Shown: positions 1 to 64,000 of the stretch, piece by piece
Layout of the letters: every line of letters starts with the position of its first letter
Numbering within the stretch: the stretch's first letter is position 1
Assembly: GCA_937973635.1 (NCBI GenBank)
Contig: CALJJZ010000035.1
Location: 107,513-171,512 of the forward strand
Direction: 5' to 3'
Length of the DNA: 64,000 nt
Source of the DNA: an uncultured Bacillota bacterium
Lineage (GTDB): Bacteria; Bacillota; Dethiobacteria; DTU022; UBA8154
Notes under the pieces: model-generated
The model's database searches: none
The model's input: only the letters and a program-made list of their open reading frames with translations
What the model was told of the DNA's origin: nothing
Made by a program: the position numbers and the translations under genes

Positions 1-1387
1 GCACCTTCTCCATAACCAGGCCAAGCCCCACAAAGACGGCGCCCACAGTGGCAAGGTAGATCACCAGGTAAAGCGGGCCAAGGGGAGCAACCATGCCAAA
101 GATAACCCCCAGCTGGGCGGAACAGGGGATAGCAATGCCCAGCAGGGCAGTGGCAATGATCCGTTCCCGCTGGGAGCCGAGCAAACGCGTTGTAATCGTA
201 GCCATGGTAACACAGCCAAGGCCCAGGATAATGGGTATGACGGCCCTTCCGTTCAGCCCCATTTTAACCAGGAGCCTGTCCATTAAAGTAGCCACACGGG
301 GCAGGTAACCCGAGTCCTCCATGAGGGAAAGGCTGAAGTAAAACCCGGCCACTAGGGGCATAAGCAATCCCAGCAGGTAGACCATAGTCATGGTCAGGAG
401 GCCGTATTCGCCCGCCAGGATGTAGGCCATCAGCGACCCCGGAGTAAAGATGCGTTCTATCAGCCTTTCCACCAGGGGCACGTAGTATCCTTCCATGACT
501 ACTTCTTCAGTAAAATCCACCACTACCTGGGCAATAAACACACCGATAAAGTAATACATGCCTATAAGGCTGAGGATTAAAAGGGGCAGACCCGTGCTTG
601 TGCGCAGCATCATCTGTCCCAGGCGGACAGCAAAGCCGGTGCCGGCGCTGCTTTCTTTGACTACCGCCTTTACTATCTCATTAACACGGTTACGGCGGAG
701 CAGGTAGATCTCCTCCTGCTTCCCTGCGGCCCCTTCGGGCATCTGCGGTGGTATTTCCACAGAAGGATCCTCTTCCAGGTAAAGGAGCGCTTCCCTCGCC
801 GAGGGGAAATAAGCCAGGAGAGGTGCCAGCAGAGCATCGACCTGACTGACCCTTTTACCCCGGGAGGCCCCGGCCAGGGCTGCCTTTACTTCCTCCAGCC
901 CCTCTCCCCTGACAGCTACAGTAGGAATGACAGGCACTCCCAGCTCCTCTGCCAAAACCCGATGGTCGATTTCTATCCCGTTTTGCTGCGCTTCATCCAC
1001 CATGTTCAGGGCCACAACCAGGGGTATGCCCATATCAATGAGCTGCTGCGTAAGGAAAAGATCCCTTTCCAGGTGCATGGCATTTACAATATTAATAATT
1101 ATATCGGCCTGCAGGATGACATCCCGGGCCACCCTCTCCTCGTCATTAAACGAAGAAACGCCGTAAATCCCGGGCGTATCCAGCAACAGGTCCTCTCCCA
1201 GCGCGCTCTGGCTGATCTCCACAGTCGTGCCGGGAAAATTGGAGACCTCTACATAACGGTTGGTTAAAGCATTAAAAATAACAGACTTTCCTACATTGGG
1301 GTTGCCGGCAAGGACAATAACCCTCTTGCCGCTTTTGCCCCCAAACTCTCTGGCCAGCTTCTTATTGTTAATCCGCGTCAGCACCAC
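1..1387 (-). CDS. feoB: Ferrous iron transport protein B (FeoB), 3' end beyond window
   Basis: Reverse complement reads ...INNKKLAREFGGKSGKRVIVLAGNPNVGKSVIFNALTNRYVEVSNFPGTTVEIS...LLLDTPGIYGVSSF..., i.e. FeoB G1 and G3 motifs; GTG start near 1387 inferred; ORF runs off the left edge. Confidence 0.9.
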   Translation of the reverse strand, partial: MVLTRINNKKLAREFGGKSGKRVIVLAGNPNVGKSVIFNALTNRYVEVSNFPGTTVEISQSALGEDLLLDTPGIYGVSSFNDEERVARDVILQADIIINIVNAMHLERDLFLTQQLIDMGIPLVVALNMVDEAQQNGIEIDHRVLAEELGVPVIPTVAVRGEGLEEVKAALAGASRGKRVSQVDALLAPLLAYFPSAREALLYLEEDPSVEIPPQMPEGAAGKQEEIYLLRRNRVNEIVKAVVKESSAGTGFAVRLGQMMLRTSTGLPLLILSLIGMYYFIGVFIAQVVVDFTEEVVMEGYYVPLVERLIERIFTPGSLMAYILAGEYGLLTMTMVYLLGLLMPLVAGFYFSLSLMEDSGYLPRVATLMDRLLVKMGLNGRAVIPIILGLGCVTMATITTRLLGSQRERIIATALLGIAIPCSAQLGVIFGMVAPLGPLYLVIYLATVGAVFVGLGLVMEKV

Positions 1388-1500
1388 GGCACGTTCCCGC
1401 CTTCCCCCGACCCATCACTATCATGTTTGGCTGTGCCTATTTTTATGCCGAAAATTAATAAGTTAGAAGCCCTGAAGCCCTAATGAAGCAATAATAATGA

Positions 1501-1719
1501 TCAGGCCGGTTCTACGGTAATACGCCGCGCCAGTCCCCTGCCGATGGCCAGTTCCTGGTGCCCCCGGCGAATAACCACCGGCCCGTAAGGCAGTTTCTCG
1601 GTGCAGGTTATCTCCGTTCCTTCCGTCACGCCAAAACGGATAGCCTTAACCCGCATCTGCGGGTCTTCAATATTTTTAATAATCAATTTTTCTCCTGTTT
1701 TTGCCTGCTCCAGCGTCAT
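1501..1719 (-). CDS. feoA: FeoA family iron transport protein
   Basis: MTLEQAKTGEKLIIKNIEDPQMRVKAIRFGVTEGTEITCTEKLPYGPVVIRRGHQELAIGRGLARRITVEPA is FeoA-like; adjacent to feoB; internal ATG at 1719 preferred over the 1800 start. Confidence 0.85.
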   Translation of the reverse strand: MTLEQAKTGEKLIIKNIEDPQMRVKAIRFGVTEGTEITCTEKLPYGPVVIRRGHQELAIGRGLARRITVEPA

Positions 1720-1809
1720 CTGATTCAAACCTCCTTCAGCAGTATATGCACACCGGAGGGATTTGGGGAAGGCCCGCCGGTTTGGAAATTGGCTTAACAT
1801 TTTTAATAT

Positions 1810-1824
1810 TGATAACTATTATCA
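1810..1824. promoter_or_regulatory. Candidate Fur box upstream of feoAB
   Basis: TGATAACTATTATCA: TGATAA-CTA-TTATCA inverted repeat, one mismatch from the Bacillus-type 7-1-7 Fur box TGATAATnATTATCA. Confidence 0.65.
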
Positions 1825-1921
1825 GTAGTTGCGAAAAAAATAATCCAAAACCCATGCAATAACCACATACAATGAGACCTATTCTCACTTAATTAAATCT
1901 TATCCCGAAAAAGCCCCCTTG

Positions 1922-3022
1922 TCAAGGTTTTTTTCGGGCAGAAATTTTTTCCTCCAGAGGCTCGAAGACCACGCTGTAAATCAGCTGTTCCAGGGCCTCC
2001 TCGCCGGGGAGACGGCCGGTTTTAATGCGCAGATCCACTTCTTTTAGTTCAGCAAGCAGGTACGGTAAAGAGGCGGCAGGGAAATTGGTCAACTGTTCCT
2101 GCAGCCTGGCCGCCACGAACGGGGGCACCTGCAGAGCGGCGGCCATCTTTCCGGGCGCCAGCCCCTGTTCCTGCAGGAGCCGGGCACGGTATAACAGGCG
2201 GAAATGGCGTATAATTAAAGCGAGGATACGCAGCGGCGGTTCATTCCGCCGACGTATTTTATGGAAATGGTAGAGGGCAGCCACGGCATTTTTTTTCCCC
2301 AGCTCGTCCACCAAGCTAAAAACATCGCCCTGAAGATTCTCTGAAACCAGCATCTCCACATGGGAAGATTCGATTCTCCGGCCATGCTCAAGGAAAAGGA
2401 GCAGTTTGTCCAGCTCGCGGCGCAGCAGGTCAAGGTTCTCACCGCTTCTTTCCAGGAGCAGCGCCAGTGCAGCCGCGTCTATTTCCTTGTCCCCTTTTTT
2501 CAGTTCGTCGCGTGCCCAGCGGGCCAGGGCAGCACCCTTGAGCGGGGGGAAATCCACTAGCACCCCCTGTGCCTCCAGGTATTTAATCAGTTTCCTGCGC
2601 CTGTCCACCTCCGGCACAGAAAAGATAAGCAGCGTCTCTTCCAGCCCGGCAGCAAGAACTGAGGCCAGCCATGCTTCCGTAGGAAGATCATCCCGGGAGC
2701 CGCTTTTTCCGGGAAGAGGCTCCCCTCCATCTCCGGCAGCGGCTTTCTTCTTAGTCTCAGAGCCAAAATAGGGCGCATCTTTGACCAGCAGGACACGGCC
2801 CCGGCCAAAGATAGTGAGCTGGGCCACCTCCTGCAGCAGCTCTCTCCAGGGCACCTTTTTGCCGTCAATCCTCAGCAAATCGGGCGCAGCCCCCTTTTGA
2901 GCCAGCAGCTCCAGCATGATGCCCAGCAGCTCCTCTTTCAGCGTCTCCTCGGCGCCGACAAAAAGATAAAGGGGGCGCAGTTTTCCCTTTTTCAATTCCA
3001 GCCTGGCCTGACGATAGTCCAT
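1922..3022 (-). CDS. holA: DNA polymerase III delta subunit
   Basis: 366 aa, MDYRQARLELKKGKLRPLYLFVGAEETLKEE...; typical HolA N-terminus and C-terminal helical region. Confidence 0.85.
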   Translation of the reverse strand: MDYRQARLELKKGKLRPLYLFVGAEETLKEELLGIMLELLAQKGAAPDLLRIDGKKVPWRELLQEVAQLTIFGRGRVLLVKDAPYFGSETKKKAAAGDGGEPLPGKSGSRDDLPTEAWLASVLAAGLEETLLIFSVPEVDRRRKLIKYLEAQGVLVDFPPLKGAALARWARDELKKGDKEIDAAALALLLERSGENLDLLRRELDKLLLFLEHGRRIESSHVEMLVSENLQGDVFSLVDELGKKNAVAALYHFHKIRRRNEPPLRILALIIRHFRLLYRARLLQEQGLAPGKMAAALQVPPFVAARLQEQLTNFPAASLPYLLAELKEVDLRIKTGRLPGEEALEQLIYSVVFEPLEEKISARKKP

Positions 3023-3103
3023 CTTTACCTCCTGTGGCCAAAATGCCCCGTCCTGCTTTGAGGTTAGTATTCTCCCTGTATCGCCTTTATTCCTCCTTGC
3101 CGT

Positions 3104-4822
3104 TTAATCACCTTTCCAGGAGGGGACCATACAGACAGGGAGCTCGGCGGCACAGTCATAGTGCCCTTCTTCACCCGGCTGAGGCTGCAGCAGGGGTTCT
3201 TGCAGGGAAGCAGGAATGGAGATGCCCATGGCCAAATAAGCGCCGGCCAGGTGCTGGCGGAAAAGGACTTCAAAGGGTGCCGCCAAGTGATAGGGCATGC
3301 TGTCCACCCACCAGGTGAAATCGCTGCCTTCAGCTTTATAGATGCTGCCCATGGCCTTTTGCAGAGCATGGGGCGCAGGGGACTTTGCCGCCCACTTTTG
3401 CACAGCCTGCCGCGTTTCCAGGAGGCGATTCCAGATCCTGTTTTTATGCTCTGTGCCAATCCAGCGTGCCAGGTTATGGTCAACCCATGAACCGGTAGCC
3501 AGGTGGGTGATCCTTCTTTTGGGCGGGTTTTCGGCCAGGTAAGCGGCCACTGTAACCGTTTTAAGATAAGGGTCGGCAGCAAGCTTGCCATAGAGGGCGT
3601 GGAGAAACTCGTTTTTCTCGCCGGCATACCACTCCCACGCGTTCTCCCCGTCCAGGGCGATGGTCACAAGGTAATTCCCGCTGCTCCCCTGCAATTTTTC
3701 CCGGATTACCTGCAGGCGGTGCACCAGATCCCCTGCTGCAGCGTGGGCCGACATATGCTGATAAACAAAGCCAATCCGGTCGGAAAGGTGATGGTCCCGG
3801 AAAATTATGGGCAGCTCCACCCCTTCACCGCAGGCCAGATAGGGCTGGTAAAGGACTTCGGGGTTCAAGACATGTCCATATCCGTCCCGGTAGATCTCCA
3901 GATCCAGGGAACGGGCCAGAATCTGTTCATCGGTAATGGTCCACTTCAGACCCAGATCCGCCAGAAGAGGGAGGGTTTCCGGGCTGACTGCCATTTCCGG
4001 CGGCCAAAAACCGCACGCTTCCGCGTCAAAGAGCCGTCGGTACTGGCTTAAAGCCATCTCCACCTGTGCCCTGGCATCTTCGGGAAAAGCAAAACGCTGC
4101 GGCAAAGCCAGGCCGGGCGTGGCGCGCAGCGCCGTGTAGTTGTCCACCAAAAGAGGGATAATGGGATGATAATAAGCTGTGGTTATGATCTCTATCTGCC
4201 CTTTTTTTTGCAGGCGGCGGTGCACAGGGATAACGTCTTCCATCAGGGAAAAATGGTACTTCAACAATTCTTCCTTTTCCTTTTCCGAAAAGTTGCGGCC
4301 TTTAAGCTCAAGGCCATGCAAAAAAGCATCCTGTCTGCGGATCTCCGGGTCAATCCAGACCAGGTTAAACCAGACCTGCAGATCAAGGTAATCCTGCACA
4401 GTGTACCGCTGCCGCGCCCTTTCTATCTCCTCCGGCCCCGGGGCATGGAGGCCGCGTCTTTCCAGGAGCTGCCGGTAATAGGGGTATCTGGCAATTACCC
4501 GGTCATGCTGAATATCAAAATAATGGCGCAGCAGGAAAGATTGCTCTCGGGCATCAAGTTCCCGCGCCTTTTTCATTACCGCCAGGTAAAGATCTGCAGC
4601 CCCCTCCTCCAGGTAACCCTCGAGCTGCGCCAAAAGAGAAGGGCTCAAGCTGAAAGTGGCCCTGATCTCCAGGTACTGCTCCAGGAGAGAGGCCATGCGC
4701 AGATAATCCTTGGCGGCATGGAGCCTTACCCAGGGCATAATAAAAAGGCCCCGTTGCTCGTCCCGATAATAGGGCTGGTGCTGGTTCCAGACAAAGGCAA
4801 CATGGAGGATTTTTTCTGTCAC
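3104..4822 (-). CDS. Glycoside hydrolase family 57 protein
   Basis: LHVAFVWNQHQPYYRD, FSLSPSLLAQLEGYL, EIITTAYYHPIIPLL, GFWPPEMAVS motifs of GH57. Confidence 0.85.
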   Translation of the reverse strand: MTEKILHVAFVWNQHQPYYRDEQRGLFIMPWVRLHAAKDYLRMASLLEQYLEIRATFSLSPSLLAQLEGYLEEGAADLYLAVMKKARELDAREQSFLLRHYFDIQHDRVIARYPYYRQLLERRGLHAPGPEEIERARQRYTVQDYLDLQVWFNLVWIDPEIRRQDAFLHGLELKGRNFSEKEKEELLKYHFSLMEDVIPVHRRLQKKGQIEIITTAYYHPIIPLLVDNYTALRATPGLALPQRFAFPEDARAQVEMALSQYRRLFDAEACGFWPPEMAVSPETLPLLADLGLKWTITDEQILARSLDLEIYRDGYGHVLNPEVLYQPYLACGEGVELPIIFRDHHLSDRIGFVYQHMSAHAAAGDLVHRLQVIREKLQGSSGNYLVTIALDGENAWEWYAGEKNEFLHALYGKLAADPYLKTVTVAAYLAENPPKRRITHLATGSWVDHNLARWIGTEHKNRIWNRLLETRQAVQKWAAKSPAPHALQKAMGSIYKAEGSDFTWWVDSMPYHLAAPFEVLFRQHLAGAYLAMGISIPASLQEPLLQPQPGEEGHYDCAAELPVCMVPSWKGD

Positions 4823-4988
4823 CTGCTTACCCTCTTTCTTATTGCGGCCATCGTTTTTTCCCCTTTGCCGAGCATACTCTAAAAAACAAACTTAGCTTTC
4901 CCTTACGGTTTTTTTTTATACTGCTCTGTGCCGCGGCTATAAATATCCTTTTTAGGGGTTATAATAGCTGCAGGGAAAAGAAAAAGGG

Positions 4989-5540
4989 GTGATTTTAAAA
5001 GTGCGTGCAAGCGCCGTCGAAGGGCTGTCCCCGGCAGAAAAGCTCCCTTTATTTTATGGAAAAGATCGGCTGATTCTGCTTACGCGGGACCCGTACTGGC
5101 TTTATACTTACTGGGAGGTTACCCCTGCCGCAAGGCAGCGCCTGGAAAAGGAAGGGCAGCGCTGCTGGGAACACCTCAGTCTGGCCCTGAGGGTAAAACG
5201 TTATGCCGACTCCGCCATGCTCAAGGAGGAGAGCTGTTACCATCTTCCCATAAACCATACTGCCGACAACTGGTGTCTAGAAGTAGGCGTGCCGGACCGT
5301 TATTACCAGGTTGAACTGGGAGCACAGGTTCCGGGAAAAGGTTTTATCGCCCTGCTTTGTTCCAATATGGTCAAAACGCCCCGCGATGAGATGAGCAGCC
5401 TCATTGATGAAAACTGGCGTCTGCCGGACTGGCAGGCAAAGCGCCTTTACCGCCGCATCACCCGGGGCAGTATCAGCTCCCTGGAAATGTCCGCGTGGGG
5501 CGGGGGCAGTATCATTCCTGAGAGGAGAGAAAAAAATTGA
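4989..5540 (+). CDS. DUF4912-like protein next to GH57
   Basis: PLFYGKDRLILLTRDPYWLYTYWEVTPAARQ pattern; stop overlaps start of the next GH57 gene. Confidence 0.7.
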   Translation: MILKVRASAVEGLSPAEKLPLFYGKDRLILLTRDPYWLYTYWEVTPAARQRLEKEGQRCWEHLSLALRVKRYADSAMLKEESCYHLPINHTADNWCLEVGVPDRYYQVELGAQVPGKGFIALLCSNMVKTPRDEMSSLIDENWRLPDWQAKRLYRRITRGSISSLEMSAWGGGSIIPERREKN

Positions 5541-7180
5541 CGCCGGGAGGCTATCTCGCTTTTATTTTCCATGCCCATCTTCCTTATGTGCGCCATCCCG
5601 AGTACCAGCAGTCGCTGGAGGAAAAATGGTTTTTTGAGGCCCTGACCGAGTGTTACATTCCCCTGCTGCGCGTTTTCCAGGGTCTTGCCGCCGACCATAT
5701 AGATTATGCCGTTACTTTTTCCCTTTCTCCCACCTTGTTGTCCATGCTGGAAGATCCTTTCCTGCAGGAACGCTATGCCACTTACCTGGCCGGCCTGCAG
5801 GAGCTGGCCCGTAAAGAAGAAGCCAGGACAGCGGGAGACCCGCTGTTTTCGCCCTTGGCTGCCATGTACCGGGAGAGGCTCGATTATGCCGCCTATCTTT
5901 TCCATGAAAAATATGCCAAACGCCTGGTCAACGCCTTCCGCGAGCTGCAGGACCAGGGCAAAGTGGAAATTATTACTTCGGCAGCCACCCACGGTTACCT
6001 GCCCCTTCTGGCCGTACAGCGGGAAGCGGTTTACGCCCAGCTGGTAACGGGCATTGATTGCTACCGCCAAATTTTCGGCACCCCCCCCCGCGGCATCTGG
6101 CTGCCGGAATGTGCCTATGACCCGGTACTGGAAGATATACTGGGCGAGCTGGGGCTGCAATATTTCGTTACAGCTACCCACGGCGTCCTCTACGCCAGCC
6201 CCCGCCCCAAATACGGCGTTTACAGCCCTATCCTGACCCCAGGAGGCCTGGCCGCCTTCGGGCGGGATCCGGAAACATCACACCAGGTGTGGAGCGCCAA
6301 GGAAGGTTATCCCGGTGACTACTTCTACCGCGAGTTTTACCGCGACATCGGTTACGACCTGGAGATGGAGTATATCGGCGAGCACCTCCATCCCGCCTAC
6401 CTGCGCGGCAATACCGGCTTTAAGTATTATCGCATTACCGGGCCCGGCGAACACAAGGAGGTCTATAACCAACGGCTGGCCCTGCAAAAAGCATGGGATC
6501 ATGCGGCCAACTTCAAATTTAACCGGGAAAAACAGCTTGAATACTACGGCGGAGTAATGGACCGCCCGCCGCTGGTAGTAGCCCCGTATGATGCGGAGCT
6601 GTTTGGCCACTGGTGGTTTGAAGGTCCCCAGTGGCTGGATTACCTCTGCCGTATGTTGCACGGTCAACAGTTCTTGCAGCTGATCACTCCCGGCCAGTAC
6701 CTGGATCAGGGTTATACGCTGCAACTATCTACGCCCAATATCTCCAGCTGGGGCGATAAAGGATATCATGAAGTCTGGCTCAACGCCAGAAATGACTGGC
6801 TCTACCGGCACCTGCACCATGCCGCAGAAAGGATGATCGAGATGGCTACCGGCCACCCCCGGGCCGAAGGGGCCGTCAAGGAAGCCCTCACCCAGGCTGC
6901 CCGGGAGCTGCTGCTGGCCCAAAGCAGTGACTGGCCTTTTATCATGACGGCCGGGACCATGGACCGTTACGCCGAGACCCGCGTCAGTAAGCACCTGCTC
7001 CGCTTCCTGGCTCTGGACCGCCAGATCCGGGAAGAAAAGATCGATCTGCCTTGGCTGCGCTCTATTGCCGCCGCCGACAACCTCTTTCCCGAACTCGATT
7101 ACCGGGTTTTCCAGAGCCTGGAGTCTACGGTGCCGGTGGAAAAAGGGGAGCTGGAAAAAGCGGGCAGTAAAAGGGCGTAA
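5537..7180 (+). CDS. GH57 / DUF1957 protein, putative GH57 1,4-alpha-glucan branching enzyme
   Basis: GYLAFIFHAHLPYVRHPEY, GIWLPECAYDP, PYDAELFGHWWFEGP motifs. Confidence 0.85.
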   Translation: MTPGGYLAFIFHAHLPYVRHPEYQQSLEEKWFFEALTECYIPLLRVFQGLAADHIDYAVTFSLSPTLLSMLEDPFLQERYATYLAGLQELARKEEARTAGDPLFSPLAAMYRERLDYAAYLFHEKYAKRLVNAFRELQDQGKVEIITSAATHGYLPLLAVQREAVYAQLVTGIDCYRQIFGTPPRGIWLPECAYDPVLEDILGELGLQYFVTATHGVLYASPRPKYGVYSPILTPGGLAAFGRDPETSHQVWSAKEGYPGDYFYREFYRDIGYDLEMEYIGEHLHPAYLRGNTGFKYYRITGPGEHKEVYNQRLALQKAWDHAANFKFNREKQLEYYGGVMDRPPLVVAPYDAELFGHWWFEGPQWLDYLCRMLHGQQFLQLITPGQYLDQGYTLQLSTPNISSWGDKGYHEVWLNARNDWLYRHLHHAAERMIEMATGHPRAEGAVKEALTQAARELLLAQSSDWPFIMTAGTMDRYAETRVSKHLLRFLALDRQIREEKIDLPWLRSIAAADNLFPELDYRVFQSLESTVPVEKGELEKAGSKRA

Positions 7181-7279
7181 ACCACAGGAGCGCGGCAGAT
7201 CCACGGCGTCCGCAGTCTTGACTTTCCCACAAATTTGGCATAAATTAAGCGGGAGGGGTTAAAAATTATGGATTAAAGA

Positions 7280-7972
7280 TTGCCGGAGAAGGATTGTGGG
7301 CTTATGTTTGGATACATGCTGGATAAAGAAGAGATGGGGTCCTACATCGGCGCCTACAAGCACGCCCAGGCCGCCTTCTCCCGGAAAGACCCCCTAGAGA
7401 TGGCAAAACTGAGCGGCACCGTGTTCGACTCTGAAAAATCCTCCTTTACCGTAACCAGCCTGGGACAAATACTGGAAGTAAAGTACCCTGAAGGCACCAT
7501 CCGTTTTGGCGGCACAGCCCTTTCCCCCAGGTGGAACTGGCGCCTCATTGTCTTAAACTATCTGGCCAGAGCCGATGCCACTCCCCTTACAGGCGAGCTC
7601 ATTACCTATAAAGAGCTGGAGGGAGGCGCTGTCTTTTTCCCCGCTTTCTACAAGATGAACAACGTCCGCCTGATGGAGGCCCTCTCCGGCAAATCCCTGC
7701 CAGAGATCAAAAAAGCCTGCCTAGCCTTAAAAGCCCTATTAAAAGAGGAAGCCGATCTCAGCGCCGTCTTCCTTTTCCTGCCCAGGTTTCCCATCATGCT
7801 GAAACTCTGGTTGCCCGATGAAGAGATGGCTGGATCGGCCAATATATTATTTGATGCCAGTGCAAACCACTACCTGCATACCGAAGACATTGCCGTGGCC
7901 GTTTCCCTTATTGTGGACTTCCTTATTGACAGTATGCAGGAAGGGAGGAAGGGACAGGACCTATCCCTTTAA
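7280..7972 (+). CDS. DUF3786-like protein
   Basis: 230 aa; GQILEVKYPEGTIRFGGTALSPRWNWRLIVLNYLARADATPLTGELITYKELEGG; start may be the ATG near 7304. Confidence 0.6.
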   Translation: MPEKDCGLMFGYMLDKEEMGSYIGAYKHAQAAFSRKDPLEMAKLSGTVFDSEKSSFTVTSLGQILEVKYPEGTIRFGGTALSPRWNWRLIVLNYLARADATPLTGELITYKELEGGAVFFPAFYKMNNVRLMEALSGKSLPEIKKACLALKALLKEEADLSAVFLFLPRFPIMLKLWLPDEEMAGSANILFDASANHYLHTEDIAVAVSLIVDFLIDSMQEGRKGQDLSL

Positions 7973-7984
7973 ATAAAAAAGCCC

Positions 7985-8359
7985 TCAGAGGCATTTGCCT
8001 TCCCGCAGCACCTCACCCTTCCGCGTATCCAGGCAGGGGCATACATTTTCCGGGATATTGTCAAAACGGCAGGGACAGTAAAAATCCCCGTACCGCCGGT
8101 ACTTCTGCAGGAGCCCTTCCTTTACCAGCCCTTTATCTTCGTTAAAGACATACCCTTTGAGCCTGGCGTACGTTTCTATGCGCTCACTAATTTCCGCTTC
8201 CGGTTCCATGGGAAAGCGTTCCGCCCTGATTTCCGGCTCCGTTTCCCGGATTTCAAGGCGGGCGGCACAGATAGGGCAGATCACCTGTTTGCCCACAAAG
8301 ACCTCTTCGCCATACATAAAATTTATGCGGCAAACAGGACAGTAGATTTTTAGTTTCAT
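7985..8359 (-). CDS. Ferredoxin-thioredoxin reductase catalytic domain protein with zinc ribbon
   Basis: CPVCRINFMYGEE...CPIC and C-terminal YGDFYCPCRFDNIPENVCPCLD FTR-type cysteine pattern. Confidence 0.8.
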   Translation of the reverse strand: MKLKIYCPVCRINFMYGEEVFVGKQVICPICAARLEIRETEPEIRAERFPMEPEAEISERIETYARLKGYVFNEDKGLVKEGLLQKYRRYGDFYCPCRFDNIPENVCPCLDTRKGEVLREGKCL

Positions 8360-8610
8360 TAACGCAGGGCCTCCTCGATCTCCTCCGGTTTAAAGCCCTG
8401 GATCACCTTTCCGTTGATTACCAGCACAGGGAAAGAAGTCCTTCCCGTAAGCCTTTTTACTTCCTCCACAGCTTTTTTTTGCGTATCGCCGCTGATTAAG
8501 TCCACCTCAATACAGTCAAAGGCAACAGCATTTTTTTCCAGCAACTGCTTGGTCTTTTTGCACCACGGGCAGGTACTGAGGGAATAAAGCGTAATCATGA
8601 CAGCCAACAC
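8359..8610 (-). CDS. Glutaredoxin-like protein
   Basis: LYSLSTCPWCKKTKQLLEKNAVAFDCIEVD...GRTSFPVLVINGKVIQGFKPEEI; CPWC active site; start may be the internal ATG of MITLYS. Confidence 0.85.
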   Translation of the reverse strand: MLAVMITLYSLSTCPWCKKTKQLLEKNAVAFDCIEVDLISGDTQKKAVEEVKRLTGRTSFPVLVINGKVIQGFKPEEIEEALR

Positions 8611-8677
8611 TCCTTCGCAAATTAATTAAGGCCCGGCACAGGATCAAAACTAAATTTAAAGCATAACTTTATTGTTG

Positions 8678-8696
8678 ATTATTATACAATAATAAT
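8678..8696. promoter_or_regulatory. Inverted repeat upstream of glutaredoxin/FTR genes (PerR/Fur-like operator candidate)
   Basis: ATTATTA-TACAA-TAATAAT perfect 7-bp arms. Confidence 0.35.
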
Positions 8697-8819
8697 TTGC
8701 CGCATGGCAAGGGTAACAGCAAAAAACAGGGCAGGGGCGGCGTTGCGGCAGAAGCGCCGCCCCTGCTTGCGGCTTAACCGTAGACCCGGCCGATGGGGAA
8801 GAGGCGCTGAGACATTGCC

Positions 8820-10211
8820 TTACCTTTCTGCCGCAGATTTAACCTTTGCTGCAGGTTTAACTTCTTTATACGCCTCCGTACTAAAGAATTCCCTGGTCAG
8901 CTTGATGACCACGCCGCTTAAAGCAAAAAGGGCGATGATATTGGGGATAGCCATCAGGGCATTGAGGGTGTCGGCCACGTTCCAGACCATCTTCAAACCG
9001 CCAAAGGCGCCGACAAAAAGGAAGGGAATCCAGATGATCCTGTAGGGTATGATAATCCTGGTGCCAAAGAGGTACTCGGCGCACTTTTCCCCGTAGTAAC
9101 ACCAGACGATGGTGGTCGTATAAGCAAAGAGAATTACGCCGATAGCCACAAGGGCGCTGCCCAGGCCGGGCAGACCCACGTCAAAGGCTGCCGCCGTCAG
9201 GGAAGCGCCGGTTAAGCCCGAGTACCAGCGTCCCGAGGTCAAGATGGCCAGGGCCGTCATGCTACAGATGACAATCGTATCGGTAAATACTTCAAACAAA
9301 CCCCATACGCCCTGCCGCACAGGGTGGTCGACCTTGGCGGCGGAGTGGGCGATGGGGGTGCTGCCCAGGCCCGCCTCGTTGGAAAAAACGCCCCGGGCGA
9401 TACCATAACGCAGCGTCATCATAATCGTGGCACCGGCAAAGCCCCCCACAGCGGCGGCAGGCCTGAAAGCATGGTAGAAAATCAGGCCAAAAGCCGCCGG
9501 CACATGTTTTATGTTAAGGATAATAACAATCATGGCGGCAACAATATAAAACACGGCCATAAAGGGAACGACTGTTTTGGTCACTTCGGCTATCCTTTTA
9601 ATCCCGCCGATGGTAACGATGCCGGTAAAAAAGGCAAGGATAATTGCTGTCCAAATGAAGGGCACGCCAAAGGTGGAATGCAGCACATCGGCCATGGAGT
9701 TTGCCTGCACCATATTGCCGATGCCGAGGGCGGCCAGGGCGCCAAAAATACTGAAAATTACCGCCAGCCAGGGCATTTTCAGGCCGTTTTTAATATAATA
9801 CATGGGGCCGCCGGCCACCACGCCGCCCTTAAATTCACGGTAATGGACGCCCAGGGTAACCTCTGCATAGTTGGTGACCATGCCCAAGAAGCCGCAGACC
9901 CACATCCAGAAGATGGCCCCCGGGCCGCCGATGGCGATGGCCGTGCCCACCCCGGCGATATTGCCTACACCTACGGTAGAGGCAATAGCTGTGGTCAGGG
10001 CCTTGAAAGGAGAAATATCCCCTTTGTCCTTTTCATCCACATAGCGGATTTTGTGCCAGATCTCCCGGCAAGCCCTGCCAAACTGGGTAAACTGCAGGAA
10101 ACGCAAACGCAGCGTAAAATAAAGCCCCACGCCAACGATGAGGATCAGCATCGGCGGTCCCCAAACAATACCGTTTAACCAGTCATTAAAAGCCAGCAAC
10201 GCCGCACCCAT
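8820..10211 (-). CDS. Alanine/glycine:cation (AGCS family) symporter
   Basis: 463 aa membrane protein with AGCS signatures: ALTTAIASTVGVGNIAGVGTAIAIGGPGAIFWMWV, GVFSNEAGLGSTPIAHSAAKVDHPVRQG. Confidence 0.92.
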   Translation of the reverse strand: MGAALLAFNDWLNGIVWGPPMLILIVGVGLYFTLRLRFLQFTQFGRACREIWHKIRYVDEKDKGDISPFKALTTAIASTVGVGNIAGVGTAIAIGGPGAIFWMWVCGFLGMVTNYAEVTLGVHYREFKGGVVAGGPMYYIKNGLKMPWLAVIFSIFGALAALGIGNMVQANSMADVLHSTFGVPFIWTAIILAFFTGIVTIGGIKRIAEVTKTVVPFMAVFYIVAAMIVIILNIKHVPAAFGLIFYHAFRPAAAVGGFAGATIMMTLRYGIARGVFSNEAGLGSTPIAHSAAKVDHPVRQGVWGLFEVFTDTIVICSMTALAILTSGRWYSGLTGASLTAAAFDVGLPGLGSALVAIGVILFAYTTTIVWCYYGEKCAEYLFGTRIIIPYRIIWIPFLFVGAFGGLKMVWNVADTLNALMAIPNIIALFALSGVVIKLTREFFSTEAYKEVKPAAKVKSAAER

Positions 10212-10445
10212 AAAAAAATAAATCCCTCCTTTTGAAAATCGCTTCCCTAATATTTTTCAAGGGATGTTTCAAGAATCCTTTTTTTATTAATAATATTTCA
10301 AAAAAATAAATATTTATGCCGGAAGCCGCCTTAACGGCAGTCGGTAAAAATGCGGGAGATTTGTGGCAGGATAATGGGAAAAAATAAAGAAGTTATACGT
10401 CTATGGGATAATTTGACGTTTAATTTTTAGCGGGGAGGCGGAGTT

Positions 10446-11369
10446 ATGGAGGAAACGCGCAGGCCCCCGGCTGTATCCACCACGGGCCTGTCCAAACATT
10501 TTAAGCATCATCCGGCCCTTACCAACCTGAATTTAACGGTCCCGCAGGGCATTATTTTCGCTTTGCTTGGTCCCAACGGCTCGGGGAAAACCACCTTTCT
10601 CAAGCTGCTGCTGGGCCAGCTTAGACCCAGCGCCGGGCGAGGCACCTGTTTGGGGTTGGATATTGTTACACAAAGTCATCTCATAAGGCAGCGGACCACT
10701 TACCTGGGGGAAGAGCTCAAGCTTTACAGTTATATGAAAGTGGCAGATTTCATCTCTTTTTGTCAGGGGCTTTATCCGCGCTGGAATACTGAACTGGTAG
10801 AGCATTACCGCCGGGAGTTTGGTCTTCCTTTAAAAAGACGTATCCATGCCCTCTCCTTCGGCATGAAAACGCAGCTTGCGCTCCTTGTCTCCCTGGCGCC
10901 TGAACCAGACCTGTTATTGCTGGACGAACCCCTGGCCGGCCTTGACCCGCTCTTCAGGCAGCGTTTTTTTAATACGGTCCTGGCGGAAACCATAGCCAGG
11001 GGCAAAACAGTAATTATCGCTTCGCACCAGCTGAATGAAGTAGAGCGTATCGCCGACCGGGCGGCCTTCCTCTACCAAGGGCGGCTGCTGCATGAAGCTT
11101 CCCTGGCAGAGCTCAAAGCCGCCAACCGCAGCATCCGGGTCGTTTTCCTGGAAGAGCCGCCTCCTTCTTTCTGGCAGACGGAAGGGCTTAACAGCGTGGA
11201 ACAGCGCAATCATACTTATCTTCTGCATGTAAATGCCAATTTTGAACTGATTTACCGGAAATGCCAGGAGATCCCTCATTCCCGGCTGGAAACCCTGGAC
11301 AACAGTCTGGAGGAGATTTTTTTATTGCTGCTGCAGAAGCAGGAAAGGCAGGAATCCCAAAGTGGCTAA
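10446..11369 (+). CDS. ABC transporter ATP-binding protein
   Basis: Walker A GPNGSGKTTFLK, signature LSFGMKTQLALL, Walker B LLLLDEPLAGLDP. Confidence 0.93.
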   Translation: MEETRRPPAVSTTGLSKHFKHHPALTNLNLTVPQGIIFALLGPNGSGKTTFLKLLLGQLRPSAGRGTCLGLDIVTQSHLIRQRTTYLGEELKLYSYMKVADFISFCQGLYPRWNTELVEHYRREFGLPLKRRIHALSFGMKTQLALLVSLAPEPDLLLLDEPLAGLDPLFRQRFFNTVLAETIARGKTVIIASHQLNEVERIADRAAFLYQGRLLHEASLAELKAANRSIRVVFLEEPPPSFWQTEGLNSVEQRNHTYLLHVNANFELIYRKCQEIPHSRLETLDNSLEEIFLLLLQKQERQESQSG

Positions 11370-12051
11370 GCAACAGATTAACCCCTTTCTCTTAAAAAAG
11401 GAAATGCAGGAGAACTGGAGCAAGTACCTGCTGTGCAGTCTCATGTTGGGGTTAACAGCAGGATGGGGCGCAAGTTTCTACGGTATGGACGGGGGGCGCT
11501 ACTGGCTTACAGACATTTTGCCTTTTTTGGGCGCAGCAGCGGCCATCATCCTGGGTATGGGCTCCTTCTCCCTGGAACGGGCGCGGGGAACCCTCCTTTT
11601 CCTCCTGAATACTCCTCTGACCAGGGAGACAATTTACCGCACTAAAATATGGTGCGGGATCCTGCTGCTGACCGGGTCGCTGCTAGTGGCTTGGGCCAGC
11701 TTTTTTCTGGCAGCCCGCCTCTTCGGCCATCTCTCCTTCTCCGGAGCTTTTGCCGCCGCTTTTTTCCTTACCTTTTTGGGCCTGGTTTTTTGCCTGCAGC
11801 TGAGTATCTTTTTCTCTGTGCTCAGCGCAGACCCGGTCAAGGCCAGTATTGCCTCCGCTTTTTGTCTTTTTATCCTGTACAGTGCTGCTCTTTTGGAAAA
11901 GACGCGCTTTATTTCACCCTTTTACTATATGCGCGGCGGGACATTAATAGAAGGAGGGCCTTTCCCCTGGCCGGATCTCGCCGTCCTGCTGGCGGCAAAC
12001 TTCGCCCTTTACCACCTAGGCCGGCACATCTGGCTGCGGCTGGAGGAATAG
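11362..12051 (+). CDS. ABC transporter permease (ABC-2 type)
   Basis: 229 aa multi-TM protein overlapping the ATPase stop. Confidence 0.75.
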   Translation: MAKQQINPFLLKKEMQENWSKYLLCSLMLGLTAGWGASFYGMDGGRYWLTDILPFLGAAAAIILGMGSFSLERARGTLLFLLNTPLTRETIYRTKIWCGILLLTGSLLVAWASFFLAARLFGHLSFSGAFAAAFFLTFLGLVFCLQLSIFFSVLSADPVKASIASAFCLFILYSAALLEKTRFISPFYYMRGGTLIEGGPFPWPDLAVLLAANFALYHLGRHIWLRLEE

Positions 12052-12119
12052 GACAGGCCAAAGCAAAAGAACAAGGCCAAAAAAAAAAGAGAACGAGAGT
12101 AAGATGGGGGGGCAAGGAG

Positions 12120-13382
12120 CTACTTGAGGGCTATGGCCGGAAGGTAGAAGGTAACCCCTTCCCGGCCCTGCAGCAGCTCGCTGCCGGTAAAGCCGTAAGC
12201 AGGCAGGCGGGCCGTTTTCACACCCTCGCCGTCTTCCAGCAGAAAGTCATGGTAGGTAAACTTAACCTCACGGAAGGAAAAACGCAGTTGCTGGCCCTCC
12301 ACGGAGCCCTGCAAACGTTGCAGCTGCTTTAAAGCGTCGGCCGGCGCCAGGAGGGCGTAGTACCCTGCCGGGGCCACAGCGCCGCTCTCCTGATAATAAT
12401 AAGCGATTACGCCTTTACTCTCATGGACATGGAGAATCACCGCCGGAGAGAGATGATATACAATCTCTGCATAGAGGCCCTGTGTTGTTTCCTTGACGCT
12501 GACGCTGACCTTTTCCCCTGTTTTCAGCCGGAAACCCTCCAGGGCAAGGAGCCGCTCCGCCCATTCCGGCGTGCCAAAAAGATCCACCTCCGGCGTCGCA
12601 GCAGGGGCGATCTTATTGGGTTCCCAGCTTACATTAACCTTTTCCACAGGGTACAGCGCTTCAGCCAGGGGGCCGTAATGGAGGACGGGATTGCCGGTAA
12701 GGGCAAAGGTGCGGAGCTGTCTTAACAGCTCAAATTCGGGCTCAGCCGGCAACACAGGCGGAGCCGCAGGCTCGTTTGCCGGTACAGCCGGCCTCTCCGC
12801 CGGCGGTGCAGGGTTGGTGCCGGGGCCGGAAGAAGACCCCGCAGCAGGGGGAGGAGCCGGCGCCTGGCTGCCCTGCTCCTGTTTTACCGCTGAAGATTCA
12901 GGTTTCTCTGTTGTTTCGTTCTGTTGGGGCAGAGACGGTGAAAGTTCTGCTCCAGGGCTGGGCAAAGCGGCAGCTCCCGGAGAAAGCATGGAGGTTTCCC
13001 GCTGCTCCTGCCGTCTTTCCATGTTCAGGGCAAGGGGCTCCTGCGGCCGGGGTGCCGGATGGTTAAAAATGCTCAAAGCAAGGAAAAAGAGCAGCAACCC
13101 TGCCGTCACAAGGCCAAAGGAACGGCTGCTCCACCGGGGCACCCTGTGTACAGCCAGTTTCTGCAAGCCGGAAAGCAGTCCCCACCGGCGCTGCGTTTTC
13201 CTTTGCGGCGCTATCTTTTCTGCGGCCTCCGCCAGCAGCTTATCCTTCAGCTCCTGGCGGAAAGACAGAGAAAAAGAGGGCTCCGGCAGCCGCTCAAACA
13301 GCGCGGCCGTTTCTTTTAAGTCCAGCTCCTCCGCAGGGGAGCCGCACATTTCTTCCAGGGTTTCTTCCCACCGGTCCCTCAT
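12120..13382 (-). CDS. Putative anti-sigma factor with Pro/Ala-rich linker
   Basis: One TM, low-complexity PAPPPAAGSSSGPGTNPAPPAERPAVPANEPAAPP, adjacent to and translationally coupled with an ECF sigma gene. Confidence 0.6.
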   Translation of the reverse strand: MRDRWEETLEEMCGSPAEELDLKETAALFERLPEPSFSLSFRQELKDKLLAEAAEKIAPQRKTQRRWGLLSGLQKLAVHRVPRWSSRSFGLVTAGLLLFFLALSIFNHPAPRPQEPLALNMERRQEQRETSMLSPGAAALPSPGAELSPSLPQQNETTEKPESSAVKQEQGSQAPAPPPAAGSSSGPGTNPAPPAERPAVPANEPAAPPVLPAEPEFELLRQLRTFALTGNPVLHYGPLAEALYPVEKVNVSWEPNKIAPAATPEVDLFGTPEWAERLLALEGFRLKTGEKVSVSVKETTQGLYAEIVYHLSPAVILHVHESKGVIAYYYQESGAVAPAGYYALLAPADALKQLQRLQGSVEGQQLRFSFREVKFTYHDFLLEDGEGVKTARLPAYGFTGSELLQGREGVTFYLPAIALK

Positions 13383-13972
13383 TACTTCTTCTCTCCTTCT
13401 CTTTCCAGTTCCAGCCTGCGCCGCAGGCTTTTTAAGCCGCGAAACAGCAGGGCTTTCACCGCTCCTTCGTTTTTGTCCAGAATCTGGGCTATCTCCTTTA
13501 AACGTAAACCTTCGCGAAAACGGAGCAACAGGGCATCCTGCTGGTCCGGGCTCAACGTGCTTATAGCCGCCATTAGCTCTTCCTGCGTGCAGTTCTTTAT
13601 GGCCACGGCCTCCGGGTCTTCCTGCTCCGGGGCTACCAGCTCGTTGACCATGGCATCATCGAGTAAAACCGGCTCCTGTTTGCGGTAGCTATCCACAAGC
13701 TGGTTGCGGGCTATGGTGTACAACCAGCAACCAAAGGACCGCTCCTGCCATTTAAATTTATCCAGGTTGGCCAGGGCTTTGTAAAATGTTTCCGCTACCA
13801 GGTCCTCTGCTAGTTGCGTATTCTGCACGCGATAAAAAATATAGCTGTATATCTTGGGAAAGTAATGGTCATACAAGGGGGCAAAGGAGACAGGGTCCCG
13901 CTGTGCCCTGACCACTATTTCCCACTCTTTATCTTTCAGCATTAACGCCGGCCCTCTCCTTTTCCCGGCCAC
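13382..13972 (-). CDS. ECF RNA polymerase sigma factor
   Basis: YDHYFPKIYSYIFYRVQNTQLAEDLVAETFYKAL; LSPDQQDALLLRFREGLRLKEIAQILDKNEGAVKALLFRGLKSLRR. Confidence 0.92.
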   Translation of the reverse strand: MAGKRRGPALMLKDKEWEIVVRAQRDPVSFAPLYDHYFPKIYSYIFYRVQNTQLAEDLVAETFYKALANLDKFKWQERSFGCWLYTIARNQLVDSYRKQEPVLLDDAMVNELVAPEQEDPEAVAIKNCTQEELMAAISTLSPDQQDALLLRFREGLRLKEIAQILDKNEGAVKALLFRGLKSLRRRLELEREGEKK

Positions 13973-14225
13973 AGGCGGCAGGCAACATCCTTAAAAGATC
14001 CAGTTTCCGGTTACTCCAGGGTTAATAATTCTGCACCGGCAGCTGTTTCTCCTGCCATGGGACAAGGATCCAGGTTTTCCCTCCACTGGCTGGTTGAGGA
14101 CAGGAACCTTACGCTTTTCCCAGGACCGGCGTCCGGGGACGGCCTTAACCTTCGTCCGCCGTTCTCACCGCTCCTTATTTACTATAACGGCAAAAAAAGC
14201 AAAAAGTTACTCTCCGGGAATCAAT

Positions 14226-15215
14226 TTAAAGGCAGATTGCACCGCCGGGGAAACAGCTTTCCACGAGCAGGGCCAGCATGCCGTAGATCCCCGCATCGTT
14301 GCCCAGTTCCGCCAAACGGATCTCCAGGCCCTCGGCAATGGGAGGGGAGACAGCGGCAGCAAAGCTCCTGCGTATTGCCGCTAAAAACTGGTCTCCCTGG
14401 GCCGCCATGCCGCCGCCTAGAAGAATAATGCCGGGATTAAGGATATTGGCGGCAACGGCCAGGGCCCGTCCCAGGTAAAAGGAGGCCGTGTCAATGATCT
14501 GCCGGGCCGGGCCGTCGCCCAGGCTGGCGGCGGCAAAAACGTCCTCCGCGCGCAAAGCTGCCGCCTCGTCTTTTAGCTGCCGCAGGAGGGTGGGCGTGCC
14601 GGCAGCGTACAGCTCGCGCCCCTTTAAAGCAATGGCGGTACCGGAAGCCAGGGCTTCCAGGCAGCCGTGGCGCCCGCAACGGCACAGGGGACCGCCGGAG
14701 AGCATGGGGATATGGCCTATTTCCCCGGCAAAGCCCCTGCTGCCGCCAAACAATTTACCGTTTAGGACAAGGCCGCCTCCAATCCCCGTCCCCAGGGTAA
14801 GGAGCAGCAGGTTCTCCTGCCCGCGGCCGGCACCATAACAGTACTCACCGTAAGCGGCGGCGCTGGCATCGTTTTCTACGGCCACAGGCAGCTTAAGAGA
14901 CTCTTCCAGCTTAGCTTTTAAAGGGAGTCCGTCCCACCCCGGCAGGTTGGGGGAACAAACCATTATATCCTTCTCTTTGTTGTAGAAACCGGCAACACAG
15001 ACGCCGACCCCGGCGACCTCAGACCACGGACAGCGGGCTTCCTCCAGCAGGGCGGCCAGGGCCTCCTTAAGTGTTAGGAGTACAGCCGCCGCGCCCCTTC
15101 CTGCCTGCGTAGGCAGAGTGCGAGCGGCCGTGATCCGCCCCCCCGCTTCTGCTAGCGCTGCGCGTATCTTCGTCCCCCCTAGGTCCACGACAATAAGGTA
15201 AGACAAAGGGTCCAC
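14226..15215 (-). CDS. ROK family kinase, probable glucokinase
   Basis: VDLGGTKIRAALAE, GEIGHIPMLSGGPLCRCGRHGCLEALAS. Confidence 0.9.
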   Translation of the reverse strand: MDPLSYLIVVDLGGTKIRAALAEAGGRITAARTLPTQAGRGAAAVLLTLKEALAALLEEARCPWSEVAGVGVCVAGFYNKEKDIMVCSPNLPGWDGLPLKAKLEESLKLPVAVENDASAAAYGEYCYGAGRGQENLLLLTLGTGIGGGLVLNGKLFGGSRGFAGEIGHIPMLSGGPLCRCGRHGCLEALASGTAIALKGRELYAAGTPTLLRQLKDEAAALRAEDVFAAASLGDGPARQIIDTASFYLGRALAVAANILNPGIILLGGGMAAQGDQFLAAIRRSFAAAVSPPIAEGLEIRLAELGNDAGIYGMLALLVESCFPGGAICL

Positions 15216-15256
15216 CCCCTCCAGAAACGGGCAGCTTAACTTCAGCTTTGCCCGGT

Positions 15257-18200
15257 TCAGGCTTTCGTCGTTAAATTTTCGGTCCTCTCTTTGTTCCTGT
15301 GATATTTTTCGCTCAGGGCGCGCAGCTCCCGAGCCACAGCGGGGGTAAGCTCTCCGCCCTTTAAACGCCAGCCCCAGTTGCCTTCCACCATGCCGGGGGT
15401 ATTCATACGCGCGCTGCTGTCCAGGGAAAGGACGTCCTGCAAAGGAAGGATTACCAGGGCGGCATCACTGGCCATGGCGGCATCGATAAAATAGCGGCAG
15501 ATCTTTTCCTTCTCCGCCTCCGCCGGCTCCCCTTCCTGCTTCTCTTCCCGCTGTGCGGCCTCCTCAGCGGGTGGGATCTCCCTGCCCCCGGCCAGGTACC
15601 AGCCTAGCAGAGTATTATTATCGTGGGTCCCGGTGTACAGGACTGTCTCCCGCTCAAACAGGGGCAGCTCCAATACGGCATCGAGGCGCGGTTCCAGCAT
15701 AAACTGCATGACCTGCATCCCCGGGATACCCAGGCGCAGCTTCAGCGCCTGCACCTCCGGCGTGACCAGGCCGAGATCCTCGGCAATAAGGGGCAGCTCC
15801 CCCAGCTCTTCGCGCAGGCTCTTGAAAAATTTTTCCCCCGGCCCTTTTACCCATCTTCCCTTTTCCGCCGTCTTCTCGCCGGCGGGGATCTCCCAGTAGC
15901 GCTCAAGGCCCAGGAAATGATCGATACGGACAAAATCCACCAGCTCCAGCAGCACCTGCAGGCGCTCCTTCCACCAGCGAAAGCCCTCTTCTTCCATTTT
16001 GTCCCAACGATAGTGGGGGTTGCCCCAGAGCTGCCCCGTTTCGCTGAAGTAGTCAGGGGGCACGCCGGCCATGAAGAGGGGGTCTCCCTCCTCGTTAAGG
16101 GCAAAGAGGTGGGGCCTGCTCCATACGTCGCTGCTGTCATGGGCTACAAAAAGGGGCAGGTCGCCGATGATCCTGACCCCTTGTTTATGGGCGTAGTCTT
16201 TCAGTTCCAGCCACTGGCGGAAAAAGAGGTACTGGAGAAATTTCTGATAAGCGATCTCCGCGGCCAGCAACGCCCTGAAGCGCTCCAGGGCTTCCGCCTG
16301 GCGGAAAGCCGCCTCTCGTTCCCAGCGGTTCCAGGGCCTGCCTCCAAAATGTTTTTTTAAGGCCATAAACAGGGCAAAATCATCCAGCCACCGGGCATGG
16401 GCCGCGCAAAAAGCAAGGTAAGCCGCGTCATCGCCACCGTTGAAGCGGGAAAAGGCGCGGCGCAGCAGCTTTTCCTTTCCTTCCTGGACCGCGGCAAAAT
16501 CTACAAAGCCCTCGGAGTGGCGCGGCACGTCCTTTAGCTCCTCCTGGTGCAGCAGACCCTCCTCCATCAGCCTGCGCAGGTCAATAAGCAGAGGATTGCC
16601 GGCAAAGGCGGAAAAACACTGATAGGGGGAGTTGCCATAAGCCGGCGGGTTTAAGGGCAGTATTTGCCAGTAAGACTGCCTGCTCTCCTTCAGAAAGTCA
16701 ATAAAGGCATAGGCCTCCGCCCCCAGATCGCCGATTCCTCCCGGAGAAGGCAAAGAAGTGGGGTGAAGCAAAATGCCGCTCTCCCGCCTAGCCAGCCGGT
16801 TTGCTCCCCAGCGGTCACGGAGCAGGAGGCGCCCCTCCAAGGGCCCCAGGGTAAGCCTGAGCCGGCCATCTTCAAGGGCGAGCTCGCGGTAATGATCCAG
16901 GGGATCGACGAGGACTCCCCCGCACCAGGGGCTCAGGTCCAGGTCAAAGGCGGCCTCTCTCTCCGGCTCCCGGTTGAGCAGGACAATGGCCATATTGTCC
17001 ATTTTTTCCTGACCGAAAACATCCACGCCGCCTTTAATCTCCCGCACATACGCATAGGCCCCGCCGGCGGCGTAAACGTTTTTCCAGGAACCGCTGCGCA
17101 GGACGTCATAATGATTGCGCAGGGCGATCATCGTTTGAAAATATCTCCGGACCTCCTCGTTTTCCAGGCCCCAGGGGTAGGAGCTTCTATTCTCCGGGTC
17201 TTCGCCCCCCTCCATGACCCCTGTCTCGTCGCCATAATAAATACAGGGAACCCCGGGGAAAGTCATCTGCCATAAAACAAAAAGCTTAAGGCGGGCCAGC
17301 TTGAGAGCTTCCTCCTTTTCCTGCGGGAGGTCGGCGGGAAGGCCGGCCCTAAGCTCCGTCAAAAGGCGGGCACAGTCATGGCTGCCGGTCATATTCACGG
17401 CGCTGTAAAAATGCTGCAGCGGGTAATTTTCGTACAAATTCATAATTTCCTGCTGCACTTTTTCCGCCTCGGCACGGCCAAGGATAAAGTCCAGCATCAA
17501 GCGGCGCAGGGGATAGTTGGTGACGCTGTCAAGCTCCAGGCCCAAAAGGTAATCCCTTCTCTCTCCATAGCTGATCTTGTTGGAGGCATCTTCCCATACT
17601 TCCCCCAGGAGCACGGCTCCGGGATCCAGCTCCTTCAGCGTCCGGCGCAATTCCTGCAGGAAGGGGCCCGGAAGCTCATCGGCAACATCCAGGCGCCAGC
17701 CTTTAATCCCCATGCGGTGCCAGTGACGCAGCACGCTGTTCTCGCCGGAGATGATAAATTTACGGTAAGAGGGTTCCATCTCGTTTACATTGGGAAGGGT
17801 ATCAATGCCCCACCAGCATTCGTAATCGTCGGGGTGCCGGCGAAAGCGGTACCAGGCATAATAGGGCGATGCCGTGGACTGCCAGGCGCCCAAGGTGTTA
17901 TAATTCCCTTCTTTATTGAAATATATACTGTCACTGCCCGTATGGCTGAAGACGCCGTCCAGGATTATGCTTATGCCCATCCTGGCCGCTTCCGCGCATA
18001 ACTCTTTAAAGCAGTCGTTGTCGCCGAACATGGGGTCGATAGTATGATAATCGGCTGTGTCGTACTTGTGGTTGCTGGGAGAAGCAAAAATGGGGTTGAG
18101 ATAAAGGGCCCGTACACCTAGGTGTTTTAAGTAGGGGAGCTTGTCCCTGACCCCGGCAAGGTTGCCTCCGAAAAAGTCCCAGCGTGCCACCCTGTTTGTG

Positions 18201-18736
18201 CCCGGTTCGCGGATATAATAGGGGGTGTTATCCCAGCGCCCGTGCAGCATGCTGTTATGCCTGGGGTTAAGGACCCTGCCGTCGGGGTTGCCGTTATAGA
18301 AGCGGTCTACAAAAATCTGGTAAAGGACGCCGTCCCTGAACCAGGGGGGGGCGGCTTCGGCCCCCGGCTGATAGACAGTGAGCTGGTAAGAGGGGGGCTC
18401 CGTCTCCCGGAGCAGGCCCAGCCCGCCGCCCGCATCGCTGCGGCCGTAATAATACTCTCCCCTCTGTGTCTGAAGGATAAAATAATACCAGAGCAGGCCA
18501 GGCTGCTGCGGGGTGGTAAAAACAACCCTGTAAGCCCCCTCCTTACCTGCCCGGTGCATCTCCATGATCTCTTCCTTTTCTTCCTTTTCTTTCCAGAGGC
18601 GCAAAAAAACCTGCCGCACCCCGGCAGCAGTCCCGGCTTTCAGGGCCAGGGTCACGGCGGTACCGCAGGGAACAGCCCCAAAGGGCCGACGGCAGAAAGG
18701 ATCATGGGAATTGTGCAGGATACCGAGCTCCGTCAT
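15257..18736 (-). CDS. Bifunctional fusion: GH13 alpha-amylase/neopullulanase-like plus GH77 4-alpha-glucanotransferase
   Basis: GH13: QIFVDRFYNGNPDG, GISIILDGVFSHTG, GWRLDVADELP, GEVWED; GH77: SGILLHPTSLPSPGGIGDLG, QILPLNPPAYGNSPYQCFSAFAGNPLLIDL, VRIDHFLGLERYWEIPA, IAEDLG, YTGTHDNNT. Confidence 0.92.
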   Translation of the reverse strand: MTELGILHNSHDPFCRRPFGAVPCGTAVTLALKAGTAAGVRQVFLRLWKEKEEKEEIMEMHRAGKEGAYRVVFTTPQQPGLLWYYFILQTQRGEYYYGRSDAGGGLGLLRETEPPSYQLTVYQPGAEAAPPWFRDGVLYQIFVDRFYNGNPDGRVLNPRHNSMLHGRWDNTPYYIREPGTNRVARWDFFGGNLAGVRDKLPYLKHLGVRALYLNPIFASPSNHKYDTADYHTIDPMFGDNDCFKELCAEAARMGISIILDGVFSHTGSDSIYFNKEGNYNTLGAWQSTASPYYAWYRFRRHPDDYECWWGIDTLPNVNEMEPSYRKFIISGENSVLRHWHRMGIKGWRLDVADELPGPFLQELRRTLKELDPGAVLLGEVWEDASNKISYGERRDYLLGLELDSVTNYPLRRLMLDFILGRAEAEKVQQEIMNLYENYPLQHFYSAVNMTGSHDCARLLTELRAGLPADLPQEKEEALKLARLKLFVLWQMTFPGVPCIYYGDETGVMEGGEDPENRSSYPWGLENEEVRRYFQTMIALRNHYDVLRSGSWKNVYAAGGAYAYVREIKGGVDVFGQEKMDNMAIVLLNREPEREAAFDLDLSPWCGGVLVDPLDHYRELALEDGRLRLTLGPLEGRLLLRDRWGANRLARRESGILLHPTSLPSPGGIGDLGAEAYAFIDFLKESRQSYWQILPLNPPAYGNSPYQCFSAFAGNPLLIDLRRLMEEGLLHQEELKDVPRHSEGFVDFAAVQEGKEKLLRRAFSRFNGGDDAAYLAFCAAHARWLDDFALFMALKKHFGGRPWNRWEREAAFRQAEALERFRALLAAEIAYQKFLQYLFFRQWLELKDYAHKQGVRIIGDLPLFVAHDSSDVWSRPHLFALNEEGDPLFMAGVPPDYFSETGQLWGNPHYRWDKMEEEGFRWWKERLQVLLELVDFVRIDHFLGLERYWEIPAGEKTAEKGRWVKGPGEKFFKSLREELGELPLIAEDLGLVTPEVQALKLRLGIPGMQVMQFMLEPRLDAVLELPLFERETVLYTGTHDNNTLLGWYLAGGREIPPAEEAAQREEKQEGEPAEAEKEKICRYFIDAAMASDAALVILPLQDVLSLDSSARMNTPGMVEGNWGWRLKGGELTPAVARELRALSEKYHRNKERTENLTTKA

Positions 18737-18820
18737 TAGGACACCACACTGCCTGGGACTTTGTTTAGTTTAAAGTACAGTTTAAAGCGCTGTTTAAATA
18801 CAAGGCTAAGATTAAAGCAA

Positions 18821-21295
18821 TCATCCGGCCACTTCCCGGTATAAAGTCAGCGGGGGGAAGGGGTGTTCGCGCAGGACTACGGGGTTGGTTTTCCAGATCT
18901 CCCGGGCATACTCGGAGATGGTGCGGTCGCTGGAAAATTTGCCGGAGTGGGCGATATTGACAATACACATCTTTAACCAGCTGTCACGGTTACGGTAGGC
19001 CTGCTCGATCTCCTCCTGCGTCCCCACATAAGAAGGGAAATCCTTGAGCACAAAAAATTCATCATTATGATAAAGGAGTGACTTGTAGATGGTATTGAAT
19101 TCCTGGGTCCCGCCGGGGAGAAACCCGTCGATCATCTGCCCCAGGACCCTTTTAATCCTGGGTTCGCTGTTATATTGCTCCAGGGCATTGTAGCCCCCGT
19201 AGCTGTAATACCCCAGCACTTCGCTGGGCGTCAGGCCAAAGATAAACATATTATCCCTGCCCACTTCCTCCAGGATCTCAATATTGGCGCCATCCAGGGT
19301 CCCGATGGTCACAGCCCCGTTCATCATAAACTTCATATTTCCCGTACCCGAGGCCTCTTTGCTCGCCGTGGATATCTGCTCGCTCACATCAGCGGCGGGG
19401 ATGATCTTCTCCGCCAGGGAGACACGGTAATTCTCCAGGAAAGCCACCTTGATCCTGTCCTTAACCAGGGGGTCGGCATTAATGCGGGCAGCCACGGTGG
19501 AGATCAGCTTAATCGTCCGTTTGGCCAGGTGGTACCCGGGCGCCGCTTTGCCGCTCAGGATAAAGGTGCGGGGGTAAATATCCAGGTCGGGGTTGTCACG
19601 GAGACGGTTATAGAGGTCCATAATATGCAGGACGTTGAGGATCTGGCGCTTATAAGCGTGGATACGCTTGACCTGAACCTGGAAAATGGACGACACGTCC
19701 ACCTCAAGCTGACAGCTTTCCCGGATGAGCCGGGCCAGTTTTTGTTTATTCTCCAGCTTTATGCGGCCGATCTCTTCCCGGAAAGCGGCATCGTCAGCAT
19801 ACTTTTCCAGGTTGACCAGCTGCCAGGGTTCACGGATCCAGTCCGGGCCGATGGTTTCGCTGATCAGCTCTGCTAGGGCGGGATTGGCGCGCAAAAGCCA
19901 GCGCCGGTGCGTTATACCGTTGGTCTTGTTGTTGAACTTATGGGGAAAGGCCTCGTAAAAATTCTTCATTTCCCGCTGCTTGAGGATCTCTGTATGCACC
20001 TTTGCCACGCCGTTGACGCTGTAGCTCCCCGCGATGGCCAGGTGGGACATCTTGACGCGGCCGTGGGCGATAATGGCCATACTGGCAATGCGGTCCCACT
20101 GTCCCGGGTACTTTTGCCACAGCTCCTGGCAGAAACGCTCGTTCAACTCCTCGATAATCATATAGATCCGCGGCAGCAGTTCGCGCATCATCTCCACAGG
20201 CCAGGTTTCCAGCGCTTCCACCATGGTGGTATGGTTGGTATAGGAGATGGTCTGGCTGGTAAGCTCAAAGGCCTCGTCCCAGCCCAGCCCCTCCTCGTCC
20301 ATGAGCAGACGCATCAGTTCGGCCACGGCCAGCGCCGGATGGGTATCGTTGATATGCACAGCCACCCTGCGGGAAAGCTCGCTGATGGGCCGCCCCTTTT
20401 TCTTCAGGCGGCGGATAATGCTCTGCAACCCGGCGGAGACAAAGAAATACTCCTGCTTGAGGCGCAAGAGCCGTCCCTCTTGGTGCGTATCGTCGGGATA
20501 GAGGAACTGGGAGATAGACTCGATGGCGTATTTGTATTCCAACACGCTCTGCTGGTTAGTATAGCCCAGATTTAAGGGGTTAAAGCAATCGGGGGTCTGC
20601 TCCGCACTCCAGAGGCGCAGGGTGTTAATCGTATTATTGCGGTAGCCGGTGATGGGAATATCGTAGGGGACTGCTAGCACAGCCTCGTAGTCTTCATGGT
20701 GAAAGAGCAGCCTTGTCCCCGCGTCCTCTACCCTCACCCGGCCGCCAAAACGCACCTCCACAGCCTTTTCAGACTTGCGGATTTCCCAGACATTCCCCTC
20801 TTTAAGCCAGTACTCGGGGAGCTCCACCTGGTAACCGTCCACCACTTTCTGTTCAAAAAGGCCGTATTTGTAACGGATGCCGCAGCCATGGCCGGGCAGA
20901 GAAAGGGAGGCCATGGAATCTAGAAAACAAGCGGCCAGGCGGCCCAGGCCCCCGTTGCCCAGCCCCGCATCCGGTTCCTGGGCCTCCAGGTCCGCCAGGT
21001 CAATGCCCAGCTCTTTTAACCCTGCTGCGCAGACTTCCTGCAGCCCCAGGTTCAAAAGGTTGTTCCCCAGCAGGCGTCCCAGCAAAAATTCCATGGAAAA
21101 ATAGTAAACTTCCCGCTCCTCCATCTCTCTGTAGTGCCTGTTTGTCTCGATCCAGTTTTTGGTGAGATGTTCCCGGACCATCGTCCCCAAGGTCAGATAC
21201 TTCTCCATATCCGTTGCTTCTTCCAGGCTAACGCCGTGCATAATTTGAATTTTTTCCACAAAGGCCTCTTTAAAGCTCTCTTTACTCCTAAACAA
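18821..21295 (-). CDS. glgP: Glycogen/alpha-glucan phosphorylase
   Basis: 824 aa; EAQEPDAGLGNGGLGRLAACFLDSMA, HINDTHPALAVAELMR, ASGTGNMKFMMNGAVTIGTLDGANIEI (PLP site). Confidence 0.95.
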   Translation of the reverse strand: MFRSKESFKEAFVEKIQIMHGVSLEEATDMEKYLTLGTMVREHLTKNWIETNRHYREMEEREVYYFSMEFLLGRLLGNNLLNLGLQEVCAAGLKELGIDLADLEAQEPDAGLGNGGLGRLAACFLDSMASLSLPGHGCGIRYKYGLFEQKVVDGYQVELPEYWLKEGNVWEIRKSEKAVEVRFGGRVRVEDAGTRLLFHHEDYEAVLAVPYDIPITGYRNNTINTLRLWSAEQTPDCFNPLNLGYTNQQSVLEYKYAIESISQFLYPDDTHQEGRLLRLKQEYFFVSAGLQSIIRRLKKKGRPISELSRRVAVHINDTHPALAVAELMRLLMDEEGLGWDEAFELTSQTISYTNHTTMVEALETWPVEMMRELLPRIYMIIEELNERFCQELWQKYPGQWDRIASMAIIAHGRVKMSHLAIAGSYSVNGVAKVHTEILKQREMKNFYEAFPHKFNNKTNGITHRRWLLRANPALAELISETIGPDWIREPWQLVNLEKYADDAAFREEIGRIKLENKQKLARLIRESCQLEVDVSSIFQVQVKRIHAYKRQILNVLHIMDLYNRLRDNPDLDIYPRTFILSGKAAPGYHLAKRTIKLISTVAARINADPLVKDRIKVAFLENYRVSLAEKIIPAADVSEQISTASKEASGTGNMKFMMNGAVTIGTLDGANIEILEEVGRDNMFIFGLTPSEVLGYYSYGGYNALEQYNSEPRIKRVLGQMIDGFLPGGTQEFNTIYKSLLYHNDEFFVLKDFPSYVGTQEEIEQAYRNRDSWLKMCIVNIAHSGKFSSDRTISEYAREIWKTNPVVLREHPFPPLTLYREVAG

Positions 21296-21313
21296 TTACC
21301 CCTCCACCCCCTG

Positions 21314-22738
21314 TTATCCTACCAGTTGCCGGTAAAGATCCAGATATTGCTGTGCCGAAGCCTCCCAGCCGTGGTCCTCCTGCATGGCACCACAAACCAG
21401 CGTTTTCCAGGCATCATGGTTCCGGTAGACAGCCAGGGCCCTTTTTACCGTATTTATCATATCATAAGTAGCATAATGCTTAAAGGTGAATCCATTTCCC
21501 GTCCCCGCCGCCTCGTCGTAGTTACGGATCGTATCCTTAAGCCCGCCCGTCTCCCGCACCACCGGTATAGCGCCATAGCGCAGGGCAATAAGCTGGCCGG
21601 TGCCGCAGGGTTCAAAGAGGGAAGGCATCAGGAAGAAATCGGCTCCGGCATAAATCTTGCGCGCCAGGGACTCGTCAAAAAAGATATTGACAGAAAGCTG
21701 TCCGGGGAAGCGCCCGGCCTGCTCTGCAAGAAAGCGGGTATATCTCTCTTCCCCTGTTCCCAGGAAAACCAGCTGTATGCCTGTGCCCAGGAGCTCAGCC
21801 AGCCCTTCCACAATTAAATCCACCCCCTTTTGCTCTACCATGCGGTTGATAAAGGCGCACAAGGGGACCTCCCCGTCCTTTTTCAGGCCCAGCTGTTCTT
21901 GCAGCAACAGCTTGTTCTGCTGCTTTTTGGAGAGGGAGCTACGGTAATTGACAAAAATATCCGGGTCCGTGGCCGGATTGTAGGCAGTACGGTCAATGCC
22001 GTTGACAATACCGCGCAGTTGCGCGCTGCGCTGCTGCAATATCCCCTCCATGCCGTACCCGTAGCCGGGCTGCTGAATCTCCTGCGCATAGCTGGGAGAA
22101 ACGGTCGTAAGGTAATCGGAAAAAACCAGTCCCCCTTTGAGGAAGCTAACCTGGCCGTAAAACTCCAGGGCCGACACGGTAAAGTAGCTTTCGTCCAGCT
22201 CCAGCAGGTCTTCAAGGATTTCCCGGGGGAAATTCCCCTGGTAGAGGATATTGTGGATGGAGAAAACGGTCTTAATCTTCCGGCACAGAGGGTCAGCGGC
22301 GTAGTGTGAACGGAGAAAAACGCTGACAGGGCCGGTATGCCAGTCATGGCAATGCAGAATATCGGGTATAAAGTCCAGGCTGGAAAGGGACTGAAGCACG
22401 GCCCGGCAGAAAAAGGCAAAGCGCTCCGCATCGTCATAAAAACCATAAAGGCCGCTGCGGTGAAAATAATAGGGGTTCTCGATAAAATAAAAGGGCACCG
22501 CCCGGTAATCCAGGCGCTTCAGTTCACAGTACTGGTAACGCCAGCTCAGCGTAACCATTACTTTTTGCAGGCGGGACATATTGGCATAAGCATGGGGATC
22601 CTGCCCGTAACAGGGCATAATTACCCGGGCGTCCACGCCCAGCCGGCGCAACGCAGCCGGCAGGGAACCCACTACATCGGCAAGTCCTCCCGTCTTGGCA
22701 AAGGGAAAAGCCTCCGCGGCCACAAACAACACTTTCAT
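21314..22738 (-). CDS. glgA: Glycogen synthase
   Basis: MKVLFVAAEAFPFAKTGGLADVVGSLPAAL (KTGGL), FLMPSLFEPCGTGQLIALRYGAIPVVRETGGL. Confidence 0.95.
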   Translation of the reverse strand: MKVLFVAAEAFPFAKTGGLADVVGSLPAALRRLGVDARVIMPCYGQDPHAYANMSRLQKVMVTLSWRYQYCELKRLDYRAVPFYFIENPYYFHRSGLYGFYDDAERFAFFCRAVLQSLSSLDFIPDILHCHDWHTGPVSVFLRSHYAADPLCRKIKTVFSIHNILYQGNFPREILEDLLELDESYFTVSALEFYGQVSFLKGGLVFSDYLTTVSPSYAQEIQQPGYGYGMEGILQQRSAQLRGIVNGIDRTAYNPATDPDIFVNYRSSLSKKQQNKLLLQEQLGLKKDGEVPLCAFINRMVEQKGVDLIVEGLAELLGTGIQLVFLGTGEERYTRFLAEQAGRFPGQLSVNIFFDESLARKIYAGADFFLMPSLFEPCGTGQLIALRYGAIPVVRETGGLKDTIRNYDEAAGTGNGFTFKHYATYDMINTVKRALAVYRNHDAWKTLVCGAMQEDHGWEASAQQYLDLYRQLVG

Positions 22739-22821
22739 TGTTGATCAGCCTCCCCCATTTTAAAAGCACGCTTAGCGCATACCGGCGCGCCTTCCAATTA
22801 AGATCCGGGATCAACCAGGGC

Positions 22822-23937
22822 CTAAATAATTTTCCTCTTCTCTGCCACCAGGGGCAGCTCCGCCGTCCCGCTGACCGTTTGGCCCGGCGACACGCACACG
22901 TCTTTGTCCAGAATTACCCGGTTAAGCACGGCGCCGGTGCCAATTTCACATTTTTGCATGACAATACTGTCCTTGATATACGCTCCGGGCTGGACTTTAA
23001 CTCCCCGGAATAAAATGCTATTTTCCACAGTGCCGCCAACTATGCAGCCGTTGGCCAAAAGAGAGTTTGTAACGGAGGAGCCTTTCAGGTAACGGGTGGG
23101 CGGTTCGTCTTTGATTTTCGTATGGATAAGCCCGGGGAAAAAAAATAGCTCCTCCCAAATTTCCCGCTGCAGCAGCTCCATACTGTGGCGGTAATAAAGT
23201 TCTATGGTATCGATCACGGCAGTGTACCTTTCCAGCAAATAGGCGTAAACTTTAAATCTCCGCAGGTTCGGCATAATAACTCCTGTGAGCAGGTCTGTGC
23301 CTCCATTATGTAAGTTCTTTTCCGCCAGTTCCAGGAGCAGGTTTTTGGAAAGGATATAGATCTCCAAGAGTATGCTGCTATTCTCCGGCTGTTTTTCTTT
23401 CTCCGTAATGGCCAGGACCCTACCCCTTTCGTCCAACTCCAGGCAAAGCCGCGGCATCCCCCCGGCGGCGGCAACCCTTTCGCTGTAAAAAACCGTTATC
23501 TCCGCTCCCTTTTCCTGATGATAACGTACCGCCTCTTTAAAAGCGATATTACAGACGATATTGGCAGCGGCCACCACAACGGTTTTCTGGCTGCTCCGGT
23601 CAAAGTAGTCCCTGTGGGCAAAAAAACTGTTCAGGTCAAAATCAGGCAGGGAAGGGGCGTCCAGGGTATGGGGCGGCAGGATAATCAGGCCGTCCTGTTT
23701 GCGGCTCAGATCCCAGCTCCGGCCCGAGCCCAGGTGATCCATAAGGGAACGATATTTCTCCCGGGTAAAGACAGCCACATTTTGCATCCCTGAGTTGGCC
23801 ATACTGGAAAGGACAAAATCCACGAGCCGGTACTTACTGCCAAAAGGGACGGAAGCAATACAGCGGGGGCCGGTAAGCGCCCCCAGGAGGTCGCCGCTTT
23901 TACTGCTGACATTGATTACGCCCATAACATCTTTCAT
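22822..23937 (-). CDS. glgD: Glucose-1-phosphate adenylyltransferase, GlgD-type subunit
   Basis: MKDVMGVINVSSKSGDLLGALTGPRCIASVPFGSKYRLVDFVLSSMANSGM typical GlgD N-terminus. Confidence 0.92.
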   Translation of the reverse strand: MKDVMGVINVSSKSGDLLGALTGPRCIASVPFGSKYRLVDFVLSSMANSGMQNVAVFTREKYRSLMDHLGSGRSWDLSRKQDGLIILPPHTLDAPSLPDFDLNSFFAHRDYFDRSSQKTVVVAAANIVCNIAFKEAVRYHQEKGAEITVFYSERVAAAGGMPRLCLELDERGRVLAITEKEKQPENSSILLEIYILSKNLLLELAEKNLHNGGTDLLTGVIMPNLRRFKVYAYLLERYTAVIDTIELYYRHSMELLQREIWEELFFFPGLIHTKIKDEPPTRYLKGSSVTNSLLANGCIVGGTVENSILFRGVKVQPGAYIKDSIVMQKCEIGTGAVLNRVILDKDVCVSPGQTVSGTAELPLVAEKRKII

Positions 23938-24004
23938 TACTCTTCCCCTTTCCCGGCAGGAATATGGCAGAGACAGCTTCCTAAATAGCGCTGCTGTCAG
24001 ATCT

Positions 24005-25171
24005 TCAACTGTTGATAAAGGTGTTCTCCTGAATAATCATGTTTTCTTCTACCAGGATAATTTGTGGCGCAGCCCCAGTCCTGTCGTCGTAGATGCGGCA
24101 GCCGTCTTTAATCACCGTGTTCTCATCGATAATCGCCCTTTTAACCTGCACATTACGGCCAATGCGCACGTACGGCATGATTACCGCGTCCTCAATCAAC
24201 GATCCTTCCCCCACGCGCACGCCGGTAAAGAGGACGGAATGGCGCACCGTCCCTGCGACGGTGCAGCCCTCGCTAACCAGCGATTGTTCCACACTGGCCG
24301 TAGCGGTAAGGAGCTGGGGCGGCTGACTGGGGTTAACGGTATAAATACGCCAGCTATGGTCGTCCAGCTTGAGGGCAGGTTCTGGCTCCAGCAGGTCCAT
24401 ATTGGCCTCCCAGAGAGACTCTACCGTTCCCACGTCTTTCCAGTAACCATAAAAGCGGTAGGCATACATCCGACAGCCTTCATGCAGCATTAAAGGGATC
24501 ACATCGCCGCCAAAATCGTTCCGGGAAAGGGGGTTTTTATCGTCTTTTTTAAGATATTTTCCCAGGATCCTGCGGTTGAAGAGGTAGACCCCCATGGAAG
24601 CCAAGTTGCTGAGGGGCTGCTTCGGCTTTTCGGCAAACTGGATGATCCGGCCGTCTCCATCCGTGTTCAAGACGCCAAAACGGCTTGCTTCCTTCCAGGG
24701 GACCTCGATTACGGCGATGGTCACATCGGCTTCTTTTTCTTTGTGGTATTTAAGCATCAGGGAATAATCCATTTTATAAATATGGTCCCCGGAGAGGATG
24801 AGGACATAACGGGGCCTGTGCTGTTCAATAAAATAAAGGTTTTGAAAAACGGCGTTGGCCGTACCGCGGTACCATTTTCCTCCTTTCTCCTGGACAAAAG
24901 GCGGCAAGATGGTTAGACCCCCTTCCTTGCGGTCAAGGTCCCAAGGGATGCCTATGCCCAGGTGCGAATTGAGAATCAGGGGCTTATACTGGGTCAGTAC
25001 GCCTACGGTATAGATCCCCGAGTTGGTGCAGTTGCTCAGCGTAAAATCAATAATGCGGTACTTGCCGCCAAAAGGCACCGCCGGCTTCGCCAGCTCCTTG
25101 GTCAGAAAGCCCAGCCTGCGCCCTTCCCCGCCGGCCAGCAGCATGGCCACACATTCCTTTTCTTTAACCAC
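24005..25171 (-). CDS. glgC: Glucose-1-phosphate adenylyltransferase
   Basis: [57 protein letters not shown]. Confidence 0.95.
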
Positions 25172-25203
25172 CCTGGCAGCCCCCCTTGTATATATACTCT
25201 AAA

Positions 25204-26946
25204 TTAATATCCGGCAATCTTTTCCGCATAAGCGCTGCGCAGTTTTTCCATAAAAGCTGTGTCCATCGGACCCTGGAGTGTCTTCACCTCCTGAAAACGC
25301 AAAGGGATAGAGATGCGAGAGGGGTCATAGCCGCTTTCTTTTTTGATCTGCCAGCGTTCCCGCTGTAAAAGAGAGAAGCGCCCTTCCAGATCTTGGGCCA
25401 ACCCGGCAAAACCGGCGGCGCTGAGGGCTGTGGCCACCGTCTCCTCATCATAGATGTTGCGGGCAAAAAGGCAGGCAACCAGGCAGGTAAGCATAAGCCT
25501 CTGCCTCTCTTCCTTTTCCAGATAGACCAGGGCCTGGGCCAGCTCCGGCTTTTTTTGCTGATCCAGCTGGTAGCCGGCACTGTCGAGGTGGGAATAACGA
25601 AAGCCCAGGGCCTGGGAAACAAAAAATACGGGGCCGGTGGCATAGCCGGCCATCTCCTGGCCCAGCACACAGGCAAATTCAGCGCCGCCGTAGCGGGCTG
25701 CGGCTGCTGCCGTCCCTTCACCCAGCAGGCGGTAAAATTCATTGGGCCGGGTGGCAATGGCAGCGATGGCCCGGCGGTAGAGCTCCACCTCCCCGAAAGC
25801 CAGGGGCACAAGGGTTTCGGCCTCCCCCACAAGGCCGGCGGCACGGGCTTCTGTGGCCCAGGCCAGGGCCACGCCGCAGCTGATCACGTCCAAGCCCCAT
25901 TTTTCCGCTTCGTCCAAAAGCAACATCACCGCTTCTCCCGGCGCCAGGCCCAGCATGCTGCCCATGGCAAAAATCGGTTCGTGGTCATAGGAGACCTGCT
26001 TGTAGTAATATTCATGCTCGGGGCCAAATTTCTCCCGCAGCAGGCCGATATGGATGCAGCCTACGGGGCAGCCGCTGCAGGCGATCTGACGCAGCAGCAG
26101 CTTCTCGGCAAAGTATTCCCCGCTAATCTGCTCGGCCCCCTCAAAGGTCGTAGCGCTGAGGTTGCGGGTGGGCAGGGAATGCAGGCCGTTTAGGACCAGG
26201 ACATTTACAGGCGTCCCCAGGTCATGGTACTTGGCCATGGCGCCGGAGCCAGTAATCCGCTGGTAGATCTGGCGGTAAACCTGTCGGTATTCCTTTCCGT
26301 CCCCGGGCAGAGGAAAAGAGCGGCTGCCGCTTACCATCACCGCCTTCAGTTTTTTACTGCCCATGACCGCCCCGGCGCCCAGGCGCCCGAAATGGCGGAA
26401 AGTATCTACATTAATACAGGCGTATTTTACCAGGTTTTCCCCGGCGGGGCCGATGCGCAGGATACTGCGTTGCCCGCGGCCCTGCGGTTCGCTTGTGCGG
26501 ATCGTGCGGGCCGTTATGCCTGCGTCCATGCCCCACAGGTGGCCCGCCTCCTTGCAGGCAAAATGGTTGTCCCCCAGCACCAGGTAAACGGGCCGGGGCG
26601 ACTGCCCCCGGATGATAAGGGCATCAAGGCCGGAGAAGCGCAGGGCCAGGGCCAGGCGCCCGCCGGCATGGGTCTCCACATAATCGCCGCTGTAGGGAGA
26701 TTTAAAGCCCAGCACCACCTTGCTCATGAGGGGGTAGTAACCTGTAAGGGGGCCTATGGCAAAAATAAGGGGCTGCCCGGGGGCAAAGGCATCTTCGCCA
26801 GGTTGGCCATATTCACGGTAAAGGGCGGCGGCCAGGCTGCTGCCCCCCATCTTTTCCCTCAGGTCCTCCCTCTTTTGCAGGCGGCAGGCACCCCGTTCCA
26901 GATCGACGATCATAATTGTCAGAGGCGGATGATGATTATTTTCCAT
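25204..26946 (-). CDS. Aldehyde:ferredoxin oxidoreductase family protein
   Basis: 580 aa; GPLTGYYPLMSKVVLGFKSPYSGDYVETHAGGRLALALRFSGLDALIIRGQ, RFGRLGAGAVMGSKKLKAV-type motif, CSGCPVGC cluster ligands. Confidence 0.92.
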   Translation of the reverse strand: MENNHHPPLTIMIVDLERGACRLQKREDLREKMGGSSLAAALYREYGQPGEDAFAPGQPLIFAIGPLTGYYPLMSKVVLGFKSPYSGDYVETHAGGRLALALRFSGLDALIIRGQSPRPVYLVLGDNHFACKEAGHLWGMDAGITARTIRTSEPQGRGQRSILRIGPAGENLVKYACINVDTFRHFGRLGAGAVMGSKKLKAVMVSGSRSFPLPGDGKEYRQVYRQIYQRITGSGAMAKYHDLGTPVNVLVLNGLHSLPTRNLSATTFEGAEQISGEYFAEKLLLRQIACSGCPVGCIHIGLLREKFGPEHEYYYKQVSYDHEPIFAMGSMLGLAPGEAVMLLLDEAEKWGLDVISCGVALAWATEARAAGLVGEAETLVPLAFGEVELYRRAIAAIATRPNEFYRLLGEGTAAAAARYGGAEFACVLGQEMAGYATGPVFFVSQALGFRYSHLDSAGYQLDQQKKPELAQALVYLEKEERQRLMLTCLVACLFARNIYDEETVATALSAAGFAGLAQDLEGRFSLLQRERWQIKKESGYDPSRISIPLRFQEVKTLQGPMDTAFMEKLRSAYAEKIAGY

Positions 26947-26976
26947 CGCTTTTTCTCCTGTCTCCCCTATTCAGCT

Positions 26977-27387
26977 TCAGTCCATCGCCACCATGGCCAG
27001 ACAGGCATGGGGGCAGAAAGGCACGCAACGCCCGCAATGCAGGCAAACAACCGGCTCAAGGGTTTCCCGGTCCTGACGTATGGCCTTTACAGGGCAGGCC
27101 CCGACACAGGCGGCGCAGCGCAGGCAGAGCTCCCGCTGGTAACGCACGCCCCTACCGCCCGGCCTTTCTGTCAGTGCCCCGGTAGGGCAGACGGCCACAC
27201 AGGGAGGCCGGGGGCAGGCCAGGCAGTAGCTTGCCTCAAAGCCGGCTGTCAGCCCCCCCACGGAACGCACGTATATACCGGAACGGGACCAGGAGAGGGA
27301 ACCATGGACCAGGCGTGCGCAGGCCATCATACACGCATAACAACCGATACAGCGTTCCATCGCCACAGCTCTAAGCACTTTAGCCAA
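26977..27387 (-). CDS. Polyferredoxin-like 4Fe-4S protein, AOR partner
   Basis: CIGCYACMMAC, CLACPRPPCVAVCPTGAL, CLRCAACVGACPVKAI, CLHCGRCVPFCPH. Confidence 0.92.
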   Translation of the reverse strand: MAKVLRAVAMERCIGCYACMMACARLVHGSLSWSRSGIYVRSVGGLTAGFEASYCLACPRPPCVAVCPTGALTERPGGRGVRYQRELCLRCAACVGACPVKAIRQDRETLEPVVCLHCGRCVPFCPHACLAMVAMD

Positions 27388-27462
27388 AAAGATCAGCTCC
27401 CAGCATCAAAGCATAAGTCAACAAAAAACGTAAAGGGAACCCCTGCCAGCAACGGCAGGCCG

Positions 27463-29358
27463 TCAGTCGAAGAATTCCCGTTTTAAATAAACGACGGCCA
27501 GCGGGGGCAGCGTAAGCTGCAAACTGCAGGGCTGGTTATGCCACCACAGGGAACCGGCCGGCAGGGGACCGCTGTTTACGCAGCCCGAACCCCCGTATTC
27601 CAGGCGGTCGCTGTTGAAAACCTCCCGGTACAAACCGGGAAAAGGAACCCCAATACGGTAGTCTTCCCGCACAACCGGGGTAAAATTGCAGACGGCCACG
27701 AGGAAAGCCCCATCACCGGCACGGCGCATAAAAGTAATCACGCTCTGGTTGTGGTCGTTAAGGTCAATCCATTGGAAACCCGGCGGCGCATGATCCTGCT
27801 CCCAGAGAGCTTTTTCCCGGCGGTAAAACCAGTTCAGCTCCCGTACATACCGCTGCATCTTCCCGTGCAGCTCGTAGGAGAGGAGATGCCAGTCCAGGCT
27901 CATGCTTTCGTCCCATTCCTTAAACTGGCCCCACTCACCCCCCATAAAGAGCAGCTTTTTCCCCGGGTGCGCCGCCATATAGCCGTAAAGCAGGCGCAGG
28001 TTGGCAAACTTCTGCCAGTAGTCCCCCGGCATTTTCTCCAGCAAAGACCCTTTGCTGTGCACCACCTCGTCGTGGGAAAGGGGCAGGATATAGTTTTCCG
28101 TATAGGCATACCAGAGGGAAAAAGTCAGCTGGTGGTGCCGGTACTTGCGGTAAAGGGGATCAGTCCGCATATAGGCAAGGATATCGTTCATCCAGCCCAT
28201 ATTCCACTTGTAGTTAAAACCCAGGCCCCCACAGTATACGGGAGCGCTTACCAGGGGCCACTGGGTAGAATCTTCGGCAATCATCAGCACCCCGGGGTAA
28301 TAGTGGAAAACCTGTTTGTTGAGGCGCTGCAGAAAAGAGACGGCCTCGAGGTTTTCCTTCCCGCCGTAGCAGTTGGGCGTCCATTGTCCTTCCCGGCGCC
28401 CGTAATCCAGATAAAGGATGCTGGCCACGGCATCAACGCGCAGACCGTCGATATGATAATAATCAAACCAGAAAAGGGCGTTGGAGATAAGGAAACTTAT
28501 GACTTCCGGACGCCCCAGGTCAAAATAAAGGGTGTCCCAGTCCGGGCTCTCCCGCCGCTGGGGATCACTGTATTCGTAAAGGGGCGTGCCGTCAAAATTG
28601 GCCAGGCCATAGGCATTTTTGCAGAAATGTCCCGGTACCCAATCCAGGATCACGCCAAGGCCCCTGCGGTGGCAGCAATCGACAAAGTACATAAAGTCCT
28701 GGGGTGTGCCATAGCGGCTGGTCACGGCATAATAGCCCGTAGCCTGGTAACCCCAGGAAGCATCAAGGGGATGCTCCGCCAAGGGTAAGAGCTCCAGGTG
28801 AGTATAGCCCATCTCCACGGCGTAATCAACCAGGTCTGCGGCCAGTTCACGGTAAGATAGAAAAGCGCCGTCTTCACCGCGCTTCCAGGAACCGGCATGG
28901 ACTTCGTAGATGGCAAGGGGCCGCCCGTAGAGGGTATTTGCCTTACGCTGCTCCAGCCACTCCCCGTCCTGCCAGGGATAGCCCTCAAGGGAACAAAGGC
29001 GGGAAGCGTCCCCGGGGCGCCTGTCCGCTGTAAAGGCATAGGGGTCTGCTTTCAGCAAGAGCTCTCCTGCGGCGGTGAAGATCTCAAACTTGTAAAAATG
29101 CCCCTCCTCTGCGCCGGGCACAAAGGTCCACCACAGGCCTCCCTCGCTGATGCGCCGCAGGGGGTGGAGCGCGCCCTGCCAGCCGTTAAAATCGCCGCAG
29201 ACCCTTACCTGCGTGGCGTGGGGTGCCCAGGTACAAAAGGACGCCCCTTTTACCCCTTCATACTCAAGGAGGTGAGCGCCCAGCATGGCGTAACTGTGAT
29301 AGAGGCTGCCTTCATGAAAGAGGTATATCTGCTCCTTTGAGGGCACGCAGGGTGGCAA
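27463..29358 (-). CDS. glgB: 1,4-alpha-glucan branching enzyme (GH13)
   Basis: GVKGASFCTWAPHATQVRVCGDFNGW, DGLRVDAVASILYLDYGR, MIAEDST, LPLSHDEVVHSKGSL. Confidence 0.95.
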   Translation of the reverse strand: MPPCVPSKEQIYLFHEGSLYHSYAMLGAHLLEYEGVKGASFCTWAPHATQVRVCGDFNGWQGALHPLRRISEGGLWWTFVPGAEEGHFYKFEIFTAAGELLLKADPYAFTADRRPGDASRLCSLEGYPWQDGEWLEQRKANTLYGRPLAIYEVHAGSWKRGEDGAFLSYRELAADLVDYAVEMGYTHLELLPLAEHPLDASWGYQATGYYAVTSRYGTPQDFMYFVDCCHRRGLGVILDWVPGHFCKNAYGLANFDGTPLYEYSDPQRRESPDWDTLYFDLGRPEVISFLISNALFWFDYYHIDGLRVDAVASILYLDYGRREGQWTPNCYGGKENLEAVSFLQRLNKQVFHYYPGVLMIAEDSTQWPLVSAPVYCGGLGFNYKWNMGWMNDILAYMRTDPLYRKYRHHQLTFSLWYAYTENYILPLSHDEVVHSKGSLLEKMPGDYWQKFANLRLLYGYMAAHPGKKLLFMGGEWGQFKEWDESMSLDWHLLSYELHGKMQRYVRELNWFYRREKALWEQDHAPPGFQWIDLNDHNQSVITFMRRAGDGAFLVAVCNFTPVVREDYRIGVPFPGLYREVFNSDRLEYGGSGCVNSGPLPAGSLWWHNQPCSLQLTLPPLAVVYLKREFFD

Positions 29359-29475
29359 GGCTTGTCCTCCTTTTCCTTTTTTAGAAACTTGGCCTTCAGA
29401 AATTAGCGGTCTGGAGGCGCAATTATTATCTTCTCTAAACTATTATCCTTTTCCTGCCCCGGCTAACAAAATTGC

Positions 29476-30606
29476 TCAGGAGTCGATTACGGTCTGGCTG
29501 AGCCGGGTATGGGGAGGCAGGGTGAGGCGGGGCCAGATCTTGACCTCCTCCAGGAGGCAGTGTTCAGCAAGGCAGCACTCCCCTCCCAGCACCACCATCT
29601 CTCCCAGGCGGCTGTATGCCCCAATCAGGTTGTTTGCTCCAAGCAAAGCACCCTCCAGCACCGCCCCGGCACCCAGGCGATTGCCCGGGCCCAAAATACT
29701 GCGGCCTACGCTGGAGCCCCGGCTTAAGTACGAACCTGCCCCAATTACCGCCGCAGGACCGGCCACTGCCCCTTCTTCCAGGCAGGCCCCGGCCCCCAGG
29801 AAAAGGGGGGGGAGAAGCTGCACCCCCCCAGCAATATTTACGTGCTGCTCCATCCAGATGCCGGGGCTTACTTCTTCCCCGGGGACGGTAATCCCCCCTT
29901 CTCCAGCAAAAGCCAGGTTATGGGCCTGCCGGTATGCCGCAAACGTCCCCAGGTCACTCCAGAAGCCCTCGACCACATACCCGTACAGGGGCATCTTCCG
30001 TGCCAGCAGCAGAGGGAATAAATCCCTGCTAAAATCAAAAAAAGTTCCGGGGGGAACCAGCTCAAGCACTTCCGGTTCCAGGAAATAGGTGCCGGTATTA
30101 ACCAGGTTGCTGAAAATTTCATGGGGAACTGCGGGCTTTTCCATATAACGAGTTATACGCCCCTCCCGGTCCAGCGCCGCAATGCCAAAGCCCCGGGGGT
30201 CATGATGCCGGAGCAAAAGCAGCGTAGCCAGGGCGCCCTTTTGCCGGTGGAATTCAAAGGCAGGGATAAGCTCAAAGCCAAAGAGCACATCACCGCTGAG
30301 AACGAGCAGCGTCTCCGAGGCACCCGGCGCGGCATGGCGAACGCTGCCAGCCGTGCCCAGCGGCTGCGGCTCTACGGCATAAGTAAGCTGCAGCCCCAGG
30401 GCAGCGCCGTCGCCGAGATACTGCTCAATGCTCTCCGGGCAGTAGTGGAGCGTCAACACCGCCCGGCTTACGCCGCTCAACTGCAGTTTTTGGAGGATAT
30501 AGGAAATTAGGGGACGGTCAAAAAGGGGGAGCATGGGTTTAGGCAGCAGGCAGGTAAGGGGATGCAGGCGCGTGCCCAGCCCTCCGGCCATCACCACAGC
30601 GTTCAT
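29476..30606 (-). CDS. Sugar nucleotidyltransferase with C-terminal left-handed beta-helix
   Basis: MNAVVMAGGLGTRLHPLTCLLPKPMLPLFDRPLI; hexapeptide-like C-terminus. Confidence 0.88.
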   Translation of the reverse strand: MNAVVMAGGLGTRLHPLTCLLPKPMLPLFDRPLISYILQKLQLSGVSRAVLTLHYCPESIEQYLGDGAALGLQLTYAVEPQPLGTAGSVRHAAPGASETLLVLSGDVLFGFELIPAFEFHRQKGALATLLLLRHHDPRGFGIAALDREGRITRYMEKPAVPHEIFSNLVNTGTYFLEPEVLELVPPGTFFDFSRDLFPLLLARKMPLYGYVVEGFWSDLGTFAAYRQAHNLAFAGEGGITVPGEEVSPGIWMEQHVNIAGGVQLLPPLFLGAGACLEEGAVAGPAAVIGAGSYLSRGSSVGRSILGPGNRLGAGAVLEGALLGANNLIGAYSRLGEMVVLGGECCLAEHCLLEEVKIWPRLTLPPHTRLSQTVIDS

Positions 30607-30718
30607 CTTGATCCCTCCCTTTGAGTTTATTATAATCGTTCAGCCATCTTCCGGCAATCTCCGCAAAAATTTCTTTAAAAATTTTTTTATAATTTTAAAA
30701 AATTTTTGCAATTTGCCC

Positions 30719-30747
30719 TTGACAAAAGTTTCGCACCATGAGATAAT
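30719..30747 (+). promoter_or_regulatory. Sigma-A promoter of candidate ncRNA copy 1
   Basis: TTGACA (30719-30724), 17-nt spacer, GATAAT (30742-30747); preceded by AATTTTAAAAAATTTTT UP-like tract. Confidence 0.75.
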
Positions 30748-30753
30748 CATCAT

Positions 30754-31108
30754 GCAGGTTCCGAGAGGCAGCAAAAAAACCTGCCGGCTCAACAAGAGCA
30801 GGGCCACGATCCCGAAAAAGAGCGGCAAGCGTTGGAGCGTGTCGACTCAGGGAGTGGTGTCACTATAAAGGAGAGCCGGACGTAACGGGAAAGGCAGTGC
30901 CGTAAAAGCCAAGGAGGTCCCGAGGTAATCCAGACCTCAGGGGCCGGCCAGGCGGTGCCGGACCGGGGCAGCTTCTCCCCATGAAAAAGGAGCCTTCTCC
31001 GGTGAGCGCGGGAAAGCCCGTGCAAAGAGGCCGTGTGGCCTAACGAGCCACAGGCTGGAGAAGCCCTGGGAGAAGGAAAGGGTTTTGGAGATGTCTGTTG
31101 GAGCCTGC
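30754..31108 (+). ncRNA. Candidate structured ncRNA, copy 1 (unclassified)
   Basis: GCAGGTTCC (30754-30762) complementary to GGAGCCTGC (31100-31108) with one G-U; shares CAGGTTCCGAGAGG and GTCTGTTGGA.CCTG with copy 2; several internal hairpins; no credible ORF. Confidence 0.65.
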
Positions 31109-31220
31109 TTGCATTGTACAAAAAAAGACGCCTCAAGCTCCCTGAGAATCATGGGCAGCACAAACTCCGGTGTCTTAAAGCAAAGCATTTTAAATTTTTA
31201 AAGCCTTTTTTAAAACTGCT

Positions 31221-31250
31221 CCCCCGCCTCCGGGCCCGGGGTTTTTTTTA
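31221..31250 (+). terminator. Putative intrinsic terminator downstream of ncRNA copy 1
   Basis: CCCCGCCTCCGGGCCCGGGGTTTTTTTT. Confidence 0.5.
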
Positions 31251-31252
31251 TA

Positions 31253-31522
31253 CTAAAACCCCCCGTTATCTGACCATTTACCCCGGGCTATTTCATCAAC
31301 CCGGGCAAGAAAGTAGCGATCTGGGGGAAGAGGATATTGATAAACATCGCCAGGATCAAGGCCAGCCAGTACGGGGTGACCCCTTTGAACACCGTCTCCA
31401 CCCGGCGCATAGGTCTGGGCTGGGGCCGGCGCTGCAGGGGCCGGCACTTTGGGCTGGCAGCCTGCCAGGACAAAAGAACCCAATAAGATGAACACAAGCA
31501 AGCAGCTAAAAAGTTTTTTCAT
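31253..31522 (-). pseudogene. Collapsed TRAP-transporter remnant: DctP-like lipoprotein N-terminus joined out of frame to DctM-like C-terminus
   Basis: Frame 1: MKKLFSCLLVFILLGSFVLAGCQPK (lipobox). Overlapping frame 2 (31288-31497) ends TVFKGVTPYWLALILAMFINILFPQIATFLPGLMK*, resembling TRAP large-permease C-termini. Confidence 0.6.
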
Positions 31523-31670
31523 TTTCTTGTAGTAAGCCTCCCTTTTTATTCTGTGCGTGCTGTCAATCTGTGAAACATTTTTTTACCATGAACCCCTCTT
31601 TTAGAGAGTTCTTCCCCGGCGGCAGGCAGCACCCCCTCTAAGAAAGAGATTTTCTTTCCAGCACTATATT

Positions 31671-31686
31671 TGCAATTTCCGTGCCA
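31671..31686 (-). promoter_or_regulatory. Sigma-54 promoter (-24/-12)
   Basis: Minus strand TGGCACG-GAAA-TTGCA, essentially consensus; faces the lipoprotein start at 31522; divergent from a sigma-54 activator gene. Confidence 0.75.
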
Positions 31687-31728
31687 TTACCGCAATTTAA
31701 TAGAGGGAGGGAATTACCTGTCCCGGGC

Positions 31729-31745
31729 TGTCTAAAAGAGAGACA
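31729..31745. promoter_or_regulatory. Inverted repeat, candidate enhancer site for the sigma-54 activator
   Basis: TGTCT-AAAAGAG-AGACA, about 50 nt upstream of the -24 element. Confidence 0.3.
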
Positions 31746-31909
31746 TGGCCCTTCACAGAAACGCCGTTATCAGTTAGAATAAGGAGAAAAGCCCGGGGCA
31801 AAAGACGCATTATCTCTTCACTCCGGCATGATCTTAGGAAAGAAAAGGGTTGTCTTTGCCAAATTTGTTGTGGTAAAATGACTAATTTTAAATAAAGGGG
31901 TCGGGTCTT

Positions 31910-33286
31910 TTGCAGCTTCAGGAGAGCAAATACTGGCAGAGCATCAGACAACACCTGGATATAATTTTGGATATGTTTAACGATCCGATTATTATCATCG
32001 ACCGGGAAGGGACCATCATTTATATAAATGAAGGATATGAGCTGCAGCTGGGCGTTAAGCGGGAAAAGGTGCTGGGACGCAATGTCAAAGACAAATATCC
32101 CCGGGACAAGCTTCTGGAAACGTTGCGCACGGGTGAACTGGTAAAAAACCTGGAACACTTTAACGAAACGCTGGGCTATAATATCGTCGCCAGCTTTGTA
32201 CCCATTAAAGACGAAACAGGAGATATTATTGCCGTTGCCGGCATCGGCAATATCTCTCCCGTTTATAAGCTGAATTTAAGGCTCAGCCCCATCCATTCTT
32301 TTAAGGAAACAAAGTCCACCGACAGCCTGACCAGGAAAGATATTCCTCCCAGCTTCGACAGCATTATCGGCGAAGCGCCCAAGCTGCTCAAGTGCCTGAA
32401 ATTATCGGCCCAGGTGGCCAAAGCAGAAGCGACGGTCATGCTCCGGGGAGAAACGGGCGTGGGCAAAGAGCTCTTTGCCCGGGCCATCCATGATTACAGC
32501 GACCGCTGTAAAAACCCCTTTATCGCTGTAAATTGCGCAGCTATCCCCGAAAATTTAATCGAATCCGAGCTCTTCGGTTATACTGCCGGGTCTTTTACAG
32601 GCGCCCGCACTTCCGGGAAAATGGGGAAAATAGAAATGGCCCATAAAGGCACATTGTTCCTGGATGAAATAGGGGATCTTTCTCCCAGCACGCAGATAAA
32701 GCTGCTCCGTTTCACCCAGGAAAAATACGTGGAACGGATCGGCGGGGACAAACAGATACCCATCGACGTCAGGATCATCACGGCCACCAACAGGAACCTG
32801 GAGCAGATGGTGCAGCAGGGAGAATTCAGGTCCGATCTCTATTACAGGTTGAATGTCATCCCCATCCACGTCCCCCCTCTAAGGGAAAGGCCGGAAGATA
32901 TAGGGATACTGGCCCATTATTTTTTAAATTATTTTGCGCGGAAATATGGTAAAAAAGTCGGCTTTTCTATGAAAGCCATGGAATGCCTGCATGATTACCA
33001 CTGGCCCGGCAATATCAGGCAACTAAAAAACGTCGTGGAACATGCAGTACTCATCTGCACAGGCGACACCATCCACGAAAGCCATTTCAACCTGGAGCAG
33101 AATACAAATGTACATGAACTGCCCTTTTTGGATTTAAATCGGGCAGTGGAATACACGGAAAAAGCAACCATCGAAAAAGCCCTAGAAAAAGCCTATTATA
33201 ACAAGAGCAAAGCCATTAAATACCTGGGAATCAGCCGCGGCGCTTTCTATGCCAAATTAAAAAAGTATAAGCTGACCGTCCCTTGA
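31910..33286 (+). CDS. PAS-domain sigma-54-dependent transcriptional activator
   Basis: GETGVGKELFARAIH, GSFTGA, GTLFLDEIGDLSPSTQIKLLR, C-terminal Fis-like HTH; TTG start. Confidence 0.93.
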   Translation: MQLQESKYWQSIRQHLDIILDMFNDPIIIIDREGTIIYINEGYELQLGVKREKVLGRNVKDKYPRDKLLETLRTGELVKNLEHFNETLGYNIVASFVPIKDETGDIIAVAGIGNISPVYKLNLRLSPIHSFKETKSTDSLTRKDIPPSFDSIIGEAPKLLKCLKLSAQVAKAEATVMLRGETGVGKELFARAIHDYSDRCKNPFIAVNCAAIPENLIESELFGYTAGSFTGARTSGKMGKIEMAHKGTLFLDEIGDLSPSTQIKLLRFTQEKYVERIGGDKQIPIDVRIITATNRNLEQMVQQGEFRSDLYYRLNVIPIHVPPLRERPEDIGILAHYFLNYFARKYGKKVGFSMKAMECLHDYHWPGNIRQLKNVVEHAVLICTGDTIHESHFNLEQNTNVHELPFLDLNRAVEYTEKATIEKALEKAYYNKSKAIKYLGISRGAFYAKLKKYKLTVP

Positions 33287-33309
33287 AGATGCCAGGAGAT
33301 GCCAGGTGA

Positions 33310-33852
33310 TCACGGCATCTCCTTCAAGGCCGCCACCACTTCCAGGTTGCGGTAACGTTCCTGGTGGTCCAGCCCGTACCCTACCACGTAGAAGTCTGGC
33401 AAGCTGAAGCCGCAGTAATCCAGAGGGATATTGACGATACGCCTGGCCGGCATGTCCAGAAAAGCGCAGACGCGCAGGCTGGCAGGGTTGCGCGTCCGCA
33501 AGTTCTGCATAAGATAGTTCAGGGTCAGGCCCGTATCCACAATATCTTCAAGGAGCAGGACATGCCTTTGCACAATACTGCTTTCTAGGTCCTTAGTAAT
33601 GCGCACGATGCCCCGGGAAGAAGCAGCTCCGGCATAGCTGGAGATGCCAATAAAATCAAGGACAAAGGGTATTTCAAGACAGCGGCTCAAGTCCACGGCA
33701 AAATAAACGCTGCCGCGCAGCACCGCTACCAGGACAAGATCCCCCTTACCGCTGTAATCGGCTGAGATCTTTTCGCCCAGCTCTTTGACCCTAGCTTTAA
33801 TCTGTTCCCTCGTCAATAAGATCTCCAAATGGTGGCCTGCCTCCTGTCCCAT
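33310..33852 (-). CDS. hpt: Hypoxanthine phosphoribosyltransferase
   Basis: VLLLEDIVDTGLTLNYL PRPP motif; LPDFYVVGYGLDHQERYRNL. Confidence 0.93.
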   Translation of the reverse strand: MGQEAGHHLEILLTREQIKARVKELGEKISADYSGKGDLVLVAVLRGSVYFAVDLSRCLEIPFVLDFIGISSYAGAASSRGIVRITKDLESSIVQRHVLLLEDIVDTGLTLNYLMQNLRTRNPASLRVCAFLDMPARRIVNIPLDYCGFSLPDFYVVGYGLDHQERYRNLEVVAALKEMP

Positions 33853-33861
33853 TTTTTGGCT

Positions 33862-34869
33862 TTATTCCCCTTTCTCTTCAATCCCGTATTTCTTGAGCAA
33901 ACCCCGGAAATCCCGCCCATAGATAATCTTAACCTGCACTTCCGGGTAGATCTCCTTGAGGCGGCGTATTTTTTTATTTTTTTTCCAGACCAGTTGTTGT
34001 TTCTGGGTAGTCAGCTCCAGGTACAGATCCTGCTCGGGCAAATAAAAATCGGGGGTAAAGGCCTCCGTTACCGTCCCTTCGCTGTCCCACTCCAGGGGAA
34101 ATGTTTTGGGCTCATACAGCCATTTGATGCGGTAAAAATCAAGCATACGGGCAAACTCGGCCTCGCTGGGGTGGGCAAAATCAGGAGCGGTGCCGGACTG
34201 GCGGTTCCCCTCGCCTCTAAGGTCGAGGGGAGTTTCAGCTTTTTCCTGCTCCCAAAAACGCTGCTCCAGTTCCTGCGCCGTGATTTCACCGGCCTCCTCT
34301 TTCAAACGGGCGGCGGTAACAATTAGGCCCGCTGCCTCCTCCGGGCCCGTTACGCCTGTATTGATGAGCAGATGGTAGAAGGTGGGGTCAAGCCAGTCAT
34401 AGCCAAAGACCTGGCGCAGGTATGCTTCCCGGTCCCGGTCCTGTTCCAGAATCAGGCGCGCTGCGGCGGCCTCGTCAAGGTTGTAGAGCCGGCAAACCCG
34501 TTCAATTCTGCTCTGCATAGAGGCAAAGATCTTCACGTGCAGCGCAGGGGGAAAGTCATGGAAGAGGAACTGGGCACCCCGCCCCACGATTACTAGATTT
34601 TCCCTGATAGCCAGATCATAAAAATATTCATGCAGCCCTTCCAGATAACGGCGGCGCCTGCTTTCGAGCTCCCATCCCGCTGCCTGGTCCGCCGGGCTGA
34701 TATTTTTTTCGTCAAAAAAAGAAAGCTCCGGTTCCAGGATGCCGATGGAACGCATCCTGTCGGCGATTTTTGCTTTGTTAATCAGCAGGTAGCCCGTCTT
34801 CTCGGCAACCAAGCGCGCCACAAGTTCTCCTGCGCTGCCGAAATGACGGGAAATGGTGATGACGGCCAT
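33862..34869 (-). CDS. Cytidylate kinase-like protein with extra C-terminal domain
   Basis: MAVITISRHFGSAGELVARLVAEKTGYLLINKAKI (cytidylate kinase-like); C-terminus FTPDFYLPEQDLYLELTTQKQQLVWKKNKKIRRLKEIYPEVQVKIIYG. Confidence 0.8.
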   Translation of the reverse strand: MAVITISRHFGSAGELVARLVAEKTGYLLINKAKIADRMRSIGILEPELSFFDEKNISPADQAAGWELESRRRRYLEGLHEYFYDLAIRENLVIVGRGAQFLFHDFPPALHVKIFASMQSRIERVCRLYNLDEAAAARLILEQDRDREAYLRQVFGYDWLDPTFYHLLINTGVTGPEEAAGLIVTAARLKEEAGEITAQELEQRFWEQEKAETPLDLRGEGNRQSGTAPDFAHPSEAEFARMLDFYRIKWLYEPKTFPLEWDSEGTVTEAFTPDFYLPEQDLYLELTTQKQQLVWKKNKKIRRLKEIYPEVQVKIIYGRDFRGLLKKYGIEEKGE

Positions 34870-34979
34870 CCTCAGCCTCCAGACTTTCCTCTTCTATTCC
34901 AGGAAATTATATCATAAAAGAGGCAAAAGATTATTAGATTATGATTAAATAAATTTTAAAAAATTTTTTAAAAATATTG

Positions 34980-35008
34980 TTGACAAACGAAGACTTTGCT
35001 TATATAAT
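34980..35008 (+). promoter_or_regulatory. Sigma-A promoter of candidate ncRNA copy 2
   Basis: TTGACA (34980-34985), 17-nt spacer, TATAAT (35003-35008); preceded by AATTTTAAAAAATTTTTTAAAAA. Confidence 0.8.
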
Positions 35009-35015
35009 AAGGATA

Positions 35016-35303
35016 GACAGGTTCCGAGAGGTCCAAAGGTTAATCCTGAAACCGGTTGTCTTGAGCGGTCGGGCCAGGAGCCAGGTGAAAGCTATGAGCA
35101 GCGGGGAAGGGCGCGCCAGCGGCCATCCCGGTTCGAGCGGAAACCCGGCTGAGATGGAAGGCTGCAGGTCTGGTGCTGAAAGAAAGGGGCAAAAGGGGAA
35201 GGTGCAAGGTGCTTCCGCTAGTGCCCGTGAAAGTAGGCTCCAGGCAAAAAGAAACCGGGGGAAAAACCGATACAGGTCTGTTGGAACCTGTCTTTTATTT
35301 TTT
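35016..35303 (+). ncRNA. Candidate structured ncRNA, copy 2 (unclassified)
   Basis: GACAGGTTCC (35016-35025) perfectly complementary to GGAACCTGTC (35283-35292), followed by TTTTATTTTTT. Confidence 0.7.
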
Positions 35304-35356
35304 GTCACTTTTTTTATATAGCGGTTTTATCTTTGCTCTTTATCTTTGTCGGCACA

Positions 35357-36094
35357 TTAATACCTTTCCCAGAGCGGCCGGCTTAGCTCCGCCACCTCCG
35401 CGAAAAACAGCTCCAGATCAGGGGTGACGATCTCCCTGCTCCGTTCAATAATATCTGTAAACTGGCCGAGGTCAACGGCAGTAACCTGCCGGCGCAGAAA
35501 CATCTGGTCACGGTAGCCAAGGGCCAGTGAACGGGCGTCCATTTCACCCCGCTCAATAAATTCCCTGAAAAGGCGATACCCTTGCTCAAGCAGGTCTGCC
35601 CGGCCGGGGAAGATGATCTCCATGTTTTTACAAATCCGGGCAATCGTACCCGTTGCAGCCAGGGCTTGATGCAAGCGCGTTAAAAGATCCGGCCTTCTGG
35701 CATAAAGATAAAGCTCGGCGCCCATCTCGATGAAATTATGGGCTTTCCACCAGCCTTCTGCAGGGGACAGGTCGCAGGCTTCGAGCACAGCCTTTATCAG
35801 CGGCCTTGCTTTTTCATAACAATAGCCCTTTTCATAATCGCGGTACTGCTGGTCACTGTAATAATCAAGGCCGCGGGGGTCAATCCCGTGGCTGATTACC
35901 CCCCGGCAGAACAGGCCCATGGTCCTGCCGTGCCCGTTAAGACTTTCCCAGAACCTGACGCCGAGGGAGTGGCTGTAATGCCAGTCATAACCGCTGAAAA
36001 ACAAAACATCGGGGAAGATACTTCCCAGCACCGTTTCCAGATCCCTTTGGGCGAGGGCTTTTTCCGCAAAATATAAATGGGCCAACGGGTACAT
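35357..36094 (-). CDS. Putative zinc-dependent phospholipase C-like / metal-dependent hydrolase
   Basis: MYPLAHLYFAEKAL...GSIFPDVLFFSGYDWHYSHSLG...VISHGIDPRGLDYYSD; His/Asp pattern of this fold. Confidence 0.5.
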   Translation of the reverse strand: MYPLAHLYFAEKALAQRDLETVLGSIFPDVLFFSGYDWHYSHSLGVRFWESLNGHGRTMGLFCRGVISHGIDPRGLDYYSDQQYRDYEKGYCYEKARPLIKAVLEACDLSPAEGWWKAHNFIEMGAELYLYARRPDLLTRLHQALAATGTIARICKNMEIIFPGRADLLEQGYRLFREFIERGEMDARSLALGYRDQMFLRRQVTAVDLGQFTDIIERSREIVTPDLELFFAEVAELSRPLWERY

Positions 36095-36247
36095 GTTTCT
36101 TCCCCCATGAAAGATAAAAATAAAAGGCGGATGTATAAAAGGCAGAAGAAGGGGCTAGAATATAACTGCAACCGGGGAGGTAAATCTCCTGCGTAAGGCA
36201 GGATACAGCCTAGAACATAGGTTAGCATTTACAGGTATCCCCGGTTG

Positions 36248-37789
36248 TTATTTTTTTAGATGCGCACCGGCGGCAGGATCTTCACTGCCGTTTTCGTCCT
36301 CGGCGTGGCTGCTTTTTACCTGCGCCTCCATTTCCCGGGGGCGCAGCGTGGGAAAGAGGATAACATCGCGGATAGAGAGGGAATCGGTGAGGATCATCAC
36401 CAGCCTGTCAATGCCTATGCCCAGCCCGCCTGTAGGCGGCATACCATACTCCAGGGCGTGGAGGAAATCCTCGTCCATCATATGTGCTTCTTCATCTCCG
36501 GCGGAACGTTTCTGAGCCTGCCGCAGGAAACGCTCCCGCTGGTCCAAGGGATCGGTCAGCTCGGTAAAAGCATTGGCAATTTCTTTGCCGGCCATAAAAG
36601 CTTCAAAACGGTAAGCAAAAGCAGGATTATCGGCGCAGCGCCGGGCAAGGGGGGAGACGTCAACGGGGTAATCCAGCACAAAGATAGGGCCCCATAGTCT
36701 TTCCTCACAGTATTCTTCAAAGAAAGCAAAGAGCACTTCTCCCCAGGTAGCCCCTTCTTCCACCGCCAGGCCGCGTTCTCCGGCGAGCTGCCGCGCTGCG
36801 GCATCGCCCTCTACCTCCCGAAAATCTACGCCTGTAAGCTCCGCTACCACGTCAATAAGTTTTTGGCGCGGCCAGGGCACACTGAGGTCCAGTTCCCGGC
36901 CCTGATAGGTAATGCGCCTGGTCCCCAGCACTTTTTCAGCTACATAAAGGACCATGTTTTCCATAAGCTCCATCATATCTTCATAATCGGCATGGGCCTG
37001 ATAGATCTCGATCATGGTAAATTCCGGGTTATGCCTGGTAGAGATACCTTCATTGCGAAAAATCCGGCCCAGTTCAAAGACCCTTTCCATGCCCCCCACG
37101 ATCAGCCGCTTGAGATGCAGTTCCAGGGCAATGCGCAAATACAGATCCAGATCCAGGCTGTTGTGGTGGGTGATAAAAGGGCGCGCCGCCGCCCCGCCGG
37201 CCACGCTATGCATAACAGGGGTTTCTACTTCGAGAAAATGGCGGTCCGTGAGAAACTGCCTGATGGACTGGATTATTTTGCTGCGTAAAACAAAAACACG
37301 CTTCACCTCAGGGTTTGCCAGCAGATCGGCATAACGCTGCCGGTAGCGCGTTTCCACATCTTTAAGACCATGCCATTTTTCCGGCAGGGGGCGCAAAGCC
37401 TTGGCCAGGAGGCTGAAGGAAAGGATATTAACCGTTATTTCTCCCGTCCTGGTCTTAAAGACCCTGCCGCGAACGCCGATGATATCACCAATATCCAGGT
37501 TTTGGAAAAGAGCATACTGCTCTTCGCCCACCTCATCCTGGCGGATATATACCTGTAAACGGCCGCTGCCGTCCTGGATATGGGCAAAGCAGGCCTTGCC
37601 ATGGCCGCGGCGGGTCATGATGCGGCCCGCCATGCTTACCTCCTGCCCTTCCAGCTCCACAAAACGATCCCGTACCTGCTCAGTAGTATGGGTAACAGGA
37701 TACTTCAGGCCGTAAGGCTCTACTCCCTGCGCTCTTAGTTCATTAACTTTGTTGCGTCTAAGCAGCAACTGTTCACCCAGATGTTCCAT
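36248..37789 (-). CDS. lysS: Lysyl-tRNA synthetase, class II
   Basis: GGAAARPFITHHNSLDLDLYLRIALELHLKRLIVGG, RNEGISTRHNPEFTMIE, GLGIGIDRLVMILTDS. Confidence 0.96.
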   Translation of the reverse strand: MEHLGEQLLLRRNKVNELRAQGVEPYGLKYPVTHTTEQVRDRFVELEGQEVSMAGRIMTRRGHGKACFAHIQDGSGRLQVYIRQDEVGEEQYALFQNLDIGDIIGVRGRVFKTRTGEITVNILSFSLLAKALRPLPEKWHGLKDVETRYRQRYADLLANPEVKRVFVLRSKIIQSIRQFLTDRHFLEVETPVMHSVAGGAAARPFITHHNSLDLDLYLRIALELHLKRLIVGGMERVFELGRIFRNEGISTRHNPEFTMIEIYQAHADYEDMMELMENMVLYVAEKVLGTRRITYQGRELDLSVPWPRQKLIDVVAELTGVDFREVEGDAAARQLAGERGLAVEEGATWGEVLFAFFEEYCEERLWGPIFVLDYPVDVSPLARRCADNPAFAYRFEAFMAGKEIANAFTELTDPLDQRERFLRQAQKRSAGDEEAHMMDEDFLHALEYGMPPTGGLGIGIDRLVMILTDSLSIRDVILFPTLRPREMEAQVKSSHAEDENGSEDPAAGAHLKK

Positions 37790-37838
37790 GGAGATACCAA
37801 CCTCTGTATTTTTTATTTCTGTGCCGGCTGTTTTGCCC

Positions 37839-38312
37839 CTATTTTATTTCCAGTATTTTATATTTAATGGTCCCTGCCGGAACCTTGACTTCAACTACAG
37901 CTCCCACGGGCAGGCCCAGGATCGCCTGGCCCACGGGCGATTCGTTGGAAATACGGTTGTTTGCCGGATCTGATTCTGCCGTCCCTACAATAGTAAACTC
38001 CATGACCTCGTCTCCGTCCAGGTCCTGGAGCTTCACCGTACAGCCCACCCCCACAACATCCCGGTTTACCTCGTCGTCTTCAATCAACCGGGCATTACGC
38101 AGCATCTTCTCCAGGGTAATGATCTTGCCCTCAATAAAGGCCTGCTCATTTTTGGCGTTGTCATACTCAGCGTTTTCGCTCAGGTCGCCGAAAGAAATCG
38201 CCGTTTTAATCCGGTTTGCCACTTCTCTCCTTTTTACTGACTTAAGGTAAGCGAGCTCTTCTTCCAGCTTCTTCAAGCCGCTCTGAGTGAGGATCACCTC
38301 TTTGGATGACAT
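37839..38312 (-). CDS. greA: Transcription elongation factor GreA
   Basis: [57 protein letters not shown]. Confidence 0.95.
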
Positions 38313-38442
38313 CCAGCTCTCTCCTTTTTATCACAAATGGTGAATAACAGAATACCTGCTACCTACGGAAGAAAGTATATGTCTCCCCTTGCACAAATAT
38401 TCCGTTCCAACCCTGCACCCATTTCCCCGGGAAGTAAGAATT

Positions 38443-38472
38443 AAGTGTCAAGACAACCTTTGCCTGACACTT
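38443..38472. repeat. Intergenic hairpin (8-bp perfect stem)
   Basis: AAGTGTCA-AGACAACCTTTGCC-TGACACTT; no following T-tract. Confidence 0.5.
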
Positions 38473-38616
38473 GGGGGGAAGAATATTTACCTGGAAGCAA
38501 TTGCATGTTAAGATATTATAGAAAAATATAGGAGAAAAGTCAATACAATTTGTAGTGTCCGTGCCAGCCCGAATCCGCACTTGCACTGTTCCGCTTTGCG
38601 CCGCTGCCTTCCGGCA

Positions 38617-39753
38617 TCAGGCCAGGCCCATGCCCAGAGCAACCCGTTTCTTGCGCGCCCGCTCCTTAATCCCGGCAATCATCTCTCCGGTCACCGCCCT
38701 TTCAAAACTGCGAAAACCGGCCAGCTTAAATCCGTGTTTAGCCGCCAGGGCAGAGATCTCGTCTATTTTTTCCACGCTCATCTCCCTGCCCAGGGAGAAA
38801 TTTTCATAACGTCCTTCCAGGGCCAGGATCATGGTCTCGGCCATGCAGGCATACGCCAGCCCGGGAGGAAAACCAAAATCAAAGTTAAAATTCACGTCGC
38901 CCGGCACCTCCACCGCACCGCCCTCGATTACCAGGACATCGTCGCGCTTCTGGGCCACTTTGACAGAAACGTCCCGGGGACGGGCCACATCACATACCAC
39001 CGCTCCCGGCTTTAAATCCTCCGCCTCAATGAGAGAATCGGCGGCGCTGGAGACAGCCACAATTATATCCGCCCGCCTGACGGCGTCTTTTACGTTTGCC
39101 GTAACCTTGACCGCTAGGCCGCAGTCTTCTTTGATCCGGCCAGCCAGCTTTTCCAGGGGCGGCAAGTTGCGGGCAATCAAGGTCAGGTAATTAACACGGC
39201 GGGCCAGGATACGGGCACAGGCGCTGCCGATAGAGCCGCTGGCACCCAGCACAGCAACCTCGGCCTTATCCAGCGCCATGCCCATCATCTCCGCCGCCTT
39301 CTCTGTCCCCTGCAAAGCCGTGGCCACGGTATAACTGTTACCGGTAGTTACAGCAATATCCAAGTTGCGAGCCACAGTGATCCCTGCGTCTCCCACCACG
39401 GCAGTCATCGCCCCTAGGCCGATAATCTTGGCTCCCAGTTTTGCCGCTTTGCGGCCTGCCGCAATGATCTTGCCCGTGGTGATCTCAGGGGGGAGCTCCA
39501 GCATCTGCGCGGAAGTAAGGGGTACGCCGATGAAGCACCCCTCCACGCTGCCATATGCCGACCTGACCCCCGTAATATTGGAAGCAAAGATGGGCGGCAC
39601 CCTGCGCATCACCGCCCTAACAAGGTTTTTGGGCCAGCTGCGCATGAATTTATACTTGCGGAAAATATCTTCAATATCCAGAGGATGGATAATAAAGGAA
39701 AAATCTACAGCTCTATTAATTTTATGCCCCATTTTTTGCGGTTTAACCGGCAA
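38617..39753 (-). CDS. COG5322-like predicted dehydrogenase (acyl-ACP reductase/shikimate dehydrogenase-like Rossmann protein)
   Basis: VAVLGASGSIGSACARILARRVNYLTLIARN; N-terminal FIIHPLDIEDIFRKY. Confidence 0.7.
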   Translation of the reverse strand: MPVKPQKMGHKINRAVDFSFIIHPLDIEDIFRKYKFMRSWPKNLVRAVMRRVPPIFASNITGVRSAYGSVEGCFIGVPLTSAQMLELPPEITTGKIIAAGRKAAKLGAKIIGLGAMTAVVGDAGITVARNLDIAVTTGNSYTVATALQGTEKAAEMMGMALDKAEVAVLGASGSIGSACARILARRVNYLTLIARNLPPLEKLAGRIKEDCGLAVKVTANVKDAVRRADIIVAVSSAADSLIEAEDLKPGAVVCDVARPRDVSVKVAQKRDDVLVIEGGAVEVPGDVNFNFDFGFPPGLAYACMAETMILALEGRYENFSLGREMSVEKIDEISALAAKHGFKLAGFRSFERAVTGEMIAGIKERARKKRVALGMGLA

Positions 39754-39773
39754 CCTCCTTTTGTTTTATAAAT

Positions 39774-40670
39774 TTATAAATGTACGATACGGGGCCGGAA
39801 ATCCAGCTCCTCCAGCAGGCGGTCATACTCCTCCTGCCCGAGCTCCTTAGTGCTCCCCTTATAGGCCACCAGCAGGGCTTCCATGACATTGGTGCCAAAA
39901 GAGCGGCCTTCGATCTCCGGCGTAGTCGTCACCAGCGTTTTTACGCCCTTCTGCCGCAAGAGCTCCACATCTGAACCTGTTACCGTATTTGTAATAATGG
40001 TCTTCCCCGGCAGTTCCGCCGGCATATAGCGCTTGATAAAATGGAAATCGCCGGCAATAACGTCCGCTTCCTGGAAAAAGCGGGGGTAGCGGGGCCGGTT
40101 CTGTTCCTGCTTTTCGCCGGTGGGGTAGATTAGCTGGAAAGGCAGTAAACGGATTACGGGTACAAGGAGACGCGCCAGGAAAGCAAGGGTGTTAAGGGAG
40201 GTCAGGGGCAGCGGCAAGTTGAGGATAAAGATAAGGTCCCCGTAGCGCATGGTACAGCCGGCCTGCTCCAGCGCCTGGGAGAGTCCAAAACGGTCCATGG
40301 CGCTCACCACCAGGACTTTTTCCCTTCCGCTGAGGATCGCCTCCTTGAGCAGATAATTTACCACCCGGCGTTCCAGCGTATTTTTAAGCCCCGAACCGTC
40401 AACGATGGGCGTAAGCCTGGCTGCCGCAGCCACTTTCCCGGCATCCCTGATCGTGTAACGGCGGTCCACAGCCTGAATGTAAAGGTCCATCCCCCCCAGG
40501 CCAAAGGCGTCCACTTTCCCGTCAAGCTCGCGGATAAGCCGGATCATTTTTCCCATGTCTCCGTCCGTCCCCATCCGCTGGAGCAAAAAACTCTGGCCCA
40601 TTAACGACAGGGTAGCTTCATGATCCCGCTTGGACGACCCCAAACTAACACTGACTACCTTTTTCATCAA
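39774..40670 (-). CDS. Quinate 5-dehydrogenase-like protein of uncertain function
   Basis: VSVSLGSSKRDHEATLSLMGQSFLLQRMGTDGDMGKMIRLIRELDGKVDAFGLGGMDLYI; coupled to flanking genes. Confidence 0.55.
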   Translation of the reverse strand: MMKKVVSVSLGSSKRDHEATLSLMGQSFLLQRMGTDGDMGKMIRLIRELDGKVDAFGLGGMDLYIQAVDRRYTIRDAGKVAAAARLTPIVDGSGLKNTLERRVVNYLLKEAILSGREKVLVVSAMDRFGLSQALEQAGCTMRYGDLIFILNLPLPLTSLNTLAFLARLLVPVIRLLPFQLIYPTGEKQEQNRPRYPRFFQEADVIAGDFHFIKRYMPAELPGKTIITNTVTGSDVELLRQKGVKTLVTTTPEIEGRSFGTNVMEALLVAYKGSTKELGQEEYDRLLEELDFRPRIVHL

Positions 40671-41332
40671 CCGGCATCTCCTTTACCCTCTTGTTCCGCT
40701 TTGCTCTTCACAAGCACTTCGTCCAGGACCCCTGCCAAAAGCCCGGGGTCAAGAGTGCAATCTGCGGTAATAGGCGATCTCCCCAATTCCAGGAACAATA
40801 CCTGGCAATCCAACATGGCCTCGGCAATCTTCAACCACTTCCGGGAACCAATTAATATTACCAAGTCATAGCGCTGTAACTCGGTGATGATCTCGATTAC
40901 AAGGTTGAAGAACTCAAGGGCGCTCTGTCCCCGTACCAGCTCCCAGCGCTCTTTTTCGTCCATTAGCCAGATATATTCCACGCCCTTTTCCCTGGCTACA
41001 GCTTCAACCTCTTCCTTGTTGCGCAGGGGGAAACCCAGCACTGCCAGCCGCTTTCCTTTACGAACTTCGCCCAGCGTCTCCAGGCGGGAGATAAAAGAGC
41101 GGTCCAGACCCAGCCGGTTTGCCACCTCCAGTTGCGAAAACCCGGCGGCCCGCAGCTCCAGGACCTGCAGGATTGTATCCTCAATCTTCCCCCGGCTAAT
41201 TACTTTTTCCCCGATACGCAGAAGCTCTCCAGGCATCGTTTTCACTCTCCGTCGCCGACAATGCTGCCAGATAATGTGCACAATTTTGTGTACACGCCTT
41301 ATTATAACAGGGCAGGAGCTAAAAGACAACAA
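40667..41332 (-). CDS. HTH-type transcriptional regulator coupled to the dehydrogenase genes
   Basis: ELRAAGFSQLEVANRLGLDRSFISRLETLGEVRKG HTH; start may be the internal ATG (MPGELLRIG); overlaps next gene by 4 nt. Confidence 0.7.
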   Translation of the reverse strand: MLSFSSCPVIIRRVHKIVHIIWQHCRRRRVKTMPGELLRIGEKVISRGKIEDTILQVLELRAAGFSQLEVANRLGLDRSFISRLETLGEVRKGKRLAVLGFPLRNKEEVEAVAREKGVEYIWLMDEKERWELVRGQSALEFFNLVIEIITELQRYDLVILIGSRKWLKIAEAMLDCQVLFLELGRSPITADCTLDPGLLAGVLDEVLVKSKAEQEGKGDAG

Positions 41333-41430
41333 AAAGGAAAGATAATTAGAACAGAGGAAAAAAATAATGACCGGACCTTAAAAAGAATGGCCCGGTCTCA
41401 CCGCTTTCCTGCATACTGCCAGAGGCTGTT

Positions 41431-41661
41431 TTAGCCGGAGTAATGGCTTTTTTGGGCGGGGAGAAAGAAAAATTCTTCCAGGGCAACATCCAGGGTTTCG
41501 GCGATCTTTTCCAGCAGCTCAGGCCGGGCTTTCCTCAGGCCCCTTTCGATATTGCTAAGCTGGCTGGCAGATAAATTCAGCTGCCCGGCCAGCTGCTGCT
41601 GGGTAAGTCTTTTCAGGCGGCGCAGTCCCCTGATGCGGCGGCCAACTTCGTTAGTCTGCAA
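41431..41661 (-). CDS. XRE-family HTH regulator
   Basis: LQTNEVGRRIRGLRRLKRLTQQQLAGQLNLSASQLSNIERGLRKARPELLEKIAETLDV; TTG start after GGGGGTAGG preferred over 41739. Confidence 0.8.
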   Translation of the reverse strand: MQTNEVGRRIRGLRRLKRLTQQQLAGQLNLSASQLSNIERGLRKARPELLEKIAETLDVALEEFFFLPAQKSHYSG

Positions 41662-41760
41662 GATCCTACCCCCAAACTTTGGCAATTTTATCGACAAAGA
41701 TGTACATATCTTCGACAGGGTTCGGGATAACTCCTGCAAACAGAGATAATATGTTTTTTA

Positions 41761-43290
41761 GTGAAAACAGGAAATTTTTGTGTTATAATGGCCTGGCAAA
41801 AAGGGGAAAACATAATTACCCCCAAAATTACCCCAAACAGGAGGCCAACCGTGCATTTGGAAATTCCCGCCGCCGCCCGCCTGGTAATGGAGACCATCTC
41901 CCGGGACGGCTTTTGCTGTTACCTGGTAGGCGGCTGCGTACGCGACCTGCTTCTCGGCCGCCAGCCCGCCGACTACGACTTCGTTACAGACAGGAGCCCC
42001 GCTGAAATTATCGCCGCGGCAGCAAAAGCCGGCTGGAAGGCCCGGCAACAGGGCATCTCTTTTGGTGTGGTAAAGGTGCTGGCCTGGGGCAAAGAGTATG
42101 AAATCGCCACCATGCGCAGCGAAGCTTACGGCCCAGACCCACACCGGCCGGAGACGATACAGTTTATCGCCGAGATTGAAAAAGATCTGGCCCGGCGCGA
42201 CTTTACCATTAACGCCATGGCCCTGGACTCCCAGGGCAGAGTTATCGACCCCTTTGGTGGGCAGGAAGACCTCAGGAAGCAGATCATCCGCTGCGTGGGC
42301 AACCCTAAGGAACGTTTTTTGGAGGATCCGCTGCGTATCTTGCGTGCAGCACGTTTCATCTCCCGGACAGGCTTCGCCCCGGATCCCGGCCTCGCTGCCG
42401 CTGCGGCGCTGGTAGAGGTGCGTCAACGTTTCATGCTGCTTTCCGTGGAAAGGGTGCGGGACGAGCTGGAAAAGGTCCTCCTCTCTCCCTTGCCCTCCCG
42501 GGGGCTGCGCTACTTGGCAGAAACGAAGGTACTGGGTCTCTCCTGCCAAAGCAAGACGGCCAGCGGCAAAAAGCCTGTCCCTATCCTGCCGGAGGTGGCA
42601 GCACTGGAAGGGGTAGAACAAAACCCCCGCTTTCATGCCTACGACGTGCTGGAACACACGCTCCAGACTGTTGACGGCACCAAAGCCCTGCCAGAACTGC
42701 GCTGGGCGGCACTGCTCCACGACGTGGCCAAGGGCAGAGCAGGGACGAGGTGCTTGAATAAAAAGGGAGAACCGGCCGATTACGGCCATGCCGCTGCCGG
42801 CGCAAAGCTGGCCTGGGAGATTCTAGAACGATTAAAGCTCCCTATAAAGACAAAGAAGCTAGTTGTTTGGCTAGTCCGCTACCACATGATCTTGCCCGGC
42901 ATGGACGACGAGCAGATGAAACGCTGGGTGCTCAAGCGTTCCCGGGATTTTAGCAGGCGAGAGGCTTTTGTGGAGGCCGTGCACCTCCTTTTACAGCTGG
43001 CAGAGGCAGATAACCAAGCACGGGGTAAAGGCGTAGATCCCGCCTATATCAAAAGAGTCTCCGACAGCTTCCAGAGGACCATGGCCAAGACAGTTTTATA
43101 CCCATCCGAGCTCGCCCTCGACGGCGCATACATCGCCCAGAAGCTAGGCCCGGGCCCACAGGTAGGCAAGACCCTCGGCGACCTCCTTGTAGACGTCCAA
43201 CAGGAGCGCCTGGCCAATACCCGGGAAACATTGCAGCAGGCCGTGGAAAAAAAATCCCGCCGCCTAACCCGGAAACAGCCGGCGCCTTAG
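41761..43290 (+). CDS. CCA-adding tRNA nucleotidyltransferase / HD domain protein
   Basis: GFCCYLVGGCVRDLLLGRQPADYDFVTD, ARRDFTINAMALD, DPLRILRAARFISRTGF, HD motif LLHDVAKGRA; start likely the internal GTG at about 41851 or upstream ATG. Confidence 0.92.
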   Translation: MKTGNFCVIMAWQKGENIITPKITPNRRPTVHLEIPAAARLVMETISRDGFCCYLVGGCVRDLLLGRQPADYDFVTDRSPAEIIAAAAKAGWKARQQGISFGVVKVLAWGKEYEIATMRSEAYGPDPHRPETIQFIAEIEKDLARRDFTINAMALDSQGRVIDPFGGQEDLRKQIIRCVGNPKERFLEDPLRILRAARFISRTGFAPDPGLAAAAALVEVRQRFMLLSVERVRDELEKVLLSPLPSRGLRYLAETKVLGLSCQSKTASGKKPVPILPEVAALEGVEQNPRFHAYDVLEHTLQTVDGTKALPELRWAALLHDVAKGRAGTRCLNKKGEPADYGHAAAGAKLAWEILERLKLPIKTKKLVVWLVRYHMILPGMDDEQMKRWVLKRSRDFSRREAFVEAVHLLLQLAEADNQARGKGVDPAYIKRVSDSFQRTMAKTVLYPSELALDGAYIAQKLGPGPQVGKTLGDLLVDVQQERLANTRETLQQAVEKKSRRLTRKQPAP

Positions 43291-43301
43291 ATTAGCTCCT
43301 T

Positions 43302-43853
43302 TTACAATTTCACCATAAACTCAACCCTGTTTCCCCTGTTGTTATAGCAGAGCTGCGCGCAGCAGAGGCGCGTGATGGCGATACCCCGGCCCCGTTCTTC
43401 TTCCCCCTCCAGCTCCAGGGGCCTTTCTACTTTTTCCTGCCAGTTAAAACCTTCCCCCTCGTCCTCCACAGCCCCCAGGAGGTACGCCTCCGTCCTGACA
43501 ACCTCTACCTTGACCCTGCGGCCTGGGTCAAACCTGTTGCCGTGCTCAATGGCATTGGCCACTAGCTCACTCAGGCAGAGTATAAACATCTCCGCTTCAG
43601 GTGAAGCACCCAAGAGGGGGGAAAGTTCCAGGCGCAGGAGCGTTAACGCAGCAAAATCGCTCTCCAGCAAAAAACTATGGGTGCTACGGCCAGCTGGATC
43701 CAATGACCGCGGCAGAAAAACAAGGCCTTCTCCGTCCTGCAGGGGGCTGCCGTCATTCCTTGCGCCGTCCAGCAACCAGCCGCAAACTTCCTCTCCAAAA
43801 TACCCGTTTTCCCGTGAGGCCATGCGTTTCCCTCCCCCACGCGCCATTCTCAA
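43302..43853 (-). CDS. RsbW-like anti-sigma/serine kinase (HATPase_c)
   Basis: LSELVANAIEHGNRFDPGRRVKVEVVRTEAYLLGAVEDEGEGFNW...GRGIAITRLCCAQLCYNNRGNRVEF. Confidence 0.85.
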   Translation of the reverse strand: MRMARGGGKRMASRENGYFGEEVCGWLLDGARNDGSPLQDGEGLVFLPRSLDPAGRSTHSFLLESDFAALTLLRLELSPLLGASPEAEMFILCLSELVANAIEHGNRFDPGRRVKVEVVRTEAYLLGAVEDEGEGFNWQEKVERPLELEGEEERGRGIAITRLCCAQLCYNNRGNRVEFMVKL

Positions 43854-43883
43854 GCAAGGACAGAGTTATAGGCAAACTGCGTT

Positions 43884-45704
43884 TTAAAATAAGGTCAGCT
43901 CCCCCTCTTCGCTGCCCGCGTCAACGTCTATGTCGGCAAAAACCTCTTTGGCCGTAAGCCTTTCCAGGTAAACAGTCAGCTTCTGCACGAGCAGCTCCAG
44001 CTCCGCAGAGACTTCCTGCCGGTATTCTGTTTCCGCACCGGTTTCTGGTAAAAAATGATTTTTAAATTCTTCCGCCTCTTCCGCCAGTTTCTTCAAGGAG
44101 ACTTTAATCTCTGCAAGCATGCCCGGCAGGCGTCTGCCGGCCCGCAACCACGCCTCGGCGCTGCGCAGGGTTTCCATCAGGTTGTGGCAGCTCTGCCCTA
44201 AGGCCTGGATCGCTCGGCTGATTAAGACTTCGATCTGATCCAGCTCTGCCCTGGTCTCCAGCAGCGCCGCCTGCATGGCTTCGGCTTTTTTCCGGTCCAG
44301 GGCGAGCATTTCTTCAAATTCTTTTAAATTTTGCAATAATTTTGCCTTTAGCCTGCTCGCCGTCTCTTCGTTGGCACTTACTTCCTTTACAACATTTTCG
44401 GTAATCCTGCCCATCTCCCGGGCGAAGGCATGGTCCCGGTAACCGATGCAGGCCAGCTCTATGCGCGCCAGCAGGTTAAGCTTCTGTAAGAGGCCGACGC
44501 TTTTTTTAATGCTGAGGATCCTGTTTTCCAGGGCAAAGGCATACTCATAGAAAGAAATGCTCGTCCCTGAGAAGCCGTCCATCTTCCTCTGCAGCTCCTG
44601 GAGGTTTTGCTCCAGCTGTAGCATGAACTCCCTTACTTTCTGGAAAATACGCTGCACAGTGCTTTCTTCCCCTGTAGCGGGGCTTCCGCCCAAAAAAGCG
44701 GCGAGGAGGCTCCCTTCTTCCCCCAGCTGCTGCAGACGCAGCTCCATAGACTTAAGCCGCCCCTCCATTTCGTCTAAAGAACGGGCTAACTCCTCCCCGA
44801 TATTGCGCACCAACTTTATGCAAAGCTCAAGGACGGCAGAGATAAAGTAAAACAGTTGCGGCGCTGCCGCCTCTCCATTGTGACGGGCCTCCATAGCCGC
44901 AACAATGCTTTGCAAACACCTGTTCAAGTTTTCCATACCCTGGCGCAGAATATCCTGGGCCTGGATAGAAACCATGATCTCCTGCACGGGCTGCAGGCTG
45001 GCCCTGACATGTTCCATTAAATCCTGGAGCAGCTTATGGATCTCTTCCAAAGATTCAAGGGTAAGGCTGAAGAGCCGGTCAAATTCCCGTTGTTGCCCGC
45101 TGCTGAGGCCAGCATGGCAATTTAACATTATTTCCAGATCCTGGGCAAAACGGTCGTTCCAGGCGTTGAGGCTTTCCACCGTCTCCTGCAGGCTGCTGTA
45201 ATAGCCGGCAACCTGACCGGAAAAGAGGTGGACATGGTCGGAGATAACACGGAAGGGGCGGCCTCTGTCGCCCAGGCGGGCAGCAAAGATAATGGCATTC
45301 AAGGAGACGATCTCTATCTCCATTAACCTTTCCTTGATCCGCCCGATCATGGCTGTGAGGATGCTTAGGGCTGAAGCCTCGTTATTGACGCCGAGGAAAT
45401 GGTTGACGCTGTTGTACATCTGCCTTTCATCCGCCATCTGGTAGAGCGTTTTATCCATTTTGGCAGCAACTTTTTGCAGGATCTGTAAAAGCCTGGGCAT
45501 ATCTCGGCCAGAGGCAGGGCTGGCGGTTTGGGGAATAAAATATTCCAGCAAGATAGCCGTCTCCTCCAAGGTCAGCTCTATCTCCCGCTCAAGGCGCGGA
45601 AGCTGTTGGTACACAGCTTCGTAGACCTCTTCTGTAGCCGCGCTGAGCTCCAGGATCTCCCTGGTAGCAGCTTGAATACGGTCTTTGAACTTATCCAGCT
45701 TCAC
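43884..45704 (-). CDS. Coiled-coil, methyl-accepting chemotaxis-like signalling protein
   Basis: Long helical protein with MCP-like MEIVSLNAIIFAARLGDRGRPFRVISDHVHLFSGQV segment; GTG start at 45704 after GGGAGGG proposed. Confidence 0.55.
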   Translation of the reverse strand: MKLDKFKDRIQAATREILELSAATEEVYEAVYQQLPRLEREIELTLEETAILLEYFIPQTASPASGRDMPRLLQILQKVAAKMDKTLYQMADERQMYNSVNHFLGVNNEASALSILTAMIGRIKERLMEIEIVSLNAIIFAARLGDRGRPFRVISDHVHLFSGQVAGYYSSLQETVESLNAWNDRFAQDLEIMLNCHAGLSSGQQREFDRLFSLTLESLEEIHKLLQDLMEHVRASLQPVQEIMVSIQAQDILRQGMENLNRCLQSIVAAMEARHNGEAAAPQLFYFISAVLELCIKLVRNIGEELARSLDEMEGRLKSMELRLQQLGEEGSLLAAFLGGSPATGEESTVQRIFQKVREFMLQLEQNLQELQRKMDGFSGTSISFYEYAFALENRILSIKKSVGLLQKLNLLARIELACIGYRDHAFAREMGRITENVVKEVSANEETASRLKAKLLQNLKEFEEMLALDRKKAEAMQAALLETRAELDQIEVLISRAIQALGQSCHNLMETLRSAEAWLRAGRRLPGMLAEIKVSLKKLAEEAEEFKNHFLPETGAETEYRQEVSAELELLVQKLTVYLERLTAKEVFADIDVDAGSEEGELTLF

Positions 45705-45732
45705 AGAAAAGCCCTCCCAGAACTTTTCTTTA

Positions 45733-46080
45733 TTAAAGGATAAAAGACAGGATCTGCTCTGCAAAGCATTCTTTGGAGATAAAGCCATCAAAGATCTCTT
45801 CATCGTTTAGGCTGTAGCCGTTAAGATCGTCGTTAAACAGGGCCATACCAATGATTTTTGCCCCTGGAAGCTCTTTTCTGATTAAAGCAGCCCGCCGGGA
45901 AGAGCCCTGCTCCATCTGGAGCAAAACCAGGTCCGGTTTTAATTCGCGCCAGGCAGCCTGGGCTTCCAGCATAGATTTGGCGGCAAAAACAAGGGCCTGC
46001 TGGCTCCGGTCTGACAACAACCGCCGTACTGCTTCGTTAAAAGCGTCGTTATCGTTGATGATTAAAACCTTGGTGGACAT
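45733..46080 (-). CDS. Response-regulator receiver-like protein
   Basis: MSTKVLIINDNDAFNEAVRRLLSDRSQQALVFAAKSMLEAQAAWRELKPDLVLLQMEQG; DxxL-type phosphoacceptor region altered. Confidence 0.7.
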   Translation of the reverse strand: MSTKVLIINDNDAFNEAVRRLLSDRSQQALVFAAKSMLEAQAAWRELKPDLVLLQMEQGSSRRAALIRKELPGAKIIGMALFNDDLNGYSLNDEEIFDGFISKECFAEQILSFIL

Positions 46081-46286
46081 GGCCTCTAACCGCCCTTATG
46101 GTTTTAATCAAGTATGATACAACTGCCCTTTGCCAATTCCAGTATAAACCTTTTTCTGTGCAGGCCCCATCGGAAAACTCCCTATTTTCGAAGGAAAAGT
46201 GCCCAATAAAAAAGAAAAACATCCCTATTTTCAGGGATATGGACGCAAAGCAAGCTGCCTTTAAATTTGGGGTGCAAGGAGCTGCC

Positions 46287-48398
46287 TTATTTATTTATCA
46301 CCACAAATTCGACCCGGTTTCCTTTCTCATGGTAGTACAGCTTCGCGCAGCAGAGGCGTGTCATGGCGATGCCCCGCCCCCTTTCGGCGCCCCCTTCCAG
46401 CTCCAGAGGCCTTTCCTCCCGTTCCCGCCAGTTAAAACCTTCTCCTTCGTCCTCCACGGCGCCCAGGAGGTACGTCTCCGTCCTGACAATCTCCACCTTG
46501 ACCCTGCGGCCGGGATCAAACCCGTTGCCGTGTTCGATGGCATTGGCCGCCAGCTCGTAGAGGCAGGTCAAGAAGAGCTCACTTTCGGCCAATCCTTCTA
46601 AGAAAGGCAAGGCCTCCTGGCGCAAGCGCTTTAGCTCGTTAAAATCGCTCGCCAGGGTAAAGCAATGCGTCCTTTTTTCCGCCGGGTCAAGCTGCAGCAC
46701 CAGGAAAGTAAGGTCGTCCCTGGTCTGCAGGGAACCGCCGTTAAATTCCCGGAAATCGTCGAGGACCTCCCGCACAATAAAGTGGGGTGGCAGGTAGGCG
46801 TTGGCATAAAAAACCACAGGCAGCCTCTCCCAGTAATAGGCGCCGCAGGCGCCCTGTTCCGTCAGGCCGTCGGTATTAAAAAAAACGGTGCTGCCAGGGG
46901 TGAGAACGATTTTCTCTTCTTGCAGCGTCTGGATATGCTCGGGGAGAAAGTTCGTAAGGAAAAAACCTCTGCCCATGAGCTTCACCGCCGACCCGTCCCC
47001 CAGCCTGACCAAGGGCGTCTCCTGGAAGCCGGCGCCACAGTAGCAGAGCTCCTTCTTTTCCAGATCCATTACGGTCAGAAAGATGCTGATATACAGCTCT
47101 TCGGGGTAGTTCTCGCGGCAGAACTGCCGCTGCAGGTGCTGCAGGATGCTGTAAGGCCGGAGCGCCTCGGGCTTAAGGCTGACATAGCTGGCAATGGCTT
47201 CTTTGATAAAGACACTAAGCATGGCGCCGTCTAAGCCGTGGCCCGAGACGTCGCAGAGGTAGAGGACCAGTTTATCCCCTGCCTGGATGACGTCATACAT
47301 ATCGCCGCCCATTTTTTGCGCGGGCCGGTAATAAGCGGCAAAGGAAAGGCCCGGCACAGGGGGAAAGGAACGGAGAAACAGCCGTTCGTGGACGGCGCGG
47401 GCCTTGTCCATCTCTTCGTCCAGCTGCCGGTAGAGCCGCTGCAGCTCCCGAGCACCCTCCGCCAGCTTTTTTTCCGCTTCCCGGCGTGCCGTGATATCGC
47501 TTAAAACAAGCAGGCTGGCCCTTTCCCCCTCCCACGGGACGACCACAACCTTGGCCTCTATCCACCTGGTCTCCCCCGCCCCCGTAATCAGGCGAAAGGG
47601 GTAACGCTCCTCAATGACCTCCCCGGCCATCCTCCTTGCATGTCTGAAAAGCACTTCCTCTCTATCTTCGGGATGGATGAACTCTATAAAAGGGGTCGCC
47701 AGCAGTTCCAGCTGGGGGCGGCCGAAAAGTCTGGCTGCCGCGGGGTTGCAAAAGATATTGCGGCCTTCCCGGGCCACGACGATGGCTTCGTTCACGTTCT
47801 CTACCAGGAAACGGTAGCGCTCCTCGGCGGCGCGCAGGGCCTCCTCCCGCTTCCGCGCTGTAACGTCCCTGATCAAGCTCTGCACCGCCCCTTCCCCTTC
47901 CCGGGAAACCACCTTGGAGCCGATCTCCAGGATAGCTCGAGAACCATCTGCGCGCAGGTACTCCGTTTCAAAAGCAATAAAGCCGTCCTTAAGGAGCCGA
48001 GCCAGGCTGTAAGAGGGGTTATGGGCTGCATTAAAGAGCGAAGCAACGGCCTCAAATAAGGTTTCACCTTCGCCGCTCAGCAGCCGGGCCACATTTTGGT
48101 TGAGCTCCAGGACTCTGCCCTGAAAGTCGTGGATGAGCAAGGCATCAGGCATATTTTCCAAGACGGAACGGTATTTTGCTTCGCTCTGCTCCAGCAACTC
48201 CTCCGCAAGCTCCAGCCGGTTGGTCTCCCTCAGCAGCAGGTAAACGGCCAACAACAAGAGCAGGACAAATACGCCTCCCAGCGAAAAGACTGCAGGGGGG
48301 AGATCTCCCTTCTCTAAGTAAAAAAAAATGGCCGGGAGCATAAAAAAAGCCAGCAGCGCTGCCAACATCGCCTTATTTTTCCCCTTAGTCAGCTTCAC
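46287..48398 (-). CDS. Multi-domain PAS-PAS-PP2C (RsbU/SpoIIE-like)-HATPase protein
   Basis: 2 TM, PAS domains, KMGGDMYDVIQAGDKLVLYLCDVSGHGLDGAMLS phosphatase, C-terminal AIEHGNGFDPGRRVKVEIVRTETYLLGAVEDEGEGFNW kinase domain. Confidence 0.9.
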   Translation of the reverse strand: MKLTKGKNKAMLAALLAFFMLPAIFFYLEKGDLPPAVFSLGGVFVLLLLLAVYLLLRETNRLELAEELLEQSEAKYRSVLENMPDALLIHDFQGRVLELNQNVARLLSGEGETLFEAVASLFNAAHNPSYSLARLLKDGFIAFETEYLRADGSRAILEIGSKVVSREGEGAVQSLIRDVTARKREEALRAAEERYRFLVENVNEAIVVAREGRNIFCNPAAARLFGRPQLELLATPFIEFIHPEDREEVLFRHARRMAGEVIEERYPFRLITGAGETRWIEAKVVVVPWEGERASLLVLSDITARREAEKKLAEGARELQRLYRQLDEEMDKARAVHERLFLRSFPPVPGLSFAAYYRPAQKMGGDMYDVIQAGDKLVLYLCDVSGHGLDGAMLSVFIKEAIASYVSLKPEALRPYSILQHLQRQFCRENYPEELYISIFLTVMDLEKKELCYCGAGFQETPLVRLGDGSAVKLMGRGFFLTNFLPEHIQTLQEEKIVLTPGSTVFFNTDGLTEQGACGAYYWERLPVVFYANAYLPPHFIVREVLDDFREFNGGSLQTRDDLTFLVLQLDPAEKRTHCFTLASDFNELKRLRQEALPFLEGLAESELFLTCLYELAANAIEHGNGFDPGRRVKVEIVRTETYLLGAVEDEGEGFNWREREERPLELEGGAERGRGIAMTRLCCAKLYYHEKGNRVEFVVINK

Positions 48399-48425
48399 CG
48401 CACACGCTCCTTAACTTAATCTCGC

Positions 48426-49082
48426 TTAGGCTTCGAGCAGCCCCATGAGCCTAGCAAACTGCAAGAGGGTGGCCTCGTCCACAGTATTTAACTTCGCCTT
48501 AATATTTTCCTGGTGTTTGTCGATGGTTTTAGGGCTGACAGAAAGGATCCTGGCCATCTCTTTGCGGCTGTGTTTTTCCAGCATCAACTGCAACACTTCC
48601 CTTTCCCTTTGCGTCAGCTTCTCATAGGCCGTAAAGGACTGCATCAGCCGGGGAGAAGCCGTTATCTGCTCCACCAGCACCCTGGAAACAGCCGGGCTGA
48701 AGTAGTACTCATCTCGCTGTACCGCCTCCAGGGCTAGGATCAGCTCCTGGAAGACCCCTTTTTTATGGACGTAGGCGCGGGCACCGGCCAAGCACGCCTG
48801 GAGCACATAAATATCTTCGGCGTGCATAGAAAGGATTAAGACTTTCACCGCAGGGAAACGCTTCCGGATTTGGCGGGTCGCTTCCAGCCCGTTTAGGCCG
48901 GGCATAGCAATATCCATGATCACAACATCGGGCTTGAGCTCTTCCACCAGCTGGAGCGCTTCCCTGCCGTCATCGGCCTCGCCGACGATCTCCACGTACC
49001 CATACCCTGCAAGCAGAGAGCGTAACCCCTGGCGCAAGATGGCATGGTCGTCCGCTAGGATAACCTTTAGCCCTTTTTTCAT
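48426..49082 (-). CDS. NarL/LuxR-family response regulator
   Basis: VILADDHAILRQGLRSLL, DVVIMDIAMPGLNGLEATRQI, LTQREREVLQLMLEKHSRKEMARILSVSPKTIDKHQENIKAKL. Confidence 0.95.
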   Translation of the reverse strand: MKKGLKVILADDHAILRQGLRSLLAGYGYVEIVGEADDGREALQLVEELKPDVVIMDIAMPGLNGLEATRQIRKRFPAVKVLILSMHAEDIYVLQACLAGARAYVHKKGVFQELILALEAVQRDEYYFSPAVSRVLVEQITASPRLMQSFTAYEKLTQREREVLQLMLEKHSRKEMARILSVSPKTIDKHQENIKAKLNTVDEATLLQFARLMGLLEA

Positions 49083-51328
49083 GCCTTTCCCGGACCCCTT
49101 TTCTGTAGCGGCACGGCGATCTCTATGGTTGTGCCGCCCCCTGGGCGGGACAATATTTTTAACCTGCCGTTAACAAGCTCCACTCGCTCCTGCATACCGA
49201 TCAGCCCTAAGGACTTTTCACTGTTAAGCACCGCTTCGGGCATAAAACCAATCCCGTTATCGGAGATCTGGACAGATATTTCGCCGTTGCTCTGATCAAA
49301 GAGGACGGTAGCCTCCTTGGCCGCGGCATGGCGGGCAATATTGGTCAACGCTTCCTGCACGCAGCGGAAGAGGGCCGTTTCCACTTCGCTCCCCAGCCTT
49401 TTATGTTCCCAGGATTTTGTCTTGACCTGGATATTTATACCGGCACGCTTGCTAAAGCTCTCCGCCATGTGGCGCACGGCGGGCACCAGCCCCATGTCAT
49501 CTAAGACCGGGGGGCGGAGTGATACAGCCTGCAAGTGGACAAAATCCATGGTGGCATCGATCACACCAATGCTCTGGCCGACCCTTTCCGCAAAGTCAGG
49601 GGCTAGACCGGCCAGCTCCCTAGCAAGGATCTGCAGCTCGATTTTCAGGGTCGTAAGGGCCTGGCCCACATTGTCGTGTAGCTCCCGGGAAAGGCGGCGG
49701 CGTTCCTCTTCCTGGGCTTTTAACACCCTGGCAGAGAGGGCGCGGAGTTTTTTATGGCTGGACTTGAGCTTTTCTTCCGCTTCCGCACGTTCGGTAACGT
49801 CCCGGGCAATTCCCTCTATGGCCAGCAGCCGGCCTTCCCCATCAAAAACAGGGACGGCGTACTGTTCAAGCCAGATCGTCCTGCCGTCTTTACAGGGCCA
49901 CGGCATAGTTACAGGTTTTTTGTCGCCCTGCCTGGCCTCTGTCTCCTTCTTTTCACTAAAATAAGAGCAGGCCGGCCCCACTATTTTCCTGGCAAGCTCT
50001 GCCTCCCTGTAAAATTCTTCGGGCCGGTAGCCGGTCAGCCGGTAAGCGGCCGGGCTGATATACTCCATCTGCAGCAGGGGGTTCAGCCTAGCCCGGTAGA
50101 TAATGTCCCGGGAATTATCGGCAAGGAGGCGGAACAAAGACTCGCTCTTGATAAGGGCATCCCTGTCCTGCAGGTTTGTCAGGGCGCTGCCCACAAAGGG
50201 GGAGATACCCTCCAGGAAAAAGAGGCCGTCACAAAGGGGTAAGATATCCTCTTCCCTCCGGTCGTACAGGTGGAAATACCCTATCGTCCCTCGGGGCGCC
50301 TTTAGAGGCACAAACAAAATCCGCTTCAAGTTAGACCGGACACAGTCCCCGGCGCACAGGCTGCCTGTGGCACCCTCTTCCCCGCTGCCGGTGCGCCGGC
50401 AGTAGAGGCTGCCAAAAGAAGTAAAGACAAGGTCCCTGTCCTTGTTTTCGTTCCCACTATTTGCAAGGCATCCTTGGCCCTTGCCAAGGGAGAAAAAATC
50501 TTCTGCATCATAGCAACAGGGTGCAGACAACATCTCGTAAACACCGGAAAGGCTGCTGTGGGCAACGGTAGAAAAGCTTTCCCCAGTAAAAAGCCTGAGC
50601 GCACCGGCCTCAAACCCAGTAAACTCCAGGACTTTCAGCAGCACCATCTGGATACCCCAGTCTACGCTGTCCGTTTCTGCCAGCAGGGAGAGGACTTCCG
50701 CTAGAGCCCGTTGAAAGGACCAGGCTTTTTTGGCAGCTGAGCTTTCAAAAGGCTCCCAGCCATAGGGCGTTTTATAGATAGCCTGGTGGTAACGTAGAAG
50801 CTCCATGGTCTCTCTTCCCCTTTGTGACGGCAGACTATAAGCGCAGAGGGAAAGCATTTTTTGATAAGGGATATAGCTCTCTATCACCCTTTCATAGGCA
50901 GCCATTGCCCCTGCGCCGTTATGGCCCGGCCGGCATAAATTGCCGCCCACACGCAGTCCTTCGTATCCACGCTCAAAGACAGCTGCCAGCTGCCTGTGCA
51001 AGAATTCCACGGCCCTGCCAGCATGGAAAATTCCTCCAGAGTAAAACGTATCTTCAAAGGGCAAAAGCAAGAGCAGGCCTTGTTCAAGATAAAGACCTGT
51101 CTCTGGAATCGTCTTCTCCATGGCCGCCCGTGCCTCTTTTTCCTCTACAAGGTCGCACAAAAACCAGATACACTTTTCCTCACGGCGCAAGCCTGCAGCA
51201 AAATAGAGGGGCAGGGCCTCCAGGAGGTCGTCCTTGCTTTCATAAAAGAGGCACAGGTGCGTCCCCCAGGGCGCTTCCGGGAAACAGACAAAACCTGTCT
51301 CACGCAAAATATCACCCTGCACCCGCAT
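49079..51328 (-). CDS. MEDS-GAF/PAS-histidine kinase (NarX/DegS-like)
   Basis: N-terminal WGTHLCLFYESKDDLLEALPLYFAAGLRREEKCIWF (MEDS), PAS, RRRLSRELHDNVGQALTTLKIELQ, HATPase; internal ATG start. Confidence 0.92.
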   Translation of the reverse strand: MRVQGDILRETGFVCFPEAPWGTHLCLFYESKDDLLEALPLYFAAGLRREEKCIWFLCDLVEEKEARAAMEKTIPETGLYLEQGLLLLLPFEDTFYSGGIFHAGRAVEFLHRQLAAVFERGYEGLRVGGNLCRPGHNGAGAMAAYERVIESYIPYQKMLSLCAYSLPSQRGRETMELLRYHQAIYKTPYGWEPFESSAAKKAWSFQRALAEVLSLLAETDSVDWGIQMVLLKVLEFTGFEAGALRLFTGESFSTVAHSSLSGVYEMLSAPCCYDAEDFFSLGKGQGCLANSGNENKDRDLVFTSFGSLYCRRTGSGEEGATGSLCAGDCVRSNLKRILFVPLKAPRGTIGYFHLYDRREEDILPLCDGLFFLEGISPFVGSALTNLQDRDALIKSESLFRLLADNSRDIIYRARLNPLLQMEYISPAAYRLTGYRPEEFYREAELARKIVGPACSYFSEKKETEARQGDKKPVTMPWPCKDGRTIWLEQYAVPVFDGEGRLLAIEGIARDVTERAEAEEKLKSSHKKLRALSARVLKAQEEERRRLSRELHDNVGQALTTLKIELQILARELAGLAPDFAERVGQSIGVIDATMDFVHLQAVSLRPPVLDDMGLVPAVRHMAESFSKRAGINIQVKTKSWEHKRLGSEVETALFRCVQEALTNIARHAAAKEATVLFDQSNGEISVQISDNGIGFMPEAVLNSEKSLGLIGMQERVELVNGRLKILSRPGGGTTIEIAVPLQKRGPGKA

Positions 51329-51547
51329 AAAAAAACACCCTTTCTTCAGCAACAATACTATATCTTCATCATTTCCCGGGAAATTTTCTCATAAAATAAT
51401 ATTTCGACATCTTTTTTAGAGTTCCTTTCAATTATCTCCCTAGCTACCTAAAAAATCTCAGCCCGGCCAATCCGTACCATTGACGTCCTTACAAACCGGT
51501 TAAGCTTTACAGGAGCACCCTGTTCAGTTATAATAGGATCCAGACAG

Positions 51548-51624
51548 CGGGGCGTAGCGCAGCTTGGCAGCGCGCTTGGTTCGGGACCAAGAGGTCGCGA
51601 GTTCAAATCTCGCCGCTCCGACCA
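51548..51624 (+). tRNA. tRNA-Pro (CGG)
   Basis: CGGGGCG...CTTGG-TTCGGGA-CCAAG...GAGTTCAAATCTC...CGCTCCGACCA; acceptor stem pairs with one G-U, CCA encoded. Confidence 0.95.
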
Positions 51625-51715
51625 CGATAAACACGGGGTTCTGTGAAGTCCCTGTTAACATAATAAGCCACTAAAAAAGGCTCAGTACAAATTTTTGATA
51701 CACATTTTTAAAAAG

Positions 51716-51748
51716 AAAAAACCGGGAAGCCTGTAGCTCCCCGGTTTT
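51716..51748. terminator. Bidirectional-looking intrinsic terminator
   Basis: AAAAACCGGGAAGCCTGTAGCTCCCCGGTTTT. Confidence 0.7.
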
Positions 51749-51910
51749 CTGTAGCCGGCTAGCAACCGGTTATTTTCCCAAGAGGGGAGCCAGCAGGTTG
51801 CCCACTTTATCTGCTGCTTCCCGCCTCATTTTGGCCGGAAGCCTAGCTTCTTTATTTCTACTCCTCCCAGCCAAAGGAAAAGAGCACCGAGTTATCAGTG
51901 CTCCTTATGA

Positions 51911-52714
51911 TTATGTTTCCTGCCATATTTCATTGGGCCTGTCTTCTGCTATTATTTCTTCTGGGTACCATATTCTCCAGTGAGAGTTTTCTGCTACATA
52001 GCTGTTTATTTCTTCGATGTCTTCCGGTTTAACATACTGTTCCGCCGGGACAATAAAAACTCTGCCGTCTGCATCGCCTAAAAACCAAATACCGGTTTCG
52101 GCATGGACAAACCGTTTGTTTTCTTCAGCAAAATCAAAACCGGGCATCATTCTTACCGTCCGTGTTTCAGACCCCGCCAGCATTTCTTCTTTTATTTCAT
52201 TAAGGGCTGCCCGGATGTGTTCTGGAGTTATTTCTTTTAAAACTGCTTCCGTTGTGGTAACGCCGTATGGCGGAGGGCTGCTTGGGCCTCCGACGCTCCA
52301 CATTTCTCCCAGGTCATAGACGATGCTGTATGCGTTTATTAGGTGTTTTCGCCGGAGGGTTGGCGAAGCTTTCCTTAATTCCTCAAAGGCCTTATTAACA
52401 TCAGCAATAACCGCCTGGACAACAGGTATCGCCATGAACTCTCCTGCTGCGGAAATCTCCTGTAATGCGTTTTGCCATTCCTGTTCTATTTGAGCGACCT
52501 CTTCCTTTAACTCAGCAAATTTAATGATAGAATGCTCGTTTTTAGGCCAAAAATAACGGGTAAGCAGCTCACGGAGAGAAGAAGGCACTCCTTGGGCATA
52601 AAAGGCTGTTTCTTTTTCTAGCATAATATCGTTTAACCTATCGACTTCTTCATAATCCATCTTCTCGAGCGTTTCAGGCACAAGCCCGAGGGATTCTTCC
52701 AGCCCCTTAATCAC
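51911..52714 (-). CDS. Hypothetical protein of unknown family
   Basis: 267 aa intact ORF; AETGIWFLGDADGRVFIVPAEQYVKPEDIEEINSYV; no recognised domain. Confidence 0.6.
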   Translation of the reverse strand: MIKGLEESLGLVPETLEKMDYEEVDRLNDIMLEKETAFYAQGVPSSLRELLTRYFWPKNEHSIIKFAELKEEVAQIEQEWQNALQEISAAGEFMAIPVVQAVIADVNKAFEELRKASPTLRRKHLINAYSIVYDLGEMWSVGGPSSPPPYGVTTTEAVLKEITPEHIRAALNEIKEEMLAGSETRTVRMMPGFDFAEENKRFVHAETGIWFLGDADGRVFIVPAEQYVKPEDIEEINSYVAENSHWRIWYPEEIIAEDRPNEIWQET

Positions 52715-52737
52715 CGAGCATCACCGCTATATGGGCT

Positions 52738-53751
52738 TTATGGGGACTTTGGAAAAAAGAGTTCATGCAGTGCAGCGGTATTTAACCTTTGTCCGATCAC
52801 ACAGAGCTTTCCCGTAGCAGCGGGAGCTGCGCGGCGTATATTTTTCTCTCCCGGTACATAATCAAAATTTATCCAGTGCCCGTCTTCGCCCTGCAAAACC
52901 CCCTTGGCCCTGATGATCTGACCGTAGCGGGGGGAATTCCCAAGCTCGTCCAGAATGCTGTGCAGTAGGTCTTCCTCGTAAAACATTGTTGTTTCTCTAC
53001 CCCAGGACTGGAAAGTTGCCTTAAGCAGATCTCTTTCTCCATGTTCGTAAGCATGGAGGCACCTTAAGCAACCAGCTTGCTCCTCCTGTGCATTATGAGA
53101 ACATAAAGGCAAGGATGCTTTTTCCCATAAGCTTTCCCAACCCTTTTTATCCCTCTTTTCGCTTAATTCTATAATCTGACGCCCTGAGAGCTGCTCCCAG
53201 GGCGTGGCAATGATCTTTGCCCCGGTGTTTAGTTTCCTGATGTTATCTATAATTAAATCTAGGAAACCTTTATCTGCTAGCTGAGTACGGCTAAGGATAA
53301 CTGTACCGGCCGCGGCGATCTGGTCCTTATAAAAATCGCCGAAGTTATCAAGGTAAGCCTGATAATTTAAACTATCAACCACGACAATCTTCATGTTTAG
53401 CGCGCCCTTCCCTGAGCGGTGTACAAAGTCTTGGACTGCGCTTATGACCTCCGATAGTTTTCCCAGGCCAGAGGGTTCAATTACGACCCGCTCAGGTTTA
53501 AAATTCTTTGTTAGCTCTTCCAGGGCCTCGCGCAAACTCCCCTGCAAACTGCAACAAATACAGCCGGAAGTGATCTCCTTGATCTCCAAAACAGTTTCTT
53601 TAAGCGTCTCCCCGTCTATGCCAATTTCTCCAAATTCATTTTCGATAAGTGCTACCTTTTCTTTATGTAGCTCTTCTGCCAGCAATTTTTTAATCAGCGT
53701 GGTCTTCCCAGCCCCTAAGAAGCCAGAGACGATGTCTATTTTAAGCTCCAA
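52738..53751 (-). CDS. CobW/G3E-family GTPase (metallochaperone)
   Basis: IVSGFLGAGKTTLIKKLL Walker A, GCICCSLQGSL (CxCC), VIEPSGLG. Confidence 0.92.
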   Translation of the reverse strand: MELKIDIVSGFLGAGKTTLIKKLLAEELHKEKVALIENEFGEIGIDGETLKETVLEIKEITSGCICCSLQGSLREALEELTKNFKPERVVIEPSGLGKLSEVISAVQDFVHRSGKGALNMKIVVVDSLNYQAYLDNFGDFYKDQIAAAGTVILSRTQLADKGFLDLIIDNIRKLNTGAKIIATPWEQLSGRQIIELSEKRDKKGWESLWEKASLPLCSHNAQEEQAGCLRCLHAYEHGERDLLKATFQSWGRETTMFYEEDLLHSILDELGNSPRYGQIIRAKGVLQGEDGHWINFDYVPGEKNIRRAAPAATGKLCVIGQRLNTAALHELFFPKSP

Positions 53752-54515
53752 GGATATTCACTTCCTTTTTTTTTGCTCTTAATCATCCACCAGGAAAACA
53801 AAAGTAGCGGGGGCGTAATTAATTGGGTTAGGGTAAAAAAACCGTAGCCCCAGAATTCATGCACATAACCTAGAAGATAAAGGGGGTTTTCCCGAAAGGT
53901 TTCCTCAATGCCGCCACGCAAGAGCGAATAATAAAAGATAAAAGACCAGAAAAGCACTCCTGGCTCATTATTCGCCCGGCGGGCCAGGTAATTGTGGATC
54001 AAAAGGACGGAAAGGCCGATTAGAGAGCCGTAAATCTGGGTGGGGTGGCGTTGCATAGACAGCAGCAATGCGGGCCGGCCAAGGATTTCCTGGTTGAAGA
54101 TATTAGCGATCCGGACCAGGGCATAGCCTATGGCAATACCCGGCACTGCCAGATCGAGGAGCATATTGAGATTAAGCTTGTGGCGGCGAGCCCACAGCCA
54201 GGCCCCAAATAATCCGCCCAAGAGCCCTCCGTGGAAAGCAAGGCCGCCATGGTCAATGCGGATTATATTTTGAGGAGCAGCGGTAAAATAGCCCAGATTT
54301 GTCAGGACGTAAAGGGCACGAGCTCCTATTACACCCAAGGCAAGGGCAAAAAAGACTACTCCTAAAAGGTCATCTTCTTTAAAGCCTTTCCCCTTTCCTT
54401 TTGCTATCAACAAAGAGGCCCCTAGAGCAAAGGATATGGCCATCATGAAACCGTACCAGCGGACAGCCAGAGGCCCCACGGCAAAAATAATAGGGCTAAT
54501 ATTTTCCCTTAGCAT
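53736..54515 (-). CDS. lgt: Prolipoprotein diacylglyceryl transferase
   Basis: FAVGPLAVRWYGFMMAISFALG, IDHGGLAFHGGLLGGLFGAWLWARRHKLN, HPTQIYGS. Confidence 0.93.
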   Translation of the reverse strand: MLRENISPIIFAVGPLAVRWYGFMMAISFALGASLLIAKGKGKGFKEDDLLGVVFFALALGVIGARALYVLTNLGYFTAAPQNIIRIDHGGLAFHGGLLGGLFGAWLWARRHKLNLNMLLDLAVPGIAIGYALVRIANIFNQEILGRPALLLSMQRHPTQIYGSLIGLSVLLIHNYLARRANNEPGVLFWSFIFYYSLLRGGIEETFRENPLYLLGYVHEFWGYGFFTLTQLITPPLLLFSWWMIKSKKKGSEYPWSLK

Positions 54516-54562
54516 TATGCCACCAGCTTATTAAAGGGATTAGCGGCGCGCTTTTAAATTAA

Positions 54563-54579
54563 ATGCAATTTAATTGCAT
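54563..54579. promoter_or_regulatory. Perfect palindrome between divergent lgt/cobW and cobW-permease transcripts
   Basis: ATGCAATT-T-AATTGCAT; operator candidate. Confidence 0.5.
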
Positions 54580-54780
54580 ATGTATATATTATATATCTCT
54601 CTAGCCTAAGATGCAAGGAGGTTTTGGGAAAAGGCGGCAAGCTCTCAGCTGTTGGGTTTTGTAAAAAAAGAGGAAGGCAAAGAGCAGGATTATATTCTCC
54701 CTTGTTGAAGATATGGAGACAGAGATCGTGTAAACGTTTAATCGCCATATGAAAATAAATATAGAAAGGGCTTTGCGCTA

Positions 54781-56415
54781 ATGGGCGTTGCGCTGGAAAT
54801 TGTGGCCGGTTTTTTGGGCGCAGGCAAAACAACCGTAATCAACCAGATGTTGAAATCATACCTTGCAAACGGCCATAAAGTGTTGGTCATCCAGGGTGAA
54901 AGGGGAGAAAAAAACATAGACCAACAGGCCTACCAAAATACAGGCAGGCTTGTTGTTAAAACGGCAAAGGTTAAAGATCTAGATCCTTTGCAGCTGGTTC
55001 GCTGGCTAGAGGAGCATAAACCTGACAATTTGATTATTGAAAACAACGGCATGGAAGAGCTGGAACCCCTTTTAAAAAAATTAGAGCAACGTCCACTGCG
55101 AAAATATTGCCGCCTGCAAAGGATAATTTCCCTTGTAAAAGCCGGGACATTTAATCTTTATGCGGCAAACATAGGCAGGCTTTTTGGGGAACCGCTGTCA
55201 AAAGCAGATATGGTTATCCTCACAGCAACAGAAGGCCTGCCAGCAAAGGACTTGCGCCAAATTCAAAAGGAGATCTTAAAATTTAACGGTGACGCTGCTT
55301 TTTTACTCCTCCCTTCTGCCGCAAAAGCAGAAAAACAGTTTCCTGAAGAGAGTTTTTCTGCTGGAGGGAAAAGGGGGCTCTTTAGCACAGCTGACCCCCT
55401 AGTTTCTTTTGCTTTGCTTTACGCCATATTGTTGGTATTTGGTTTTATAGTCACTTTGAGGGTTTTTGATTATGCCCGGGGTGAACTTTACCTGGCCCGG
55501 GCCCAAATATTTATCACTATATTTGTCAGCATATTGCTCCAGGCTTTCCCTTTCATCATGATAGGGGTCTTGGTATCGGCGGCGATCCAGGTTTTTGTTC
55601 CCCAGCAATTTTTTAGCCGCCTCTTTTCGCGAAACGTTGTTTTTTCTACGGCGATAGCCGTAATGGCCGGCATTTTTTTCCCTGTCTGTGACTGTGCCAT
55701 TATCCCAGTTATGCGCCGGCTAGTTCAAAAAGGAGTCCCCCTTTCTGCAGCGCTTACATTTATGCTCGCTGCTCCCATAGTTGATCCGGTGGTAGTTGCT
55801 TCTACGGCCTACGCTTTCCCCGATAAGCCTTTTATAGCCCTCTACCGCCTTTCTTTAGGAGTGTTTATTGCCATCATTGCCGGCCTGATAATGCGTATTA
55901 TACCCTACAAGGGAGAAATTTTAAAAGGAGGCGCAGTGTTTAGCGCTTGTTCCTGTGGTTACTGCAGTCAAGCAGACTCGACAAGGGCAGACCCCCATCC
56001 CTTCACAGCCCGTATAAAGGGGATGATAAACCACGCCACAGCCGAATTCTTCCAGGTTGGGCAGTTCCTTGTCCTGGCTGCCGTGTTTTCTACTTATATT
56101 CAGACCAGCATCTCGCCGGCTACTGTGGCTTTTTTCGCTGGCAGCCCTGTCGGAGCGTTGCTGACGATGATGGGTTTTGCTTTCATTTTGTCTATCTGCT
56201 CCACTTCCGATGCTTTTATCGCCAGAAATTTTATCCACCAGTTTCCCCTGACGTCTATTCTGGGTTTTATGGTCTTTGGTGCGTTTTTGGACATCAAGAA
56301 TTTACTTTTGCTCTCTGGAAATTTTGCAGGCAGGTTTGTCGTTCACTTGGTCTTATTAATTGTAACGGTTTCCTTTATTGTACTCTCTTTATCAGGTAAA
56401 ATGTTGTTTTTTTAA
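54781..56415 (+). CDS. Fusion of CobW-like GTPase domain to UPF0718/DUF318-type permease
   Basis: N-term IVAGFLGAGKTTVINQML; C-term multi-TM with GIFFPVCDCAIIPVMRRLVQKGVPLSAALTFMLAAPIVDPVV. Confidence 0.88.
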   Translation: MGVALEIVAGFLGAGKTTVINQMLKSYLANGHKVLVIQGERGEKNIDQQAYQNTGRLVVKTAKVKDLDPLQLVRWLEEHKPDNLIIENNGMEELEPLLKKLEQRPLRKYCRLQRIISLVKAGTFNLYAANIGRLFGEPLSKADMVILTATEGLPAKDLRQIQKEILKFNGDAAFLLLPSAAKAEKQFPEESFSAGGKRGLFSTADPLVSFALLYAILLVFGFIVTLRVFDYARGELYLARAQIFITIFVSILLQAFPFIMIGVLVSAAIQVFVPQQFFSRLFSRNVVFSTAIAVMAGIFFPVCDCAIIPVMRRLVQKGVPLSAALTFMLAAPIVDPVVVASTAYAFPDKPFIALYRLSLGVFIAIIAGLIMRIIPYKGEILKGGAVFSACSCGYCSQADSTRADPHPFTARIKGMINHATAEFFQVGQFLVLAAVFSTYIQTSISPATVAFFAGSPVGALLTMMGFAFILSICSTSDAFIARNFIHQFPLTSILGFMVFGAFLDIKNLLLLSGNFAGRFVVHLVLLIVTVSFIVLSLSGKMLFF

Positions 56416-56447
56416 TATAAGTTAATATAAGTTATTGGGGAGAGGGT

Positions 56448-57257
56448 ATGATGAAGCTTTTTGGCGCTCGTTTCCTAAACCTGGATGCTTTGTTTAAAAC
56501 GGCCATACTCCTGGGCTTTACTATATTTTTTACCCAGACCATAATTACTGGTGAAGCGCTGGCCTATGTATCCCCCAAAATATTCCCCTTCATTAAATTC
56601 AGCGCTGCCATTATGGCCCTAATGGCCGTATTTTCTGCCGTAGATATAGTTAGAATTCCCCGTAAGCGACCCCGCATGACCACCTATACCCTTTTTGCCC
56701 TGTCTCTGGCCTTGGCTTTGCTTTTCCCTCCGGCCTTCCTCGGCGGCAGCGATCTTAAGGGGAGACAGGTAGATCTAGGCCTATACCGGACAGAAAACGG
56801 AGCAACCCGAGCTTCCGGCAACCTAGAACTAGGGCGGGCGGCGGAACAGCAAAGGCCGACAGGTCCAGGAGAGCCGCCGCCTGCTTTACAGGGGAACAAA
56901 ATTGTCTTTACAGAAGAAAATTTTTATTACTCGTTGTACTTGCTCTATCGAGAGGTGGAATATTACCAAGGAATAGAGGTGGAGATAAGCGGTTTTGTTT
57001 TTAAAGACGCATCTTTTGCAGCAGACGAGTTTGTCGTTTCACGTTTTGTCATGGTCTGCTGCACCGCCGATATGCAGCTGGCAGGCATAATGTGCCATTT
57101 CCCCGGATCGCAAGGGCTGGAAGAAAACACATGGGTCCGTGTTAAAGGAGTTTTGCAGCAAGGGACGTTTAGGGGAGAAACCATACCGGTCATAATCCCT
57201 GTGGAAATATCTCCCATTAATATGCCTGATCCGCCGTATGTGTATCCCAAATTCTAA
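56448..57257 (+). CDS. TIGR03943/DUF1980-type protein, partner of UPF0718 permease
   Basis: N-terminal TM helices then VEISGFVFKDASFAADEFVVSRFVMVCCTADMQLAGIMCHFPGSQGLEENTWVRVKGVLQ. Confidence 0.85.
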   Translation: MMKLFGARFLNLDALFKTAILLGFTIFFTQTIITGEALAYVSPKIFPFIKFSAAIMALMAVFSAVDIVRIPRKRPRMTTYTLFALSLALALLFPPAFLGGSDLKGRQVDLGLYRTENGATRASGNLELGRAAEQQRPTGPGEPPPALQGNKIVFTEENFYYSLYLLYREVEYYQGIEVEISGFVFKDASFAADEFVVSRFVMVCCTADMQLAGIMCHFPGSQGLEENTWVRVKGVLQQGTFRGETIPVIIPVEISPINMPDPPYVYPKF

Positions 57258-57334
57258 ACGGGGAGCAAGTTATAAATTTTTTTGGCAGCAAGCAGGAAAA
57301 TGAAAACAACAGGGAGAATAGTAATAAACAGTTG

Positions 57335-57361
57335 GTGTTACTAATTTAATAATAATAACAC
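57335..57361. promoter_or_regulatory. NikR-like inverted repeat upstream of fmdE-ABC operon
   Basis: GTGTTAC-N13-ATAACAC. Confidence 0.45.
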
Positions 57362-57415
57362 TGAGACAAAAAGGAGCAGAAAACAGGAAATTAGTTATTT
57401 TTTTTTGGTCCTTTA

Positions 57416-57442
57416 GTAACACAAAAACAAATTTAGTAATAC
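57416..57442. promoter_or_regulatory. Pair of same-orientation half-sites upstream of fmdE-ABC operon
   Basis: GTAACAC-N13-GTAATAC, same 13-nt spacing as the site at 57335. Confidence 0.4.
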
Positions 57443-57477
57443 CAGCACATAATTCCTTAGCAAAGGAGGATGCTTTT

Positions 57478-58464
57478 GTGTATGGTGGGGATATTTTTGC
57501 CAAATGGAGAGATAGAGAAATTACCTTCATTGGAGAAGGGGTAAAAGCGCAGTTTGACAATACCCAGCAGACTCCCCTGGGCTTTCAGTGGCGCGGGAGG
57601 CATTATGAAGTATTGAAGATGTTGCACAGCGCTAAAAACCCAGAAGGCCACTTGCAATATCTCTTGCTCACAGATGGGGGGATCTTTTCCCTCGCTTTGA
57701 AACGTGAAGAGAGCAAAGCTGACCTGTGTCGCAGCAGGTGGTTTTTAAATTTTCGTGTAAAGGACGAAAGGGAGGCGAACAGCAATGGCCCTAACTTTTC
57801 AAGTAGCAGTATCGAAATGAAAGGGTTGCTTCAGGGCAAAGAGCTAAGCCCTATCTCCCTGGTGCCTTTACTGCTGGCTAATGTGGCGTACTACCACGGC
57901 CATCTTTGCCCTGAGCTGGCTGTTGGGTACCGGGCCGCGCTAGTAGCTCAGGAAGAATTAGGCTTCTCCCGGCATAACGCCCACAATTTTTTTATAGTGG
58001 CCGAAAACATGACTTCGGCCATTGAAGCGCTGCAGCTCATCACAGGCTGCACCATCGGCAACCAGAACTTTTTTGCCTACGACCTAGGGAAACATGTCTA
58101 TTATTTCGGCAGTTATGCCACAGCACAAGAGCCAGGGAAAGCCTTGCGCCTGGCTTTGACAAACCTTGTTGTTGATCTTAGCCCCAAGGGCGAATTGGGA
58201 AGAAGGCTCTTCTCCGGAGAAGCGAACAGGGAGGAACAAAAGGAATACCAGCAGGCTATCAATGATGCGGTACAAAAGATTTTGCATCTTGCTCCACAGG
58301 ATCTATTTACAAAAACCAGGATCTCTTTACAACCACCTAGGGCTGGTGGACATTTGGATTATACCTGCTGTTCCCACTGCGGGGAGGTGACGGTAAGGGG
58401 AAAATGCCATCTCCTTGAAAATGGTTTTGTTTGCCCGGTCTGTTTCGCCAAAGCTAAAATGTAA
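57478..58464 (+). CDS. FmdE-family protein with N-terminal extension and C-terminal zinc ribbon
   Basis: YYHGHLCPELAVGYRAALVAQEELG...TGCTIGNQNFFAYDLGKHVYYF (FmdE core); C-term CCSHCGEVTVRGKCHLLENGFVCPVCF; GTG start after AAAGGAGG. Confidence 0.85.
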   Translation: MYGGDIFAKWRDREITFIGEGVKAQFDNTQQTPLGFQWRGRHYEVLKMLHSAKNPEGHLQYLLLTDGGIFSLALKREESKADLCRSRWFLNFRVKDEREANSNGPNFSSSSIEMKGLLQGKELSPISLVPLLLANVAYYHGHLCPELAVGYRAALVAQEELGFSRHNAHNFFIVAENMTSAIEALQLITGCTIGNQNFFAYDLGKHVYYFGSYATAQEPGKALRLALTNLVVDLSPKGELGRRLFSGEANREEQKEYQQAINDAVQKILHLAPQDLFTKTRISLQPPRAGGHLDYTCCSHCGEVTVRGKCHLLENGFVCPVCFAKAKM

Positions 58465-58632
58465 ACTAAAATGTCGCCGCTGTCTTTTACAAAACACAGG
58501 TCCCGTAGCAGGGCAACAATCGCTTTCTCTGCAGCGCCTTAACACAGCGCTAAAAAAAGCCATAATTTGTTGCTTCCCTGTCTTAGGTAATAAGGCATAA
58601 AAGCAAAAAAATTAGAGAAGGAAGGTACAAAA

Positions 58633-59844
58633 ATGAGCAGGAAAACAACAATAATGATAGCACTGTTAGTTGTAGTTGTTTTTCTAGGGGGGCTACTCCT
58701 TACAGGTTGTTCTAACATGGACAATAAGGGACAAAAAGACAATCAAGAAACGGTCCAGCAGAAGGATTCCACAAAGGGGCAGGAAAAACAGCCTACGGTT
58801 GGAGAAAAGCCTACAGTCGAAGAAAAGCTTACAATTAAAGATATGTTTGGCAGGGACGTAACTGTCCCCCAAAAAGTTGAAAGAGTAGTGGTTGTGGGTG
58901 GAGTATTAAACCATATGAATTGGTTACAAGTGGAAGACAGAGTAGTTGGCGTTGAGGAAATTGAAACCCGCCCTGATGAAAAATCTGGAGGAAGGGTCTA
59001 TCGCTGGGCTTTCCCTTCTTATGCCAGCCTCCCAAGTATAGGCCCTGCTGCCCGGCCCGATGCTGAAATGATATTAAGCGCCGCGCCAGAGGTCGTTTTC
59101 TTCGCCTCTTTAACACAGGATGCTGTTGAAAATTTACAAAGCCAGCTCACGCTGCCTGTTGTCGGCCTTCTCTATCCAGAGTTTAGCGAGGAAAGGGATA
59201 ATTTCTATAAACAGTTGCGGTTAGTAGCAAAAATTATGGACAGGGAAGAGCGAGGAGAAGAGCTTATAGGTTGGATTAACAAATCTTTAACCGATTTAAG
59301 CCAAAGAGCTAGCTTGCCAGATACTTTTGAAAAACCCAGCTGTTATGTGGGAGGGATTCTACAAGGGCCCGAGGGGACGGGGTTGACCTCCACCATGCCT
59401 TACTACCCGCCGTTTGTGATGTTGGAGGTGAAAAACGTAATATCTCCTGCTGATTTAGGGCTGCTAACTCCCGGGACATTAGGAAGATATACCGTTGATA
59501 TTGAATTTCTAGTGTCCAAAAATCCTGATTATATCTTTATTGACCGGGCAGGAACCGGGCCAACAAAGATGCAGTACGAGAACAACAAAGATGTTTTGAG
59601 GCACGTTAATGCTATAGCAAAAGAAAATGTTTACGGGCTACTGCCGTGGCATGCCTATAACAATAATGTGGAAACAATGTTTATCAATGCTTACTTCATT
59701 GGCAAGGTTATCTACCCCCATAAATTTACGGATATTGACCCCATTAAAAAAGCAGAGGAAGTCTATCAATTTTGGTATGGAAATTCAGTCTACAACAACT
59801 TGTCCAATGCTTTAGGCGGCGGGCTTAATAAATTTGACTTTTAA
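58633..59844 (+). CDS. Lipoprotein substrate-binding protein of a BtuF/FecB-type ABC transporter
   Basis: Lipobox LLLTGCSN; TIKDMFGRDVTVPQKVERVVVVGG; PEVVFFASL. Confidence 0.88.
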   Translation: MSRKTTIMIALLVVVVFLGGLLLTGCSNMDNKGQKDNQETVQQKDSTKGQEKQPTVGEKPTVEEKLTIKDMFGRDVTVPQKVERVVVVGGVLNHMNWLQVEDRVVGVEEIETRPDEKSGGRVYRWAFPSYASLPSIGPAARPDAEMILSAAPEVVFFASLTQDAVENLQSQLTLPVVGLLYPEFSEERDNFYKQLRLVAKIMDREERGEELIGWINKSLTDLSQRASLPDTFEKPSCYVGGILQGPEGTGLTSTMPYYPPFVMLEVKNVISPADLGLLTPGTLGRYTVDIEFLVSKNPDYIFIDRAGTGPTKMQYENNKDVLRHVNAIAKENVYGLLPWHAYNNNVETMFINAYFIGKVIYPHKFTDIDPIKKAEEVYQFWYGNSVYNNLSNALGGGLNKFDF

Positions 59845-59856
59845 GGGGGCGTCAAA

Positions 59857-60903
59857 GTGGTTGTAAAAGTGAATGAGGCCTTGGGCATAAACTATGAGTT
59901 AGAAAAATCTCCTCCTGCCCCTTATATTACCAGATACATGGATATGCTTAACTCTTGCCAGGAGCTGGCCATATTTTCTTTGGGCATAAAAAGCGGCTTA
60001 TTTGCCCAGTTAAAAGAAGGACATACAATAAAGGAACTTTTGAGTAAAACTAACTGGCATGAAGCAATTGCCCATCGTTTACTGCAGTGCATGTATGCCT
60101 ATGGTTTTATAAATAAACACGGGAAATATTATAAAAACAGTGTTTTTACAAACAATTTTGCCACATCGTCCTCACCTTTTGCCCAGCTAAGGACATTATC
60201 TGCTGTGCACTTTAACCAAGATATGCATACTAGAATTATTAATGCCTTAAACGGCCCTCCTAAAGAAAAAGTGCCCATTACTGAAGTTTTTAATGCCCCT
60301 GTTCTTTTAAGTATGGCGGAGCATTGCATTAGGGGAGGACTCCAGCAAACTGTTTCCTTTTTATGTAGGCATAAAAAGGTTAGAGAAGCCAAGAAGATGC
60401 TTGATCTAGGGGGTGGCCACTCTCTGTACACTATTGCTTTAACGAGACGCAACCCTGAGCTCAGAGCAGTGCTCTTCGATCTCCCAGACGTAGTGGAAGG
60501 GGCAGCTAAACCTGTCGTCAAAAGCTATGGTGCCGAGAGAATTGATTTCATCAAAGGCGATTTTATGAAAGACGATATCGGCAACAACTATGATCTGGTT
60601 CTTTGCTCCGATGTACTGCACAGGCCAGAAAAAGAAATTTTGTTTATCCTTACAAAAATTAACACAGCGATGCAAGAGGGTGGCTTGTTGGCTGTGAAGG
60701 AAACCCATTTGAATGATTTAAAAAAGAACCGTTTTGCCGCTTACTTTTCCTTGGTTCTCTCTACTTTTGATCCAGAGCAAAGGATTTTTTCCAGCAAGGG
60801 CTTTAATGCAATAATAGAACGTTCGGGATTTAAAGTCCGGGCCAACATTGCCCTTGAGGCGGCATCTGATTCATCATATCTGACACTGGCAGAGAGGGTG
60901 TAA
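59857..60903 (+). CDS. SAM-dependent methyltransferase (O-methyltransferase-like, with N-terminal dimerisation domain)
   Basis: MLDLGGGHSLYTIALTRRNPELRAVLFDLPDVV, IDFIKGDFMKDDIGNNYDLVLCSDVLH. Confidence 0.85.
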   Translation: MVVKVNEALGINYELEKSPPAPYITRYMDMLNSCQELAIFSLGIKSGLFAQLKEGHTIKELLSKTNWHEAIAHRLLQCMYAYGFINKHGKYYKNSVFTNNFATSSSPFAQLRTLSAVHFNQDMHTRIINALNGPPKEKVPITEVFNAPVLLSMAEHCIRGGLQQTVSFLCRHKKVREAKKMLDLGGGHSLYTIALTRRNPELRAVLFDLPDVVEGAAKPVVKSYGAERIDFIKGDFMKDDIGNNYDLVLCSDVLHRPEKEILFILTKINTAMQEGGLLAVKETHLNDLKKNRFAAYFSLVLSTFDPEQRIFSSKGFNAIIERSGFKVRANIALEAASDSSYLTLAERV

Positions 60904-60909
60904 GAAAGT

Positions 60910-61275
60910 ATGAAAAGATTTTCTTCTGCACAACAAAAAAGCTTTAACACTCCTGAAGGCGTAATGACACCGCTGTCAGCCAATGAGGACTTCTCTATTA
61001 TAAGAATAAATATGCCCAAAGGGCTTTGGGTAGAACGCCACTCCCACCAGAAAGCAGTAATCGTCCTGGTTACCAAAGGGCAAATTCTTTTTGACGATGG
61101 AGAAAGCCATCTTGCCAACAGCAACGATGTTTTAGAATACGGAGCTGAAGAAGAGATTGGCTTTAAAGCACTGGAAGATTCTGAAGCTATCTTTATAACC
61201 AAGGAACCTACATGGCCTTCACTAGAAAGTATTTATGATTTGTTCCAAAGTTTGGGCATAAAGGAGTCTGTTTGA
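60910..61275 (+). CDS. Small cupin-domain protein
   Basis: MPKGLWVERHSHQKAVIVLVTKGQILFDDGESHLANSNDVLEYGAEEEIGFKALEDSEAIFI. Confidence 0.8.
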   Translation: MKRFSSAQQKSFNTPEGVMTPLSANEDFSIIRINMPKGLWVERHSHQKAVIVLVTKGQILFDDGESHLANSNDVLEYGAEEEIGFKALEDSEAIFITKEPTWPSLESIYDLFQSLGIKESV

Positions 61276-62396
61276 CACCCAGGAAGAATAGGGAGACAAA
61301 AATGTTAAACGAATGTATGCCACAAAAAAAAGCTTTAGCGGAGGCCTCTGCCTTATATTTTGCTTATGTGCGCAAAAAAAATATTTTTTTGCTAGCCTCA
61401 GCATGTTTAATCATCGCTTTGACTTTTATTTCAATAACCCTGGGTTATGCCCAAATAACAGTTCAGGAGATATACAACGCCATATTTTATCCCAATCCTG
61501 CTAATATCTTGCATACAATAATACTTAATGTCAGGCTCCCAAGGGTATTGTTAGCTATTATTTCAGGGGCAGTATTAGCTGCAGCCGGAGCTGTTATGCA
61601 ATGTATCTTAAGAAATCCCTTGGCTTCTCCGTACACTATGGGTATTTCTCAGTCAGCCGCTTTTGGCGCCGCTTTCGGCATCATTGTCTTAAATGGTGGA
61701 CATCTTCAAGGATTTTCAAATAGCCCCATAATTGTTAATAACCCCTATATAGTTACTACTTCTGCCTTTCTCTGGTCTTTAATTAGCGTCATTGCTATCC
61801 TGGCACTGGCAAAATTAACTAGGATCACTCCGGAAGCAATGATCCTGGCCGGCGTGGCAATTTCAGCTATCTTTACTGCTGCCATCACCGTGCTGCAATA
61901 TATTGCTGATACAATCCAATTATCTTCTATTGTCTACTGGACTTTTGGCGACCTGGGACGGGCAAATTGGGCGCACCTTTTTTTATTATTAGCTGTAAGT
62001 GTACCTGTCTTACTGTATTTTATTTGGAACCGTTGGCATTACAATGCTCTGGATGCAGGGGATGAAACTGCTAAAGCCCTTGGCGTTAATATTGAGTCCA
62101 TAAGAATATTTGGTCTTCTTACTTCTTCTTTAGTCACCTCCGTAGTTGTTTCTTTCGTGGGCGTTATTGGTTTTATTGGATTGCTGGGCCCCCATATAGT
62201 GAAAAAGTTTATCGGCATTGATAATAGACACATGCTGCCAGGCTCATTATTGTTGGGGGCGCTCATTTTGCTCAGCTCAGATACATTGGCCAGGACCATG
62301 TTTTCACCAATGGTTCTACCCGTAGGGGTCCTAACCTCTTTTATGGGAGGGCCTTTGTTTTTATACATCTTAGCCATGAGGTACAAAAAAAGATGA
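61272..62396 (+). CDS. FecCD/BtuC-type ABC transporter permease
   Basis: LNVRLPRVLLAIISGAVLAAAGAVMQCILRNPLASPYTMGISQSAAFGAAFGI; FVGVIGFIGLLGPHIVKKFIGIDNR. Confidence 0.95.
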   Translation: MTPRKNRETKMLNECMPQKKALAEASALYFAYVRKKNIFLLASACLIIALTFISITLGYAQITVQEIYNAIFYPNPANILHTIILNVRLPRVLLAIISGAVLAAAGAVMQCILRNPLASPYTMGISQSAAFGAAFGIIVLNGGHLQGFSNSPIIVNNPYIVTTSAFLWSLISVIAILALAKLTRITPEAMILAGVAISAIFTAAITVLQYIADTIQLSSIVYWTFGDLGRANWAHLFLLLAVSVPVLLYFIWNRWHYNALDAGDETAKALGVNIESIRIFGLLTSSLVTSVVVSFVGVIGFIGLLGPHIVKKFIGIDNRHMLPGSLLLGALILLSSDTLARTMFSPMVLPVGVLTSFMGGPLFLYILAMRYKKR

Positions 62397-63145
62397 TCTT
62401 GGATGTGCAAGGAGTTAAATTTGGGTATCGCAGCGCAAATATTCTTGACAATATTTGCTTCCAAGTTGCCAGAAAAGAAATTGTAACCATTCTCGGCCCT
62501 AATGGGGTAGGAAAAACGACATTGTTAAAATGCATTAACCGTATCTTGTCCCCAAGAGGCGGGACAGTAATGATTGACAAAGAGGACACACGTAATCTAT
62601 CCAGGAATGAATTGGCAAAGCGCCTAGGCTATATACCCCAGCGAGTTGAGGTAAGCAAAATGAAAGTTTATGATGCGTTGTTACTGGGCAGAAAGCCTTA
62701 TATCTCCTGGGATATTTCCAAAAAAGATACACTGATAGTAGATGAAGTTATCTCCTCGCTAGACCTTACCAATATAGCACTGAGGGATTTAGATGAAATC
62801 AGCGGTGGAGAGATGCAAAAAGTTCAGATTGCTCGTGCTTTAGTTCAAGAGCCCAAACTTTTGCTCATGGATGAACCCACATCGATGTTAGATCTAAAAA
62901 ACCAACATGCCATAATGAACTTGGTCCTTAAAGAAGCAATGAAACGAGGGATATCCTTGGTTATGACTTTGCATGACATTAATTTCGCCCTTAGATATTC
63001 CCAAAAGTTTGTTATGATGCGTGAAGGAAGAATTATGTATGCTGGAAATAGCAACATCGTAAATATAGATACAATAGAAGATATCTACGGCATAAAAGTG
63101 GATATTATACAGCATAACGGTTTCAAAATAGTAGTCCCCCTTTAG
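62393..63145 (+). CDS. FecE/BtuD-type ABC transporter ATPase
   Basis: GPNGVGKTTLLKCINRIL, EISGGEMQKVQIARALVQEPKLLLMDEPTSMLD. Confidence 0.95.
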   Translation: MILDVQGVKFGYRSANILDNICFQVARKEIVTILGPNGVGKTTLLKCINRILSPRGGTVMIDKEDTRNLSRNELAKRLGYIPQRVEVSKMKVYDALLLGRKPYISWDISKKDTLIVDEVISSLDLTNIALRDLDEISGGEMQKVQIARALVQEPKLLLMDEPTSMLDLKNQHAIMNLVLKEAMKRGISLVMTLHDINFALRYSQKFVMMREGRIMYAGNSNIVNIDTIEDIYGIKVDIIQHNGFKIVVPL

Positions 63146-63271
63146 TTTGGATCGCATCAAGCCATTGTAGGTTTTCAAGCCGTGAAGGCACACGATGTTT
63201 TTGGTCGGTGGGTAGCAGTGGCTCCTGCTCCGAGCATTAGACACTGGCGTCTTTTGGAGTTAGCGTGATCC

Positions 63272-63330
63272 GTTTACCTGTACTACAACAAGCAAAACGC
63301 ACGCATCGAGCGCGACAAGGCCCTCATTCG
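63272..63330 (+). pseudogene. IS transposase fragment
   Basis: VYLYYNKQNARIERDKALIRV short in-frame fragment resembling IS1634-type transposase interior. Confidence 0.35.
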
Positions 63331-63405
63331 GGTAAATAAAAGCCCCGAGCCTTCCTTGTTAAAAGAAATATAGCCCAGTTCATCAACAATAACTAAGTAG
63401 TGCCT
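63322..63405 (-). pseudogene. IS21 IstB helper-ATPase fragment
   Basis: Minus strand: YLVIVDELGYISFNKEGSGLLFT, the IstB Walker-B region, with flanks degraded. Confidence 0.6.
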
Positions 63406-63512
63406 CGGTCGGTTCTTTCTCCGAGGGCCCTACAAATTTTTTGACTCATCTTACGCACCCCTTGCCATAAAGAATCACCATTTTAGTTGCCGGCAATGGT
63501 AATGGGGTGCAC

Positions 63513-64000
63513 TTAAGGAGACCTTGGTTTGGTGAAGATCTCCATCTCAAAACCAACCATTCTTAGCGCCCTGCTGAGCTCAAGGTATCGCTCCGGCAGG
63601 AAGCGCTTTACCGTACCGCCTTCTTTAGATATAGACGATCTTCACCGGCTTGAACAACTTCAGGATCTTGTTCCCGGTAGGTTCAAGACTTTTCTTGTCG
63701 CCGGTAAGCGTAAGGGGCACATCTTCTTTTTGCAGGGCCAGGCGCACTCTTCTTTGCAAAATGATATAGACAGCCAGGGCCATCAGGATCACATAACTCA
63801 AGGCTTCCAGCCTTTCATTTTTCCGCAGCCACAAGGGACCCACGTAAAGGGGGTGTTTGACAAATTTAAAACGGTTTTCTACTATACTCTGCTGCTTGTA
63901 TTCCTTTAAAAGTCCAGCGGCACTGTAATCGTGGAAAATGTTGCTGATCAGGACAAAACAACTTAAATGCTCTTTTTCCCGTGTATAGGCGGATTTTGCA
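63513..64000 (-). mobile_element. IS transposase (IS1634-like), C-terminal part, truncated by window edge
   Basis: ...YVGPLWLRKNERLEALSYVILMALAVYIILQRRVRLALQKEDVPLTLTGDKKSLEPTGNKILKLFKPVKIVYIKEG...FTKPRSP*. Confidence 0.75.

Follow-up and report, generated by a model that had tools for sequence, protein, structure and literature searches.

In delta-proteobacteria, the consensus of the NikR operator is GTGTTAC-[N13/14]-GTAACAC, and everted sites are also described (Rodionov and colleagues, PMC545781). For the NikR of H. pylori, PMC5385501 gives two conserved pentamers, TRTTA and TAWTA, that are 15 nt apart and fit a predicted TRWYA dyad, with their centres 20 nt apart, in accord with one NikR tetramer lying over two helical turns. 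In the same organism, nickel is imported by NiuBDE (CeuE/FecDE), which belongs to the transporter family considered here; NikR regulates ceuE according to nickel, and the promoter of fecDE is a possible NikR target as well (PMC5140060). Regarding the FmdE family (PF02663), a solved member has mixed Zn/Ni at an HGHxC-type site, and metal-ion transporter genes are found beside most members (PMC2954224); that protein was passed over nickel resin, and the nickel may stem from purification. A non-exhaustive search of the open-access literature found no paper linking NikR with FmdE.

Two paired half-sites upstream of a FecCD-type importer operon

The window, the whole 64-kb stretch of DNA analyzed here, contains an operon (57478 to 63145, forward strand) preceded on the same strand by two elements that can be read directly from the sequence. 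W1 (57335 to 57361) is the inverted repeat GTGTTAC-TAATTTAATAATA-ATAACAC, located 143 to 117 nt ahead of the GTG start at 57478, and W2 (57416 to 57442) is the direct repeat GTAACAC-AAAAACAAATTTA-GTAATAC, located 62 to 36 nt ahead of it. An earlier sequence-only reading had placed both elements at these positions and the start codon at 57478; direct reading bears out the positions of the elements, and the start has a Shine-Dalgarno AAAGGAGG just 5' of it. The same reading had treated both elements as one type of repeat, which is wrong, dyad symmetry being present in W1 and absent in W2, where GTAACAC and GTAATAC share one direction. It had also held the identical spacing to argue against chance. 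Indeed, the spacer is 13 nt in both elements, and in 20,000 dinucleotide-preserving shuffles of the intergenic region (57258 to 57477; 220 bp, 31% GC) one pair appeared in 67 and two pairs in a single shuffle. Moreover, in a scan of the window for half-sites with at most one mismatch to GTGTTAC or GTAACAC, at a spacing of 13 or 14 and in any orientation, W1 and W2 are the only pairs.

Both elements have the geometry of NikR operators, that is, GTRWYAC half-sites with a TRWYA core, a 13- or 14-nt spacer and centres 20 or 21 bp apart. All four half-sites match the core (TGTTA, TAACA, TAACA, and TAATA), and GTRWYAC-N13-GTRWYAC corresponds to the same geometry as the H. pylori sites. Since the degenerate TRWYA is its own reverse complement and the geometry is shared, we infer that inversion is not required for W2 to serve as a NikR site. 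Compared with GTGTTAC-N13-GTAACAC, W1 has one mismatch, an A for G at the first base of its second half-site. The sequence-only reading had given the consensus as GTGTTAC-N13/15-GTAACAC, which is right in essence, the spacing in PMC545781 being N13/14.

In pattern searches of the 2.56-Mb genome, W1 is the sole site with at most one mismatch to GTGTTAC-N13-GTAACAC, and the exact pattern GTRTTAC-N-GTAAYAC has no match because W1 ends in ATAACAC. When three mismatches are allowed, the motif is found 55 times versus 94 for a reversed control; without enrichment, such weak matches are uninformative, and only strong sites were used. By contrast with its reversed control, which gave none, the pattern GTAACACN{13,14}RTAAYAC has three matches, each before an FmdE-containing operon: W2 itself; a site on contig 47, 109 nt before an operon encoding a methyltransferase, an SBP_bac_5 protein, FmdE and a NikB-like permease, which thus includes a transporter of the peptide/nickel type; and a site on contig 86, before an FmdE gene. 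The half-site make-up of W2 recurs at G000:C47:50759-50785 and in locus L052 at 3905.

A promoter scan of the intergenic region yielded a single weak candidate that overlaps W1, no more than expected from shuffles. The Rfam search of the region detected a tRNA and no riboswitch or other structured RNA, which speaks against control of that kind.

The operon and its neighborhood

The first gene (57478 to 58464) encodes an FmdE-family protein with PF02663 at residues 140 to 278 (Pfam E 1.5e-27), which keeps HGHxC and was aligned to PDB codes 2glz and 2gvi. It is followed by a substrate-binding lipoprotein of the Peripla_BP_2 family, FecB/BtuF/CeuE type (58633 to 59844, E 3e-16), an O-methyltransferase (Methyltransf_2; 59857 to 60903, E 3e-17), a small cupin-like protein of 121 aa with sub-threshold cupin matches alone (60910 to 61275, best E 0.016), a FecCD-family ABC permease (61272 to 62396, E 1.5e-87) and an ABC transporter ATPase of the FecE/BtuD type (62393 to 63145, E 3.6e-32). 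By Pfam, a Peripla_BP_2 lipoprotein, a FecCD permease and an ATPase in one operon are the make-up of a FecCD-type metal-chelate importer. NCBIfam assigns no substrate to the transporter, every match being far under its cut-off; the relatives of the ATPase are heme, iron, and B12 ATPases, all likewise under their cut-offs. Iron siderophores, heme or B12 are the more frequent cargo of FecCD-type transporters, which counts against a nickel reading.

On the 5' side of the operators, a separate gene pair (54781 to 57257) ends just before W1; its first product is a CobW GTPase fused to an ArsP_1 permease, its second a DUF1980/TIGR03943 protein. Another CobW gene is present at 52738 to 53751, and the neighborhood of the operators looks metal-related.

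NikR in the genome and its relatives

A nikR gene had been expected in this genome, and a single copy of the RHH type was found (G000:C50:7141-7371; PF08753, E 3e-31). Its product aligns over the full length with solved NikR structures and keeps the four nickel-ligand positions known from E. coli NikR (His, His, His, and Cys). The gene stands away from transport genes, and no site was found at its promoter. NikR is encoded in 53 of 60 relatives, including all 12 genomes with the inverted motif; with such a base rate, co-occurrence of regulator and motif is by itself weak evidence. Several site-bearing genomes are drafts, and in two of them, G025 (82% complete) and G056 (79% complete), nikR was not detected.

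Conservation of the sites within the class

Of 31 half-site pairs located ahead of FmdE genes in related genomes, 26 have a spacing of 13 (15 pairs) or 14 (11 pairs), and five fall at any of the other spacings between 3 and 35; this count takes in the two pairs of the window, a number of named loci and, in two cases, the upstream of a methyltransferase gene heading such an operon. In the whole-genome set, with the window locus excluded, a pair precedes 19 of 28 FmdE genes, compared with a shuffle mean of 0.09 and a maximum of 2. As a control, the 1-kb stretches downstream of the same FmdE genes contain a site in 5 of 28 cases, not all of them assigned to genes.

Homologues of the SBP, FecCD, and ATPase genes are preceded by perfect sites in two operons of G004, a genome of the same genus, and in G038, G055, and G056, and by a one-mismatch site in G019. 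In G025 and G026, FmdE and FecCD genes share one operon with a perfect site. Among unselected upstreams of SBP homologues in the class, 8 of 19 have a pair within 1.5 kb, and 9 of 23 pairs in the SBP-homologue upstreams have a spacing of 13 or 14; distances from site to gene in this set rest on chosen start codons, the one in G025 being assumed. The second G004 operon (L160) encodes a DUF4198 protein, which we take to be NikK-like, and ends with an O-methyltransferase of the window's family, 30% identical to that of the window. Sites are also found before a NikB-like permease gene (G004 and G005), a CbiM/NikM-type gene (L042 at 4815) and a DUF4198 gene (G012). The recurrence of the motif ahead of homologous operons and of nik/cbi-type genes, both named as checks by the sequence-only reading, is observed, the former within the class and at strict spacing.

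Outside the class, the picture differs. Across the phylum, sites were found in only 1 of 30 FmdE loci; the orthologous FmdE locus of Desulfovirgula (L043) has no site, and in those of Desulfofundulus (L044 and L045) the half-sites are imperfect. A general link between FmdE and this half-site across the phylum is unsupported, and because the sites are nearly absent there, the link is shown within the class only.

Read on the coding strand, 34 collected sites comprise 18 direct repeats of the GTAACAC-GTAACAC type, 12 inverted, 2 everted, and 2 direct repeats of opposite polarity. Direct repeats are the commonest form in this set (20 of 34), and one polarity prevails among them by 18 to 2 (binomial p 0.0004). 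As the set was put together manually from related genomes and treats related sites as independent, this polarity is to be taken as a lead.

Other loci in the set deserve mention. In L158 (5218 to 6705; G004:C17), the binding protein encoded in a homologous operon has a copper amine oxidase N-terminal domain in addition, and a perfect inverted site lies upstream. In L048 (8823 to 8960 and 10001 to 10626; G019:C187), three NikR-type sites are followed by what is left of a counterpart of the window's binding-protein gene and by an FmdE gene with a broken frame, which suggests a decayed copy of the window operon. The first of two tandem FmdE genes in L047 (1935 to 2300; G014:C39:24314-24541) has an in-frame TGA within the match, which may reflect decay or a selenocysteine codon. 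A NikR-type site in L064 (507 to 533; G022:C204) lies about 40 nt before a putative ECF transporter substrate component, whose family was assigned by eye. Finally, a one-mismatch inverted NikR-type site in L085 (4442 to 4468; G010:C145) lies upstream of two magnesium-chelatase-like genes (AAA and VWA) followed by an ABC ATPase; a role of these genes as a nickel or cobalt chelatase is conceivable.

Proposed regulation and alternative explanations

The comparative evidence, namely the presence of nikR, the published consensus, and the conservation at strict spacing, strongly supports the earlier proposal that the elements would be NikR operators. Very probably, W1 and W2 are operators through which NikR would repress the operon at 57478 to 63145, whose products would import nickel or a nickel chelate. 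When nickel is sufficient, a nickel-loaded NikR tetramer would contact a pair of GTRWYAC half-sites through its two ribbon-helix-helix domains, spanning the two helical turns that correspond to centres 20 bp apart, and the operon would be off; when nickel is scarce, repression would be lifted and the operon expressed. Both the binding of NikR and repression rather than activation are what we infer for this locus. The lipoprotein, the FecCD-type permease, and the ATPase would form the importer, with nickel as its presumed substrate on the grounds of the regulation and the NiuBDE precedent, and the FmdE-family protein, the methyltransferase, and the cupin-like protein would be accessory members of the operon. 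Nickel would then be the likely substrate of an importer that had none assigned, and of its counterparts in homologous operons of a class of anaerobic Bacillota. Also, PF02663, a family of unknown function named from methanogenesis, would be tied to nickel through regulation in many genomes.

A broader proposal is tentative, being plausible although somewhat less likely to hold than to fail. In the class, FmdE-family proteins would belong to the core of the NikR regulon and take part in the uptake or delivery of nickel, the methyltransferases may supply the FecCD importer with a nickel-binding metabolite by making or modifying it, and NikR would read mostly a direct-repeat operator whose half-sites keep one orientation with respect to the gene (18 of 20 direct repeats).

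Among the alternatives, the one that survives best, although improbable, is that the elements are NikR operators but the transporter serves cobalt, a corrinoid, or both metals, NikR merely coupling it to nickel status. The best scores of the FecCD permease are with BtuC models, far under the cut-off, and the site-bearing ECF operon of L042 is annotated as cobalt CbiM/CbiN, also under cut-offs. Nonetheless, NikR is a nickel sensor, the region lacks a cobalamin riboswitch, and genes of the NikA/NikB type and DUF4198 genes have the same sites ahead of them; with the NiuBDE precedent, nickel is favored over cobalt. Quite unlikely is a different regulator with the same half-site geometry, sensing for instance iron, molybdate/tungstate, or a methylated metabolite. 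The assignment to NikR comes from sequence rather than biochemistry, the name FmdE recalls molybdenum enzymes, and two site-bearing drafts yielded no nikR, but the match to the published consensus and spacing, the occurrence of NikR in 53 of 60 relatives and in every genome with the inverted motif, and the nickel-type genes under the same sites argue against it. Chance half-sites, for which the low GC content of the tract and the abundance of three-mismatch matches in the genome could be invoked, are opposed by the shuffles and already refuted by the fixed-spacing conservation in related operons.

Comparison with known NikR systems

The proposed NikR operators resemble those of metal-reducing delta-proteobacteria (PMC545781) in their GTGTTAC/GTAACAC half-sites at N13/14, W1 being one base off. 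However, the genes downstream are nikMNQO/nikK and a hydrogenase in those organisms, instead of FecCD and FmdE, and direct repeats such as W2 are absent from the table of that study. With the E. coli NikR-nikABCDE system, the locus would share a nickel-dependent RHH repressor of a nickel importer, whereas the E. coli operator is GTATGA-N16-TCATAC (PMC7055735) and the transporter there is of the peptide/nickel type rather than FecCD. Inverted half-sites are found in E. coli and in the majority of delta-proteobacterial sites; W1 shares this symmetry and W2 does not. Compared with the PF02663 family as described in the available part of PMC2954224, which makes no link to NikR, the window protein has the domain with HGHxC and a downstream Cys, but differs in about 135 extra N-terminal residues. 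In H. pylori, as far as the accessible text of PMC5385501 and PMC5140060 goes, ceuE/niuB is a transcription unit apart from niuDE, and that text does not name FmdE, a methyltransferase, or a cupin; yet it describes TRWYA-type half-sites with the same centre distance, and a CeuE-type binding protein and FecCD-type permease with ceuE under NikR (PMC5140060), an arrangement to which the window operon would correspond.
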